Positions 1 through 53,841 of a stretch of 53,841 nt of DNA are shown in pieces. The notes beneath the pieces were generated by a model. The model searched no databases, was not told the origin of the DNA, and saw only the letters and a program-made list of their open reading frames with translations. Positions within the stretch are counted from its first letter, which is position 1, and each line of letters starts with the position of its first letter. This DNA comes from Oscillospiraceae bacterium. GTDB lineage: Bacteria > Bacillota > Clostridia > Oscillospirales > Ruminococcaceae. The translations under genes were made by a program, and so were the position numbers. The stretch is taken from NCBI GenBank assembly GCA_021200775.1, contig JAJQGB010000011.1, positions 1 to 53,841 of the forward strand, written 5' to 3'.

Positions 1-233
1 AACGTGTTCATTATTTGAAATGCGAAAAAGGAGGCAATGACGAAATGTGCAAAGCAGCAGAAAATCTTTATAACAAGGGCATCGAACAAGGCGTTGAGCA
101 AGGAAAGCTTGAAAGCGCTAAAGCCATGGCGGTTAGCTTACATGAATCCGGTGTAGCTGAGGACTTAATCGCTAAGGCGGCAAACGTCAGTGTCGACCTC
201 GTCAGGAAATGGCTTGGTATTTCCGTTGCCTGA
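1..233 (+). CDS. C-terminal fragment of an Rpn-family (PD-(D/E)XK) nuclease/transposase
   Basis: The frame (codons starting at base 3) is open to the left edge and ends at TGA 231-233, so only about the last 76 residues are present. The TTG at 15 and ATG at 45 are unlikely to be true starts because upstream codons read on as RVHYLKCEKGG. The visible part has an HYLK-type segment, an MCKA helix, a Q/E-rich charged helix (GIEQGVEQGK) and a short helix-turn-helix-like tail (LIAKAANVSVDLVRKWL). This is the usual end of Rpn/YhgA-like recombination-promoting nucleases, where repeated EQG units precede a tail of the form 'IAxxxxLSxxxVxxL'. The catalytic domain lies outside the window, so activity cannot be judged. 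A structured terminator follows at 258-325. Confidence 0.7.
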   Translation, partial: RVHYLKCEKGGNDEMCKAAENLYNKGIEQGVEQGKLESAKAMAVSLHESGVAEDLIAKAANVSVDLVRKWLGISVA

Positions 234-257
234 TTGTCCACAGTATAATTGAAAATT

Positions 258-325
258 AAGTAGCTCGGTGGGCACTTCTCCTGTAGGATTACTACGGGAT
301 GAGGGTCATACCGAGCTACTTTTAT
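258..325 (+). terminator. Long-armed, branched terminator-like hairpin
   Basis: A perfect 12-bp inverted repeat (AAGTAGCTCGGT at 258-269, ACCGAGCTACTT at 310-321) runs into TTATTT. The 40-nt loop holds a second hairpin (CCTGTAG/CTACGGG, one G-U pair). It follows the Rpn-family stop codon. Bases 326-444 show nothing recognisable. Confidence 0.55.
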
Positions 326-444
326 TTCAATTATTGAGAACGACATACTCGACCATCACCACGACCGACGCATATTATCGGCGCCACAATCAGGAAGAGA
401 ATAGCAATCACTGTAAAACAGCGAACCGGCGAAAATCCAGAGAA

Positions 445-1923
445 TTACGCCATGGTAATCTTAAATACTATCGGATTTTCGGTGTCAGTGCCATTGGGAA
501 TATCTATATGCATCCCTTCGCCGTCACGGGCGTAGGAAATCTCCCCGTCATAGCCAAGAAGCGAAACACTCTTTATAATTCCGCTGAAAACCGGCTTGAT
601 GCTTGCATCGGCTTCGGCGAGAGACTTGATTGTGACAGTTCCGCTTTTCGGGGGATTCATTGCGAAGACATAGAGGCTGTCGCCCTTGACGGTGAACCGG
701 AAATCCTCGCTGGTGTAGACGGTCTCGGCACCGTCGCTGAACTGACCTTCCTTCGTCTCGGTCGGTCCTTCCTCAGAATATCTCCAGACTTTAGAACCGT
801 AGATTCCCTCGCCGTTAGTCTTCAGCCAACGACCGATTTCAAGGAGAATTGACCTGTCCTCATCCGGGATAGTTCCGTCTGGCTTCGGACCGATGTTCAG
901 GAGCATTCTGCCGTTCTTGCTGACAACGTCAATCAGGTTGCAGATAATTTCTTTCGGCGATTTGTAGCAGTTGTCTTTTATGTAGCCCCACGAGTATCTC
1001 CCGACTGCCGTGTCCGTCTGCCAGATATATGGCTTTGCCTCGGCAAACTGTCCATGCTCGATGTCGACAACGGCTGTCCCAAACATGAAGGCGTCGTGCT
1101 TGTAGTTGATGACGACTTCCTCACCACGCTCTTCGGCACGGTTGTAATAGTATGCGGCGAATTTCTTTAGATACGGCTTGACCGCACTGTGCTCAATCCA
1201 CCAGTCGAAATAGACGATTTTCGGGTTATAGCTGTCGACTATCTCACAGCACCTCACAAGCCAGTCTTCAAGAAAGCTCTTGGTCGGTGTCGGCTCTGAG
1301 AATAGGCTGTGGTGGTAAGGCTCCGGCATTGCGGGATAGTAGAAGTCGCCTTCTTTTTCATCATCAGTGATGTCGCTCTCAAACTCTTTGCCGTGACCCA
1401 TGAAGAACCAGTGCTCAACTCTGTGTGAGGATGCGCCGTTCACTATTCCAAGCTTATTTACGCTGTCAGAGATTTCGCCTAAGACGTCTCTGTGCGGTCC
1501 CATTTCGTAGGAATTCCAGTGTGAAACGTCGCTTTTATACATCTGGAAGCCGTCGTGGTGCTCGGCAACAGGCACGACATACTCGGCACCTGCATTTTTG
1601 AAGAGCTCTGCCCATTCATCCGGATTGAAATTTTCAGCCTTGAACATCGGTATGAAGTCCTTGTAGCCGAAATCCTTGTGATTGCCATAGGTTGCGATGT
1701 GGTGCTCATATTCCCGTGAACCCTGAACGTACATATTTCTCGAATACCATTCGCTCCCGAATGCCGGGACACTGTAGATTCCCCAGTGAATAAAGATTCC
1801 GAACTTGGCGTCCTGATACCACTTCGGAACTGTGTACTGAGAAAGTGACTCCCAGGTGTCCTCGTACTTGCCAGTTTCAATCACGGCATCAATCTTTTTT
1901 AAATATTCTTCTTTAAAGCTCAT
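445..1923 (-). CDS. Alpha-L-fucosidase, GH29 family
   Basis: A retaining exo-fucosidase that releases terminal L-fucose from glycans. The 492-residue protein has the GH29 order: an N-terminal (beta/alpha)8 barrel (about 30-350) with KFGIFIHWG, EYVVPVAEHHDGF and the nucleophile segment IVYFDWW (Asp about 240), then LLNIGPKPDGTIP, then a C-terminal beta-sandwich (about 390-490). There is no signal peptide, so it is probably cytoplasmic and acts on imported fucosyl-oligosaccharides. Start ATG 1923 is preceded by a GAGGG ribosome site. A TATAAT-like -10 lies at 1954-1949, but its -35 is poor. No transporter or other glycosidase is adjacent, so it looks monocistronic. Family is secure; linkage preference is not visible. 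Confidence 0.9.
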   Translation of the reverse strand: MSFKEEYLKKIDAVIETGKYEDTWESLSQYTVPKWYQDAKFGIFIHWGIYSVPAFGSEWYSRNMYVQGSREYEHHIATYGNHKDFGYKDFIPMFKAENFNPDEWAELFKNAGAEYVVPVAEHHDGFQMYKSDVSHWNSYEMGPHRDVLGEISDSVNKLGIVNGASSHRVEHWFFMGHGKEFESDITDDEKEGDFYYPAMPEPYHHSLFSEPTPTKSFLEDWLVRCCEIVDSYNPKIVYFDWWIEHSAVKPYLKKFAAYYYNRAEERGEEVVINYKHDAFMFGTAVVDIEHGQFAEAKPYIWQTDTAVGRYSWGYIKDNCYKSPKEIICNLIDVVSKNGRMLLNIGPKPDGTIPDEDRSILLEIGRWLKTNGEGIYGSKVWRYSEEGPTETKEGQFSDGAETVYTSEDFRFTVKGDSLYVFAMNPPKSGTVTIKSLAEADASIKPVFSGIIKSVSLLGYDGEISYARDGEGMHIDIPNGTDTENPIVFKITMA

Positions 1924-1990
1924 AGTAAATCCCTCACTTTGAGTTTTTATTATATTGTATATTCTTTCGGAGAGAAAATCAAGATAGTTG

Positions 1991-2029
1991 GCTGTAACTC
2001 TTGAAATTGCGTCCGACTCATGTTATAAT
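1991..2029 (+). promoter_or_regulatory. Promoter and putative self-operator of the Rrf2 gene
   Basis: TTGAAA (2001-2006) and TATAAT (2024-2029) are separated by 17 bp. The -35 overlaps CTGTAACTCTTGAAATTGC, which closely matches the operator in front of the next gene (TGTAACTCTTGACATTAC at 2570-2587). This suggests one regulator acts at both sites. Because the -35 lies on TTG 2001, translation cannot start there. Confidence 0.7.
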
Positions 2030-2063
2030 ATTTCTATCACCCTCCAAGGAGCAGATTCCCAAA

Positions 2064-2510
2064 ATGCAGATTTCAAGCAGATTCACAATAGCGATTCATA
2101 TTTTCGCTTGCATTGAGACGTTCAAGAACCAATACAAAATCACGAGCGAGTTTCTGGCGGGGAGCATCAACGTCAACCCGGTCATAATCCGCAGGATTCT
2201 CCAACAGCTCAAAGCCGCAGGGCTCATCACAGTTGCCAGAGGCAGTGGGGGAGCGTCGACGGCGAAGCCACTTGACGAGATTACATTCCTCGATGTCTAC
2301 AACGCCGTTGAGTGCGTCGAGAGTGGCGAGCTCTTCCATTTCCACGAGAACCCGAGCCAGGCTTGCCCCGTCGGCAGGAATATCCACGCCGCCCTTGACG
2401 ACAAGCTGATGATGATTCAGCAGGCGATGGAGGACAAAATGCGTGAGATTACCGTCGCCGATGTCGTCCACGACACCAAAATTTGCATAGAAAAAGAGTC
2501 CGAAAGCTAA
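2064..2510 (+). CDS. Rrf2-family winged-helix transcriptional regulator (YwnA-like)
   Basis: A 148-residue DNA-binding regulator. The N-terminus MQISSRFTIAIHIF is the standard Rrf2 start. A helix-turn-helix follows (ITSEFLAGSINVNPVIIRRILQQL, about 30-55), then the wing (GLITVARGSGGA) and the PLDEITFLDVYNAVE helix. ATG 2064 was chosen because the promoter -35 covers the only longer start and AAGGAG lies at 2045-2050, although that spacing (13) is long. Cysteines are scattered (for example SQACPVG) and do not form the IscR cluster pattern, so an Fe-S sensor is not supported; redox or electrophile sensing through thiols is possible. It precedes an 'Rrf2-linked NADH-flavin reductase' homologue, as in Bacillus ywnA/ywnB. 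Confidence 0.88.
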   Translation: MQISSRFTIAIHIFACIETFKNQYKITSEFLAGSINVNPVIIRRILQQLKAAGLITVARGSGGASTAKPLDEITFLDVYNAVECVESGELFHFHENPSQACPVGRNIHAALDDKLMMIQQAMEDKMREITVADVVHDTKICIEKESES

Positions 2511-2526
2511 GCCTTCGGACTTTTCT
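2498..2526 (+). terminator. Intrinsic terminator overlapping the Rrf2 stop codon
   Basis: GTCCGAA (2498-2504) pairs with TTCGGAC (2514-2520), followed by TTTTCTT. The stop codon lies in the loop side. It separates the regulator from the next operon. Confidence 0.75.
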
Positions 2527-2567
2527 TCCACCCAGATAGTCAAAATTATACTTCTTGAAAAATTTTC

Positions 2568-2632
2568 GTTGTAACTCTTGACATTACAACTGCGATGTGC
2601 TATACTCATGTTGTAATCGAAAAGGTTACAAC
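2568..2632 (+). promoter_or_regulatory. Consensus promoter bracketed by two identical Rrf2-type operators
   Basis: TTGACA (2578-2583) and TATACT (2601-2606) have a 17-bp spacer. Two copies of GTTGTAA-N9-TTACAAC flank the promoter: 2568-2590, covering the -35, and 2610-2632, just downstream of the -10. The arms and spacer length are the same in both. Bound repressor would occlude the -35 and the start of transcription. A degenerate copy overlaps the regulator's own promoter at 1991-2012. Confidence 0.82.
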
Positions 2633-2660
2633 AATACTTAATTTTTCGGAGGTAATTATA

Positions 2661-3290
2661 ATGAAAATCGCAGTAGTATGTGCAAATGGAAAAGCAGGCA
2701 AGCTTATCACTAATGAGGCAGTAGCAAGAGGACTCGACGTAACGGCAGTGGTTCGCGGCGAGAACAAGACCGACGCCCAGAAGGTTCTCAAAAAAGATTT
2801 GTTCAATCTCACAGCTGAAGACCTTAATGGCTTTGATGTAGTAGTTGATGCCTTCGGAGCATGGACTGAGGACACTCTTCCCATGCATAGCACTTCTTTG
2901 AAGGTTCTCTGTGACGCTCTCAGTGGAACCGATACAAGACTTTTGGTCGTCGGCGGCGCAGGAAGCCTTTATGTCAACCCAGAGCACACTGTATGTGTCT
3001 CTGACGGACACGACTTCCCTGACGTTTTCAAGCCGCTTGCAGCTGCAATGGCAAAGGCACTCTCCGAACTTCGTGAGCGCACCGATGTCAAGTGGACATA
3101 CGTAAGCCCTGCCGGTGACTTCCAGGCAGATGGCGAAAAGTCCGGCAAGTATATCCTCGGCGGCGAGGAGCTCACCCTCAACTCAAAGGGCGAAAGCATC
3201 ATCAGCTATGCCGATTATGCTGTAGCTATGGTCGACGAAATCGTTTCCGGTAACCATGTTCAGGAAAGAATTTCGGTAGTAAGAGAATAA
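2661..3290 (+). CDS. NAD(P)-binding protein, Rrf2-linked NADH-flavin reductase family (COG2910, YwnB-like)
   Basis: A 209-residue atypical short-chain-dehydrogenase fold protein. The N-terminal MKIAVVCANGKAGKLIT is a Rossmann glycine motif (GxxGxxG-like, residues 8-14), followed by VDAFGAW, LLVVGGAGSLYV and TYVSPAGDF segments typical of NmrA/YwnB-like proteins. Start ATG 2661 has GGAGGT at 2648-2653. By homology it may reduce flavins or sense NAD(P)H; the substrate is unproven. It is the first gene of a tight operon (22 nt to the macrodomain gene) driven by the operator-flanked promoter, so it is probably induced when the Rrf2 protein is inactivated. Confidence 0.85.
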   Translation: MKIAVVCANGKAGKLITNEAVARGLDVTAVVRGENKTDAQKVLKKDLFNLTAEDLNGFDVVVDAFGAWTEDTLPMHSTSLKVLCDALSGTDTRLLVVGGAGSLYVNPEHTVCVSDGHDFPDVFKPLAAAMAKALSELRERTDVKWTYVSPAGDFQADGEKSGKYILGGEELTLNSKGESIISYADYAVAMVDEIVSGNHVQERISVVRE

Positions 3291-3312
3291 TTATTAAAGG
3301 AAGGCGTTGTCA

Positions 3313-4092
3313 ATGACCCAATCCGACCGCAGAATCTACCTTATAAAAGAACTTTTAGCCGAAGACCCGCAGTACCGGGATTACGAAATCCCGACTGACG
3401 AATACTCCCAGAAACGGCTTCTCAGGGCGCTCTTTAACGTTCGACCTCCGGAACCAATCAGCGACGAATTCTTAAAGATTCAGGACGAATATTTGCAGGA
3501 AAGAACTATAGAAAAGGGAATTACAGATCTAGCCGAGTTGACGCCTGTCCGGGAGGACATCTACCTCTGGCAGGGCGACATCACGACGCTTCGGTGCGGA
3601 GCTATCGTCAATGCGGCGAATTCCAGGCTACTCGGTTGCTTTGCCCCGAACCACGGGTGCATCGACAACGCCATCCACACCTATTCCGGAATCCAGCTTC
3701 GCCTTAAATGCAACGAGATTATGCTGGGTCAGGGTCACCCCGAGGACACAGGTGTCGCAAAAATCACTCCGGCATACAACCTCCCGAGCGACTATGTCAT
3801 CCACACCGTGGAACCGATTGTCGGCTGGCGCCTTACTGAGAAGGACAGGAAGCTCCTCGCTTCCAGCTATCGTTCCTGCCTGGAAATTGCGGACAGAAAC
3901 GGCGTCCCGAGCATCGCATTCTGCTGTATCTCGACCGGCGAGTTCCACTTCCCGAACGACAAGGCGGCGGAGATTGCTCTTAAAACCGTGCTTGACTATA
4001 AGAAAGAGACCCACTGCGAAATAAAGGTGATATTCAATGTATTTAAAGATGCAGACCTCGAAATTTATGAGAAGCTCCTCGGAACAGATTGA
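3313..4092 (+). CDS. Zinc-containing macrodomain protein-ADP-ribose hydrolase (SirTM-linked)
   Basis: A 259-residue protein that by family removes ADP-ribose from a modified protein. Residues 1-78 form the helical N-terminal extension seen in SirTM-associated macrodomains. The macrodomain (about 80-255) shows LWQGDITTLRCGAIVNAANS, the zinc-ligand pattern CFAPNHGC (Cys109, His114, Cys116), DTGVAKITPAYNLPSDYVIHTVEP and CCISTGEFHFP for the phosphate loop. ATG 3313 was chosen over TTG 3307 because AAGGAAGG (3297-3304) is correctly spaced for it. The sirtuin gene overlaps its 3' end, so the pair is translationally coupled. Sirtuin as writer and macrodomain as eraser is the established logic of this pair. 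Confidence 0.9.
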   Translation: MTQSDRRIYLIKELLAEDPQYRDYEIPTDEYSQKRLLRALFNVRPPEPISDEFLKIQDEYLQERTIEKGITDLAELTPVREDIYLWQGDITTLRCGAIVNAANSRLLGCFAPNHGCIDNAIHTYSGIQLRLKCNEIMLGQGHPEDTGVAKITPAYNLPSDYVIHTVEPIVGWRLTEKDRKLLASSYRSCLEIADRNGVPSIAFCCISTGEFHFPNDKAAEIALKTVLDYKKETHCEIKVIFNVFKDADLEIYEKLLGTD

Positions 4093-4906
4093 ATGTCTGA
4101 AAGAAGTTCTCGAATCCGCCGACGCAGTTGTAATCGGTGCCGGAGCAGGACTCTCGACCTCGGCAGGACTCAGCTATTCCGGCAAGAGATTTGAAGAGAA
4201 TTTTTCCGACTTCGAGAAAAAGTATGGCTTCCACGACATGTACTCGGGCGGCTTCTATCCTTACGAAACCCTCGAAGAATTCTGGGCATTCTGGAGCAGG
4301 AATATCTACTTAAACCGCTACACCGACGCTCCGAAGCCGGTCTATCAGGACCTTTTCGAGCTCGTCAAAGATAAAGATTACTTCGTCCTCACAACCAACG
4401 TCGACCACTGCTTCCAGAAGGCTGGCTTCGACAAAAAGCGCCTCTTCTACACTCAGGGCGACTACGGTCTCTTCCAGTGCTCCGAGCCCTGCCACCAGAA
4501 GACCTACGATAACGAGGAAGTTATCAAAAAGATGATGGAGACGCAGGAGAACATGCGGATTCCGTCCGACCTCGTCCCGAAATGCCCGATCTGTGGCAAG
4601 CCAATGACAACAAATCTTCGGTGTGATGACACTTTTGTAGAAGACGAGGGCTGGCATCAGGCGGCAGAGAGATATTCCGAATTTATCCGCCGGCATGAAG
4701 GCTTGACGACATTATATCTCGAACTTGGTGTCGGGTTCAACACCCCCGCCATCATCAAGTACCCATTCTGGCAGATGACCCTGAAGAACCCCGGTGCGAC
4801 CTACGCCTGCATAAACTACGGCGACGCCGCCTGCCCGTCCCAGATTGAAAAGCAATCGATTTGCATTGATGATGATATCGGAAGGGTGCTGAAAAAGCTG
4901 AAATAA
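4037..4906 (+). CDS. Class M sirtuin (SirTM), protein ADP-ribosyltransferase
   Basis: A 289-residue SIR2-fold protein. NAD-binding GAGAGLSTSAGLSY lies near residue 33, and TTNVDHCFQKAGF matches the sirtuin TQNID segment. The zinc site has the SirTM spacing CSEPC ... CPICG. Where deacetylating sirtuins carry the catalytic His, this protein reads YTQGDYG, the Gln substitution expected of ADP-ribosylating class M sirtuins. ATG 4037 has AAAGGTGA upstream, overlapping the macrodomain gene by 56 nt; ATG 4067 is the alternative start (26-nt overlap). In better-known operons the target is a lipoylated GcvH-like carrier, but neither that gene nor LplA2 is in this window. A terminator follows directly. 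Confidence 0.9.
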   Translation: MYLKMQTSKFMRSSSEQIECLKEVLESADAVVIGAGAGLSTSAGLSYSGKRFEENFSDFEKKYGFHDMYSGGFYPYETLEEFWAFWSRNIYLNRYTDAPKPVYQDLFELVKDKDYFVLTTNVDHCFQKAGFDKKRLFYTQGDYGLFQCSEPCHQKTYDNEEVIKKMMETQENMRIPSDLVPKCPICGKPMTTNLRCDDTFVEDEGWHQAAERYSEFIRRHEGLTTLYLELGVGFNTPAIIKYPFWQMTLKNPGATYACINYGDAACPSQIEKQSICIDDDIGRVLKKLK

Positions 4907-4910
4907 ACAT

Positions 4911-4940
4911 AGCAGGACTGAGAAATCAGCCCTGCTTTTT
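4911..4940 (+). terminator. Intrinsic terminator of the sirtuin operon
   Basis: AGCAGGACTGA pairs with TCAGCCCTGCT around GAAA (one A/C mismatch) and runs into TTTTT, a few bases after the sirtuin stop codon. Confidence 0.85.
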
Positions 4941-5003
4941 AATTTCTCGCCAAATTAAAAATTTCTCACCCATAATTTTTTCTCAGAAGCTAAGAACTTT
5001 ATA

Positions 5004-5030
5004 TTGACAAGTGCGGGGGGGTAGTATAAT
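5004..5030 (+). promoter_or_regulatory. Promoter of the small basic protein gene
   Basis: TTGACA (5004-5009) and TATAAT (5025-5030) are 15 bp apart, shorter than the 17 bp seen elsewhere in the window. The spacer holds a run of seven G (GCGGGGGGGTAG). Confidence 0.6.
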
Positions 5031-5067
5031 AGAGGTATAAAAAATTATTTCTTCAGAAGGACGATTT

Positions 5068-5310
5068 ATGTTGATGGATGAAGCAGAAAAGGCGGCAAAA
5101 GCCCGCAGACGCAAGCATATTGACCGCAAGCGCTACTACGCCAAAACCGCAAATCTTTATCCCACCAGAGCGTGGACTAAAGAGGAGTGCGACCAAGTCC
5201 TAGCCCACACCATCCCCGACAGCGAACTGTCCGCAAAAATCCAGCGCTCGGTGAAGTCAATTCAGGAAGAGCGCCGGAGACTGAAGAAGAAACAAATTGA
5301 GAAAAACTAA
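5068..5310 (+). CDS. Small basic protein with a SANT/Myb-like helix-turn-helix pattern
   Basis: An 80-residue protein, very rich in Lys and Arg at both ends. Residues 35-75 read WTKEECDQVLAHTIPDSELSAKIQRSVKSIQEERRRLKK in outline: a W-T-x-E-E start, then D-x-E-L-x-x-x-I-x-R-S-V-x-x-I-x-x-R-R. This resembles small SANT/HTH-like DNA-binding proteins common in Clostridia. ATG 5068 has AGAAGGA seven bases upstream; ATG 5074 is also possible. It has its own promoter and no co-transcribed partner. A perfect GAAA-loop hairpin (5324-5339) lies just downstream but lacks a T-run. DNA binding is inference; no specific function is recognised. Confidence 0.7.
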   Translation: MLMDEAEKAAKARRRKHIDRKRYYAKTANLYPTRAWTKEECDQVLAHTIPDSELSAKIQRSVKSIQEERRRLKKKQIEKN

Positions 5311-5366
5311 GTTAAGAATGTGGAAGGGCGAAAGCCCTTGCATAAGAATAATGGAGGTAATTTGAA

Positions 5367-5583
5367 ATGGTTGAAAAGCATGAGATGAGGATTATAGAAT
5401 TTGATGAGATAGAGGCATTTGTTACAACAGCTCCAAGCTTGCATGTAACTAACAATAGCAGAGCAAATGCAGATCGTTAGAGCTGACTCAGGAACAGCTA
5501 CGATTAGCTTCACTGTTTTTACTGGCAGTTTGAATTACTTTATTCACGAAATGCCGCTTTATCAGGCTTTTAAAAATTTGTAG
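5367..5583 (+). pseudogene. Two overlapping mini-ORFs, probably one frameshifted small gene
   Basis: GGAGG (5353-5357) precedes ATG 5367, which opens a 37-codon frame ending at TAG 5480. A second 38-codon frame starts at ATG 5467, overlaps the first by 14 nt and ends at TAG 5583. Both parts have protein-like composition (MRIIEFDEIEAFVTTAPS, then MQIVRADSGTATISFTVFTG). Joined by a single-base shift near 5467-5480 they would give one protein of about 70 residues. I do not recognise the product. Alternatives are programmed frameshifting, two coupled micropeptides, or a sequencing indel. Confidence 0.35.
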
Positions 5584-5591
5584 AAAAACTG

Positions 5592-5619
5592 GGGAATCGG
5601 ATGCGAACCATCGATTCCC
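5592..5619 (+). other. Stable hairpin upstream of the Stealth gene
   Basis: GGGAATC(G)GATG pairs with CATCGATTCCC around CGAAC: 11 bp with one bulged G. The following TATGTTGTTATT is only weakly T-rich, so it may be a terminator for the upstream fragment or a leader hairpin. The ATG at 5601 lies inside it, which argues against that start for the next gene. Confidence 0.5.
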
Positions 5620-5663
5620 TATGTTGTTATTCGTACACTTTAATTGGCGAGGATTTGTTGATA

Positions 5664-6656
5664 ATGGAGAATATTGATTTAGTCGTTCCTTGGGTGAATG
5701 GAGCGGATTCTGCTTGGCTCAGTCAGAAGGGACAATATGTGCCTGAGAATAGGAGTAGTAATTCTGACACATTCTATCGCGACTGGGAACTTATGCGTTA
5801 TTGGTTTAGGGGAGTTGAAAAAAATCTGCCGTGGATACATAAAATCTATTTTCTGACATGGGGACACCTGCCTGCATGGCTGAACGTAGAGCACCCTAAA
5901 TTGCAGATAGTTCGGCATGAAGACTTTATACCTGCTGAATTTCGCCCGACGTTTTCATCAAATCCAATCGAATTGAACATACATCGGATTGAAGGACTTT
6001 CTGAACAGTTTATCTATGCGAATGATGACACGTTTTTCATTGGGAAGCTTGAACCGGAGTATTACTTCAAGAGTGGCTTGCCTTGTGATTGTTTGTGCTT
6101 GCGACCTATAACAGAAGCTTGTGAGGATGGATTTGGACATGTTTTGTGGAACAATATTGCTTGCATAAATCGGAATTTTTCTATGGCAGATTGCATGGAA
6201 GAAAGCGATGAGAAGTGGTTTTCGGAGTTATATCCAGATGAAGTGATGAATTTGAATAGAACATGCTCTATGTTCCGCAATTTTCCTGGTTTTCGGGATG
6301 AACACCTCCCGATTCCTTTTTTGAAGAGCACTTTTGAGGAAGTGTGGGAGAAGGAGAACCGTCTGTTGCGGAGAACCTCCAGCCATAAATTCCGTTCCAA
6401 TGAAGATGTCTCAGCCTGGCTGATGCGATATTGGCGACTTGTAAAAGGCGAATTTGTCCCTCGTGTGCCGGAAGGAATTGCATTAACGGTTTCTGAGCCC
6501 GTGGATGTGTTGCGGGATGCAATACTGAGTGCAAAGAATCCTGTCATTTGCCTGAATGATAGCTTAGACGGGATTGATTTTGAAGACCGTTCCAGATACA
6601 TCCGCAGTCTCTTTGAAATTATCATGCCTGAGATGAGTTCGTTCGAGCTGTACTGA
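5664..6656 (+). CDS. Stealth-family sugar-phosphate transferase (capsule/glycan hexose-1-phosphate transferase)
   Basis: A 330-residue member of the Stealth family, related to bacterial capsule phosphotransferases and animal GNPTAB. Conserved region 1 is IDLVVPWVNGADSAW (4-18). Region 2 follows with the RDWELMRYWFRGVEKNLPW segment, KIYFLTWGHLPAWL, IVRHEDFIPAEFRPTFSSNPIE and IYANDDTFF. Later parts (NFPGFRDEHLPIPFLKS, SAWLMRYW) fit regions 3 and 4. The family transfers sugar-1-phosphate from a nucleotide sugar, making phosphodiester-linked glycans. ATG 5664 starts just before region 1 with GCGAGGA upstream; ATG 5601 is embedded in a hairpin. Twelve nt separate it from a glycosyltransferase gene. 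Its codon use is visibly more AT-rich than the flanks, suggesting acquisition. Confidence 0.87.
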   Translation: MENIDLVVPWVNGADSAWLSQKGQYVPENRSSNSDTFYRDWELMRYWFRGVEKNLPWIHKIYFLTWGHLPAWLNVEHPKLQIVRHEDFIPAEFRPTFSSNPIELNIHRIEGLSEQFIYANDDTFFIGKLEPEYYFKSGLPCDCLCLRPITEACEDGFGHVLWNNIACINRNFSMADCMEESDEKWFSELYPDEVMNLNRTCSMFRNFPGFRDEHLPIPFLKSTFEEVWEKENRLLRRTSSHKFRSNEDVSAWLMRYWRLVKGEFVPRVPEGIALTVSEPVDVLRDAILSAKNPVICLNDSLDGIDFEDRSRYIRSLFEIIMPEMSSFELY

Positions 6657-6668
6657 GGGAGGGTGCAG

Positions 6669-7667
6669 ATGAAGAAGCTGATATTTGTTATTCCCACCCA
6701 ACTCAGTGACGATGGGTCGCTGAAGATAAAGAATTTCAGAAGCCTTAAAGTGATGATTGGATGTCTGAAAGAAAATTATAGTATTACTTTGCTTATTCAG
6801 ACTCACAGAGATAAACGGATTTCTGAGCTTGATGAGTTGGGAGTTTCAGTACTCTATGACAACTCGCCTCAAAAAGAAGATACCGAGCTGTTTCCGTCAC
6901 GTTTCAGAACAAGTTACGAAAGATGGTCTGCTCGGGAGAAGATAGTTTCGGAGTGTGAGTGTATGATAGCGTGGGATGGTTGCTCGCCCTGGTGCCTTGC
7001 AACTGCTTTGACGTGTGTCAATTTGAGCTCTTTGGGGGCAAAACGGAAGGTTCTCTGGATTCATGATGACCCGGAGTTGTATCTTATGCCGTCAGACCAT
7101 GCCTTCCATTCTGATTTATGTAACCGGTTTGATTCGGTAATTTCGTCGGACGAGGAAATCTGTAAAAAATTAAAATGCGAAGCTGTAAGGCTTCCTGTCG
7201 ATTCTTTCTGGTATATTGAACAGTCAGAACAGCCCTGCGAATGTGAATTCAAAGAAGATGAAATAAATCTTCTTGCAGTTTGCCGGATGAATGTAGAAAG
7301 TGATTTGGAGACTCTCCCTGCCAGAATTGCAGAATTGTGGGAACAGAATAAGCCTGTTCATTGCTACCTTATCGGAGATGGAGTGCGCTTGAATCGCTAT
7401 ATCCAGCAAGTCGCAATTTACGATGTCGATAGTGAATTCACTTTTCTTGGAGCAAAAGAGAATCCATATCCATATCTCAGAGCCGGTGATGCGCTGATTG
7501 TTTCTGAAAGGGAACGCACAGCAGGAATAGAAACAGCCGCAGAAATATTTGGCGTACCTGTAGTTCCGGCTGAGCAGTTAGACCAGGTAGACTCAAAAAA
7601 AGAAGCTAACAAGGAAAATCGGTTTGCCTGGGCAGACGAGGCAAAACTGATTGGGATGTTGGGATGA
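6669..7667 (+). CDS. GT-B glycosyltransferase, GT4-like C-terminal domain
   Basis: A 332-residue predicted cytosolic glycosyltransferase. The N-terminal half begins KKLIFVIPTQLSDDGSLKI and includes WIHDDPEL. The C-terminal half has the GT4 pattern: INLLAVCRMN, VHCYLIGDG, FTFLGAKENPYPYLRAGDALIVSE and the EX7E-like RERTAGIETAAE, then FGVPVV. No signal or membrane segment is seen. ATG 6669 follows GAGGGAGGG; GTG 6663 is too close to that ribosome site. Together with the Stealth gene 12 nt upstream it forms a two-gene surface-glycan unit; donor and acceptor cannot be inferred. Like its partner it is AT-richer than the housekeeping genes nearby. A strong terminator closes the unit. Confidence 0.78.
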   Translation: MKKLIFVIPTQLSDDGSLKIKNFRSLKVMIGCLKENYSITLLIQTHRDKRISELDELGVSVLYDNSPQKEDTELFPSRFRTSYERWSAREKIVSECECMIAWDGCSPWCLATALTCVNLSSLGAKRKVLWIHDDPELYLMPSDHAFHSDLCNRFDSVISSDEEICKKLKCEAVRLPVDSFWYIEQSEQPCECEFKEDEINLLAVCRMNVESDLETLPARIAELWEQNKPVHCYLIGDGVRLNRYIQQVAIYDVDSEFTFLGAKENPYPYLRAGDALIVSERERTAGIETAAEIFGVPVVPAEQLDQVDSKKEANKENRFAWADEAKLIGMLG

Positions 7668-7681
7668 CTTATAAAATTATA

Positions 7682-7717
7682 CGGCACAGCCTTAGTTGAC
7701 TGTGCCGGTTTTTCTTT
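7682..7717 (+). terminator. Terminator of the glycan operon
   Basis: CGGCACAG (7682-7689) pairs with CTGTGCCG (7700-7707), followed by GTTTTTCTTTTT. Confidence 0.85.
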
Positions 7718-7764
7718 TTGATGATGAATTTTCCTCTTCCCCGCAAATTTCTTGTGAAAAAGAC

Positions 7765-7793
7765 TTGATTTTTTCTTCCGGATGTGCTATTAT
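7765..7793 (+). promoter_or_regulatory. tRNA-Ala promoter
   Basis: TTGATT (7765-7770) and TATTAT (7788-7793) are 17 bp apart and end 11 bp before the tRNA 5' end. Confidence 0.65.
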
Positions 7794-7804
7794 ATCGGAG
7801 TACT

Positions 7805-7880
7805 GGGGTATTAGCGCAGTTGGGAGCGCGCCACACTGGCAGTGTGGAGGTCACGGGTTCGAATCCCGTATGCTCCACCA
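7805..7880 (+). tRNA. tRNA-Ala (anticodon GGC)
   Basis: A 76-nt cloverleaf: acceptor GGGGTAT/ATGCTCC carrying the alanine identity pair G3-U70, D stem GCGC/GCGC, anticodon stem CCACA/TGTGG with loop CTGGCAG (anticodon GGC at 7838-7840), T arm ACGGG-TTCGAAT-CCCGT, and an encoded CCA end. Confidence 0.97.
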
Positions 7881-7884
7881 AAGA

Positions 7885-7941
7885 AGCATCCGAACCCGGG
7901 TGCTCTTTTAATGAATCCTGAGTTTCGGCTCGGGATTTTTT
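7885..7941 (+). terminator. Tandem terminators after tRNA-Ala
   Basis: The first hairpin is AGCATCC/GGGTGCT followed by CTTTT. The second is AATCCTGAG/CTCGGGATT (one G-U pair) followed by TTTTTTATTTT. Confidence 0.8.
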
Positions 7942-7971
7942 ATTTTCCCGAAAATTTTTATAATTTCCCTC

Positions 7972-8010
7972 TTGACAACTACAATACTTCGTGATATGAT
8001 GTATAGCATA
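7972..8010 (+). promoter_or_regulatory. PadR operon promoter with a possible operator
   Basis: TTGACA (7972-7977) and TATGAT (7995-8000) have a 17-bp spacer. The -10 overlaps an imperfect palindrome, TATGATGTATAGCATA (7995-8010; 12 of 16 positions symmetric), a plausible PadR autoregulatory site. Confidence 0.65.
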
Positions 8011-8038
8011 ACAGGAGGTATTCAAAAGGAGGACTTCT

Positions 8039-8365
8039 ATGGATACACAATTAAAACGAGGGCTTCTGGACGTCTGCGTGCTGGCGGCAATCAAGGGCGA
8101 GGATTCCTATGGGTACAAGATTATCAAGGACCTCAGCCCCTACATCAGACTGTCCGAGTCCACTCTCTACACCATTCTCAAACGCCTTGAATCGGCAGGA
8201 ATGTTGACGGTCAGGAACGTCGAGCACGACGGCAGGCTCCGCAAGTACTACCACATCACCGAAGCAGGGCTCAGGCGCATCGAAGAGTTCAAGGTGGAGT
8301 GGAAAGAGATTTTCGCAATCTACCAATTTATTACCAAGGAGGATAATGACAATGGGGAAAAATGA
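8039..8365 (+). CDS. PadR-family transcriptional regulator
   Basis: A 108-residue dimeric winged-helix regulator of the short PadR-s2 type. The N-terminus MDTQLKRGLLDVCVLAAIKGEDSYGYKI is diagnostic. It is followed by the recognition helix region LSESTLYTILKRLESAGML, the wing VEHDGRLRKYYHITEAGLRRI and a short C-terminal dimerisation helix. The start has AAAGGAGG about 8 nt upstream. It overlaps the following DUF1700 gene and heads a three-gene operon of the common Firmicutes type PadR-DUF1700-DUF4097. It probably represses its own operon through the palindrome over the -10; the inducing signal, often envelope stress or hydrophobic drugs in such operons, is not visible here. Confidence 0.93.
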   Translation: MDTQLKRGLLDVCVLAAIKGEDSYGYKIIKDLSPYIRLSESTLYTILKRLESAGMLTVRNVEHDGRLRKYYHITEAGLRRIEEFKVEWKEIFAIYQFITKEDNDNGEK

Positions 8366-8951
8366 ATTTTTGGAGAAGCTTCAGCTCCGGCTTTCGGGGA
8401 TTCCGCAGGTCGATGTGGACGAGCGTGTGAGCTTCTATAGCGAGATGATTGACGACAGAATCGAAGAGGGACTCACAGAAGAGCAAGCTGTCGCAGAGCT
8501 CGGCACTGTTGACGAAATCGTCTCTCAGATTCTCTCGGAAGTCCCGCTGACGGCTATCGTCAAGGAAAAAGTGAAGTCGAATCGGGCGCTTCGTGTCGGA
8601 GAAATTCTGCTGATTATTCTCGGCTCACCACTCTGGATTTCGCTTTTGGTGGCAATTTTTGCGGTAGTAATTTCCGTCTATGTAACCATTTGGAGCATGA
8701 TTGTCGCCATCTGGGCGGTCGACTTCTCGTTTGCAGTTGTCGCAGTCAGCGGGATATTCTCACTCTTCGTGTTCTCGGCAATGGGAAAAGTCGTCTCCGG
8801 CATCGCCATGCTCGGCGTGGGAATCGCCTTTGTGGGAATCACAATTCTCGGCTTCTTAATCTGCCTTTGGGTGACTAAGGCGATTATCTGGGCGACGAAA
8901 TGGGTATTCTTAAAAATCAAATCCGGTTTAATAAGAAAGGAAACAGTATGA
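8352..8951 (+). CDS. DUF1700/HAAS-domain membrane protein
   Basis: A 199-residue protein whose cytosolic N-terminal helical HAAS/DUF1700 domain (MGKNEFLEKLQLRLSGIP ... DERVSFYSEMIDDRIEEG ... AVAELGTVDEI, about 1-60) is followed by roughly four membrane segments (about 80-185) and a basic C-terminus. The family sits beside PadR regulators and is thought to transmit regulator status to the membrane; biochemical function is not established. ATG 8352 is preferred to ATG 8346 because AAGGAGG (8336-8342) then lies 9 nt away instead of 3. It overlaps the PadR gene by 14 nt and the next gene by 4 nt (ATGA), showing tight translational coupling. Confidence 0.88.
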   Translation: MGKNEFLEKLQLRLSGIPQVDVDERVSFYSEMIDDRIEEGLTEEQAVAELGTVDEIVSQILSEVPLTAIVKEKVKSNRALRVGEILLIILGSPLWISLLVAIFAVVISVYVTIWSMIVAIWAVDFSFAVVAVSGIFSLFVFSAMGKVVSGIAMLGVGIAFVGITILGFLICLWVTKAIIWATKWVFLKIKSGLIRKETV

Positions 8952-9616
8952 TGAGCAGAACAAAAAAGTGGATTATTGCGGCGGCAATTCTTGTCGCAGT
9001 CGGTGGGGTAATTTTCCTCGGAGCACTGGTCTCCGTTGGCTTCGATGCTTCAAGGCTGGAAACATGGTTTTTCCACACCAATACCTACGAATTTTCGGAC
9101 GATTTCGAGAACATCTCAATCAACACCGAAGTCGCCGGTGTTACACTTCTCCCGTCAGATGACGACGTTTGCAAGGTAATCTGCTATGAGGACGACACCT
9201 TCAGTCACACCGTCAAGGTCGAGAACGGCACTCTCTCGATAGAGTCAGTCAACACTCGCAAGTGGTACAACAACATCGGCATTTCCATTGATGACCCGAC
9301 AGTAACGGTCTATCTCCCGGAGGACACCTATGCTTCGGTTTCCGTGACAGTTGCGACGGGCGCCATCACGCTTGAAAACGTCATCTGCGACAGCCTCGAC
9401 GCCACCGTCACCACCGGTAATATAAGTCTTGAAGGCTGTGACGCCGGCGAAATGAAGCTTAAAGCCAGGATTGGCAATATCAAAGGCACGGTTCTCTCCG
9501 ACAAAATCTTTGTAGCCACCGCCGACCTCGGTAACGTGTCAGTTCCCGGAACTACCTCCGGCGGATTCTGCCGGGCAACTGTGGAGATTGGGGATATCAA
9601 GCTGGAAATTGAATAA
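8948..9616 (+). CDS. DUF4097-family membrane-anchored beta-helix protein
   Basis: A 222-residue protein with a short basic N-terminus, one membrane-spanning helix (about 8-32, WIIAAAILVAVGGVIFLGALVSVGF) and an extracytoplasmic domain. That domain has repeating beta-strand segments: INTEVAGVTLLPSDD, SVTVATGAITLENV, ATVTTGNISLEG, KARIGNIKGTV, ATADLGNVSVPG and ATVEIGDIKLEIE. These 'x-G-x-I/V' rungs are typical of the DUF4097 putative adhesin domain. It ends the PadR operon with an ATGA overlap to the gene before. A role in envelope stress sensing or response is inferred only from its operon type. Confidence 0.85.
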   Translation: MMSRTKKWIIAAAILVAVGGVIFLGALVSVGFDASRLETWFFHTNTYEFSDDFENISINTEVAGVTLLPSDDDVCKVICYEDDTFSHTVKVENGTLSIESVNTRKWYNNIGISIDDPTVTVYLPEDTYASVSVTVATGAITLENVICDSLDATVTTGNISLEGCDAGEMKLKARIGNIKGTVLSDKIFVATADLGNVSVPGTTSGGFCRATVEIGDIKLEIE

Positions 9617-9643
9617 TAACTGTGAAAATTTCGATTTTAGATA

Positions 9644-9672
9644 TTGACAAATGCGCTCGTGTTTGCTATAAT
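9644..9672 (+). promoter_or_regulatory. tRNA-Lys promoter
   Basis: TTGACA (9644-9649) and TATAAT (9667-9672) with a 17-bp spacer, a full-consensus promoter 16 bp before the tRNA. Confidence 0.85.
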
Positions 9673-9688
9673 AACGTAGTTGTGAACC

Positions 9689-9764
9689 GAGCCATTAGCT
9701 CAGCTGGCAGAGCATTTCACTTTTAATGAAAGGGTCTGGAGTTCGATTCTCCAATGGCTCACCA
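9689..9764 (+). tRNA. tRNA-Lys (anticodon TTT)
   Basis: A 76-nt cloverleaf: acceptor GAGCCAT/ATGGCTC, D stem GCTC/GAGC, anticodon stem TTTCA/TGAAA with loop CTTTTAA (anticodon TTT), T arm TGGAG-TTCGATT-CTCCA, and an encoded CCA end. Confidence 0.97.
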
Positions 9765-9774
9765 TAACTTCAGA

Positions 9775-9801
9775 AAGCACCCACCTCGGGTGCTTTTTTC
9801 T
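9775..9801 (+). terminator. Terminator after tRNA-Lys
   Basis: AAGCACCC (9775-9782) pairs with GGGTGCTT (9788-9795), running into TTTTTCTTTT. From here to 9919 I see only AT-rich sequence. Confidence 0.88.
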
Positions 9802-9919
9802 TTTCCTCGACAAATCCACGCCATTCTGTCCTCAATTTTCAACAAAAATTGCATTTTCCTCCCGTCAAGAGATTCAATTTTTCTTTCCAAAAATGCTTGT
9901 GTTCCGTGCAAAAGGGCGA

Positions 9920-9985
9920 AAAATGAATCTTTGGCGTTTCAAAAGCTTCATTTTGGTTGACTTTCAAAATTTCATGTGCTAAAAT
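9920..9985 (+). promoter_or_regulatory. Citrate synthase promoter with an upstream palindrome
   Basis: TTGACT (9957-9962) and TAAAAT (9980-9985) have a 17-bp spacer. Immediately upstream is an inverted repeat with 13-bp arms and one mismatch (AAAATGAATCTTT 9920-9932, AAAGCTTCATTTT 9942-9954; 9-nt spacer), placed like an operator abutting the -35. Confidence 0.65.
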
Positions 9986-10055
9986 TACAAAGAAAGATAA
10001 TAAAATCAGGCGAACTGGAACCACTTATTTGCATTTCTGGAAAGAGGAGATTATC

Positions 10056-11411
10056 ATGCAACTAAAAATAGATGAAGCAACAAGGGACAGATTCAGGCAG
10101 ACGTTTTTGGAAAACAACCGGATTGACCCGAAGTACTACAACCGATACGACGTCAAGCGAGGGCTCCGAAATGCCGACGGCACCGGTGTGCTTGCCGGGC
10201 TCACTAATATATGTAACGTACACGGCTACGTCATGAACGAAGGCGAAAAGCAGAACATCGAGGGCGAGCTCTACTACCGTGGCTATAACGTCAAGGACAT
10301 CGTCGCCGGAATCCAGGGCGCCGACCGCTTCGGCTATGAGGAGGTCGCATACCTTCTTATAATGGGCAAGCTTCCGACCGCTGAGGAGCTTGCAGGCTTC
10401 CAGAGACTTCTTGCCCAGAACCGTGAGCTTCCATCCGGATTCTTCGAGGACATGATTCTCAAAGCTCCGTCGAAGAACATCATGAACAAGATTTCCCGTT
10501 CGATTCTTGCACTCTATTCTTATGAAGAAGACCCCGAGGCAAAGGCTCCTGAGGACGAGCTTTATTGCGCACTTTCAATCATCGCAAAGATGCCGGTAAT
10601 TATGACTTCAGCGTATCAGGTAAAGCGCAGAGCCTTCGATGGCGGAAGCATGTACATGCATCAGATTCGCCCGGAGGAGTGCACAGCCGAGACAATTCTG
10701 TCTCTTTTGAGACCTGACAGACTGTATACATATGATGAAGCAAAGCTTCTCGACTTGATTCTTCTTCTGCACGCAGAGCACGGCGGCGGTAATAACTCAA
10801 CATTTGCCTGCCGAGTACTCACTTCTTCCGGAACCGACCCTTATTCTGCATATGCGGCGGCTGTGGGTTCACTCAAAGGTCCACGCCACGGCGGTGCGAA
10901 TCTGAAGGTTCTCGAACAGCTCGACTATATTGAGGCAAACGTCAAGCACTGGAATGACGACGGCGAAGTTGCGGATATGCTCACGAAGATTGTCCGCAAG
11001 GAAGCTTCCGACAGAACCGGTCTTATCTATGGCATGGGACATGCAGTCTACACGCTTTCTGACCCGAGAGCAGTAATTTTGAAGAAAACAGCCCTCCAGA
11101 TGGCAAAGGGGACGGAATATGAACCTCAGTTCTCGCTACTAAATTCAATCGAAAGGCTTGCGCCTGAGGTCTTCCACCGTGAAACCGGCTTGGAAAAGGC
11201 TCTCTGCGCAAATGTCGACATGTATTCGGGACTCTGCTATCGTATGCTCGGAATCCCGGAGGAGCTTGCAACCGCACTCTTCGCAACCGCAAGAATGGCA
11301 GGCTGGTCTGCACACAGATTTGAAGAGAAGGTCACCGGCGGCAGAATCATCCGTCCTGCATACAAGGCGGTCGGCAAGCCGAAAGTATATCAGGATATAA
11401 CCGAAAGATAA
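10056..11411 (+). CDS. gltA: Citrate synthase
   Basis: Condenses oxaloacetate and acetyl-CoA to citrate. The 451-residue protein has the type I citrate/2-methylcitrate synthase core. Catalytic segments are LHAEHGGGNNSTF (His242), GPRHGGAN (His278) and ANVDMYSG (Asp388). N-terminal GLRNADGTGVLAGLTNICNVHGY and GELYYRGYNVKDI match the longer clostridial form. Start ATG 10056 has AAAGAGGAG upstream. It is monocistronic, with its own promoter and palindrome. With aconitase and isocitrate dehydrogenase at 46.5-49.6 kb it completes the oxidative route to 2-oxoglutarate, which in a fermentative anaerobe mainly feeds glutamate synthesis. Methylcitrate synthase activity is a less likely alternative. 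Confidence 0.93.
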   Translation: MQLKIDEATRDRFRQTFLENNRIDPKYYNRYDVKRGLRNADGTGVLAGLTNICNVHGYVMNEGEKQNIEGELYYRGYNVKDIVAGIQGADRFGYEEVAYLLIMGKLPTAEELAGFQRLLAQNRELPSGFFEDMILKAPSKNIMNKISRSILALYSYEEDPEAKAPEDELYCALSIIAKMPVIMTSAYQVKRRAFDGGSMYMHQIRPEECTAETILSLLRPDRLYTYDEAKLLDLILLLHAEHGGGNNSTFACRVLTSSGTDPYSAYAAAVGSLKGPRHGGANLKVLEQLDYIEANVKHWNDDGEVADMLTKIVRKEASDRTGLIYGMGHAVYTLSDPRAVILKKTALQMAKGTEYEPQFSLLNSIERLAPEVFHRETGLEKALCANVDMYSGLCYRMLGIPEELATALFATARMAGWSAHRFEEKVTGGRIIRPAYKAVGKPKVYQDITER

Positions 11412-11471
11412 TATTCTCATATAAATCGGAATTTTGCAGGACAATTTAAAATTTTTGCGGTAGAATTTTAT

Positions 11472-11500
11472 TTGACATTCTGCTATAATCATGGTAGAAT
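11472..11500 (+). promoter_or_regulatory. ATP synthase operon promoter
   Basis: TTGACA (11472-11477) and TAGAAT (11495-11500) with a 17-bp spacer. A TATAAT at 11484-11489 is too close to this -35 to be its partner. The mRNA leader is about 60 nt. Confidence 0.7.
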
Positions 11501-11564
11501 AAACGTTGTATAGGCTGGTTTCAGAATTAAATCAACAAAACCCTTGAAAGTGAGGATTAAAACG

Positions 11565-11828
11565 GTGAAAGACGTAAGCTTGCTTGTTATGATAGGTCAG
11601 CTCGGGCTTTCGGTTGCCGTTCCTCTGGCTGGGTGCATAATCCTCGCGGCTTGGCTGAAAAACAAGTTCTCGCTCGGAGTATGGGTGATTTTCGTGGGAG
11701 CTATCCTCGGCGGAATACTCGCAATAAGCGGATTTCGCTCGACACTTAAAACGATGGAAGACATCACAAACAAAGAGGATGACAAGGATAAGAAGCCTCC
11801 CGTAACCGGCTTCAATAATCACGATTAA
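11565..11828 (+). CDS. AtpZ/AtpI-like small membrane protein of the ATP synthase operon
   Basis: An 87-residue protein with two membrane helices (about 7-30, SLLVMIGQLGLSVAVPLAGCIILAA, and 38-58, LGVWVIFVGAILGGILAISGF) and a charged tail (KEDDKDKKPP). This matches the AtpZ-like first gene of many clostridial atp operons, thought to help c-ring assembly or, with AtpI, divalent-ion transport. GTG 11565 was chosen because AGTGAGGA (11550-11557) is ideally spaced; TTG 11544 lies upstream of that ribosome site. It is followed by the AtpI-like gene after 12 nt. Confidence 0.75.
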   Translation: MKDVSLLVMIGQLGLSVAVPLAGCIILAAWLKNKFSLGVWVIFVGAILGGILAISGFRSTLKTMEDITNKEDDKDKKPPVTGFNNHD

Positions 11829-11840
11829 ATAGGAGAAGAA

Positions 11841-12302
11841 ATGGATTCCCGTAAGGAAGTTTTGCACGAAACTCTGATTATAACAATAGGGCAGGTAATC
11901 TGCATTGCCGCAATGTTCGGAATCTTCGCACTGCTCGGATATTTTGATAGTACCGTAGTGTTTGGCGGAATCCTGGGCGGAATCTTAGCGATTCTTAACT
12001 TTTTGTTCATGGCGATTTCGGTCTGCGTGGCATCTGACAGAGCCGTTGCTCAGGACGTCAAGGGCGGAAAAAGCCTCATGACATTCTCGATGGTTCTTCG
12101 GTACGTAGTCATATTCATAGTATGGGTAGCGGGAGCTGTTAGCGGGCTTTGCAATGCGATAGCACTTGTCTTGCCGATAGTGTTTGTAAGACCGACAATA
12201 ACGGTCTGGGAATTCTTCCGCAAGAAGGAGAATCCTGCGGTCACTGAAATGGCTGCAGAAACGCCTTCCGAAGAAGAGTCCGAAAAAGAAGGTGAAACCT
12301 GA
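11841..12302 (+). CDS. atpI: ATP synthase subunit I (AtpI-like)
   Basis: A 153-residue protein with four predicted membrane helices (about 14-34, 40-62, 84-106 and 108-124) and an acidic cytosolic tail (TPSEEESEKEGE). It fits the AtpI family, which assists c-ring assembly and is not part of the catalytic complex. Sequence conservation in this family is low, so the call rests on size, topology and position between the AtpZ-like gene and subunit a. AGGAGAAG lies before ATG 11841, and its stop overlaps the atpB start (TGATGG). Confidence 0.72.
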   Translation: MDSRKEVLHETLIITIGQVICIAAMFGIFALLGYFDSTVVFGGILGGILAILNFLFMAISVCVASDRAVAQDVKGGKSLMTFSMVLRYVVIFIVWVAGAVSGLCNAIALVLPIVFVRPTITVWEFFRKKENPAVTEMAAETPSEEESEKEGET

Positions 12303-13210
12303 TGGACATACCAATTTATGGTGCATATATCTACTTCACGATTCCGATTTTTGGCGGAATCAATGTGACGCAGACGACTCTGTCACTACTACTTGTGACG
12401 ATATTTCTGTGCGTTGCGGGAGTTTTGCTGGGTAGAAATCTCAAAACCCACCCCGGAAAATTGCAGGTTCTTGTCGAGAAGGGCGTCGAGATGCTAAAAA
12501 ACCTCGTCACATCCTCGATGGGCGAGCATAACGTAGGCTGGACACCGTATATTGGGACAATCTTTTTATCGTCAATCTGCGGTTCGCTTATTGGCATGTT
12601 CGGCTTCTTCCGCTCGTCAACTGCGGATCTGAGCGTGGTTCTGACGTGGGCACTGATGACGACGGCGATAATCTGGTATAACAACATCAAGCGTAACGGC
12701 TTCTTAGGCTGGCTCAAGGGCTTCACCGAGCCGATCTTCGTCATGACCCCGATGAATATCATTTCCGAGATTGCACAGCCGATTTCGATGGCGTTCCGTC
12801 ACTTTGGCAACGTCTTCGGCGGAGGCATCATCACGGCTATTGTCTACACCGCACTGAGCCTTCTTTCTTCTATGCTTCTGAACCTTGTTTCCGGAACCGT
12901 CATAATCCCGATTGTGATTGTTTTACTTGGAGCGGGAGTCTTGATTTATCAGAAGCTGAAAAAGAAGAAAATCGGCGTTTTCAAGGGGATTCTTCTTGGA
13001 ATCTTCATAGCATTCGGAGCTTGCGGAATACTCGAAGCTCTCGGATTATTATCGGGCATCCCGATATTGTCTTTAGGCATACCAGCACTGTTATCGGTGT
13101 ACTTTGATTTGTTTTCAGGCTTTGTTCAGGCGTTCGTATTCAGCCTGCTTAGCATGATATATATTGGACAGGCTTGCCCGCCTCCCGAGACGGCAGTCGA
13201 AACTAAGTAA
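12302..13210 (+). CDS. atpB: F1Fo ATP synthase subunit a
   Basis: The stator channel subunit of the membrane Fo sector. The 302-residue protein has the key segment AQPISMAFRHFGNVFGGG with the essential Arg166, the EPIFVMTPMNIISEIAQP helix before it, and the C-terminal FSGFVQAFVFSLLSMIYIGQA. It is longer than typical subunit a (about 220-270 residues): an insertion around residues 205-250 adds hydrophobic segments split by a basic stretch (KLKKKKIGVFK). The start overlaps the end of atpI. Ion specificity is discussed under the c subunit. Confidence 0.92.
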   Translation: MDIPIYGAYIYFTIPIFGGINVTQTTLSLLLVTIFLCVAGVLLGRNLKTHPGKLQVLVEKGVEMLKNLVTSSMGEHNVGWTPYIGTIFLSSICGSLIGMFGFFRSSTADLSVVLTWALMTTAIIWYNNIKRNGFLGWLKGFTEPIFVMTPMNIISEIAQPISMAFRHFGNVFGGGIITAIVYTALSLLSSMLLNLVSGTVIIPIVIVLLGAGVLIYQKLKKKKIGVFKGILLGIFIAFGACGILEALGLLSGIPILSLGIPALLSVYFDLFSGFVQAFVFSLLSMIYIGQACPPPETAVETK

Positions 13211-13246
13211 ACACGTCAGAACTTCATTCTGACAAAAAATATTTAA

Positions 13247-13510
<264 letters not shown>

Positions 13511-13549
13511 CATGAGAAGTCTTGATATTTCCGAAGGGAGGAATTGACA

Positions 13550-14050
13550 TTGTACGAGAGTATTTTGGGGGTCAACGTGTGGACGGCTCTGTTCACGCTC
13601 GCCAACACTCTTCTTTTGTTCTTTGTCCTGAAGAAATTTCTGTTCAAGCCGGTTATGAAAATAATCGACGACAGGCAGAAGGAAATAGATGACCTCTATA
13701 ACAGTGCCGACACAGCCAAGGCTGAGGCAAACGAGATGCGCGACGAGTATCAGAAGAAGCTTGAAGAAGCCCGTGAAACCGGCGACAAGATTATTTCGGA
13801 TGCCGTAACCCGTGCCCAGAGCCGTGAGGAAGAGATAGTCTCAAAGGCAAACAAAGAGGCGAGCGCAATCTTAGAAAAGGCTCAGGAAGACATCGCCCTC
13901 GAAAAGAAGAAAGCGATGGGCGAGGTTAAGGACAACATCTCGGTAATCGCCGTGAGCATTGCCGGAAGAGTTGTCGAAAGAGAGCTCACTTCGGCTGACC
14001 AGAGCCGACTTGTTGACAGCTTTATCGACGATTTGGGTGACATATCATGA
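13550..14050 (+). CDS. atpF: F1Fo ATP synthase subunit b
   Basis: The peripheral-stalk subunit: one N-terminal membrane helix (about 8-30, VWTALFTLANTLLLFFVLKKFLF) followed by a long charged coiled coil (KPVMKIIDDRQKEIDDLY onward) to residue 166. The start is taken as TTG 13550, eight bases from AAGGGAGG; TTG 13544 would be too close to it. The coding end overlaps atpH by 4 nt. Length and composition are typical of bacterial b subunits. Confidence 0.92.
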   Translation: MYESILGVNVWTALFTLANTLLLFFVLKKFLFKPVMKIIDDRQKEIDDLYNSADTAKAEANEMRDEYQKKLEEARETGDKIISDAVTRAQSREEEIVSKANKEASAILEKAQEDIALEKKKAMGEVKDNISVIAVSIAGRVVERELTSADQSRLVDSFIDDLGDIS

Positions 14051-14595
14051 GTGGGCTCGCTAATAATTACGGCTCGGCTCTCTATTCTGTAGCGATGAGT
14101 GAAAACCTCACCGATGAGGTCTATAACGAGCTTACGGAGCTTGAAGGTGTGTTCGCAAAAGAGCCAGAGTATCTGAAACTCCTTTCTGCGGCGAATGTCG
14201 CAAAGGAGGAAAGGCTCAGTTTGGTTGATGATTGCCTCGGCGACAAGGTTCACCCTTACGTTCTTAACTTTATGAAGCTACTGGCGGAGAAGTCTCTAGC
14301 CACGCATTATTCTGATTGCGTAAAAGCCTACCGTGAAAGATACTATTTTGACAACGGCATTATGTCGGTTACTGCGGTAACTGCGGTGCCTTTGAGCGAT
14401 TCCCAGTCAAAGAGACTGACGGATAAAATAGCGTCTCTCAGCGGCAAGAAGTTAATTCTCACGAACAAGGTTGACCCAGGTTGCCTTGGCGGAGTTAAAC
14501 TCAGCTACGACTCGAAGCAGATTGACGGCACCGTTTCACACCGTCTTAAAGAGGTCTCGGAGCTATTGAAGCTTGACGCTTCAGTGGCGACATGA
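14047..14595 (+). CDS. atpH: F1Fo ATP synthase subunit delta
   Basis: A 182-residue protein linking the peripheral stalk to the top of F1. The N-terminal six-helix domain starts NNYGSALYSVAMSE. The C-terminal part has the conserved DPGCLGGVKLSYDSKQIDGTVSHRLKEV, equivalent to the family pattern 'D-x-x-x-x-G-G-x-x-x-x-x-D-x-x-I-D-x-S'. It starts in a 4-nt overlap with atpF, consistent with stalk subunits being made together. Confidence 0.92.
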   Translation: MSGLANNYGSALYSVAMSENLTDEVYNELTELEGVFAKEPEYLKLLSAANVAKEERLSLVDDCLGDKVHPYVLNFMKLLAEKSLATHYSDCVKAYRERYYFDNGIMSVTAVTAVPLSDSQSKRLTDKIASLSGKKLILTNKVDPGCLGGVKLSYDSKQIDGTVSHRLKEVSELLKLDASVAT

Positions 14596-14613
14596 TTTAA
14601 AAGGAAGAAGCCA

Positions 14614-16125
14614 ATGGATATAAAATCTGATGAAATTGTAAAAATAATCAGCGACCGAATCAAGAACTACGAAACGAAGCTTGAACAGGTCAATGTCGGA
14701 ACCGTGGTTTCGGTAGGTGACGGCATAGCGAAGGTTTCGGGGCTCGACGGCGTCATGTACGGCGAGCTTGTTGAGTTCGAGAACGGCGCACACGGAATGG
14801 CGCAAAACCTCGAGGAGGATACCGTCTCAGTCGTCATCATGGATAACGACCAGGGAATCAAAGAGGGCGACTCGGTAAAGATTACCGGCAATGTCGTCTC
14901 CGTCCCTGTAGGTGAAGCTCTTATCGGAAGAGTTGTAAACGCTTTGGGACAACCGATTGACGGAAAAGGTCCCATAGAGACTACTGAAACAAGACCTATT
15001 GAGTCTCCTGCACCCGGCATTATCGACCGTGAGCCGGTAACGGTGCCTTTACAGACTGGTATCAAAGCCATCGACTCGATGATTCCTATCGGACGTGGAC
15101 AGCGTGAACTTATCATCGGCGACCGCCAGACAGGTAAGACCACAATAGCGACCGACACCATCCTCAACCAGAAGGGCAAGGGAGTTATCTGTGTTTACGT
15201 TGCAGTCGGCTTAAAGCGTTCGACCGTTGCACAGGTTGTAAAGAACCTCACTGACGGTGGAGCTATGGATTATACAATAGTCGTTTCCGCAACCGCTTCG
15301 GAACTTCCGACAATGCAGTATATCGCACCCTATAGCGGCTGTGCTATGGGCGAGTACTTCATGTATAACGGCAAGGATGTTCTTGTCGTATATGACGATT
15401 TAAGTAAGCACGCAGTTGCCTACAGAACAATATCGCTTCTCATCCGCCGCCCGCCGGGACGTGAAGCATACCCCGGAGATGTTTTCTATCTCCATTCGAG
15501 ACTTCTCGAAAGAGCGGCGCATTTGTCCAAAGAAAAAGGCGGAGGAAGCATGACAGCTCTTCCGATAATCGAAACACAGGCGGGAGACGTTTCCGCATAT
15601 ATACCCACTAACGTAATTTCAATCACCGACGGTCAGATTTACCTCGAAACCGAGCTCTTCAACGCAGGCGTAATGCCGGCTATCAACCCGGGTATTTCGG
15701 TATCCCGTGTCGGTGGCAACGCCCAGATTAAGGCGATGAAGAAGGTTTCGGGTTCACTGAAGCTGATTTATTCGCAGTACCGTGAATTGCAGAGCTTCGC
15801 TCAGTTCAGCTCCGACCTCGATGCCGACACGAAATCCCAGCTCGATTTGGGCGAAAGAATCGTCGCAGTCTTAAAGCAGAAGAACAACAATCCTATCGAC
15901 GTAGCCCAGCAGGTCTGCATCTTCTATGCCACAACAAACGGCTACCTGAAGAATATCCCGGTCGAGAAGATTCCCGACTATGAGGCAGATTTGCAGGAGC
16001 ATATGCTCAATCATCATAATGGCGTTTTGGAGGCTATTCGCTCAACCGGCAAGCTTGAACCGGAGACGGAAACCGAGCTCAAAACAGCACTTGAAGAATT
16101 GGCGGTAAGGTACGTCACTGAATAA
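14614..16125 (+). CDS. atpA: F1Fo ATP synthase subunit alpha
   Basis: The non-catalytic nucleotide-binding subunit, 503 residues, the normal length. The P-loop GDRQTGKT is at 169-176. Signature segments include [22 protein letters not shown] in the N-terminal barrel, the [16 protein letters not shown] region, [17 protein letters not shown] and the ATP synthase alpha/beta signature near [14 protein letters not shown] (about 352-365) carrying the arginine-finger region. It is 18 nt from atpH with AAGGAAG upstream. Confidence 0.98.
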
Positions 16126-16136
16126 GGAGACATCTA

Positions 16137-16979
16137 ATGTCATCAGCAACGGCAAAGGGCATAAAAACCCGAATCAACAGCCTAAAAAAGACGGAGCAGA
16201 TAACCAAGGCAATGGAAATGGTTGCGGCGTCAAAGCTCAACCATGCACAGGCTCAGGTTCTGAATTCCCGCCCATACTTTGAGATTCTCTTTTCGACGAT
16301 AAGCAACATCGCCGCTTCCGAAAGCGATTTATCTTCACCCTATCTCAAAAAGAGAGATGTAAAGAAGTCGGTCTATGTCGTCATTGCCGGTGACCGAGGA
16401 CTTGCGGGAGGATATAACCACAACATCCTCAAAATGTGCCTTGCCGAAATTGAGGCGAAAGACGCTGTGGTTCTCCCAATTGGCAACAAGGCGGTCGAGT
16501 ACTTCAAGCTTCGGGGAGCCAACATTCTCACCGAGAATTATACTCTTGCCGAGGGCGTAGGAGTGGGCGACTGCTTCTCGATTGCGAAGACACTCTGCAA
16601 GGGCTTCCGTAACGGCGAATATGACGAAATCTGCGTCGGATACACGAACTTCGTTTCCGTTCTTTCGCAGACTCCGGCGGTGCTTCCTCTTCTTCCCTTG
16701 AAGGGCTACGAGAAGGGAAAGACCACCCAGTCGGACATCTTGTATGAGCCGAGCAGTGCTGAAGCGTTCGACGCAATTATCCCGGAATATTTGGGAGGAG
16801 TTCTCTATGGTTGCCTCTGCGAGAGCAGAGCCGCCGAGCAAGCCGCAAGGCGTACAGCAATGGATTCCGCCACCCAGAACGCTGAGGAAATGATAGACGA
16901 TTTAAGCCTGAAATATAACCAGATAAGGCAGACGGCGATTACCAATGAAATCATAGAAATAGTAGCAGGATCACAATAA
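16137..16979 (+). CDS. atpG: F1Fo ATP synthase subunit gamma
   Basis: The central rotor shaft, 280 residues. N-terminal GIKTRINSLKKTEQITKAMEMVAASKL and C-terminal ASRTAMDSATQN-like (here AARRTAMDSATQNAEEMIDDL) helices form the coiled-coil axle. The middle VIAGDRGLAGGYNHNIL is the conserved Rossmann-like domain motif. It is 11 nt from atpA. Its TAA stop (16977-16979) directly abuts a repeat element separating it from atpD. Confidence 0.96.
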   Translation: MSSATAKGIKTRINSLKKTEQITKAMEMVAASKLNHAQAQVLNSRPYFEILFSTISNIAASESDLSSPYLKKRDVKKSVYVVIAGDRGLAGGYNHNILKMCLAEIEAKDAVVLPIGNKAVEYFKLRGANILTENYTLAEGVGVGDCFSIAKTLCKGFRNGEYDEICVGYTNFVSVLSQTPAVLPLLPLKGYEKGKTTQSDILYEPSSAEAFDAIIPEYLGGVLYGCLCESRAAEQAARRTAMDSATQNAEEMIDDLSLKYNQIRQTAITNEIIEIVAGSQ

Positions 16980-18965
<1,986 letters not shown>

Positions 18966-18972
18966 ATAAAAG

Positions 18973-19002
18973 TCCCGCAAGAAAATTTTTGCGGGATTTT
19001 TT
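18973..19002 (+). terminator. ATP synthase operon terminator
   Basis: TCCCGCAA pairs with TTGCGGGA around GAAAATTT, followed by six T. Confidence 0.93.
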
Positions 19003-19053
19003 AGAAATGATGCAATAATTCGGGCACATAATTTGTATTATAAGTAGGAACAG

Positions 19054-19143
19054 TGTAGGGGCGAATCTACAGGTAGCGAAGCTACCTGCCCGCCCGAACA
19101 AAGATATCAGCACCACAACGGGCGGATGATATCCGCCCCTACA
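19054..19143 (+). repeat. TGTAGGGGCG-ended palindromic repeat (MITE-like)
   Basis: A perfect 10-bp terminal inverted repeat, TGTAGGGGCG (19054-19063) and CGCCCCTACA (19134-19143), encloses two perfect hairpins: CAGGTAGC-GAA-GCTACCTG (19070-19088) and GGGCGGAT/ATCCGCCC (19120-19138). It lies 22 nt before the lipoprotein gene. A related half-palindrome CGGATATCATCCG occurs at 51911-51923. Confidence 0.8.
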
Positions 19144-19164
19144 GAAAAGAAAGGAGCGTTTTTT

Positions 19165-20772
19165 ATGAAAAGAATTATACTGATATTAACCTGCCTCGCA
19201 ATTCTTTTAACACTTGCCGGTTGTGCGGGAGTTAACGTAAGCGACTTCGTTGAAACCAACTACAGCGATTCACACGAAACTGAAGCCAAGGAGCCCGTTT
19301 CCGAAGTCTCAAATCCGCTTCTTAATGCCGATTTGAGCGCCTGCACAGTCACCGTCACGAGAAGGTTCGACGTTCAGGCTCTTAACGACCCGATTGCTCT
19401 TGAAGGCGATGAGCTTGCGGAGTTCGTAAGCACTCTTGAAAGCGCCGAAATCGCTGAAGAGCCGGTGGAGCTCGAAGACTTCGATGCGGATTCCATAGTC
19501 ACTCACTATACTGTGACTCTTTCTGACGGCATCGAGCTTGAACTGAGCTACTACGAATCGAGCCACTGGAACTACTCCACAGCGGTCTACGACCCCGACT
19601 ACTATTTAGTCATAAATGGCGAGCTGTTCACGATTGACGAGGAGAGCATTAATACGCTTGAAAGTTACTACCGTAATATTTATTCTGAAGATTACACCCT
19701 CCACGAGATTTGCTATGCCGAATACAAGCATGATTCGGGCGAATGGAGCGACGTCTGCTACAGCCAGGCGAGAAACTGGATTCTCGGTAACGCCTACCTA
19801 ATCGCAAACCCCGGTGATTATAGCTATTATTCCGGCGATTGGTCGGAAAGGCGGGAAAGAGAAAAAGCTGAGATGGATGAGATTCTATCCACCATCGATG
19901 ACATTCTCCCGTATGTCCTCCGGGACGACGGTACCGTCAACGAAGACAGATTTGTCAACGACGGCGAGATGGTTCCCTATAAAATCGATGAACCCATAAA
20001 CCCGCTTCTTGAAGCCGATTTTGAAGATTGTACTGTCTACGTCGAGCGAAACAAAGCCGGCGACCCTCAGATTGAAATGGACGAAGAGACAAAGAGTGAG
20101 TTCTTAGAGCTTCTCATGACCCTTGAAATGGACGAGACCCCGACGGTCGATGATAATATGTATGCTGGTGGCGAGTATCTTCCAAGATATACGATTGCTT
20201 TTTCGGACGGTTCGGAGTATCTTATCTACTTCATGGCGGTTTCCGTTCCTGTCGGCAACAACATTTACGGCGACGCCCGCTATATCGTCATTGGCGACTA
20301 TAAGTACTGCATACCATATGAGGATTTCTCGTCCGGCTTGGTGGATGAGATTGAGAGCTATTACGATACGCAGTACCTGATTGACTCCTCGCTGGATGAG
20401 TTCTGTGAAATCATGAGCAGTTGTGCGAACGTCGCCCCCGGAACCGCAGGAAGCTCGCTTCGTTCAGTTTCAGCCGCCGGAAGCCTTCTCGACTGGGCAG
20501 AGTTCCGCCGGTATATTCTCACCGAGAACGCTGTAACCGCACTTCTTGAAGAGTGGCAGGAAAACTCCGAGGATTTCGACTGGCAGTTCGAGTGCCTCAA
20601 AGAAAGCTGGGAATCGGTAGCGGGTTCAATCGAAGAAATAATCTCCGACCCGACGGATGAGTCGCTTTCAGGGCTCCTTGATGATTCCGGCTACACGTTA
20701 CAATATGACGAATACGACGAAGAAATAGCCGAGATGATAATCTCAGCAATAGAGAATTTCATCGCACAGTAA
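19165..20772 (+). CDS. Secreted lipoprotein of unknown function with an internal duplication
   Basis: A 535-residue predicted lipoprotein: basic start MKR, hydrophobic segment and lipobox LAGC (Cys20). The mature part is acidic and rich in Tyr, Ser and Asp. Two related units follow, starting NPLLNADLSACTVTV at Asn50 and NPLLEADFEDCTVYV at Asn279. Each runs through an 'ExLELLxTLE-like' segment, a 'xYTxxxSDGxEL' strand, a 'Y-x-V-I-x-G-x-x-x-x-I' strand and an 'ESYY' helix. A separate C-terminal helical region (about 420-535) ends the protein. I recognise no family; the paired units suggest a ligand- or wall-binding module. AAAGGAG precedes ATG 19165. It is monocistronic. Confidence 0.8.
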   Translation: MKRIILILTCLAILLTLAGCAGVNVSDFVETNYSDSHETEAKEPVSEVSNPLLNADLSACTVTVTRRFDVQALNDPIALEGDELAEFVSTLESAEIAEEPVELEDFDADSIVTHYTVTLSDGIELELSYYESSHWNYSTAVYDPDYYLVINGELFTIDEESINTLESYYRNIYSEDYTLHEICYAEYKHDSGEWSDVCYSQARNWILGNAYLIANPGDYSYYSGDWSERREREKAEMDEILSTIDDILPYVLRDDGTVNEDRFVNDGEMVPYKIDEPINPLLEADFEDCTVYVERNKAGDPQIEMDEETKSEFLELLMTLEMDETPTVDDNMYAGGEYLPRYTIAFSDGSEYLIYFMAVSVPVGNNIYGDARYIVIGDYKYCIPYEDFSSGLVDEIESYYDTQYLIDSSLDEFCEIMSSCANVAPGTAGSSLRSVSAAGSLLDWAEFRRYILTENAVTALLEEWQENSEDFDWQFECLKESWESVAGSIEEIISDPTDESLSGLLDDSGYTLQYDEYDEEIAEMIISAIENFIAQ

Positions 20773-20779
20773 AAAAACA

Positions 20780-20813
20780 ACCGTAGGGCGAAATCCTTAC
20801 GGTTGATTTCTTT
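20780..20813 (+). terminator. Terminator of the lipoprotein gene
   Basis: CAACCGTAGGG pairs with TCCTTACGGTTG (imperfect next to the loop), followed by ATTTCTTT. It converges on the end of the minus-strand activase gene. Confidence 0.75.
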
Positions 20814-20814
20814 A

Positions 20815-23800
20815 TCATTGTACATTGTACATTGTACATTGTACATTTTTATTGACTGCTTTCTGCGCCGAAGTGAGCATCAGTTTGATTCTGTTGAACT
20901 GATTTACCTCCGACGCTCCGGGGTCGTAGTCGACTGCGACTATGTTCGCTTCGGGATAGTGCTTCTTCAAAGCCTTGATTGCTCCCTTGCCGACGACGTG
21001 GTTCGGAAGACATGCGAACGGCTGAATACATACGATGTTCGGTACACCCATTTCGATGAGCTCCGCCATTTCACCGGTTAAAAGCCATCCTTCGCCGTAC
21101 TGGTTTCCGATTGAGATAACCGGCTTCGCAAGCTCGGCGACGTGCCTTATGTCGCTCGGAGCCTCAAAGCGTTTGCTCTTTTCAAGGGCGTCGGTTGCGG
21201 GTTTGCGGAGCATCTTAATCGCCTTGATACCCGCTTCGTTCACAAACTGCGAACGATAGGGAGTGCCGAGGTACTTGTGCTTGTAAACCGCATTGTAGAG
21301 GCTGTAGTTCATGAAGTCCATGAGGTCGGGGACAACCGCCTCTGCGCCTTCGCTTTCGAGCAAATCTACCAAGTGATTATTGGCAAGCGGCATGTACTTG
21401 ACTAGAATTTCGCCGACAATGCCGACACGAGGTTTGACGATAGTCGGGTCAAGCGGCAGGTTGTCGAAAGCATCTACAATGCCCTGGCATACCTTCTTAT
21501 ATGACATCCCGTTTTCGTTGTCAATAAGGGAGTCAATGGCAATCTTCTGCCACTTGTCGTGGAGCTTGTTCGCAGAACCGTCTTCGAGCTCATACGGTCT
21601 CGTTCGATAAAGGCACCTCATGAACAGGTCGCCATAGACGATAGCCTTTGCCATATCGAGAAGGAAAGGAACCGTAATCTTGAAGCCTTCGTTCGTCTCC
21701 ATTCCGTTTGCGTTAAGAGAAATAACCGGGATGTGCCCGAGATTTACTTTTTCGAGAGCACGCCGAATAAATCCGACATAGTTGCTCGCTCTGCAACATC
21801 CGCCCGTCTGGGTCATGATGATTGCGAGATGGTCGGTGTCATACTTTCCGGAAAGCACCGCCTCCATAATCTGCCCGACAACGGTTATCGACGGGAAGCA
21901 GGCGTCGTTGTTGACGAACTTCAAGCCCATATCGATAGCCGAACGGTTGTCGTTGTCCAAAACCACAAGGTTGTAGCCATGCTTCTTCGCTACCGGTTCT
22001 ATTATGTCGAAGTGAATCGGGCTCATCTGAGGAGCGATGATGGTGTAGCCTTCTTCACGCATCTTCTTCGTGAATGTGGCACGGTTGTATGCGGCAGTGC
22101 GTGGGATAGCCTTGATTCCGCTTCTGTCACGCTGGTTCATCGCCGAAAGAAGACTTCTTATTCTTATTCTTGCGGCGCCCAGGTTCGAGACTTCGTCTAT
22201 TTTAAGAACGGTGTAGAGCTTGTTCGAGCCGTTGAGGATTTCCTGAACCTGGTCAGTAGTGACAGCGTCGAGTCCGCAACCGAAGGAATTGAGCTGGATA
22301 AGTTCCAAATCGTCCCGGTTTCTTATGTACTCAGCGGCGGCATAGAGCCGTGAGTGGAAGACCCACTGGTCGTTCGACCGAAGCGGGCTGTCAGTCATAA
22401 AGTCGTTCGGAAGGCTGTCCTCAGTGAGAACTGCCAAGCCGTAGGAGGCAATCATCTCTGGGATTCCGTGGTTTATCTCCGGGTCGACGTGATAGGGACG
22501 CCCTGCAAGAACAATGCCCTTGCGGTGGTTGTCCTCCATCCATTTTAAGATCTCAGCGCCCTTGGCTCGGATGTCAGCTTTAGCCTTGTGCTGTTCTTCC
22601 CATGCCTCGTGGACGGCGGCTCTTACTTCCTTTTCGGAAATATTCCACTCCTCTTTGCAGACCGCAACCAATCTGTCAGCGGCGGTCTTCTCACTCGTGA
22701 AGGCGATGAACGGACGAATAAGCCGGACGTCTCCGTCGATAACTCCTTCGACGTTGTTCTTTAAATTCTCGGGATAGGAGATAACGATGGGGCAGTTGTA
22801 GTGATTCTGCGCCGTCTTCGACTCCATGTGCTCATAGAATACGCACGGGTGGAAGATGGTCTTGATGCCATTGTCAATAAGCCACTGAACGTGCCCGTGA
22901 GAAAGCTTCGCCGGGTAACATTCGGATTCCGATGGTATACTCTCCATTCCGAGTTCATATATCTTGTGACTTGATTTTGGCGAAAGCTCCACTCTGAACC
23001 CGAGCTTTGTGAAGAAAGTCGCCCAGAACGGGTAGTTTTCGTAGATGTTAAGTACTCTCGGGATTCCGATAACGCCACGAGTCGGGTTTTCAAGCGGTTC
23101 GTAGCCGAAAATCCTTTCGTACTTGTATTCCATCATGTTGGGACCCTTGTCGGTGGAAGCCGTGTTCCCAAGTCCCTTTTCACAGCGGTTTCCGGTGATG
23201 TGTCGACGTCCGCCTGAGAAGGTGTTTATTGTGAGCATACAGCTGTTCGAACATCCACGGCAATGTGTGGTCGCAGTCTTGTATGTAAGATTCTCGATTT
23301 CCGAGATAGGAAGCATCGAGCTCTCGCCGCCATCGTAGCGGTCTTTTGCGATAAGAGCCGCACCGAACGCACCCATGATTCCTGCAATGTCCGGGCAGAT
23401 TGCGTCCGCACCGGAAATCTTCTCGAAAGCCCTGAGAACCGCCTTGTTCATGAATGTTCCGCCCTGAACTACTACACTGGAACCGAGTTCCTGTGCGCTC
23501 GAAAGCTTGATAACCTTGAAAAGTGCATTCTTGATGACTGAGTAGGCGAGACCCGCCGAGATGTCTTCAACTGTAGCGCCTTCCTTTTGCGCCTGCTTTA
23601 CATTCGAGTTCATGAAGACTGTGCATCTTGTGCCCAAGTCAATCGGGTGCTTCGCATAAAGAGCCTTATCGGCAAATTCCTGAGCAGTGTAGCCCAAGGA
23701 CTGCGCAAAATTCTCGATAAACGAGCCGCAACCGGAAGAGCAGGCTTCGTTAAGAAGAATAGTGTCAACCGAGCCGTCTTTAAGCTTTATGCACTTCATG

Positions 23801-25068
23801 TCCTGTCCGCCGATGTCTAAAACGCAGTCGACGTCCGGGTTAAAGAACGCCGCCGCAGTGGTGTGCGCAATCGTCTCGACTTCGCCGTCGTCGAGGTTGA
23901 AGGCGGATTTAAGGAGCGATTCGCCGTAGCCGGTCGAGCAAGCTCTGACAATTTTCGCACCCTCCGGCATGTGCTTACCCATATCCGAAACAGCTTCGAT
24001 AGAGCTCTTGACGGGCGAGCCCTGATTTGATGTATAGTATGAATAGAGGAGCTGACCCTCTTCGCCGATGAGGGCGATTTTCGTCGTGGTCGAGCCGGCA
24101 TCTATTCCCAAATAGCAATTTCCTCTGTAGTCTTCAAGCTTTTCTTTCTTGACTACTGCCTTAGCGTGTCTGTCGGTGAACTCTCTAAAATCTTCCTCAT
24201 CTTTAAATAACGGGTCGAGTCTTTTGAGCTCAAACGCCATTTCGATTCCGGATTTGAGTCTTTCGATTAAAACGTCCGGGTCGGTGAGGACTTCGTCGCC
24301 TGCTTCAAGAGCCGCACCCATAGCGGCAAAGAGGTGCGAATTGTCCGGGTCGACGACATTTTCGGGAGTGAGTTTAAGAGTTCTTATAAACGCCTTTTTT
24401 AGCTCCGGAAGGAAGTGCAAAGGTCCTCCCAGGAACGCAACGCATCCTCTTATCGGCTTTCCGCAGGCAAGACCGGAGATGGTCTGGGTAACAACTGCCT
24501 GGAAGATGGAAGCCGCCAAATCCTCCTTCGCCGCACCTTCGTTGATAAGCGGCTGGATGTCCGTTTTAGCGAAAACTCCGCACCGGGCGGCAATGGGGTA
24601 TAGTCTCTGATAATTTGCGGCAAGATTATTAAGACCCTCCGCATCGGTTTGCAGAAGTGCCGCCATCTGGTCTATAAACGAGCCGGTTCCGCCGGCGCAA
24701 ACGCCGTTCATTCTCTCTTCAAGTCCGCCCTTGAAGTAGATAATCTTTGCATCCTCGCCGCCAAGCTCGATTGCGACGTCCGTCTGAGGAGCGACAAGTT
24801 CCAAAGCCGAAGCGACCGCCGCAACCTCCTGGACAAAGCCGATATCGAGTGCCTTGCCGAGATTTATTGAGCCGGAGCCAGTAATCTTGAGCCGAAGTTT
24901 GAAATCGCCAAGTCTTTCTTTCGCCTCAGTTAAGAGCTCGCTCATTGCAGGCTGAATCCGTGCCTGATGGCGACGGTATTCGCCAAAAATTATTTTATTG
25001 TCATCATCCAAAATGACCAGTTTTATGGTCGTGCTGCCAATGTCTATTCCTGCACGATAGATGTTCAT
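20815..25068 (-). CDS. Giant acyl-CoA dehydratase activase-type protein (BcrAD/BadFG, DUF2229, HgdB-like)
   Basis: A 1417-residue fusion related to ATP-driven activators of 2-hydroxyacyl-CoA dehydratases. Two ASKHA ATPase domains occur in tandem: the first (about 1-260) begins AGIDIGSTTIKLVILD with CAGGTGSFIDQM and ARCGVFAKTDI; the second (about 320-580) has YLGIDAGSTTTKIALI with CSSGCGSFIENFAQ and GTRCTVFMNSNV. Each supplies two Cys for a bridging [4Fe-4S] cluster. Next comes a Cys-rich CRGCSNSC linker, a DUF2229 region (GVIGIPRVLNIYENYPFWATFF, SECYPAKLSHGHV) and an HgdB-like C-terminal region with GGCCRASNYVGF. ATG 25068 follows GGAGGAGT. No dehydratase gene is nearby, so the redox partner is unknown. 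The last residues are encoded by a heptamer repeat. Confidence 0.85.
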   Translation of the reverse strand: MNIYRAGIDIGSTTIKLVILDDDNKIIFGEYRRHQARIQPAMSELLTEAKERLGDFKLRLKITGSGSINLGKALDIGFVQEVAAVASALELVAPQTDVAIELGGEDAKIIYFKGGLEERMNGVCAGGTGSFIDQMAALLQTDAEGLNNLAANYQRLYPIAARCGVFAKTDIQPLINEGAAKEDLAASIFQAVVTQTISGLACGKPIRGCVAFLGGPLHFLPELKKAFIRTLKLTPENVVDPDNSHLFAAMGAALEAGDEVLTDPDVLIERLKSGIEMAFELKRLDPLFKDEEDFREFTDRHAKAVVKKEKLEDYRGNCYLGIDAGSTTTKIALIGEEGQLLYSYYTSNQGSPVKSSIEAVSDMGKHMPEGAKIVRACSTGYGESLLKSAFNLDDGEVETIAHTTAAAFFNPDVDCVLDIGGQDMKCIKLKDGSVDTILLNEACSSGCGSFIENFAQSLGYTAQEFADKALYAKHPIDLGTRCTVFMNSNVKQAQKEGATVEDISAGLAYSVIKNALFKVIKLSSAQELGSSVVVQGGTFMNKAVLRAFEKISGADAICPDIAGIMGAFGAALIAKDRYDGGESSMLPISEIENLTYKTATTHCRGCSNSCMLTINTFSGGRRHITGNRCEKGLGNTASTDKGPNMMEYKYERIFGYEPLENPTRGVIGIPRVLNIYENYPFWATFFTKLGFRVELSPKSSHKIYELGMESIPSESECYPAKLSHGHVQWLIDNGIKTIFHPCVFYEHMESKTAQNHYNCPIVISYPENLKNNVEGVIDGDVRLIRPFIAFTSEKTAADRLVAVCKEEWNISEKEVRAAVHEAWEEQHKAKADIRAKGAEILKWMEDNHRKGIVLAGRPYHVDPEINHGIPEMIASYGLAVLTEDSLPNDFMTDSPLRSNDQWVFHSRLYAAAEYIRNRDDLELIQLNSFGCGLDAVTTDQVQEILNGSNKLYTVLKIDEVSNLGAARIRIRSLLSAMNQRDRSGIKAIPRTAAYNRATFTKKMREEGYTIIAPQMSPIHFDIIEPVAKKHGYNLVVLDNDNRSAIDMGLKFVNNDACFPSITVVGQIMEAVLSGKYDTDHLAIIMTQTGGCCRASNYVGFIRRALEKVNLGHIPVISLNANGMETNEGFKITVPFLLDMAKAIVYGDLFMRCLYRTRPYELEDGSANKLHDKWQKIAIDSLIDNENGMSYKKVCQGIVDAFDNLPLDPTIVKPRVGIVGEILVKYMPLANNHLVDLLESEGAEAVVPDLMDFMNYSLYNAVYKHKYLGTPYRSQFVNEAGIKAIKMLRKPATDALEKSKRFEAPSDIRHVAELAKPVISIGNQYGEGWLLTGEMAELIEMGVPNIVCIQPFACLPNHVVGKGAIKALKKHYPEANIVAVDYDPGASEVNQFNRIKLMLTSAQKAVNKNVQCTMYNVQ
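20818..20845 (+). repeat. Heptamer TTGTACA tandem tract
   Basis: Four perfect copies of TTGTACA, the same unit as the arms of the atpG-atpD element. Read on the minus strand it encodes the last residues of the activase (VQCTMYNVQ). Confidence 0.85.
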
Positions 25069-25149
25069 TTCCGTTGGACTCCTCCAAGTAAAAAGTGTCA
25101 TTTTAATAGGGTATAGTCATTTTCAGACAATACCCATTTTTACTATATC

Positions 25150-25178
25150 ATTATACCACGCTGTGTCGGGAAATGCAA
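25150..25178 (-). promoter_or_regulatory. Promoter of the activase gene
   Basis: On the minus strand, TTGCAT (25178-25173) and TATAAT (25155-25150) have a 17-bp spacer. An ATGGGTATTGTCTG...GACTATACCC-like imperfect inverted repeat follows in the leader. Confidence 0.7.
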
Positions 25179-25212
25179 TAGTCAAATCAAGGATTGTGGG
25201 AGCCCAAAAAAA

Positions 25213-25303
25213 GGCTCCCCTGTTAAGGGGAGCTGGCGCCGAAGGCGACTGAGGGGTGCGATTTTCACCTTCGGCGAAAATCGCGTCGCCGCAAAGCGGC
25301 GAC
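25213..25303. repeat. GGGGAGCTG-type intergenic palindromic repeat abutting the carB stop
   Basis: GGCTCCCC-TGTTA-GGGGAGCT, then a GGCGCCGAAGGCGACTGAGGGG segment, a TTTTCACC/GGCGAAAA-type hairpin and a perfect GTCGCCGC-AAA-GCGGCGAC hairpin (25285-25303). The last hairpin reaches the stop codon of carB, so it could act as the 3' hairpin of that transcript. Related copies are at 34620, 51951, 53418 and 53504. Confidence 0.75.
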
Positions 25304-28300
25304 TAAGCATCAATCGTCGAAATCGGCGGAATCATATCTTCGAGAACATCCAAGAGAATCCTTACCGTATCGAGCGACGTGAATGTCGTGACTCCGTTCT
25401 GAATCGCACAGCGTCTTATCTCGATGCCGTCCTCGTAGTGGACGCCGGAAAGAACCGCACGGGTGTTGATGATGTAGCTGACATATCCAGCCCTGATGGA
25501 ATCGAGAATCTCGTCGCTTCCTTCGCTTATCTTGCCCTTGACTCGGGTGCGGATGCCGTGCTGTTTTAAGAACTTCGCAGTTCCGGCAGTCGCTTCGATG
25601 TTGTAGCCTAAGTTATAGAATCTCCGAATCAGCGGCAGTGCCTCTGCTTTATCCTCATCGGCAACTGTGACAATAACGGTGCCGTACTCCTTCATCTTGA
25701 TGCCGGAAGCCTGAAGCGCCTTGTAGACGGCACGGTTCAGCTTGTCGTCATAGCCGATAGCTTCGCCGGTCGACTTCATTTCGGGCGACAGGTAAGAATC
25801 CATGCCGGTGAGCTTCTCGAACGAGAACGCCGGAGCCTTGACATACCAGCGGTTCTTCTCCTTCGGAGTCATATCGGTGATGCCCTGCTCTTTAAGGCTC
25901 TGCCCGAGCATACACTTCGTCGCAACGCTTACAAGATTTATGCCGGTTGACTTCGACAGGAACGGCACACTTCTCGAAGCTCTGGGATTAACCTCGATAA
26001 CCGAGACATTGTCATCCTTGTCGACTATGAACTGGATGTTGAAGAGTCCGACAATTCCGATGCCCAAGCCAAGTCGGGTGGTGTAGTCGTTGATAGTGTC
26101 CTTTACAGCCTTTGAAATGCTGAACGGCGGATAAACGCTCATGCTGTCGCCCGAGTGGACGCCGGTTCTCTCGACCAGCTCCATAATTCCGGGGATGAAG
26201 ACTTCTTCGCCGTCGCAAATGGCGTCGACTTCGACTTCCTTGCCCATGATGTACTTGTCAACGAGTACCGGCTTGTCGACGTCGACTTCAACGGCGTTTT
26301 TGAGATAGTGCCTGAGCATTTCCTCAGTCGCAACAATTTCCATAGCTCTTCCGCCGAGAACGAACGACGGTCTGACAAGAACGGGGTACCCGATTCTCTC
26401 AGCCACTTTAACTCCGTCTTCAATATTCGTGACGGCATCGCCGGTCGGGTTCGGGATTCCGAGTGAACGGATAACAGCGTCGAAAGCGTCTCTGTTTTCA
26501 GCCTTTTCGATGGCGTCGCAGTCGGTTCCGATAATCCTGACTCCACGCTTCGTAAGAGGAGCCGCAAGGTTGACAGCAGTCTGACCTCCAAGAGTTGCGA
26601 TAACGCCAACCGGATTCTCGTGGTGGACGACGTTCATGACGTCCTCAACCGTCAGCGGCTCAAAATAGAGCTTGTCCGCTGTGGTGTAGTCTGTGGAAAC
26701 CGTTTCCGGATTGTTGTTTATGACGATAGCCTCATATCCGGCATCTCTGATGGTCTTGATGGCGTGAACGGTCGAATAGTCGAACTCGACGCCCTGACCG
26801 ATTCGGATAGGACCTGAACCTAAAACAATAATCTTCTTATTGTCGGAGACGATGGACTCTTCTTCGTCCTCATAAGTAGAATAGAAGTAGGGAACGTAGC
26901 TGTCAAACTCGCTGGCACAGGTGTCAATCATCTTGTAGACGGGATAAATGCCTGCATTGCAACGCTCTTCGTAGATTTCGTCTTCCGTTGTCTTCCAGAG
27001 CTCCGCAATGTATGAGTCGGAAAAGCCCATCTTCTTTGCTTCTTTTAGAAGAGTAATCGAGTGGGGAGAAGCTTCGAGTTCTTTCTCAAAATCAACAATA
27101 TTCTTGATTTTGTCCAAGAAGAACATGTCGATTCCGGTGATGTTGCATATTCTCGAATGATCGACGCCCATCCACATAAGCTGTGAAATGGCGTAGATTC
27201 TGTCGTCGGTGCCCTCACGGATGTAGGCAAGTAATTCGTCGGTAGTCATGTGCTCCGAGTCGAATTTCGCCATGTGGATGTGGTTCTTGCCGTCTTCAAG
27301 CGAACGAATCGCTTTGAGAAGGCTCTCCTCCATCGTTCTTCCGACGCTCATTACTTCTCCGGTCGCTTTCATCTGAGTTGAAAGGACGTTTGAAGCGCTT
27401 GCGAACTTGTCAAACGGGAACCGGGGCATCTTCGTGACGACGTAGTCAAGAGACGGCTCGAAGCAGGCGGGAGTGTTGACAAGCTGAATCTCGTCGAGGT
27501 TCATTCCAACTGCAATCTTTGCCGAAACCCTCGCAATCGGATATCCACTTGCCTTTGAAGCGAGTGCCGAAGAACGGGAAACTCTCGGGTTTACTTCTAT
27601 AACGTAATATCTGAACGACTGCGGGTCTAAAGCAAACTGTACGTTGCAACCGCCCTTGACTTTGAGGGCTCTTATAATCTTCAGTGCGCTGTTACGGAGC
27701 ATATGGTACTCTTTGTTTGTTAATGTCTGGCTTGGCGCAATAACAATCGAGTCGCCGGTGTGGATTCCGACAGGGTCGAGGTTCTCCATGTTACATACCG
27801 TAATTGCAGTGTCGTTTGCGTCACGCATGACCTCGTATTCAATCTCTTTGTAGCCCTTTATGCTCTTCTCAACTAAGACCTGGTGAACGGGGGAGAGTGC
27901 CAGAGCATTCTTCATCATAACCTTCATCTCTTCCGGATTGTTGACGAATCCTCCGCCGGTGCCTCCGAGAGTGAATGCAGGTCTCAAAATAACCGGATAG
28001 CCGATATCCTCAGCCGCTTTCAAGCCCTCTTCTATTGAATAAGTGATTTCAGACGGGACAACCGGCTCGCCGATACTCTCGCAGAGCTCTTTGAATCTTT
28101 CTCTGTCCTCGGCACATTCGATACTGTCGGCATCAGTTCCCAGAAGTTCAATCTCGCACTCCTGCAAAACGCCTTTTTTGGAGAGTTGCATCGCAAGGTT
28201 GAGTCCCGTTTGTCCTCCGATTCCGGGGACGATGGCGTCGGGTCTTTCATAGCGGCAGATTCGAGCCAGATATTCAAGAGTAAGCGGCTCCATGTATACT

Positions 28301-28488
28301 TTATCGGCAATGGAAGTGTCAGTCATGATGGTTGCGGGGTTCGAGTTTGCCAGGATTACCTCGTAGCCCTCTTCTTTGAGCGCAAGACATGCCTGAGTTC
28401 CTGCGTAGTCAAATTCGGCGGCTTGTCCGATAACTATAGGACCGGAGCCGATAACCAAAACTTTCTTAATATCAGTTCTCTTCGGCAT
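25303..28488 (-). CDS. carB: Carbamoyl-phosphate synthase large subunit
   Basis: Makes carbamoyl phosphate from bicarbonate, ATP and the ammonia delivered by CarA, for pyrimidines and arginine. The 1061-residue protein has the standard layout: two ATP-grasp halves, the first starting [25 protein letters not shown] and the second [22 protein letters not shown], an oligomerisation domain between them (about 400-550), and a C-terminal MGS-like regulatory domain (about 930-1061). The start overlaps carA by 17 nt, ensuring coupled synthesis. A palindromic repeat lies directly downstream. Confidence 0.98.
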
Positions 28489-29575
28489 TACTCTTCGCCT
28501 CCTTCATGTAACCCAGGAATTTGTCGAACAGGTATCCGGAATCTTCCGGACCGGGTGCGCTTTCCGGGTGATACTGAACGCTGAAAACCTTGTCCTCTTT
28601 ACACTCAACGCCTTCTATTGTGTTGTCAAGAAGATTTATGTGCGTGACTTCAAGACCGGTGCCCGCAAGGCTTTCCGGGTCGACGGCGTAACTGTGATTC
28701 TGAGAAGTGATTTCGAGCTTTCCGGTAGCCAGATTCTTTACAGGATGGTTTCCGCCACGGTGACCGAACTTCAGTTTATAGGTCTTCGCACCGTAGGCAA
28801 GGGAAATTACCTGGTGTCCGAGACAAATTCCGAAAATCGGGTACTTGCCACGAAGTCCCTTGACGAGCTCGACGGCGGACTTAACATCCTCCGGGTCGCC
28901 GGGACCGTTTGAAAGGAAGACACCGTCCGGTTTCATGAAAATGACCTCTTCGGCAGTGATGTCGTAGGGGACAATGGTTACGTTGCAACCCTTACGGTTC
29001 AGGGAGCGAACAATGTTGAGTTTGATTCCACAGTCGAGTGCAACGACGTTATACTGAGGATTCGACGTTCTCGAATACCAGCGCTTCTTTGTGCTCACTC
29101 TCGAAACGGCATCGTGCGGAACAGGTGTGTTCTTAATGATTTCAAGACCCTCTTCAAGGGTTGTAGAAATATTTGTAATAAGAGCTCTGCGGGAGCCATA
29201 ATCCCGAATACTGCGGGTGAGTTTACGGGTGTCAACTCCGCTGATGCCGGGGATATTGTTCTCTTCTAAGAGCTCCGAAAGTGTCTTTATATAACGAAAA
29301 TTCGACGGCATATCGTTATAATCTCTCACGACCAGAGCCCCGATTGACGGGTACTTCGTCTCGAAGTCGTCGTCGTTGATTCCGTAGCTTCCGATAATTG
29401 GATAGGTCATAACGACCATCTGATCGGTATAGGACGGGTCGGAAACTATCTCCTGATAGCCTACCATGGAAGTGTTGAATACAAGCTCCAGAACTCGCTC
29501 GTCCGAGCTTCCGAAACCGTAGCCTAAGTATTCGCTTCCGTCCTCCGTAATTATCTTGCGGTCATACTCTTTCAT
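28472..29575 (-). CDS. carA: Carbamoyl-phosphate synthase small (glutaminase) subunit
   Basis: Hydrolyses glutamine to feed ammonia to CarB. The 367-residue protein has the N-terminal CarA domain ([13 protein letters not shown] ... [17 protein letters not shown]) and a class I glutamine amidotransferase domain with the nucleophile in FGICLGHQ and the catalytic pair in SVQYHPES. It lies 76 nt after purA, a gap containing a 30-nt hairpin, and overlaps carB. Confidence 0.98.
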
Positions 29576-29608
29576 CTTTTAGAGTTTGCCTCCTTATGTT
29601 TCAGTTAG

Positions 29609-29638
29609 GCGTTTACCGGCAATAAAGCCGATAAACGC
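29609..29638 (-). other. Hairpin between purA and carA
   Basis: GCGTTTAxCGGC pairs with GCCGxTAAACGC (11 bp with one mismatch). On the transcribed strand no T-run follows, so it looks more like an mRNA processing or stability hairpin than a terminator. Confidence 0.5.
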
Positions 29639-29651
29639 TTGCTGTAGTTTA

Positions 29652-30920
29652 TCAGAACATTGTAATGTATTCATCACGCTCGGCGCCGACAGATACGTAC
29701 TTAATTGGGCAACCAACTGCGTGTTCGATGAGACGGATGTAGTTAAGAGCGTCCTCCGGCAAATCCTCTTTCTTGCGGCATTTTGAAACGTCGCCGAAGC
29801 CCTTGACGTACTCGACAACAGGCTTCGCACGCTCCAGTCTGTCACCTGTCGGGAATTCGTCGGTGATTTCGCCATCAACATCATAGTGAACGCAAACCGG
29901 AATCTTATCCATATAGGAAAGAATGTCAAGCTTTGTGAGAACGAGATAATCAGCACCCTGAACTCTCACACCGTACTTTGAAGCGGGAACGTCAAACGGT
30001 CCGACTCTGCGGGGTCTTCCGGTAGCGGCGCCGTATTCTCCGCCTGCGGCTCTTAGTGCCTCAGCCTCTTCGCCGAACATTTCACATGTGAACGGTCCTT
30101 CGCCGACGCAGGTCGAATATGCCTTCATGATGCCGATAGAGCAGTCGAGCTTTCTTCCGGGGATTCCGGCGCCGATAGGTGCATAGTGCGCAAGAGTCTG
30201 CGAAGAAGAGGTGTAGGGATAAATTCCGTAGTCGATGTCACGAAGCGCTCCCAATTGTGCCTCAAACATGATGTTCTTTCCGTCATCAGCGGCTTTCTCC
30301 AAGTACGAAGAAACGTCGGTGACATACGGTAAAATCTCGTCGCCATACTTTTTGAGCCAAGCAAGAATCTCATCGGCACTTATGAGCTCGTGACCGTAAC
30401 CCTTGAAGGTTAAGTTCTTCCACTCGACAATATCTCTTACTTTCTCTTCGAGGGTGTTGGGGTTCTGCAAATCACTCATTCTAAGGCTCTTTTTCATGTA
30501 CTTGTCCGCATAAACGGGAGCTATGCCACGGCGAGTGGAGCCGAATTTCTTGTCGGCAAGGCGCTCCTCTTCCATGATGTCGAGCTCCTTGTGATAGGGC
30601 AGGCATATGGTAGCTTTGTCGCTGATTTTGAGGTTTTCGGGAGTGATTTCAATCCCTTTTTCACGCAGGGAAGCCATTTCGTGGCAAAGGTGTTGAAGGT
30701 CTATGACCATTCCTCCGCCCATTACGTTGACAGCCGTCTCGTGGAAGATTCCTGAAGGAAGAAGATTCAGAACGAAGCTTCCTCTTTCGTTGATGACGGT
30801 GTGTCCTGCGTTGTTGCCGCCCTGATAGCGACAGATGATGTCGAAGTCCTTTGACAGAAGGTCAACCATTCTGCCTTTGCCTTCGTCGCCCCAGTTGATT
30901 CCAACTATTGCTGTAAGCAT
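29652..30920 (-). CDS. purA: Adenylosuccinate synthetase
   Basis: First step from IMP to AMP: IMP + aspartate + GTP to adenylosuccinate. The 422-residue protein has the N-terminal GTP loop GINWGDEGKGRMVDLL, CRYQGGNNAGHTV, the GSTRRGIAPVYADK segment and the IMP-binding ATGRPRRVGPFD region. ATG 30920 follows an AAAGGAC-type site. It sits 42 nt after purB, the enzyme that cleaves its product. Confidence 0.97.
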   Translation of the reverse strand: MLTAIVGINWGDEGKGRMVDLLSKDFDIICRYQGGNNAGHTVINERGSFVLNLLPSGIFHETAVNVMGGGMVIDLQHLCHEMASLREKGIEITPENLKISDKATICLPYHKELDIMEEERLADKKFGSTRRGIAPVYADKYMKKSLRMSDLQNPNTLEEKVRDIVEWKNLTFKGYGHELISADEILAWLKKYGDEILPYVTDVSSYLEKAADDGKNIMFEAQLGALRDIDYGIYPYTSSSQTLAHYAPIGAGIPGRKLDCSIGIMKAYSTCVGEGPFTCEMFGEEAEALRAAGGEYGAATGRPRRVGPFDVPASKYGVRVQGADYLVLTKLDILSYMDKIPVCVHYDVDGEITDEFPTGDRLERAKPVVEYVKGFGDVSKCRKKEDLPEDALNYIRLIEHAVGCPIKYVSVGAERDEYITMF

Positions 30921-30962
30921 ATGCCTTGTCCTTTCTATTATAAAGCTTTTGCTGAGTTTACT

Positions 30963-32387
30963 CTAGACGTTTATAGTAACGTCGTCGGCTTTTTCTCCTT
31001 CGTTCGGGAGGATTTCAGTTCTTACGTACTGAACATACTCCGCCGCCTGGTCGGATGCAAGTCCTGTAAAGCCGCCTTCATCTATAATACTCTGGATTTC
31101 GTCTTCTGTCAACCCAAAAATCGGGTCAGCGGCAATTCTCGAGATAAGATTTCCGTCTCCGCCTTCCTTGATGTCGGTCGCCGCGGCAACAGAGTGAGTT
31201 CTTATTGCCTCGTGGAGAGTCTGGCGGTCGCCGCCTTTCTTGACGCAGTACATAAGAATATTCTCAGTCGCCATGAAGGGAAGCTCAGCCTGCAAGTGTC
31301 TTGCTATAATCTTCGGATAGACCTTCAAGCCACTGATGATGTTTATGTATAGGCTCAGAATTCCGTCGGTAGCAAGGAACGCTTCCGGAATACTGATTCT
31401 GCGGTTAGCCGAGTCGTCAAGTGTTCTCTCAAACCACTGCTCGCTTGCAGTCAAAGCCGGATTCAGAGCGTCGACGGTGACGTATCTCGCAAGCGACGCA
31501 ATTCTCTCGGAGCGCATCGGGTTTCTCTTATAAGCCATAGCCGAAGAACCGACCTGTCCTGCTTCAAACGGTTCGTCAACTTCCTTCAGGTGGGAAAGAA
31601 GCCGGATATCATTCGAGAACTTGTGGGCGCTCTGTGCGATTCCCGAAAGAACCGACAGCGAGTAGTAGTCCACTTTTCTGGTATAGGTCTGACCGCTTAC
31701 TGAATATGCCGCTTCAAAGCCCATTTTCTCTGCAATCAGCTTTTCGAGTTTACGAACTTTATCTTTATCTCCGCCGAAGAGTTCAAGGAAGCTGGCACCA
31801 GTTCCAGTAGTTCCTCTGCAACCGAGGAGCTTTAAGTTAGAGAGAGTGAAGTCAAGCCTTTCCAAATCCATAACCAAATCCTGAAGCCAGAGAGTAGCAC
31901 GCTTTCCAAAAGTAGTAGGCTGTGCCGCCTGGAAGTGGGTGTAGGCAAGGCAGGGAAGGTCTTTATACTTCTCCGCAAAGTCGCAAAGAGCAGAAATTGC
32001 AGTCACGAGCAGGCTTCTGATTCTTAAAAGCGCATCTCTCTGCAAAATAATATCGGTGTTGTCCCCGACATAGCAACTGGTAGCTCCCAGGTGGATAATC
32101 GGCTTTGCCTTCGGGCAGACCAAGCCATAGGCATAAATGTGCGCCATGACGTCGTGACGGACGACCTTTTCTCTTGCCGCCGCCGCCTCATAGTCGATGT
32201 CGTAGATATGCTCCTTCATTTCGGCAATCTGTTCATCCGAAATGTCGAGCCCGAGCTCTTTCTCACTCTCTGCAAGAGCAATCCATAGCTTACGCCAAGT
32301 CGAGAACTTCGTGTCGTCGGAGAAAATCTTTTGCATCTTCTCCCCGGCATATCTTTTGCACAGTGGGTTTTCGTATTTATCTGTCAT
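30963..32387 (-). CDS. purB: Adenylosuccinate lyase
   Basis: Cleaves SAICAR and adenylosuccinate, releasing fumarate. The 474-residue fumarase-superfamily protein carries the signature SSAMAYKRNPMRSE, with HLGATSCYVGDN and THFQAAQPTTFGKR as the substrate-binding segments. The length (about 475) matches the longer clostridial/animal-type PurB. AGGAAACA precedes the start. It lies 15 nt after purC. Confidence 0.97.
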   Translation of the reverse strand: MTDKYENPLCKRYAGEKMQKIFSDDTKFSTWRKLWIALAESEKELGLDISDEQIAEMKEHIYDIDYEAAAAREKVVRHDVMAHIYAYGLVCPKAKPIIHLGATSCYVGDNTDIILQRDALLRIRSLLVTAISALCDFAEKYKDLPCLAYTHFQAAQPTTFGKRATLWLQDLVMDLERLDFTLSNLKLLGCRGTTGTGASFLELFGGDKDKVRKLEKLIAEKMGFEAAYSVSGQTYTRKVDYYSLSVLSGIAQSAHKFSNDIRLLSHLKEVDEPFEAGQVGSSAMAYKRNPMRSERIASLARYVTVDALNPALTASEQWFERTLDDSANRRISIPEAFLATDGILSLYINIISGLKVYPKIIARHLQAELPFMATENILMYCVKKGGDRQTLHEAIRTHSVAAATDIKEGGDGNLISRIAADPIFGLTEDEIQSIIDEGGFTGLASDQAAEYVQYVRTEILPNEGEKADDVTINV

Positions 32388-32402
32388 TGTTTCCTCCGAA
32401 AT

Positions 32403-33104
32403 TTAAATGGCGTTTTCAAGCCTTGCCAGAACATCTCTGTAGCCGTCGAGGACGTTACCGAGGTCTCTACGGAATCTGTCTTTGTCGAGCTTTTCGTCGG
32501 TTTCAGCATCCCAGAGTCTGCAGGAGTCGGGAGAGATTTCGTCGCACAAGAGGAGCTCGCCGTCAACTCTGCCGAATTCGAGCTTGAAGTCGATGAGCTT
32601 GATGCCGCACTTTAAGAAGAGTTCAGTCATGAGTTCGTCAACTTTAAGTGAAACCGCTTTGAGCTCATCAAGCTCTGCCTGAGTAGCAACGCCGAGTGCT
32701 GTAATCTGGCAGTCGTTAATCATCGGGTCTCCTAACTCGTCACTCTTCAGACTGAATTCTGTAACGGTGTTAAGGAGCTTTGTGCCCTCCGGAACGCCGT
32801 ACTTCTTCGAGAAGCTTCCAGCGGCTACGTTTCTGACAATAACCTCGACCATAACGATGTCAGCTTTCTTGACGAGAACTTCAGTCTCATTCAAGACTTT
32901 GATAAGATGAGTCTTGACGCCGTTCTTTGCAAGATACTCGAAAATGAGGTTAGAAATCTTTGCGTTGAGGATTCCCTTGCCCGGTAAATCCTCCTTCTTG
33001 ACGCCGTTTCCGGCGGTTGCGGTGTCCTTGTACTTGATGATGCAAGTACCCGGCTCGGTTCCCTCGTAAACGATTTTCGACTTTCCTTCATAAAGCTTGT
33101 CCAT
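32403..33104 (-). CDS. purC: SAICAR synthetase
   Basis: Phosphoribosylaminoimidazole-succinocarboxamide synthase, 233 residues, joining CAIR and aspartate. The N-terminus MDKLYEGKSKIVYEGTEPG is standard, followed by KNGVKTHLIKV, VRNVAAGSFSKKYGVPEG and LIDFKLEFGRVDGELLLCDEISPDSCRLWD. Start ATG 33104 has AGGAGGAC upstream; the longer in-frame extension is not conserved in character. Its product is the substrate of PurB, encoded 15 nt downstream. Confidence 0.97.
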   Translation of the reverse strand: MDKLYEGKSKIVYEGTEPGTCIIKYKDTATAGNGVKKEDLPGKGILNAKISNLIFEYLAKNGVKTHLIKVLNETEVLVKKADIVMVEVIVRNVAAGSFSKKYGVPEGTKLLNTVTEFSLKSDELGDPMINDCQITALGVATQAELDELKAVSLKVDELMTELFLKCGIKLIDFKLEFGRVDGELLLCDEISPDSCRLWDAETDEKLDKDRFRRDLGNVLDGYRDVLARLENAI

Positions 33105-33132
33105 GATAATGTCCTCCTGAAAGTGTTTGAAT

Positions 33133-34590
33133 TTATTTAGATTTTGACTTGTATAAGCGTGATTTTTGCGGTTTTGCTTCTGAAAGCTTGCCCTCAAAGC
33201 GACCCTTGTCGGTGTGAGCTGGAATCCCTGTCGGATAATCTCCGGTGAAGCAGGAGGTGCAGATGTTTTCGTTCTCCGCAAGTAATTTTAAATCCTCAGT
33301 CGGGAGATACCCTAAAGAATCCGCACCGATGATTTCGGCAATTTCTTCGACCGTGTGACTGCAAGCTATGAGCCCGTCCTCTGAGTCGATATCCGTGCCG
33401 TAGTAGCAGGGATTCAAAAACGGCGGCGACGAAATCCTGACGTGAACCTCTTTCGCACCGGCATTTCTTAAAAGCTTTACTATCTGAGCGCTGGTAGTTC
33501 CTCTGACAATCGAGTCGTCAATCATGATGACCCGCTTTCCCGTGACTGCTTCACTTATCGGGCTCAGCTTGATTCTCACCTGGTCGAGCCTGTCGCTCTG
33601 TGTCGGCGAGATAAACGTTCTGCCGACGTATTTATTCTTGATGAACCCTAATTCATACGGAATCCCCGAAGCCAGCGAGTAGCCGAGTGCCGCATCGAGC
33701 CCTGAATCGGGAACACCGATGACGACGTCTGCAGGGGCAGGGTGACTCTTCGCCAGGAGTTCGCCTGCTTTTCTTCTAGCCGCATGAACCGAAACGCCGT
33801 TTATCACGGAATCGGAGCGTGCGAAGTAGATATACTCGAAAACGCAGAGCCTTTCAGGCTTCTTTCCGCAGTGGTCTTTTATTGAGTGGATTCCGTTCTC
33901 GTCGAAGACGACGATTTCGCCCGGGAGGATGTCCCTTACAAACTCGGCTCCCACTGCCGCCAAAGCACAGCTTTCCGACGTCACAATGTAGCATCCGTCG
34001 GGCGTTTTGCCGTAGCAAAGAGGGCGGAAGCCGTGTGCATCACGCATAGCAATCATTTTCGTCGCCGACATGAAGACCAGAGAATAAGCACCCTCCAAAC
34101 GCCAAGCGGCGCGGTTCACCGCTTCCTCAATCGAGGGTGCAGTCAATCGCTCCTGCGTGACAATATAAGCTATGGTTTCGGTGTCGCTGGTTGTGTGGAA
34201 TATGGCGCCCGAGAGCTCGAGGCGAGCCCGGAGCTCATAGGCGTTAGTAAGATTTCCGTTATGTGCAAGAGCAAGCCTGCCCTTGCAGTGGTTTACTTCA
34301 ATAGGCTGGCAGTTAGCCCTGCTTGTGCCGCCGGTGGTGCCGTATCTTACGTGCCCAACAGCCATCTGTCCCGACGGAAGCGAAGCGATAGCTTCTTTTG
34401 TGAACACTTCGCCCACGAGCCCGAGGTCTTTGTGGGAGTAGAAAAGCCCGTCGTCGCAGACGACCATACCACAGCTTTCCTGACCCCGGTGTTGCAAAGC
34501 ATACAGCCCATAGTAAACCATATCCGAGAGCCGCCTGGTGTCCGGAGCATACACCCCGAAAATCCCGCACTCCTCGTGAATTTCATTCAT
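33133..34590 (-). CDS. purF: Amidophosphoribosyltransferase, Fe-S type
   Basis: Commits PRPP to purine synthesis using glutamine. The 485-residue protein begins with a 7-residue propeptide (MNEIHEE) before catalytic Cys8 in CGIFGVYAPD, which must be exposed by cleavage. The PRTase motif is VIMIDDSIVRGTTS. Cysteines in LCVFEYIYFARSD, LIACSHTVEEIAE and NICTSCFTGDYPTG match the four [4Fe-4S] ligands of the Bacillus-type oxygen-sensitive enzyme. ATG 34590 is used; TTG 34599 is an alternative start. Confidence 0.96.
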   Translation of the reverse strand: MNEIHEECGIFGVYAPDTRRLSDMVYYGLYALQHRGQESCGMVVCDDGLFYSHKDLGLVGEVFTKEAIASLPSGQMAVGHVRYGTTGGTSRANCQPIEVNHCKGRLALAHNGNLTNAYELRARLELSGAIFHTTSDTETIAYIVTQERLTAPSIEEAVNRAAWRLEGAYSLVFMSATKMIAMRDAHGFRPLCYGKTPDGCYIVTSESCALAAVGAEFVRDILPGEIVVFDENGIHSIKDHCGKKPERLCVFEYIYFARSDSVINGVSVHAARRKAGELLAKSHPAPADVVIGVPDSGLDAALGYSLASGIPYELGFIKNKYVGRTFISPTQSDRLDQVRIKLSPISEAVTGKRVIMIDDSIVRGTTSAQIVKLLRNAGAKEVHVRISSPPFLNPCYYGTDIDSEDGLIACSHTVEEIAEIIGADSLGYLPTEDLKLLAENENICTSCFTGDYPTGIPAHTDKGRFEGKLSEAKPQKSRLYKSKSK

Positions 34591-34619
34591 TCTTATCAAC
34601 CCTTTGTCAATGCAATCAT

Positions 34620-34664
34620 GGCTCCCCTTACTAAGGGGAGCTGTCAGCGAAGCTGACTGAGAGG
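34620..34664. repeat. GGGGAGCTG-type palindromic repeat between pyrG and purF
   Basis: GGCTCCCCTT-ACT-AAGGGGAGCT, then GTCAGC-GAA-GCTGAC and TGAGAGG. The element fills most of the gap between the pyrG stop and the purF start. It may tune expression of the two halves of the cluster. Confidence 0.85.
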
Positions 34665-34665
34665 T

Positions 34666-36279
<1,614 letters not shown>

Positions 36280-36885
36280 TTACATATCCTCCTTGCCATT
36301 CTGTTCGTATTCTCTGATGATATCCCCGGCGGCGACTTTCTTTGTGACACAATTGTCCATCGCTCGCTTCTCGATATATCTATGAGCCTCAGGTTCGCTC
36401 ATTTCGCACTTTGTGATGAGTAAGAGCTTTGCCTGGTTGACAAGCCTTATTTCCGCCATCTTTTCTTCAAATGTCGGACTCTTCTTCTCCATCCGCCTGA
36501 GTCTTTCCCGTGTGCCTCTTAAAATCAGAAGCGACTGCTGGATAAGTGGAACACTCACCGGCTTCGGAATCGTCAGGACTCCATAAGGCATCAGCATTTC
36601 ACTGATTTCCGGAAAATGCTCCGTCCCGGCGAAGAGTATCACTCCCGCACCAGAACTTTGGCTTAAATCAATAGCAAACCGCTTTCCGAATTCGTCCGAC
36701 AAAGGCGAATTAATCATCACGATGTCGTAATCCCGTTCAAGAACCTGCCTTTTTGCGGAGCTGACATCCGTCGCCGTCGAAACGGGGGAGTACATATTGT
36801 TTGGGAGAAGCCTTTTTATAACGCCGGAAAATTTTTCGGAGGACGATACAACCAAAACGCTGTAGACCTTCTCTTTGAGTTCCAT
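36280..36885 (-). CDS. ANTAR-domain antiterminator with a degenerate receiver
   Basis: A 201-residue RNA-binding regulator. Residues 1-125 form a receiver-like domain (KVYSVLVVSSSEKFSGVIKRLL ... YDIVMINSPLSDEFG). The usual phospho-acceptor Asp position is Asn59, so classical phosphorylation is unlikely. A short coiled coil (RGTRERLRRME) leads to the ANTAR domain (about 145-195: IRLVNQAKLLLITKCEMSEPEAHRYIEKRAMD ... KKVAAGDII). ATG 36885 has GGAGG upstream; the ATG 18 nt earlier would include that site. ANTAR proteins near glnA in clostridia control transcription by antitermination. A promoter-proximal terminator at the head of this operon is the natural target. Confidence 0.88.
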   Translation of the reverse strand: MELKEKVYSVLVVSSSEKFSGVIKRLLPNNMYSPVSTATDVSSAKRQVLERDYDIVMINSPLSDEFGKRFAIDLSQSSGAGVILFAGTEHFPEISEMLMPYGVLTIPKPVSVPLIQQSLLILRGTRERLRRMEKKSPTFEEKMAEIRLVNQAKLLLITKCEMSEPEAHRYIEKRAMDNCVTKKVAAGDIIREYEQNGKEDM

Positions 36886-36930
36886 TTTCACGACCTCCGG
36901 CATTTTAATGGCGTTATAAAGAGCTGATGG

Positions 36931-38139
36931 TTACCTTGAAGAATAGTCGTCAATAATCGACTGCGGAATTGAAGCCTTGACAAAGTCGGAGTTTCGTGCC
37001 GCCGAAACGGCTTCCCCGATTGTCCTCGGCAAAGTCTCAAACTTTGAAAGCTCCTTCGGTGTCGCCTTGAAGAGGTTAATTCCTGTCGGCTCACAAAGTG
37101 GAAGCCGGTTCTTTATTCCGTCTTCCATAGCTTTCATGAGAAGAAGTAGTGCTAGATAAGGATTGCACATCGGGTCGGGAGACCGAAGCTCTGCACGCTT
37201 GTATTCACGCATTGTAGCGGGAATTCTTATGAGCTGGGAGCGGTTCTGCTCCGACCAGGATATATAGAGCGGTGCCTTGTTGACACCGAATCTTTTGTAT
37301 GAATCGGGCTGAGAATTTAAAAACAGCGTAATTTCGGAAATATGTTTTAAAATGCCGGCAGTTGCATACGGCAAAACGTCCTCGCCGTTATATACAGCGG
37401 AGATATTTATGTGCATACCGTTGCCGGGAAGATTCGGAAGCGGCTTCGGAGAGAAGTCGGCATAGAGCCCGTTTCTTGCGGCAATGGTTTTTACAACTGA
37501 CCTGAAAGTAATCGCATGGTCTGCGGCTGTCAGGGCGTCAGAATATCTGAAATCGATTTTATTCTGACTGGGACCTTCTTCATGGTGGGAGGACTCCGGG
37601 ACGATTCCCATCTGTTCAAGAGTCAGGCATATTTCACGCCGGACGTTTTCGCCCTTGTCCTCGGGAGCCAAATCCATATACCCTGCATGGTCGTAGGGAA
37701 TCTTTGTTGGCTCGCCGTCTTCGTCACGCTTGAAGAGGTAAAACTCCGTCTCGGGACCGTAATTGAAGTCGAATCCTTCGGATCTGAGTTCTTCCGCAGT
37801 CTTTTTGAGAAGGCTTCTTGTGTCCGCTTCAAAGACCGTTTTGTCGGGATTGCAAACGGTGCAAAACATTCTTACAACTCTTCCGTGCTCCGGTCTCCAG
37901 GGGAGAATGGAAATCTCCGAAGGGTCGGGGATGAGGAGCATATCAGAATGGCTTTCCTCGCCGAATCCGGCAATAGCCGAAGCGTCGATTGAGATACCCT
38001 GCTCAAAAGCACGTCTCATTTCGTTCGGCATGATGGAAATGTTCTTGGGCGTTCCGAAAACATCGCAGAACGCCAGGCGGATGAACTTGACATCCTCTTC
38101 CTCAATATACTGGAGAATTTCGTCGGGAGTATAGCTCAT
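36931..38139 (-). CDS. glnA: Glutamine synthetase, type I, short form
   Basis: Makes glutamine from glutamate, ammonia and ATP. The 402-residue protein has the beta-grasp N-terminus (VKFIRLAFCDVFGTPKNISI), metal-binding YGPETEFYLF and ESSHHEEGPSQNKIDF, PNLPGNGMHINIS, NRSQLIRIPA and the arginine segment ELRSPDPMCNPYLALLLLMKAM. It is about 40 residues shorter than standard GSI-alpha and lacks the adenylylation loop, so adenylyl control is not expected. ATG 38139 was chosen on the MSYTPDEIL start. It lies between glutamate synthase and the ANTAR gene. Confidence 0.93.
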   Translation of the reverse strand: MSYTPDEILQYIEEEDVKFIRLAFCDVFGTPKNISIMPNEMRRAFEQGISIDASAIAGFGEESHSDMLLIPDPSEISILPWRPEHGRVVRMFCTVCNPDKTVFEADTRSLLKKTAEELRSEGFDFNYGPETEFYLFKRDEDGEPTKIPYDHAGYMDLAPEDKGENVRREICLTLEQMGIVPESSHHEEGPSQNKIDFRYSDALTAADHAITFRSVVKTIAARNGLYADFSPKPLPNLPGNGMHINISAVYNGEDVLPYATAGILKHISEITLFLNSQPDSYKRFGVNKAPLYISWSEQNRSQLIRIPATMREYKRAELRSPDPMCNPYLALLLLMKAMEDGIKNRLPLCEPTGINLFKATPKELSKFETLPRTIGEAVSAARNSDFVKASIPQSIIDDYSSR

Positions 38140-38163
38140 TTTGCACCGTCCTTTCATGCTGAA

Positions 38164-38880
38164 TCAGTTATTAACGTACAATTGCTTGTAAGGGTTCTTC
38201 GAGTTGGGAGTTACAACCGTAAATCTGGAGTTCAAAATCTCCATCAGATCCGCACCGAAATAGGTGCAGTAGTTCTTTAGGTACGGCATAATCTCCGCCA
38301 TATCTTCGTCCGTCGCTTCGTTTACATTGACCTGAGCCGGGAATTTAAGTCCAACGCTACTGCGAAGGAACAGCTTTCCTCCGTGCATACCTGTTCCGGG
38401 GAAGTTTCCGACAATCGGCAAATCACCTTTGTTAAGTCCCAGAACTATAATCAAGCCGCCAGCCTGATATTCGCCCAAGAAGCTTCCGGTTCTGCCGCCA
38501 ATGACCATAACAGGTCGTTTTTCCTTGTACTGCTTCATGTGGATTCCTGCACGGTAACCGGCACTGTCTCTTACGTAAATCTCGCCGCCACGCATAGCAT
38601 AGCCTACAGCGTCGCCGACGTGACCGTGGATTACTATCTTGCCGTCGTTCATGGTGTCGCCGACTGCGTCCTGAGCATTTCCGTTGACGGTGATTTCGCC
38701 GCCGTTGAGATACGCTCCGAGAGCATTTCCGGGAGTGCCGTCAATCGTGATTTCTCGGTAGGACATACCGGCACCGATGAACCGTTGACTGAGGCAACCG
38801 GTTAAGTGACAGCTCTCGCCCTGAGAACGAATCAGGGAATTTATTTCGCTGAATCCCAAGCCTGAAACATCTATCAACAT
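38164..38880 (-). CDS. Glutamate synthase GXGXG-domain subunit
   Basis: A 238-residue stand-alone version of the C-terminal beta-helix domain of the large GOGAT subunit. The repeated rungs are clear: GNALGAYLNGGEITVNGNAQDAVG, MNDGKIVIHGHVGDAVGYAM, GGEIYVRDSAGYRAGIHM and FPGTGMHGGKLFLRS. This module is structural, helping form the ammonia tunnel and subunit contacts. ATG 38880 follows GGAGG and sits 1 nt after the FAD-reductase stop. It is one of the separate pieces into which glutamate synthase is split here. Confidence 0.92.
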   Translation of the reverse strand: MLIDVSGLGFSEINSLIRSQGESCHLTGCLSQRFIGAGMSYREITIDGTPGNALGAYLNGGEITVNGNAQDAVGDTMNDGKIVIHGHVGDAVGYAMRGGEIYVRDSAGYRAGIHMKQYKEKRPVMVIGGRTGSFLGEYQAGGLIIVLGLNKGDLPIVGNFPGTGMHGGKLFLRSSVGLKFPAQVNVNEATDEDMAEIMPYLKNYCTYFGADLMEILNSRFTVVTPNSKNPYKQLYVNN

Positions 38881-38881
38881 A

Positions 38882-40117
38882 TTATACCACACCTCCAAGA
38901 GAATTTCTACAGTATTCTTGACCAAAAGAAAAGATATTTGGAGCTGTTTTTATGGTATCAAAGTCAATAGAGCTAAGAGAAATACCGTTTCTTATCAAAT
39001 TTGTATAAATTCCGGCACGGGTCGTGTCACCCGCCAGAATGAACCCTACAAGTCGGTCGTCCTTCGTAAAGAGCTTCTTTATGTGAGAGTCCGACTTTTC
39101 TTCGTAGAGTTCGCCATCCGGAGTTCCGGCACTCATGACATGGAGTCCGAAGAATCCGATTGCGTTCATCGGGATACCGTTGTCGAAGGTGACGTCAGCC
39201 CCAGCCATATTCTCGCCTGCGCAGTGACCCTGCATATAGGCGTTCGGCATGATTGCCATAACTTTTACAGCACCACTGGAATAGTCTAATGATTCTGTGC
39301 AGTCTCCTGCGGCGTAGATGTCTTTGAGGCTTGTCGCCATGTGGTTGTCAACAGTGATTCCACGTCCGCAATCTCCGCCAGCATCTTTTACAAGCGAAAT
39401 ATTCGCTCTTACGCCTACAGCCAGAACCAGAATGTCAAACTTGACTTCAGCTCCACTCTTCATGTATGCCGTATTGCCATCGAATTTAGTAGCAGTGTCC
39501 GTAAGCATCAGCTTCAAACCGTTCTCTTCGAGGCACTTTTTCATCATTTCTGCGGTTTCGGCATCGAGAATACTTGGCATAACCCTGTCCGCCAGGTCGC
39601 AGACGGTGATTGACTTTACTCTTCCGTAAAGCCCTTCGGCACACTTAAGCCCGATAAGTCCGGCGCCGACGATGAAGACGTCGCTGTCCTCCGAAATCGC
39701 ACTTTCAAGATTCTGTGCGTCGTCAAGAGTCATGAACGGGAACTTCTGGGGAACGGTGTCCAGTCCTTCAAAAGCCGGCACCAGCGGTCTTGAACCGGCG
39801 GCAACACAGACGCTGTCGTAATCGACTTTTTCGCCATTACTGAGAACTACTGTCTTACTTTCAGTGTCAATCTTCTCAGCGGTCTCGCCGTAGATGACCT
39901 TGACGCCGTTTCTGTCATAGAAATCGTCCGGACGATAGCTCATTCTCTCCGGAACAGCCTTGCCTTCGAGATAATATGAGATAAGCGGACGGCAATAGGC
40001 AGGGTGCTTCTCAGCCGAAATAACGGTTATCGAGCCTTCATGGTCGTGAGCTCTTATGCCCTCAATACAGCCGACAGCGGCGGTTCCGTTGCCGATGATA
40101 ACATACTTCTTTGCCAT
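38882..40117 (-). CDS. FAD/NAD(P)-dependent oxidoreductase of the split glutamate synthase
   Basis: A 411-residue pyridine nucleotide-disulfide oxidoreductase-fold protein. The FAD site is KYVIIGNGTAAVG at the N-terminus, the NAD(P) site is VFIVGAGLIGLKCAEGL (about 145-161), and DIYAAGDC is the second FAD segment (about 275). It resembles the nitrite-reductase NirB/rubredoxin-reductase group, without a redox-active CxxC disulfide. In this operon it probably passes electrons from NAD(P)H through the adjacent ferredoxin to the FMN core. The start ATG 40117 has GAGGTGAG upstream. Confidence 0.88.
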   Translation of the reverse strand: MAKKYVIIGNGTAAVGCIEGIRAHDHEGSITVISAEKHPAYCRPLISYYLEGKAVPERMSYRPDDFYDRNGVKVIYGETAEKIDTESKTVVLSNGEKVDYDSVCVAAGSRPLVPAFEGLDTVPQKFPFMTLDDAQNLESAISEDSDVFIVGAGLIGLKCAEGLYGRVKSITVCDLADRVMPSILDAETAEMMKKCLEENGLKLMLTDTATKFDGNTAYMKSGAEVKFDILVLAVGVRANISLVKDAGGDCGRGITVDNHMATSLKDIYAAGDCTESLDYSSGAVKVMAIMPNAYMQGHCAGENMAGADVTFDNGIPMNAIGFFGLHVMSAGTPDGELYEEKSDSHIKKLFTKDDRLVGFILAGDTTRAGIYTNLIRNGISLSSIDFDTIKTAPNIFSFGQEYCRNSLGGVV

Positions 40118-40122
40118 TTCGC

Positions 40123-40551
40123 TCACCTCTCTTCGTAGACAATCGCATTGTTCGGGCAACCGGCAACACATGCAGGCGCACCCGATGAGTTTTTAAGGCA
40201 GAGTTCGCACTTCTGAACTGCTCCGTCGCCGTCCTGAATAACGGCTCCGTATGGGCAGACGAGAACGCAGGTAAGGCAACCGACGCATCTTGACTTGTCG
40301 ATTTCGACCATTCCGTCCGGGGTCTTTGAGAGTGCTCCCGAAATACAGCTCTTTATGCATATCGGGTCCTCGCAGTGACGGCAGGAGATTGCGAAAGTAA
40401 TCTTGTCGTCGCCTTCAACCCTGATTCTCGGGTATATCTTCTGACCCTTCAGCTTAGCCATGTTTTTAAGTCCCGAGTTTGCAAAAGCGCAGTTATACTC
40501 GCAGAGATGGCACCCGAGGCACCATTTTTCGTTTACATAAACTCTTTTCAT
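40123..40551 (-). CDS. Poly-[4Fe-4S] ferredoxin subunit (HycB/DmsB-like)
   Basis: A 142-residue electron-transfer protein with four Cys clusters: CLGCHLCEYNC, CRHCEDPICIKSC, CVGCLTCVLVC and CELC ... CVAGC, the pattern of four-cluster ferredoxins such as HycB and DmsB. It lies between the FMN core and the FAD protein genes with gaps of about 5 nt. This suggests it wires the two together. ATG 40551 was chosen over GTG 40560, which overlaps the previous stop; a GGGGGAG-type site fits the ATG. Confidence 0.9.
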   Translation of the reverse strand: MKRVYVNEKWCLGCHLCEYNCAFANSGLKNMAKLKGQKIYPRIRVEGDDKITFAISCRHCEDPICIKSCISGALSKTPDGMVEIDKSRCVGCLTCVLVCPYGAVIQDGDGAVQKCELCLKNSSGAPACVAGCPNNAIVYEER

Positions 40552-40556
40552 ATCCG

Positions 40557-42062
40557 TCACTCCCCCGCATGTGAGATACCAAGTATCTCTAACTCTTTTT
40601 CGTTAAGACCCATTCCTCTGAGCATCATTCTGTTGCCTCGGAGCGCTTCAATCGAGTTTATACCCATACCGCCCATGAGTTCCTTAATCTCATGTTGCCA
40701 TGCAGTCATGAGGTTGATGAGTCTCTGTGAGCCGATGTCCGGGTTGAGACGCTTCACGAGCTCCGGCTTCTGGGTTGCAATTCCCCAGTTGCAGTTGCCG
40801 GTGTGGCAAGTGCGGCAGAGGTGGCATCCAAGCGCTAGAAGTGCGGCAGTCGCAACATAGCAGGCATCAGCGCCTAATGCAACAGCCTTTACAACGTCCG
40901 AAGCCGAGCGGATACTTCCTCCGACAACCAAAGATACGTTGTTTCTTATGCCCTCATCCCGGAGTCTCTGGTCGACTGCGGCGAGTGCAAGCTCAATCGG
41001 AATACCGACGTTGTCTCTGATTCTTGTCGGAGCCGCGCCGGTTCCTCCTCTGAAGCCGTCGATTGCAATTATGTCGGCACCGCTTCGGGCGATACCGCTT
41101 GCGATAGCCGCTATATTATGTACAGCCGCAACTTTAACAATAACCGGCTTTGTATACTGTGTCGCTTCTTTAAGAGAGTAGACAAGCTGTCTCAAATCCT
41201 CAATAGAGTAGATATCGTGGTGAGGAGCAGGAGAGATGGCGTCCGAGCCTTCCGGAATCATTCTTGTTCTCGAAACGTCGCCGACAATCTTCTTGCCTGG
41301 CAGATGTCCGCCGATACCCGGCTTTGCGCCCTGACCCATCTTGATTTCGATTGCGGCGCCGGCACTGAGGTAATCCTCATGAACGCCGAAACGTCCGGAT
41401 GCAACCTGAACGATGGTGTTTGCACCGTATTTGTAGAAGTCCTCGTGAAGTCCGCCTTCACCGGTGTTGTAGTAGATACCCAGATTTTCAGCGGCTCTTG
41501 CAAGGCTTTCGTGCGCATTGTAGCTTATCGAGCCGTAGCTCATCGCCGAGAACATTACCGGCATCGAAAGTTCAAGCTGCGGAGCCAAATCGGTCTTCAA
41601 AGTTCCGTCGGGATTTCTTTCCGGCATTGTCGGCTTCTTGCCGAGGAATACTTTAGTCTCCATCGGTTCTCTTAACGGATCGATAGGAGGATTCGTAACC
41701 TGCGAAGCGTTGATTAAAATCTTGTCCCAATTTACCGGAAGCGGCTTCGGGTTGCCCATAGACGAAAGAAGAACTCCTCCGCTTCCAGCCTGCTTGTATA
41801 TTTCATAGATGGTGTCCTGTTGCCAGTTGGCATTTTCCCGGAGTTGGCAATCGTTCTTGACGATTTTAAGAGCTCTTGTCGGGCATAGTGCCATGCATCT
41901 CTGGCAGTCGACGCACTTTGTCTCGTCTGCCATCATCGTGCCGGTTTCCGGGTCAAAGCTGTGGACTCCGTTTGAGCACTGGCGCTCGCAGACCCTGCAC
42001 GCTATACAGCGGTTGGGATTTCTTACTACCTCAAATTCGGGGTTTACATAATTTATAGCCAT
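40557..42062 (-). CDS. Glutamate synthase FMN/[3Fe-4S] core with an N-terminal ferredoxin domain (archaeal type)
   Basis: The synthase subunit that makes glutamate from 2-oxoglutarate and ammonia. Residues 1-65 hold two [4Fe-4S] motifs (C19xxC22xxC25xxxC29 and C50xxC53xxC56xxxC60). The FMN-barrel Glu_synthase domain (about 100-470) follows with FSAMSYGSISYNAHESLARAA, GEGGLHED, IEIKMGQGAKPGIGGHLPG, DAISPAPHHDIYSIEDL, IDGFRGGTGAAP and the [3Fe-4S] segment LGCHLCRTCHTGNC. At 501 residues this is the archaeal/clostridial stand-alone core, with GATase and GXGXG domains on separate genes. Its start overlaps the GATase stop (ATGA). Confidence 0.93.
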   Translation of the reverse strand: MAINYVNPEFEVVRNPNRCIACRVCERQCSNGVHSFDPETGTMMADETKCVDCQRCMALCPTRALKIVKNDCQLRENANWQQDTIYEIYKQAGSGGVLLSSMGNPKPLPVNWDKILINASQVTNPPIDPLREPMETKVFLGKKPTMPERNPDGTLKTDLAPQLELSMPVMFSAMSYGSISYNAHESLARAAENLGIYYNTGEGGLHEDFYKYGANTIVQVASGRFGVHEDYLSAGAAIEIKMGQGAKPGIGGHLPGKKIVGDVSRTRMIPEGSDAISPAPHHDIYSIEDLRQLVYSLKEATQYTKPVIVKVAAVHNIAAIASGIARSGADIIAIDGFRGGTGAAPTRIRDNVGIPIELALAAVDQRLRDEGIRNNVSLVVGGSIRSASDVVKAVALGADACYVATAALLALGCHLCRTCHTGNCNWGIATQKPELVKRLNPDIGSQRLINLMTAWQHEIKELMGGMGINSIEALRGNRMMLRGMGLNEKELEILGISHAGE

Positions 42063-43153
42063 CAGTATTTCCCTTCCTTCACCTTAACTATAACCGGTTC
42101 TCCGCCGGCAGGAGCATACACATTTGTAGCGTCCGGAGCAATCGCCCTTATCGCCGATTCCTCACTCGCTACGAAGACTAAATCATCTTTCTCAGCAGTT
42201 ACCATAGAGCGGAGTTTAAGCCTGTCGTTAAGCGCCATCAGTCCGCCTTCAAATCCAAGTACAATCGAAAACGGTCCCGTGACGAGCAAGCTTGAATAAA
42301 CGGTTCTTAAATAGCTGAGCTTCTTTCTCTCCTCTTCCGGCTTCGATTCGATAGTCGACCAGAACGGAGCCGCAATTACCGAAGCAGTCTCTTCAAGAGT
42401 CAAGCCCTGCTTGCGAAGAAGATAATCCGCAATGTATGTGATAACTTCAGTATCGGTCTGAAGCGTGCACTTGTAGCCGTACATTTCAATATATCGGCGA
42501 TTTGCATCGTATGAAGAAATCTCGCCGTTGTGGACGATGGTGTAATCGAGCAAAGCAAACGGGTGAGCTCCGCCCCACCAACCAGGAGTGTTTGTCGGAT
42601 ATCTTCCGTGAGCTGTCCAGCAGTAGCCTTCGTACTCGTCCAATCTATAGAAATAGCCGACATCCTCGGGGTATCCAACTGCCTTGAAAACTCCCATATT
42701 CTTGCCTGACGAGAAGACGTAGGCGCCGTTAATCTGGGAGTTAATCTTCATGACTGTTTCGGCGACGTATTCTTTTTCGTCAACGTGAAGTCTTGACAGA
42801 ACCGAAGACATCGGAGCCACGAAGTATCTCCAGATAAGCGGAACATCGGTGATTTTCGGGGTCTTCCTTATCGGAATACTCTCGGATTTTATAATCTCGA
42901 ATCCATCTTTGAGTAAATTCTCGCACTCCATCCGGACGTTGTTGTCGTTGTAGAAAATATGCAGTGCGTAGAATTCCTTATATTCCGGATAAATACCGTA
43001 TGCCGCAAATCCGCCTCCCAAGCCGTTTGAGCGGTCGTGCATGGGTATCATGCTCTTTATGATGGCGTCTCCACTCATCTTCCTGCCTTCACGCGAAATA
43101 ACGGCGGAAATGGCACAGCCCGAAGGTATGCGTACCTGACCTTCTAACTTCAT
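42062..43153 (-). CDS. Glutamate synthase class II glutamine amidotransferase subunit
   Basis: A 363-residue GATase that hydrolyses glutamine to supply ammonia to the synthase core. The nucleophile is Cys13 in RIPSGCAISAVI, after a 12-residue propeptide. Supporting motifs are GLGGGFAAYGIYP, WTAHGRYPTNTPGWWGGAHPFAL, VHNGEISSYDANRRYIEM and LQTDTEVITYIADYLL, all typical of Ntn-type GATase II domains of GltB. It is the first gene of the operon. ATG 43153 has AGGAAGAG upstream. The promoter and a strong leader terminator lie immediately before it. Confidence 0.92.
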   Translation of the reverse strand: MKLEGQVRIPSGCAISAVISREGRKMSGDAIIKSMIPMHDRSNGLGGGFAAYGIYPEYKEFYALHIFYNDNNVRMECENLLKDGFEIIKSESIPIRKTPKITDVPLIWRYFVAPMSSVLSRLHVDEKEYVAETVMKINSQINGAYVFSSGKNMGVFKAVGYPEDVGYFYRLDEYEGYCWTAHGRYPTNTPGWWGGAHPFALLDYTIVHNGEISSYDANRRYIEMYGYKCTLQTDTEVITYIADYLLRKQGLTLEETASVIAAPFWSTIESKPEEERKKLSYLRTVYSSLLVTGPFSIVLGFEGGLMALNDRLKLRSMVTAEKDDLVFVASEESAIRAIAPDATNVYAPAGGEPVIVKVKEGKY

Positions 43154-43176
43154 GACTTCTCTTCCTTTCATCTAAG

Positions 43177-43234
43177 AAAAAAACAAAGGCGTTACTTCAA
43201 AAAGGGTATACTATCCCCTGTATGAACGCCTTTG
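43177..43234 (-). terminator. Leader terminator (attenuator) before the glutamate synthase operon
   Basis: On the minus strand, CAAAGGCGTT (43234-43225) pairs with AACGCCTTTG (43193-43184), followed by seven T. It lies about 10 nt after the expected transcription start and 24 nt before the first start codon. Transcription must therefore read through it. The 31-nt loop contains a small AGGG/CCCT stem. Confidence 0.88.
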
Positions 43235-43247
43235 CTCATTACGAAAA

Positions 43248-43276
43248 ATTATATCATGTTAAGCCCGAAGTGTCAA
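43248..43276 (-). promoter_or_regulatory. Promoter of the glutamate synthase-glnA operon
   Basis: A full-consensus sigma-A promoter on the minus strand: TTGACA (43276-43271), 17-bp spacer, TATAAT (43253-43248). Confidence 0.92.
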
Positions 43277-43321
43277 GTTAAGAACCGTTTTAAATTTTAC
43301 CAAAAAGCGTGCAAAATCCTG

Positions 43322-43350
43322 TTGCTATTTTGATTATTATATGCTACAAT
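43322..43350 (+). promoter_or_regulatory. Promoter of the acyltransferase-YitT operon
   Basis: TTGCTA (43322-43327) and TACAAT (43345-43350) with a 17-bp spacer, divergent from the glutamate synthase promoter. Confidence 0.72.
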
Positions 43351-43422
43351 AGTTTACCGGAAGGACATTTGATATATAAGTGTCTTTCACTCGCAAACAC
43401 TTGTTGGTGGTGAAAATATAAA

Positions 43423-44595
43423 ATGGCATCAGAAAAAAAGTCGCAAAAGAAAATTGGCAAGCCGGCATGGGGATTATATCATATCTATCTCTGGATATCC
43501 GCCCTCATTTTCAGAATCAAGGGTGTGCATCTCAAAATCGACCGCACCGGCATTGCAGAGATAAAAGAGCCATCGCTTGTCTTAGCGCCGCATATCTCCC
43601 TGAAAGACCATATAATAGTCGGACTGACGCTACTTCCTTACCGACCGACATTTGTTTTGAGCGAGCACTTCATGTACTCTCCGGTAATAGGCTGGGTTAT
43701 AAGAAAGTTCGGTCATACCATCACCAAAAAGATGTTCTGTCCCGACACCGGAACCATCCGGGGGATTCTGAGAGCCAAAAACGAGGGCAATATAATCGTA
43801 CTTTTCCCCGAGGGCAGACTTAACGCCGTCGCACATTCTCAGAAGGTGACAAAAGGCACTCCCGAACTTGTAAAGAAGCTCGGGCTTCCGGTATACACGA
43901 TAACCGGCAACGGCTCGGCACTCGTCTTCCCGAAGTGGGGCAAGAAGTACCGTAAGGGCGACATAAAGGTCGAAACCAAACAGCTTTTCTCAGCCCGGGA
44001 GATTGAAAAATTATCCGTCGCCGAGATTTCCGAGGTAATCGACAAAGCCATCTTCCACGATGACGAGTGGGAGATGAAAGGCTGTCGCTATAAGGTAAGC
44101 AAAACCGTCGAGGGTCTCGATTCTATTTTGTATAAATGCCCTCAGTGCGGCGAAGAGTTCCAGATTAAAGCCGAGGGAAACGAAGTCTGGTGCGAGGCAT
44201 GTGGATTCAAAACGACGCTTTCGGACGACTATAGATTTGACAACGAATATGTCCGTTCCGTAAATGCGTGGTATTATCTCCAACGGGGGCTGCTTCCGCT
44301 TGATACAGTCATGGAGGACGACATAAAAATCGGTGCCGTGAACAAGCACGGGCACATGGATATGGAAGCCGGCGAAGCACATTTGCGGGTGGACATGGAG
44401 AATTTCGACCTTGTCGGTTCTGTCTATGGTGAGCCGGTTGAGCTACACAAAAAAACTCCTGACATCGGCGGTGCACCCTACACCCCGGACGGCTGGTTCA
44501 ATCTCTACTATGAAAAGAGACTCTTCTATCTTGTCCCGCCGGACAAGAGAAGAATCGTGAAATACGTCAATATTATAGATGCGGCAAGCAAATAA
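43423..44595 (+). CDS. PlsC-like 1-acylglycerol-phosphate acyltransferase with a C-terminal zinc ribbon
   Basis: A 390-residue protein. Residues about 40-195 are a PlsC acyltransferase domain: the HX4D-type motif reads HISLKD (so H-x4-D), and VLFPEGRLN is the glycerol-phosphate motif. Families of this type acylate lysophosphatidic acid in membrane phospholipid synthesis. Uncommonly, the domain is followed by a zinc ribbon (CPQCG ... CEACG, about 238-270) and a beta-rich C-terminal domain (about 275-390) that I cannot name. No clear membrane helix besides the N-terminal hydrophobic segment (YHIYLWISALIFRI) is seen. The ribosome site is GGTGGTG. It is followed after 16 nt by a YitT-family gene. 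Confidence 0.82.
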   Translation: MASEKKSQKKIGKPAWGLYHIYLWISALIFRIKGVHLKIDRTGIAEIKEPSLVLAPHISLKDHIIVGLTLLPYRPTFVLSEHFMYSPVIGWVIRKFGHTITKKMFCPDTGTIRGILRAKNEGNIIVLFPEGRLNAVAHSQKVTKGTPELVKKLGLPVYTITGNGSALVFPKWGKKYRKGDIKVETKQLFSAREIEKLSVAEISEVIDKAIFHDDEWEMKGCRYKVSKTVEGLDSILYKCPQCGEEFQIKAEGNEVWCEACGFKTTLSDDYRFDNEYVRSVNAWYYLQRGLLPLDTVMEDDIKIGAVNKHGHMDMEAGEAHLRVDMENFDLVGSVYGEPVELHKKTPDIGGAPYTPDGWFNLYYEKRLFYLVPPDKRRIVKYVNIIDAASK

Positions 44596-44611
44596 GAAAG
44601 GCAGATAAAAA

Positions 44612-45517
44612 ATGTCATTCGTCACAGTATTGAGAAAAATCTGGAGTTACGTCTTTATAGTCTTATTGGCAAGTGCCTGCGCCCTTGTCTACGTACTGTT
44701 CATCTTCCCGAACAGCTTTGCGCCGTCGGGCGTCAACGGCATCGCAACCATGATTCAGTACGTTTTGGGAATCAACGTCGGCTATCTCTCACTTATCATC
44801 AATATTCCTTTAATAATAATAGTATTCTTCTATGTTGACAAGCAGTTTGCAATCCGGACTCTCGTCTACATATCCACATTCTCGGTAATGCTGATTGTTT
44901 TGCAATCGTCTTATGTCGACCTTTCAAGATTTGCTTACCAGACCGACACCGGCACGAGTACTATCCTAGGACCTGTCGTCTCGGGAATCCTGAATGGCGG
45001 AATTTTAGGCTATGCGATGATGTCAAATTGTTGTTCCGGAGGAACCGACCTGATTGCCGTCATAATCCACAAGAAGCACCCGTCATACAACCTTGCGTGG
45101 GTAATGTTTGCTCTGAATACCGTTGTTGCGATTTCCTCCTACTTCGTCTATGACTACAAAATCGAGCCGGTGCTCCTCTGCATCGTCTATAGCTACTTCT
45201 CCAGCACTCTGAGCGACAAGATTCTCAAAGGCAACCGTGAAGCGATAAGATTTGAGATTGTCACGAACAGTCCGAAGGAAATTTCTGAGGAAATAATCAC
45301 GAAGCTCGGTCACTCGGCGACCATTGTCGAAGGCAAAGGCGGCTATACCCACGAAGGTCGCAGTGTCCTGATTTGCGTCGTCAATAAGGACCAGATGGTT
45401 TCCCTGAAAGACATCATCGAGAAGTACCCCGGTTCATTCGCCACCATGTCCACAGTCTCCGGCACCGTCGGCTACTTCAAGTCTAGACGTAAAGTCCCGC
45501 AGGCGGTGGATGAATAA
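44612..45517 (+). CDS. YitT-family membrane protein (DUF161/DUF2179)
   Basis: A 301-residue protein with about five to six membrane helices in residues 10-195 and a cytosolic C-terminal DUF2179 domain (RFEIVTNSPKEISEEIITKLGHSATIVEGKGGYTHEGRSVLICVVNKDQ). Family landmarks are the FAPSGVNGIATMI and NCCSGGTDLIAVIIHKK segments in the membrane part. Transport function in this family is suspected but not established. AAAGGCAG precedes ATG 44612. It forms a two-gene operon with the acyltransferase and ends in a terminator. Confidence 0.92.
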   Translation: MSFVTVLRKIWSYVFIVLLASACALVYVLFIFPNSFAPSGVNGIATMIQYVLGINVGYLSLIINIPLIIIVFFYVDKQFAIRTLVYISTFSVMLIVLQSSYVDLSRFAYQTDTGTSTILGPVVSGILNGGILGYAMMSNCCSGGTDLIAVIIHKKHPSYNLAWVMFALNTVVAISSYFVYDYKIEPVLLCIVYSYFSSTLSDKILKGNREAIRFEIVTNSPKEISEEIITKLGHSATIVEGKGGYTHEGRSVLICVVNKDQMVSLKDIIEKYPGSFATMSTVSGTVGYFKSRRKVPQAVDE

Positions 45518-45524
45518 GGAATTA

Positions 45525-45554
45525 AAAGCTGAGCAGTTTTGCTTGGCTTTTTTT
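45525..45554 (+). terminator. Terminator after the YitT gene
   Basis: AAAGCTGAGCA pairs with TGCTTGGCTTT (two G-U pairs) around GTTT, followed by TTTT. Confidence 0.8.
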
Positions 45555-45575
45555 AATGTTATGAGCACAAAAGTG

Positions 45576-45604
45576 TTGACAAAACGGACACGATAGTGTA
45601 TACT
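45576..45604 (+). promoter_or_regulatory. Toxin-antitoxin promoter
   Basis: TTGACA (45576-45581) and TATACT (45599-45604) with a 17-bp spacer. The palindrome GTATAC at the -10 lies within a GATA...TATC-ended region, a possible autoregulatory site for the antitoxin. Confidence 0.75.
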
Positions 45605-45630
45605 GGTATTGTATCAAGGAGGTGCTGTAG

Positions 45631-45906
45631 ATGAATTTCTATTCGGTAAGGGATTTGAGAACGGAATCCAAAAGCATGTGGGAGAATCTTTCTCGCGGCA
45701 ACGAAGTTGTCATCACGAATAACGGCAAGCCTGCCGCTTTGATGATGGATGTATCAGGCGACAATCTGGATTTAATGGTTCAGGCGGTTCGCCAGGCTAA
45801 AGCTATGATTGCTTTCAACAGTATGCGCTCTCAGGCAGCGGCTGCCGGCTATATGTCTGATGAGGAAATAGAGGATGAAATTCAAGCGGCAAGAAGAGGA
45901 GAATAG
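45631..45906 (+). CDS. Phd/YefM-family antitoxin
   Basis: A 91-residue antitoxin. The N-terminal Phd fold is clear: MNFYSVRDLRTESKSMWENLSRGNEVVITNNGKPAALMMDV. The charged, helical C-terminus (SDEEIEDEIQAARRGE) would wrap the toxin. AAGGAGG precedes ATG 45631. The toxin gene starts 5 nt after its stop, the usual order with antitoxin first. The Phd fold normally binds the operon promoter, giving autoregulation conditional on toxin level. Confidence 0.88.
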   Translation: MNFYSVRDLRTESKSMWENLSRGNEVVITNNGKPAALMMDVSGDNLDLMVQAVRQAKAMIAFNSMRSQAAAAGYMSDEEIEDEIQAARRGE

Positions 45907-45910
45907 TGAA

Positions 45911-46306
45911 GTGTTCATCGTTTTGGATACCAACGTCCTTGTGTCAGCTCTTTGGTCGCAAGGAAGCAAGCCGTCTGCAATAGTTTCGGCAACTATAGCA
46001 GACCACTTCGAGTTATGCTATGATTACCGTATTCTTGAAGAATATCGTTCTGTCTTATCGAGACCGAAGTTTAATTTTGACAAATGGCAGGTGGATTGGC
46101 TTTTGGAACAGCTGACGCTTTCCGGCATCTCGGTTATTGCTAAGCCTTTGCCGGACGTCAGGTTCACCGATGAGAGCGACCGCAAGTTTTATGAAGTGGC
46201 AAAATTCTGCAATGCAACACTGATAACCGGCAATATCAGGCATTATCCGGAAGACAAGTGCATATCAACGGTGGCTGATTTCTATAGTTCCCACCTTGCA
46301 ACATGA
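45911..46306 (+). CDS. PIN-domain toxin (COG1569 type)
   Basis: A 131-residue putative ribonuclease toxin. The PIN start FIVLDTNVLVSALWS holds the first acidic residue (Asp6); CYDYRILEEYRSVLSRPKF supplies the Glu; FTDESDRKFYEVAKF and LITGNIRHYP complete the metal site. GTG 45911 was chosen because GAGGAG ends 8 nt upstream and the protein then begins in the usual place; a longer in-frame start at 45875 would lie inside the antitoxin gene. PIN toxins typically cut RNA in a Mg2+-dependent way. Pairing with a Phd-type antitoxin is common for this group. Confidence 0.88.
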   Translation: MFIVLDTNVLVSALWSQGSKPSAIVSATIADHFELCYDYRILEEYRSVLSRPKFNFDKWQVDWLLEQLTLSGISVIAKPLPDVRFTDESDRKFYEVAKFCNATLITGNIRHYPEDKCISTVADFYSSHLAT

Positions 46307-46341
46307 CGGATTCCCACTCCGAAAAATTCATTTTTCAAATC

Positions 46342-46367
46342 AAGGGCGGCTAATTGTCGCCTTTTTT
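46342..46367 (+). terminator. Terminator of the toxin-antitoxin operon
   Basis: AAGG(G)CGG pairs with TCGCCTT around CTAATTG, running into TTTT. The rest of the 46307-46478 gap holds the aconitase promoter. Confidence 0.7.
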
Positions 46368-46419
46368 GCAAATATTTGATGTCCGATTCGGCAAAATATC
46401 CAAATATTGAAGAGTGGTA

Positions 46420-46448
46420 TTGACAGCGACCGTTTACTGTATTAAAAT
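46420..46448 (+). promoter_or_regulatory. Promoter of the aconitase-isocitrate dehydrogenase operon
   Basis: TTGACA (46420-46425) and TAAAAT (46443-46448) with a 17-bp spacer. Confidence 0.78.
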
Positions 46449-46478
46449 AAACCTAACACTTTATAAAGGGGCGATAGC

Positions 46479-48410
46479 ATGGGCTATACCGTAGCTGAAA
46501 AAATATTGAAGGCTCACCTTGTTGACGGTGAGTTCATAAAGGGTTCCGAAATCGGAATCAGGATTGACCAGACGCTTACTCAGGATGCCACCGGCACGAT
46601 GGCGTATATCGAGCTCGAAGCGATGGAAATTCCTTCCGTCAAGACCGAGAAGAGCGTCGCATATGTCGACCACAACACCCTCCAGTCAGGCTTCGAGAAC
46701 GCCGACGACCACCTGTTCATCGGTTCGGTTGCCAAGAAGCGTGGAATTTCCTTCTCCCGTCCGGGCAACGGAATCTGCCATCAGGTTCACCTTGAACGCT
46801 TCGGAATCCCGGGGAAGACCTTGATTGGCTCTGACTCCCACACTCCCACCTGCGGAGGTCTTGGTATGCTCGCAATCGGTGCCGGCGGACTCGATGTCGC
46901 AGTTGCAATGGGTGGCGGTCCGCTCTATATCACCTATCCGAAGATGGTTAAAGTCGAGCTCACCGGCAAACTCAGCCCGTGGGTTTCTGCGAAGGACGTA
47001 ATTCTCGAAGTTTTGAGACGCCTCACCGTCAAGGGCGGCGTCGGAAAGATTATCGAATATACCGGTGAGGGAGTTGGTACTCTCAGCGTCCCCGAGCGTG
47101 CAACCATCACCAACATGGGCGCAGAGCTCGGCGCTACAACAAGCATTTTCCCGTCGGACGAGAAGACCTATGAATTCATGAAGGCACAGCACAGAGAAGC
47201 CGATTGGGTAGAGCTTAAAGCCGACCCCGACGCCGTTTATGATGAAGAGCTCGTTATCGACCTCAGTACCCTCGAACCTCTGGCGGCTTGCCCTCATTCT
47301 CCCGACAATGTAAAACCCGTCAGCGAGCTCGCCGGAATGAAGATTAACCAGGTCTGCATCGGTTCCTGCACAAACTCTTCGTTCGTCGACATGATGAAGG
47401 TCGCCTATATTTTAAAGGGCAAGACTGTTCACCCTGACGTTTCTTTGTCCATCGCTCCCGGCTCGAAGCAGGTCTTGAACATGCTTTCAAAGGGTGAGTA
47501 TCTTTCGGATATGATTGACTGCGGCGCAAGAATCCTTGAATCCGCCTGCGGTCCCTGCATCGGAATGGGTCAGTCGCCCAACTCTGCTGGCGTTTCGCTC
47601 CGTACATTTAACAGAAACTTTTTAGGACGTAGCGGCACCAAGGATGCACAGGTTTATCTCATCTCTCCCGAAACCGCCGCCGCTTCGGCTCTCACAGGCG
47701 TTCTCACCGACCCGAGAACTTTAGGAGATATGCCCGAGTTCAAGATGCCCGAGGAGTTCGTCATCAACGACAACATGGTTGAGCTTCCGGCAACTCCCGA
47801 AGACGCTCCGGCAGTCGAAATCAAGCGTGGACCGAATATCAAGGGCTATCCGAAGACTTCGCCTTTGCCCGATAGTATCGAAGCTGAGTGCTCCCTTAAA
47901 GTGGGAGATAACATCACCACAGACCATATCATGCCTGCCGGCTCAAAGATTCTGCCTTTGCGTTCAAATATTCCTGAAATCTCGAAGCACTGCTTTGAGG
48001 TTGTCGACACCGAGTTCCCGGCACGTGCCCTTAATTTAGGCTCAAGCATCATCGTCGGCGGCTCGAACTACGGTCAGGGCTCTTCAAGAGAGCACGCCGC
48101 ATTGGCGCCACTGTACTTAGGCATCAAGGCAGTAGTCGTCCAGTCGTTCGCCAGAATTCACAAGGCTAATCTCATCAACGCCGGAATCCTGCCGTTGACA
48201 TTCGAGACAGAATCCGACTACGAAAAGATATCTCAGGGCGACAAGCTCAGCCTGACAGGTCTTAAAGAATCCGTTTCCACCGGCGATACCGTCGTTCTCA
48301 AAAATCTCACCAATGGCGAGAGTATTGTCCTGAAGATTGAACTTTCCGCCCGTGACAGGGAAATTATCCTCGCCGGCGGTCTTCTCGACTATACGAAATC
48401 TAAACTCTGA
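46479..48410 (+). CDS. acnA: Aconitate hydratase, short (mitochondrial/LeuC-like) form
   Basis: Isomerises citrate to isocitrate. The 643-residue protein has the core aconitase domains: [23 protein letters not shown], the [4Fe-4S] ligands in IGSCTNSS and [16 protein letters not shown], and the swivel domain from about 480 with [42 protein letters not shown] and [20 protein letters not shown]. It is shorter than 890-residue AcnA-type enzymes and matches the compact anaerobe form. AAAGGGGCG precedes ATG 46479. It is co-transcribed with isocitrate dehydrogenase (23-nt gap). Homoaconitase is an unlikely alternative given that partner. Confidence 0.94.
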
Positions 48411-48433
48411 TTCAACACAGGGAGGTCAAAAAA

Positions 48434-49645
48434 ATGGCAAAAATTCAGATGAAAACGCCGCTTGTCGAAATGGACGGCGACGAGATGACAAGGGTTGTCT
48501 GGCAGATGATTAAGGACGAGCTCATCGCCCCGTTCGTCGACCTGAAAACCGAATATTACGACTTGGGACTCGTTCACAGAAACGAAACCAACGACCAAGT
48601 CACCATCGACAGCGCAGAAGCCACCAAGAAATATGGCGTCGCAGTCAAGTGTGCCACCATCACTCCGAATGCCGCAAGGGTAGAGGAGTACCATCTTAAA
48701 GAGATGTGGAAGTCCCCGAACGGTACCATCCGTGCCATCCTTGACGGCACCGTCTTCAGAACCCCGATTATCGTCAAGGGCATCACCCCCTTTATCCCGA
48801 CGTGGACGAAGCCGATTACAATCGCCCGTCACGCCTATGGCGACATCTACAAGAACACCGAGCTCGCCGTTCCGCAGGGCTCGAAAGCCGAGCTTGTCGT
48901 CACCGACGAAAACGGCAACGAGACAAGAGCTCTTATCCATGATTTCAAGTCCAGCGCCGGAATCATCCAGGGCGTCCACAATCTCGACAAGTCGATTCAA
49001 AGCTTCGCCCGTTCCTGCCTTTCATATGCCCTTGACACCCATCAGGATGTCTGGTTTGCGGCGAAGGACACCATCTCCAAGACCTACGACCATCATTTCA
49101 AGGACATCTTTGCTGAGATTTACGAGTCCGAATATAAAGAGAAGTTTGAGGCGGCAGGCATCGAGTATTTCTACACCCTCATCGACGACGTTGTCGCCAG
49201 AATCGTCCGCTCAAACGGCGGCGTAATCTGGGCTTGCAAGAACTACGACGGGGACGTCATGAGCGACATGGTAGCGACTGCTTACGGAAGCCTCGGACTG
49301 ATGACTTCTGTTCTCGTCTCTCCCGACGGAGTCTATGAGTACGAAGCCGCCCACGGCACCGTCCAGCGCCACTATTATAAGTACCTGAAGGGCGAACGCA
49401 CCTCGACAAACCCGGTTGCGACCATCTTCGCCTGGTCGGGCGCCCTCCGCAAGCGTGGCGAGCTCGACGAAATCCCCGAGCTCTGCGACTACGCCGACAA
49501 GCTCGAAAAAGCCACCATCTCGACCATCGAATCCGGCATCATGACCGGCGACATGGCGGCACTCTCGACCTTAGAGAACAAGCAGTCCGTCTCGACGGAA
49601 GAGTTTATTGGGGAGATAGCCGAAGCACTTGGCAAACTGATGTGA
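48434..49645 (+). CDS. icd: NADP-dependent isocitrate dehydrogenase, type II (eukaryotic-like)
   Basis: Oxidises isocitrate to 2-oxoglutarate with NADP+. The 403-residue protein follows the homodimeric type II pattern: [107 protein letters not shown] and [32 protein letters not shown] precedes ATG 48434. Together with aconitase upstream it provides 2-oxoglutarate and NADPH for glutamate synthesis. A strong terminator follows. Confidence 0.96.
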
Positions 49646-49657
49646 TAAAACGGACAG

Positions 49658-49686
49658 CGGAGGAGTGAAGAGCTCCTCCGTTTTTT
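49658..49686 (+). terminator. Terminator after isocitrate dehydrogenase
   Basis: CGGAGGAG (49658-49665) pairs with CTCCTCCG (49673-49680), followed by six T. Confidence 0.93.
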
Positions 49687-49737
49687 CAACATTTTCAGCC
49701 TCAACCGCCTAAATTATAAAAATTTCAAATAATCATA

Positions 49738-49766
49738 TTGACAAGCATGCTGAACTGTGATATACT
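49738..49766 (+). promoter_or_regulatory. Promoter of the first NPTTG protein gene
   Basis: TTGACA (49738-49743) and TATACT (49761-49766) with a 17-bp spacer. This gives a leader of about 155 nt before the start codon. Confidence 0.88.
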
Positions 49767-49805
49767 TATCGCAGTAGGGAGAAGTATCTTCCAAAATGTA
49801 AAAAT

Positions 49806-49925
49806 CTGTGTGGGGGGGTAACGCTTTCCGCGTGCCCGCTAACAACCTCCGACACTAAATCGGTGCTCCGGGGGCTTTTATATTTTTCCTCCGTAGTCGC
49901 CGTAAAGACTATTTAGGAGGAATTT
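49806..49925 (+). promoter_or_regulatory. Structured leader RNA A (orphan riboswitch or translational-switch candidate)
   Basis: GTGGGGGGGTAACGC (49810-49824) opens a small hairpin (ACGC-TTTCC-GCGT) enclosed by GGG/CCC. After GCTAACAA comes a second hairpin (CCTCCG/CGGGGG, inner CAC/GTG) and CTTTTATATTTTT. The final stem pairs TTCCTCC (49886-49892) with the Shine-Dalgarno GGAGGAA (49916-49922), reinforced by TAGTC (49894-49898) with GACTA (49907-49911), and would hide the ribosome site. Similar layouts precede the next two genes. Confidence 0.65.
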
Positions 49926-49928
49926 TTT

Positions 49929-51911
49929 ATGGCAAAAAAACTACTGTGCGTTCTTCTCAGCGCGCTGATGGTGGTTTCAATACTTCCGATGGGAGTATTT
50001 GCGGATGGTTCTCATACTGCAACTACCCTATGGGTTGATGCAACATTGAGCTATTCATCTGCCGAAGCGGGAACTGTGGTGACGGTCACTCCGGGCGAAG
50101 GGCTTGGCATCTATGCGTTGTATTTTTATACATACGAAGATAATGTTTATACATACATGGGTGAGGTTGAGTACACTATCAGTGATGACAATTCATCTGC
50201 TACTTTTGTAATGCCTGACTATGATGTTCTGGTCAGTGGCGAAATTGTCAAAGAATCTGTGCATGAACTTGAATACACTCTATTTGCGGAGTACGACTGG
50301 ACTATAGCTCAGGAAGACCTTGAAGCCTATGACGGCGAAAACACCGAAGAGAAGGCTGTCACATGGGTTAATTCTGTTATGAACACTTGGGATATAGACG
50401 AAAGCCTCACATGGGAAGTGAGCATCTATTATCTTTCCGAACCTGTCGCAGAGGACAAAGAAAACAATGTTGAAGCCGTTGATGGAACTGTTGGAATACG
50501 CATTACATTGCCTGATGAGGATTACACCTTTGGAAGAACTGGCACAATAGTAGCAACAACGAGTTCACCTACCACCGAAGAAATCCTTGCGGCTAACCAA
50601 GAACTTATTGCCACGCTTTCTGAGCTTTTGGAGACCGAGGAGGTTATGTACATTGACCAGTTGGGCTCTAACGATGATTATGGTTGGTATGATTATTTCC
50701 TGACTGTTTATTATGGCGAAGCACATCCGAATTGGGATGAAATAGTGGCGAGTTGGATTAGCAGTCTCGGCGACGAAGCTAATATAGGACTGGCTGCTAC
50801 ATACTATAAAGCACCTGTTGCGGGAACAGAAGACGACCCCGACGGCACAGATGGTCTTTTGACTATGAGCTATATTGCAGATGTCGGTTCTGCGGAAGAC
50901 GGTACCTATGTAGAGTCTGATTACTACTACGTCGACGTTGTTATCAAGGCAATACCTTACGGTGCCCATTCTATAGACCCGAACTTTAGCAATTCTTATG
51001 GCTATGCAACTTCCAGCAAGAATTACGCAGTTGCGGGCGAAGAGGTTACGATAACTGTTACATCTGAGTATACTATCAGTCAGGCTCAGGTTCTCTATCT
51101 TAACGATGAGGGAGAAATGTGTGAGGTAGAGTGCACAGATAACGGCAATGGAACCTTTACCTTCATCATGCCTGATGCTGATGTCTGGATGAACTTTTTC
51201 ATTGGTGCGAGACCGGTTAATTATTGTTCAGTTATGTACTTCATTGAGTATCCACAGGCGAAGATTGACGGCGTTGATTATGCCGATGCTGGCGATGAAA
51301 TCTCGTTCACAATGTATGTTCGCAGTGGTTATGAGCTTGACGGAGAAGTCACTGCTGTTGATGCAGTTGGTAATACTGTAGCGCTTACTTTGCAGGAAAC
51401 CTATGCTACGACATATAACAGTGAGTCAGTCACAGCTTATGTCTACAGTTTCACCGCACCTGAATGTGGAGTGGTAATTTCTGCAAGCTTCAAGGAAATT
51501 TCAACCGCAACCGAGCCTGACCTGTCAACAATCCTCGCTGATTACACTGCGGTCAAGAACGCAATTGCAAAGGCGAATGCTCTTAATCCTGACGATTACA
51601 CCAACTTCTCTGAAGTCACGAATGCTATCAATGCCGTAAACTGGTCTTATAGCGTGCTTCAGCAATCGGGTGTCAATAGAATGGCTGAGAAGATTGAAAA
51701 TGCGATTGCGAACCTGATTCCTGCGAATATAACTTTGGAAGAAGTCAATATCACCGAACCCATCGAAGACACTAACACTACCGACGAGCCGGATGATACC
51801 GATGTCGACGATTCTGATGTTGAAGAAACAAACCCGACAACCGGCATCACCATTGCATTATTGCCGATGGTAATAACCCTTGCTGTGGCGGTGGCAGGGA
51901 AGAGAAAATAA
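49929..51911 (+). CDS. Secreted surface protein with an NPTTG sorting tail
   Basis: A 660-residue protein with a signal peptide (MAKKLLCVLLSALMVVSILPMGVFADG, cleavage near residue 26). The mature region has two related beta-rich 'lobes': one near 35-105 (SAEAGTVVTVTPGEGLGIYALYFYT ... SATFVMPDYDVLVSG) and one near 375-425 (AVAGEEVTITVTSEYTISQAQVLYL ... FTFIMPDADVWMNFF), with a further APECGVVISASF copy near 515. They resemble bacterial Ig-like repeats ending in 'xFxMPDxDV'. A helical region (530-600) and acidic linker lead to NPTTG, a hydrophobic segment and KRK, a cell-wall sorting signal of the clostridial (S/N)PxTG type. Translation is probably controlled by the leader hairpin. No catalytic motif is seen. 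Confidence 0.85.
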   Translation: MAKKLLCVLLSALMVVSILPMGVFADGSHTATTLWVDATLSYSSAEAGTVVTVTPGEGLGIYALYFYTYEDNVYTYMGEVEYTISDDNSSATFVMPDYDVLVSGEIVKESVHELEYTLFAEYDWTIAQEDLEAYDGENTEEKAVTWVNSVMNTWDIDESLTWEVSIYYLSEPVAEDKENNVEAVDGTVGIRITLPDEDYTFGRTGTIVATTSSPTTEEILAANQELIATLSELLETEEVMYIDQLGSNDDYGWYDYFLTVYYGEAHPNWDEIVASWISSLGDEANIGLAATYYKAPVAGTEDDPDGTDGLLTMSYIADVGSAEDGTYVESDYYYVDVVIKAIPYGAHSIDPNFSNSYGYATSSKNYAVAGEEVTITVTSEYTISQAQVLYLNDEGEMCEVECTDNGNGTFTFIMPDADVWMNFFIGARPVNYCSVMYFIEYPQAKIDGVDYADAGDEISFTMYVRSGYELDGEVTAVDAVGNTVALTLQETYATTYNSESVTAYVYSFTAPECGVVISASFKEISTATEPDLSTILADYTAVKNAIAKANALNPDDYTNFSEVTNAINAVNWSYSVLQQSGVNRMAEKIENAIANLIPANITLEEVNITEPIEDTNTTDEPDDTDVDDSDVEETNPTTGITIALLPMVITLAVAVAGKRK

Positions 51912-51950
51912 CGGATATCATCCGCCATCTAATTTTTAGACTGTAAATAC

Positions 51951-51996
51951 TTGGCTTCCCTCTTTGGGGGAGCTGTCAGCGAAGCTGACTGAGAGG
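51951..51996 (+). repeat. GGGGAGCTG-type palindromic repeat
   Basis: GGCTTCCCTCTTTGGGGGAGCT, then GTCAGC-GAA-GCTGAC and TGAGAGGG, close to the copy at 34620-34664. It lies between the first NPTTG gene and its terminator. Confidence 0.85.
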
Positions 51997-51997
51997 G

Positions 51998-52020
51998 CGC
52001 CCCGTCAGGGGCGTTTTTCT
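51998..52020 (+). terminator. Terminator after the first NPTTG gene
   Basis: CGCCCC-GTCA-GGGGCG followed by TTTTTCT; the repeat runs directly into it. Confidence 0.85.
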
Positions 52021-52054
52021 TTCCAAAAAATTTTAAATATCCCCCGAAAACCTA

Positions 52055-52083
52055 TTGACATACGCTCTGAAATATGGTACAAT
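52055..52083 (+). promoter_or_regulatory. Promoter of the SGNH hydrolase gene
   Basis: TTGACA (52055-52060) and TACAAT (52078-52083) with a 17-bp spacer. The leader is about 210 nt and begins with a CACTTAT/ATAAGTG hairpin. Confidence 0.88.
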
Positions 52084-52186
52084 ATTAATATAAGGATAAG
52101 ATAAGCGTCCACTTATTTTATAAGTGCGCACTTATTATTTTAAGTTCGGGCTTGTAAAATGCGCTTGTCTTGTCAATACAATCACA

Positions 52187-52295
52187 CTTTTGGGGCGGGA
52201 ATACGGCTTCGCGCCGGCTAACCCCGACAAATCTATCAATCGTGAGGGAGGTTTCTATATTTTGGCTCCCCACGAAAAATACCAAGGAGGTAACC
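52187..52295 (+). promoter_or_regulatory. Structured leader RNA B (same architecture as A)
   Basis: TTGGGGCGGGAATA leads into the hairpin CGGC-TTCGC-GCCG, then GGCTAACCCC, whose CCCC can pair with the GGGG at 52192-52195. A second imperfect hairpin (AACCCC/GGGAGGTT) is followed by TCTATATTTTGG. CTCC (52266-52269) or TTGG lies opposite the Shine-Dalgarno AAGGAGG (52284-52290). Order and spacing match leader A, though the terminal stem is weaker. Confidence 0.55.
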
Positions 52296-52298
52296 TTA

Positions 52299-53339
52299 AT
52301 GAAAACAACCCGAAGAATCCTTAGCGTAGCCCTGGCAATGGTCCTTGCAGTCTGCATGTTGACGAACGTTGTATTTGCCGACGCAAATATGCTCATCAGC
52401 GCCATGAACTCGACTACTTATCTTGCTCTCGGCGACAGTATCACCGCCGGCTATGGTCTTTCTGACCCCGACTCCGAGTGTTTTGTTTCTATATTTGGAG
52501 ATGAAATCGGCGCCACCACCATCAATTATGGCGTTTCCGGCTTGACTGCCGCAACCCTTTCCGAGACTCTTGCAACCGGTGAATATGATACATATCTCGC
52601 AATGGTCGACGTCGTAACCCTCACTATCGGTGGCAACGACCTTATGCACGCTTTCTATGAGTATCTTCTGAGCCTTTACAACGCCGCTTATGGAACCGAA
52701 CTGACCGTTACCGACGTCCAGACCTGGTTCACCGACGGCACTTCCTACCAGCAAGAGATTGCCACCGTTATGGCACTTCTTACATCTGACGAAGGCATTG
52801 CAGGAGCGACAGCCGCAGTTTCCACTGCCGCAACCACTGCTCTTGCCGATATCCAGTCCATCATTACAAAGATTCTCACCGTCAATCCTGACGTTGTAAT
52901 CCTTCTTGCGAACCAGTACAACCCGTATGCTTCGCTTGCAGTTCTTGAAGACTATGCCGCAATCAGCAACCTCTTTGACACTGCTGTAACCGCCTTCAAT
53001 GCGCTTCTTACACAGGTCGGTGCGATGGGCGACAATGTCGTAGTTGTTGACGTTTACTCCGCTGGAGTTGCCACCAACGTGAACATCCTCACCATGAACT
53101 TTGATTTCCACCCGAACGCTTCCGGACATGCTACTATTGCAGAAGCAATGGCAACTGCCTATGCATCTGTTTCAGCTTCCGCTGAGACCGAGCCTGAGCC
53201 TGAGGCTGACACCACTGTAGCTGAATCCGAGCCGGCAACCACACCTGAAACCACCGAAAACCCGACCACCGGCATCGCCATCTCGCTTATTCCGATGGCA
53301 ATAGCCCTCGCCGGAGTGGCTCTTTCCAAGAAAAAGTAA
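52299..53339 (+). CDS. Secreted SGNH/GDSL hydrolase with an NPTTG sorting tail
   Basis: A 346-residue protein: signal peptide (MKTTRRILSVALAMVLAVCMLTNVVFA), SGNH-hydrolase domain (about 38-300) and a Glu/Pro/Thr-rich linker ending in NPTTG, a hydrophobic helix and KKK. Catalytic blocks are visible: block I YLALGDSITAGYG (nucleophile Ser), block II NYGVSGLTA, block III LTIGGNDL, and block V DFHPNASGH (Asp and His). Such enzymes are esterases, often deacetylating wall polymers or glycans; the substrate here is unknown. ATG 52299 follows AAGGAGG. The tail closely matches that of the preceding gene (NPTTGIAISLIPM against NPTTGITIALLPM), suggesting the same sortase anchors both. Confidence 0.92.
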   Translation: MKTTRRILSVALAMVLAVCMLTNVVFADANMLISAMNSTTYLALGDSITAGYGLSDPDSECFVSIFGDEIGATTINYGVSGLTAATLSETLATGEYDTYLAMVDVVTLTIGGNDLMHAFYEYLLSLYNAAYGTELTVTDVQTWFTDGTSYQQEIATVMALLTSDEGIAGATAAVSTAATTALADIQSIITKILTVNPDVVILLANQYNPYASLAVLEDYAAISNLFDTAVTAFNALLTQVGAMGDNVVVVDVYSAGVATNVNILTMNFDFHPNASGHATIAEAMATAYASVSASAETEPEPEADTTVAESEPATTPETTENPTTGIAISLIPMAIALAGVALSKKK

Positions 53340-53360
53340 GTTCCTAGGGTTTCCTCATAA

Positions 53361-53406
53361 GTCGGCAGGCGGCGGTTTTTGATACGTTTCCGCCGCCTGA
53401 GCCGAC
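53361..53406 (+). other. Large GC-rich hairpin after the SGNH gene
   Basis: GTCGGC-A-GGCGGCGG pairs with CCGCCGCC-TGA-GCCGAC (14 bp) around a TTTTTGATACGTTT loop. No T-run follows, so it is a transcript-end or mRNA-stability structure and not a classical terminator. Confidence 0.7.
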
Positions 53407-53414
53407 ACATACGT

Positions 53415-53561
53415 GGAAACCCCTCAGTCAGCCTTTGGCTGACAGCTCCCCTTTCAGGGGAGCCTATAACTGCCTCTATCAAGGCTTTTGTGAGAAGCAG
53501 TCAAAGCCTCCCCTGAAAGGGGAGGGGGACCGCCGGCGAAGCCGGTGGTGGAGGGGTTTCC
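53415..53561. repeat. Composite palindromic element built of two GGGGAG-type repeats
   Basis: An 11-bp perfect terminal inverted repeat (GGAAACCCCTC 53415-53425, GAGGGGTTTCC 53551-53561) encloses a reversed GTCAGC/GCTGAC plus GCTCCCC/GGGGAGC copy (53418-53464) and a CCTCCCC/GGGGAGG plus CCGCCGGC/GCCGGTGG copy (53504-53560). No ORF is inside. The layout is that of a non-autonomous MITE. Confidence 0.78.
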
Positions 53562-53575
53562 GAATACCCAATTTG

Positions 53576-53698
53576 CGTGGGGGGGTAACGCGCTTCGCGC
53601 GTGCACGAAGTGTGTTTACCCAATAAAAACCTCCATACTGACAGTATAGGAGGTTATACTTTTAGCCTCCTGACAAGCCAATATCAAGGAGGCGTTTT
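53576..53698 (+). promoter_or_regulatory. Structured leader RNA C (same architecture as A, identical 15-nt core)
   Basis: GTGGGGGGGTAACGC (53577-53591) is identical to leader A. It forms ACGCGC-TTC-GCGCGT, with GGGTAA able to pair with TTACCC downstream. The second hairpin is AACCTCCATAC/GTATAGGAGGTT (53628-53655), followed by ATACTTTTA. GCCTCCT (53665-53671) pairs with the Shine-Dalgarno AGGAGGC (53687-53693). I see no clear promoter between the composite repeat and this leader. Confidence 0.65.
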
Positions 53699-53700
53699 TA

Positions 53701-53841
53701 ATGAAGAGAAAAATATCAGCAGTTATCCTGAGCCTGTGCCTTATTTTATGTACTATGGCAGGAATGACAACAACAGTAGCCGGAGCAGTAGTACATGTGC
53801 ACAGCCTGACGCACATTGAGGCGCAAGGAGCGACCTGCACG
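53701..53841 (+). CDS. Start of a third secreted protein (truncated by the window edge)
   Basis: The first 47 residues: basic MKRK, a hydrophobic core (ISAVILSLCLILCTMAGMTTTVAGA) typical of a signal peptide, then VVHVHSLTHIEAQGATCT. The 'H-x-L-T-H-x-E-A-x-x-A-T-C-T' phrase resembles the short Cys/Trp-containing repeats of many clostridial surface proteins. The reading frame is open at the window end. AGGAGGC lies 7 nt upstream inside the leader C stem. Function cannot be judged from this fragment. Confidence 0.8.
   Translation, partial: MKRKISAVILSLCLILCTMAGMTTTVAGAVVHVHSLTHIEAQGATCT

Follow-up and report, generated by a model that had tools for sequence, protein, structure and literature searches.

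The locus and its three leaders

The window, that is, the whole 53,841-nt stretch of DNA analysed here, carries near its 3′ end three consecutive genes for secreted proteins, each preceded by a leader region. The gene behind leader A (49929..51911, forward strand) encodes a 660-aa signal-peptide protein with an NPTTG tail and without a Pfam match at E ≤ 0.1; the gene behind leader B (52299..53339, forward strand) encodes a GDSL lipase-like protein (PF13472, E 2.9e-19), also with a signal peptide and an NPTTG tail. The third gene, behind leader C (53701..53841, forward strand), encodes a signal-peptide protein and is incomplete because the contig stops at 53841. The first-pass annotation had already noted signal-peptide genes behind all three leaders and NPTTG tails on two, and both observations hold.

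Leader A (49806-49931) is a member of a family with a recurring layout. From 5′ to 3′ this comprises a 5′ stem, a run of 5-9 G residues, a hairpin (P1), a second hairpin with CCUCC/GGAGG arms (P2), a U-rich stretch and a second CCUCC, which pairs with the Shine-Dalgarno GGAGG in some members and with a terminator arm in others. In leader A a promoter-like site (TTGACA-17 nt-TATACT, 49738..49766, a consensus match only) and a stem-loop read from the sequence (P0, GGGAGA/UCUUCC, 49777..49792) lie upstream of a G-run of seven G (segment 0, 49812..49818), all on the forward strand like the elements that follow. Across the family, the 52 nt 5′ of the G-run are more stably folded than the mean of shuffled sequences in 39 of the 40 non-redundant members (mean z −2.37). 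P1 of leader A, a GGG-UA-stem-CCC hairpin with co-varying arms, spans 49816..49837. The arms of P2 are formed by segment 1 (CCUCC, 49846..49850) and segment 2 (GGGGG, 49870..49874), and those of a third hairpin, P3, by segment 3 (CCUCC, the anti-Shine-Dalgarno, 49888..49892) and segment 4 (GGAGG, the Shine-Dalgarno, 49916..49920). Leader C (53570-53703) is likewise a family member, with a G-run of seven G (53579..53585), a P1 with an extended inner part (53583..53621) and segments 1 to 4 (CCUCC, 53630..53634; GGAGG, 53649..53653; CCUCC, 53666..53670; and the Shine-Dalgarno GGAGG, 53688..53692), again on the forward strand. Leaders A and C have the 15-mer GTGGGGGGGTAACGC in common, as first reported, and are joined by a 30-nt repeat of 83% identity.

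Leaders A and C form one family, from which leader B stands apart

A covariance model (R2) derived from 21 leaders, all from other genomes and none from the genome under study, recovered leader C at 102 bits (E 7.8e-20) and leader A at 83.5 bits (E 6.8e-16) in the window, but leader B at 22.5 bits, below a 23.5-bit antisense match that we took as chance. The good score of leader B with another model, R1, arose because B itself was among the building sequences. Leader B (52184..52301, forward strand; promoter-like consensus match at 52055-52083) lacks the first CCTCC arm, and in joint first alignments of A, B and C it was out of register; an RNAalifold helix between the G-run and the P1 loop seen in those alignments was dropped once more sequences were added. 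Orthologues of leader B (L054:257-374 and L058:245-361) keep a different fold and are likewise followed by a GDSL lipase gene, so that a B-type leader is present in three species, each time before a GDSL lipase gene. By these comparisons leaders A and C appear to constitute one structured leader-RNA family, while B is best regarded as a different or strongly diverged leader type whose membership is unsupported. The initial proposal of a single structured RNA with a common order of parts therefore stands for A and C and is unsupported for B.

With a further model of the sensor part only (R3, which includes leaders A and D), about 125 matches were obtained, and with R2 110, both confined to an identical set of 11 among the 31 same-genus genomes; the remaining 20 had zero family matches. 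At the order level, R3 matched 4 of 394 genomes at E ≤ 0.001, two of them from the genus itself; the two other matches (L167 and L168, 28.1 and 27 bits, outside the genus) are ordinary terminators by eye. At the class level (E ≤ 1e-4) the one genome matched among 391 was the genome under study. The family matches thus exceed what chance would give. As far as searched, the family thus appears restricted to one shallow clade plus L162, and the member counts are not independent because all but L162 share this tight clade. A fourth copy in the same genome, at C9:133151, came from an own-genome pattern search. That search was mostly noise, giving 13 and 13 matches versus 14 and 24 in backward controls.

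Scanned against Rfam 15 at gathering score, the window yielded two tRNAs and nothing else. A permissive scan of the A-C region gave five sub-threshold matches, none over a leader, and 14 loci with further members gave four sub-threshold matches only, including mir-255 over the terminator hairpin of L096 (29.7 bits versus a cut-off of 50). The earlier statement that the layout could not be matched to familiar riboswitch cores is borne out by the loci scanned, and the idea of a known Rfam class was set aside. No such leader was found in Rfam or in the titles and abstract openings covered by a limited literature search, and a few key words do not occur in two papers on new bacterial ncRNAs (PMC11109978 and PMC8632094). 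To judge from these sources, the family of leaders A and C appears to be a new, uncatalogued class; if so, it illustrates how a narrow, clade-bound RNA class can slip past catalogues that favour widespread motifs.

Covariation of the three hairpins

For structural analysis the 103 members were reduced to 40 non-redundant ones (clusters at 80% similarity), of which 36 entered the tests of P3. In a structure-blind alignment of the 40 members, 77.5% of the pairing cells can pair, versus 42.7-52.5% when the arms are slid, and the covariation score is 0.194 versus 0.051-0.101 in the slid versions, a value reached by 0 of 500 shuffles. Swapping arms between members weakened each hairpin, from −17.5 to −12.0 kcal/mol for P1, from −13.4 to −12.7 kcal/mol for P2 and from −14.0 to −10.1 kcal/mol for P3 (n=36), in each case with 0 of 200 permutations matching the native arms. 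The covariation check proposed at the outset thus came out positively for all three stems, although not equally: support for P1 is clear, and P2 is by these measures the weakest stem. A short-arm duplex test of P2 showed no excess (733/2000), its flanks alone gave little signal (191/5000), and in its inner helix only 51.6% of cells pair on the structure-blind alignment, which is misregistered there and on which further pair types were not raised (68/500 shuffles) and one slid version tied on doubly changed pairs (7). In L195, where CCCC replaces CCUCC, duplex calculations indicate that the partner arms change along with it, and L196 behaves likewise by eye. Taken as a whole, the covariation points to the kind of conserved, structured sensor that is expected of a riboswitch.

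Covariation between segments 2 and 3

Covariation also links segment 2, as 3′ arm of P2, to segment 3, as 5′ arm of P3. Native duplexes of these two segments stand at −13.2 versus −11.8 when permuted (0/2000), and the flanks outside the CCUCC/GGAGG core reach this signal by themselves (1/5000, compared with 454, 3449, 2095 and 4779 of 5000 for four control pairings). There was no excess for pairing of segments 1 and 4 (1282/2000) or of segments 0 and 3 (1820/2000). This pattern suggests a two-state switch, in which a 2:3 helix would exclude 1:2 together with 3:4, a second feature expected of riboswitches; comparison among members thus backs P1, P2, P3 and the putative 2:3 helix. In computed ensembles the 2:3 helix has 0.11 expected pairs versus 4.45 for 1:2 and is ahead in 1 of 36 members; being near zero, it would therefore need a driver in the ON state or arise during transcription. 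Pairing of the G-run with segment 1 was considered as the ON helix and found unsupported: it shows no covariation signal (1056/2000), and with segment 2 not yet made it is favoured in just 6 of 40 members.

On these grounds we propose a model in which, at rest, P1 sequesters the G-run, segments 1 and 2 form P2, and segments 3 and 4 form P3; depending on the member, P3 would either hide the Shine-Dalgarno site or act as a terminator, so that the gene is OFF. When the G-run/P1/P2 domain receives a signal, P2 would be broken, possibly with the G-run taking the CCUCC of segment 1; segment 2 would then pair with segment 3, segment 4 would be freed and the gene would turn ON.

Outputs and downstream genes

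Among 107 parsed leaders, 83 end in a Shine-Dalgarno sequence and start codon, 14 in a terminator-like hairpin, 6 in P2 followed by a U-tract, 3 have the Shine-Dalgarno within P2 and 1 is unusual, the classes other than the first having been assigned by eye. The Shine-Dalgarno that closes the order of parts first described is thus that of most members, but some have a terminator-like hairpin in place of a Shine-Dalgarno hairpin.

The genes behind the leaders encode mostly signal-peptide proteins, and also pilins, a type VII secretion operon, Wzz and short peptides. By a rough rule, 88 of 101 called ORFs after leaders are secreted, versus 7 of 40 other ORFs of the window, in line with the expectation that a covariance-model search of related genomes would find matches mostly before secreted genes. 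The putative regulon mainly concerns what lies at or beyond the cell surface: sortase-type and other secreted proteins, pilins, type VII secretion and control of exopolysaccharide chain length. The suggestion of an orphan leader co-regulating surface proteins was apt for A and C and is unsupported for B, with the amendment that leaders also precede genes for cytosolic proteins and genes in operons (type VII secretion, PP2C, Wzz and dynamin).

Nature of the signal

Leader RNAs before adhesin, pilus and sortase-substrate genes recall c-di-GMP-I (GEMM, RF01051); in C. difficile, c-di-GMP is reported to regulate sortase substrates (PMC4591827) and, through riboswitches, virulence-factor genes (PMC6200980). 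Unlike those leaders, the A/C family reaches no Rfam threshold at the loci scanned, GGDEF proteins were found in 0 of 11 carrier genomes and in 18 of 20 non-carriers, and RF01051 matched 0 of 11 carriers and 2 of the 31 genus genomes, both non-carriers. We therefore rejected c-di-GMP as the ligand, which is very unlikely given that all 11 carriers are without a GGDEF match. A DAC domain, and hence the capacity for c-di-AMP synthesis, is present in 31 of 31 genomes and so does not set carriers apart from non-carriers; no model of a c-di-AMP riboswitch was among the matches of the whole-Rfam scans (window, A-C region and 14 loci). The reading we think probable is that the A/C leaders form a new class of riboswitch-like, default-OFF switches for a surface regulon, most likely responding to a small intracellular ligand other than c-di-GMP. 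Like orphan riboswitch candidates, they combine a conserved sensor with either of two interchangeable outputs, terminator or Shine-Dalgarno, and precede a set of co-regulated genes; unlike them, they occupy one shallow clade plus L162, vary in G-run length, and have no biosynthesis gene that points to their ligand. Should the switch prove genuine, a single uncatalogued RNA would coordinate much of the surface in an Oscillospiraceae group without detectable c-di-GMP synthases, and one sensor would control both transcription and translation by way of successive CCUCC/GGAGG arms that are nearly identical. Its roughly one hundred natural copies would then be a resource for finding a new intracellular signal.

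A possible alternative, to which we give appreciable but lesser weight, is that a trans-acting factor, either an RNA-binding protein particular to the clade or a small C-rich RNA, pairs with or holds the G-run and thereby decides whether P2 forms. Confinement to one clade would suit such a factor, as would a G-run that is constant yet variable in length, which resembles a landing site more than a pocket. LoaP works with a leader hairpin in long operons of Firmicutes, and the A/C family shares the leader hairpin; against this, its output is mostly translational (83/107) and the 11 carriers have no extra NusG paralogue. The search for a factor, which covered NusG paralogues, found none: NusG is single-copy in 30 of 31 genomes, with none found in G021 (76% complete), and an extra, LoaP-like paralogue was rejected. 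The four alternating segments, with 1:2 and 3:4 set against 2:3, are also the pairings used by the ermC, cat and trp attenuators, where ribosomes stall on a leader peptide. We consider translational or transcriptional attenuation of this kind most improbable here, since a Shine-Dalgarno-preceded ORF runs into segment 1 in only 7 of 40 non-redundant members, a start codon lies 4-14 nt after the G-run in 6 of 40, and a G-run/P1 domain precedes segment 1.

Nor is a simple thermosensor, with P3 melting as temperature rises, a likely explanation; a Shine-Dalgarno site covered by a CCUCC:GGAGG hairpin would in itself suffice as an RNA thermometer, but P2, the G-run and the co-varying 2:3 pairing would then be needless, and the conserved G-run/P1/P2 domain and the terminator-like members argue against it. 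We judge it similarly improbable that the leaders are a spreading repeat, or a duplicated leader-plus-signal-peptide cassette, without regulatory function. Leaders do run into similar signal peptides (MAKRLxCVxLSxLM...) before differing mature proteins, and every copy but L162 lies in one clade; yet unrelated non-secreted genes also carry the leader, the arms co-vary despite strong divergence of the copies, and terminator and Shine-Dalgarno forms are interchanged between them. With one narrow exact pattern, viral contigs gave zero stretches, which also counts against a phage or viral origin.

Length variation of the G-run

Five G columns do not vary in any of the 40 aligned members, and CCUCC is equally constant. 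The length of the run differs between near-identical leaders in 10 of 37 pairs, a variability unexpected of a tight ligand pocket. A bolder version of the riboswitch reading, in which a new class sensing a signal other than c-di-GMP runs a surface, pilus, exopolysaccharide and type VII regulon in a clade without detectable GGDEF proteins and changes in G-run length serve to tune surface variation by mutation, seems to us speculative and rather unlikely. Short members with P2 only (L098, L115, L118, L123, L125, L126, L133, L143 and L146) suggest that the G-run might pair with segment 1.

Identification and distribution of the leader family

The window region was inspected and scanned with Rfam, and its leaders A (49806-49931), B (52184-52301) and C (53570-53703) were folded and aligned; A and C were also aligned without B, together with D, a fourth copy from the same genome (2.06 Mb in 17 contigs, the window being one whole contig of 53,841 bases). 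A and C were plainly similar, and B was difficult to place in the alignment from the outset. A first covariance model, R1, was built from these four own-genome leaders. In the own genome it gave 17 matches at E <= 10, not all of them true members, and at E <= 0.1 it matched 10 of 41 genomes (the own genome and 40 relatives), all of the same genus; three of the ten (G008, G015 and G016) had one weak match each (<= 23.7 bits) and no match with later models. For a second model, R2, 21 leaders were taken exclusively from other genomes, and none was of the B type. Within the window R2 scored C at 102.2 bits and A at 83.5, followed by an antisense match (23.5), B (22.5) and another match (16.2). The first-pass annotation had treated the three leaders as being of one kind, which holds for A and C and fails for B, whose score lies below that of the antisense match. 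It had also been unable to match the layout to a known class, and we likewise found no fitting class in Rfam or in a limited search of the literature. We conclude that A and C represent a new clade-bound class of riboswitch-like leader, for which riboswitch-like action is predicted; this bears out the kind of element originally proposed.

Across the genus, R2 (E <= 0.01) gave 110 matches in 11 of 31 genomes. R3, which models only the sensor part and derives from 40 members, including A and D, aligned without regard to structure, gave 125 matches in the same 11 genomes, a count that includes one antisense match overlapping another (G043:C20) and a few doubtful ones. At order level R3 matched 4 of 394 genomes (E <= 0.001) and at class level 1 of 391 (E <= 1e-4), with stricter filters, as in the 41-genome R1 search, through which weak distant members could escape. 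The exact sensor pattern occurred in 17 stretches of an 84,980-species collection, which may omit the own genome or near ones; 16 were in genomes of the same genus (Ruminococcus sp. isolate U_126910 and Oscillospiraceae MAGs). The remaining one, on a 5,458-base contig (L162) of a MAG bearing the name Clostridiales bacterium U.9_7, can be recognised by eye as clearly belonging to the family, in a form that has a terminator. CTP synthase places the 11 carriers in a single tight group: identity to the window's enzyme is 97-100% among them and 82-86% among the other 19 genomes in which a match was obtained (G041 had none; G022 and G013 gave two short additional fragments, which were set aside). 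The first pattern search also surfaced a CRISPR-like array in the own genome (contig C6, about 64-69 kb, L014-L017; repeat GTCTCCCTCCCCACGGAGGGAGTGGATTGAAAT).

Leader architecture and output forms

Of 112 fetched entries, 107 were parsed (L127, L132, L138, L042 and B were excluded). A variable 5′ stem, P0, precedes a G-run; the 52 nt upstream of the run fold more stably than their shuffled versions do on average in 39 of 40 cases (mean z -2.37). The run has 5-9 G (6 or 7 in 92/107) and is followed by UA, then by P1, a GGG:CCC-closed hairpin with a very variable inner part, and a short linker. Segment 1 (AACCUCC) and segment 2 (GGAGG or GGGGG) enclose an ACAC/GUGC-type inner stem and pair as P2; after a U-rich stretch, segment 3 (CCUCC) and segment 4 (GGAGG, usually the Shine-Dalgarno site) pair as P3. 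A Shine-Dalgarno site with a start codon is present in 83 of the 107 leaders. Three other groups were sorted by eye: a terminator-like P3 hairpin (14/107), P2 only followed by a U-tract (6/107) and a Shine-Dalgarno site held in P2 itself (3/107); L086 is unusual. Further terminator members occur among 15 later-fetched loci, where L191 and L194 are doubtful. In the short leaders L098, L115 and L118, with the Shine-Dalgarno site within P2, the G-run is the sole visible rival partner for CCUCC.

Support for the stems and for an alternative helix

In a MAFFT alignment of 40 members, several rows of which are out of register, 77.5% of cells pair versus 42.7-52.5% in slid versions, and the covariation score is 0.194 versus 0.051-0.101 (0/500 shuffles); for the inner helix of P2 the paired share is 51.6%. 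Additional pair types showed no rise (68/500 shuffles), and one slid version likewise shows 7 pairs changed on both sides. An alignment-free test, in which arms were swapped among 40 clusters at 80% similarity drawn from 103 members, supported P1, P2 and P3 (0/200 permutations each), the gain for P2 being small; the short P2 arms showed no excess in a duplex test (733/2000). The alternative helix between segments 2 and 3 was better than permutations (0/2000), as were its flanks outside the core (1/5000), and the corresponding flanks of four control pairings were not; kinship among members remains a caveat on the covariation evidence, and the controls limit its weight.

Computed ensembles favour the OFF fold (P2 and P3 paired), with 2:3 ahead of 1:2 in 1 of 36 and near zero on average. 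In most cases the G-run remains associated with the P1 region; a preference for segment 1 before segment 2 exists is seen in only 6 of 40. With the OFF fold favoured and the G-run so retained, activation would require a factor or occur in the course of transcription. As to candidate signals, GGDEF proteins were found in none of the 11 carriers and in 18 of the 20 non-carriers in the genus (the two exceptions, G024 and G041, have neither the leader nor a GGDEF protein), a distribution that, as one evolutionary contrast, speaks against c-di-GMP from a GGDEF protein. DAC (c-di-AMP) is present in 31/31 genomes, RF01051 in two, both non-carriers, and NusG as a single copy in 30, with none found in G021.

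Leader B and the region upstream of leader C

B has two orthologues, each of which likewise precedes a GDSL lipase gene of close similarity. It lacks the first CCUCC arm, and its computed fold is a 2:3-like stem of its own; speculatively, it may be a diverged relative locked in the open state. Just upstream of leader C, an inverted repeat (53446-53524; 37-nt arms, 84% complementary) separates the leader from a hairpin; in L054 and L058 this leader is directly preceded by a similar hairpin. The repeat looks like a small inserted element.

Genes downstream of the leaders

An ORF was assigned by a Shine-Dalgarno rule in 101 of 112 entries. By a rough hydropathy rule, 88 of these 101 have a signal-peptide-like start versus 7/40 other window ORFs, a count in which orthologues recur and B is included; L059 and L116, negative by the rule, appear by eye to have signal peptides. 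A Pfam scan of 20 selected downstream proteins identified SpaA pilins, BspA-type leucine-rich proteins, a YukD and FtsK/SpoIIIE-type (type VII secretion) operon, PP2C, protein kinase, Sel1, dynamin, Wzz and acyltransferase 3, and gave no match for five. The type VII secretion operon at L163:1-6559 (ParA-like ATPase, YukD, FtsK/SpoIIIE ATPase) is preceded by a terminator-type leader, that of L099.

Very short peptides are also encoded downstream. Leader-controlled ORFs of 39-60 aa occur at L034:1653-1793 (+), L035:1324-1503 (-), L102 and L113:558-677 (+); those of L113 and L035 were scanned and had no Pfam match. Three of the four combine an early YEEPxF with glycine-rich stretches, and as a group these ORFs resemble precursor peptides. 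In L196 there is a short ORF whose leader is double-glycine-like.
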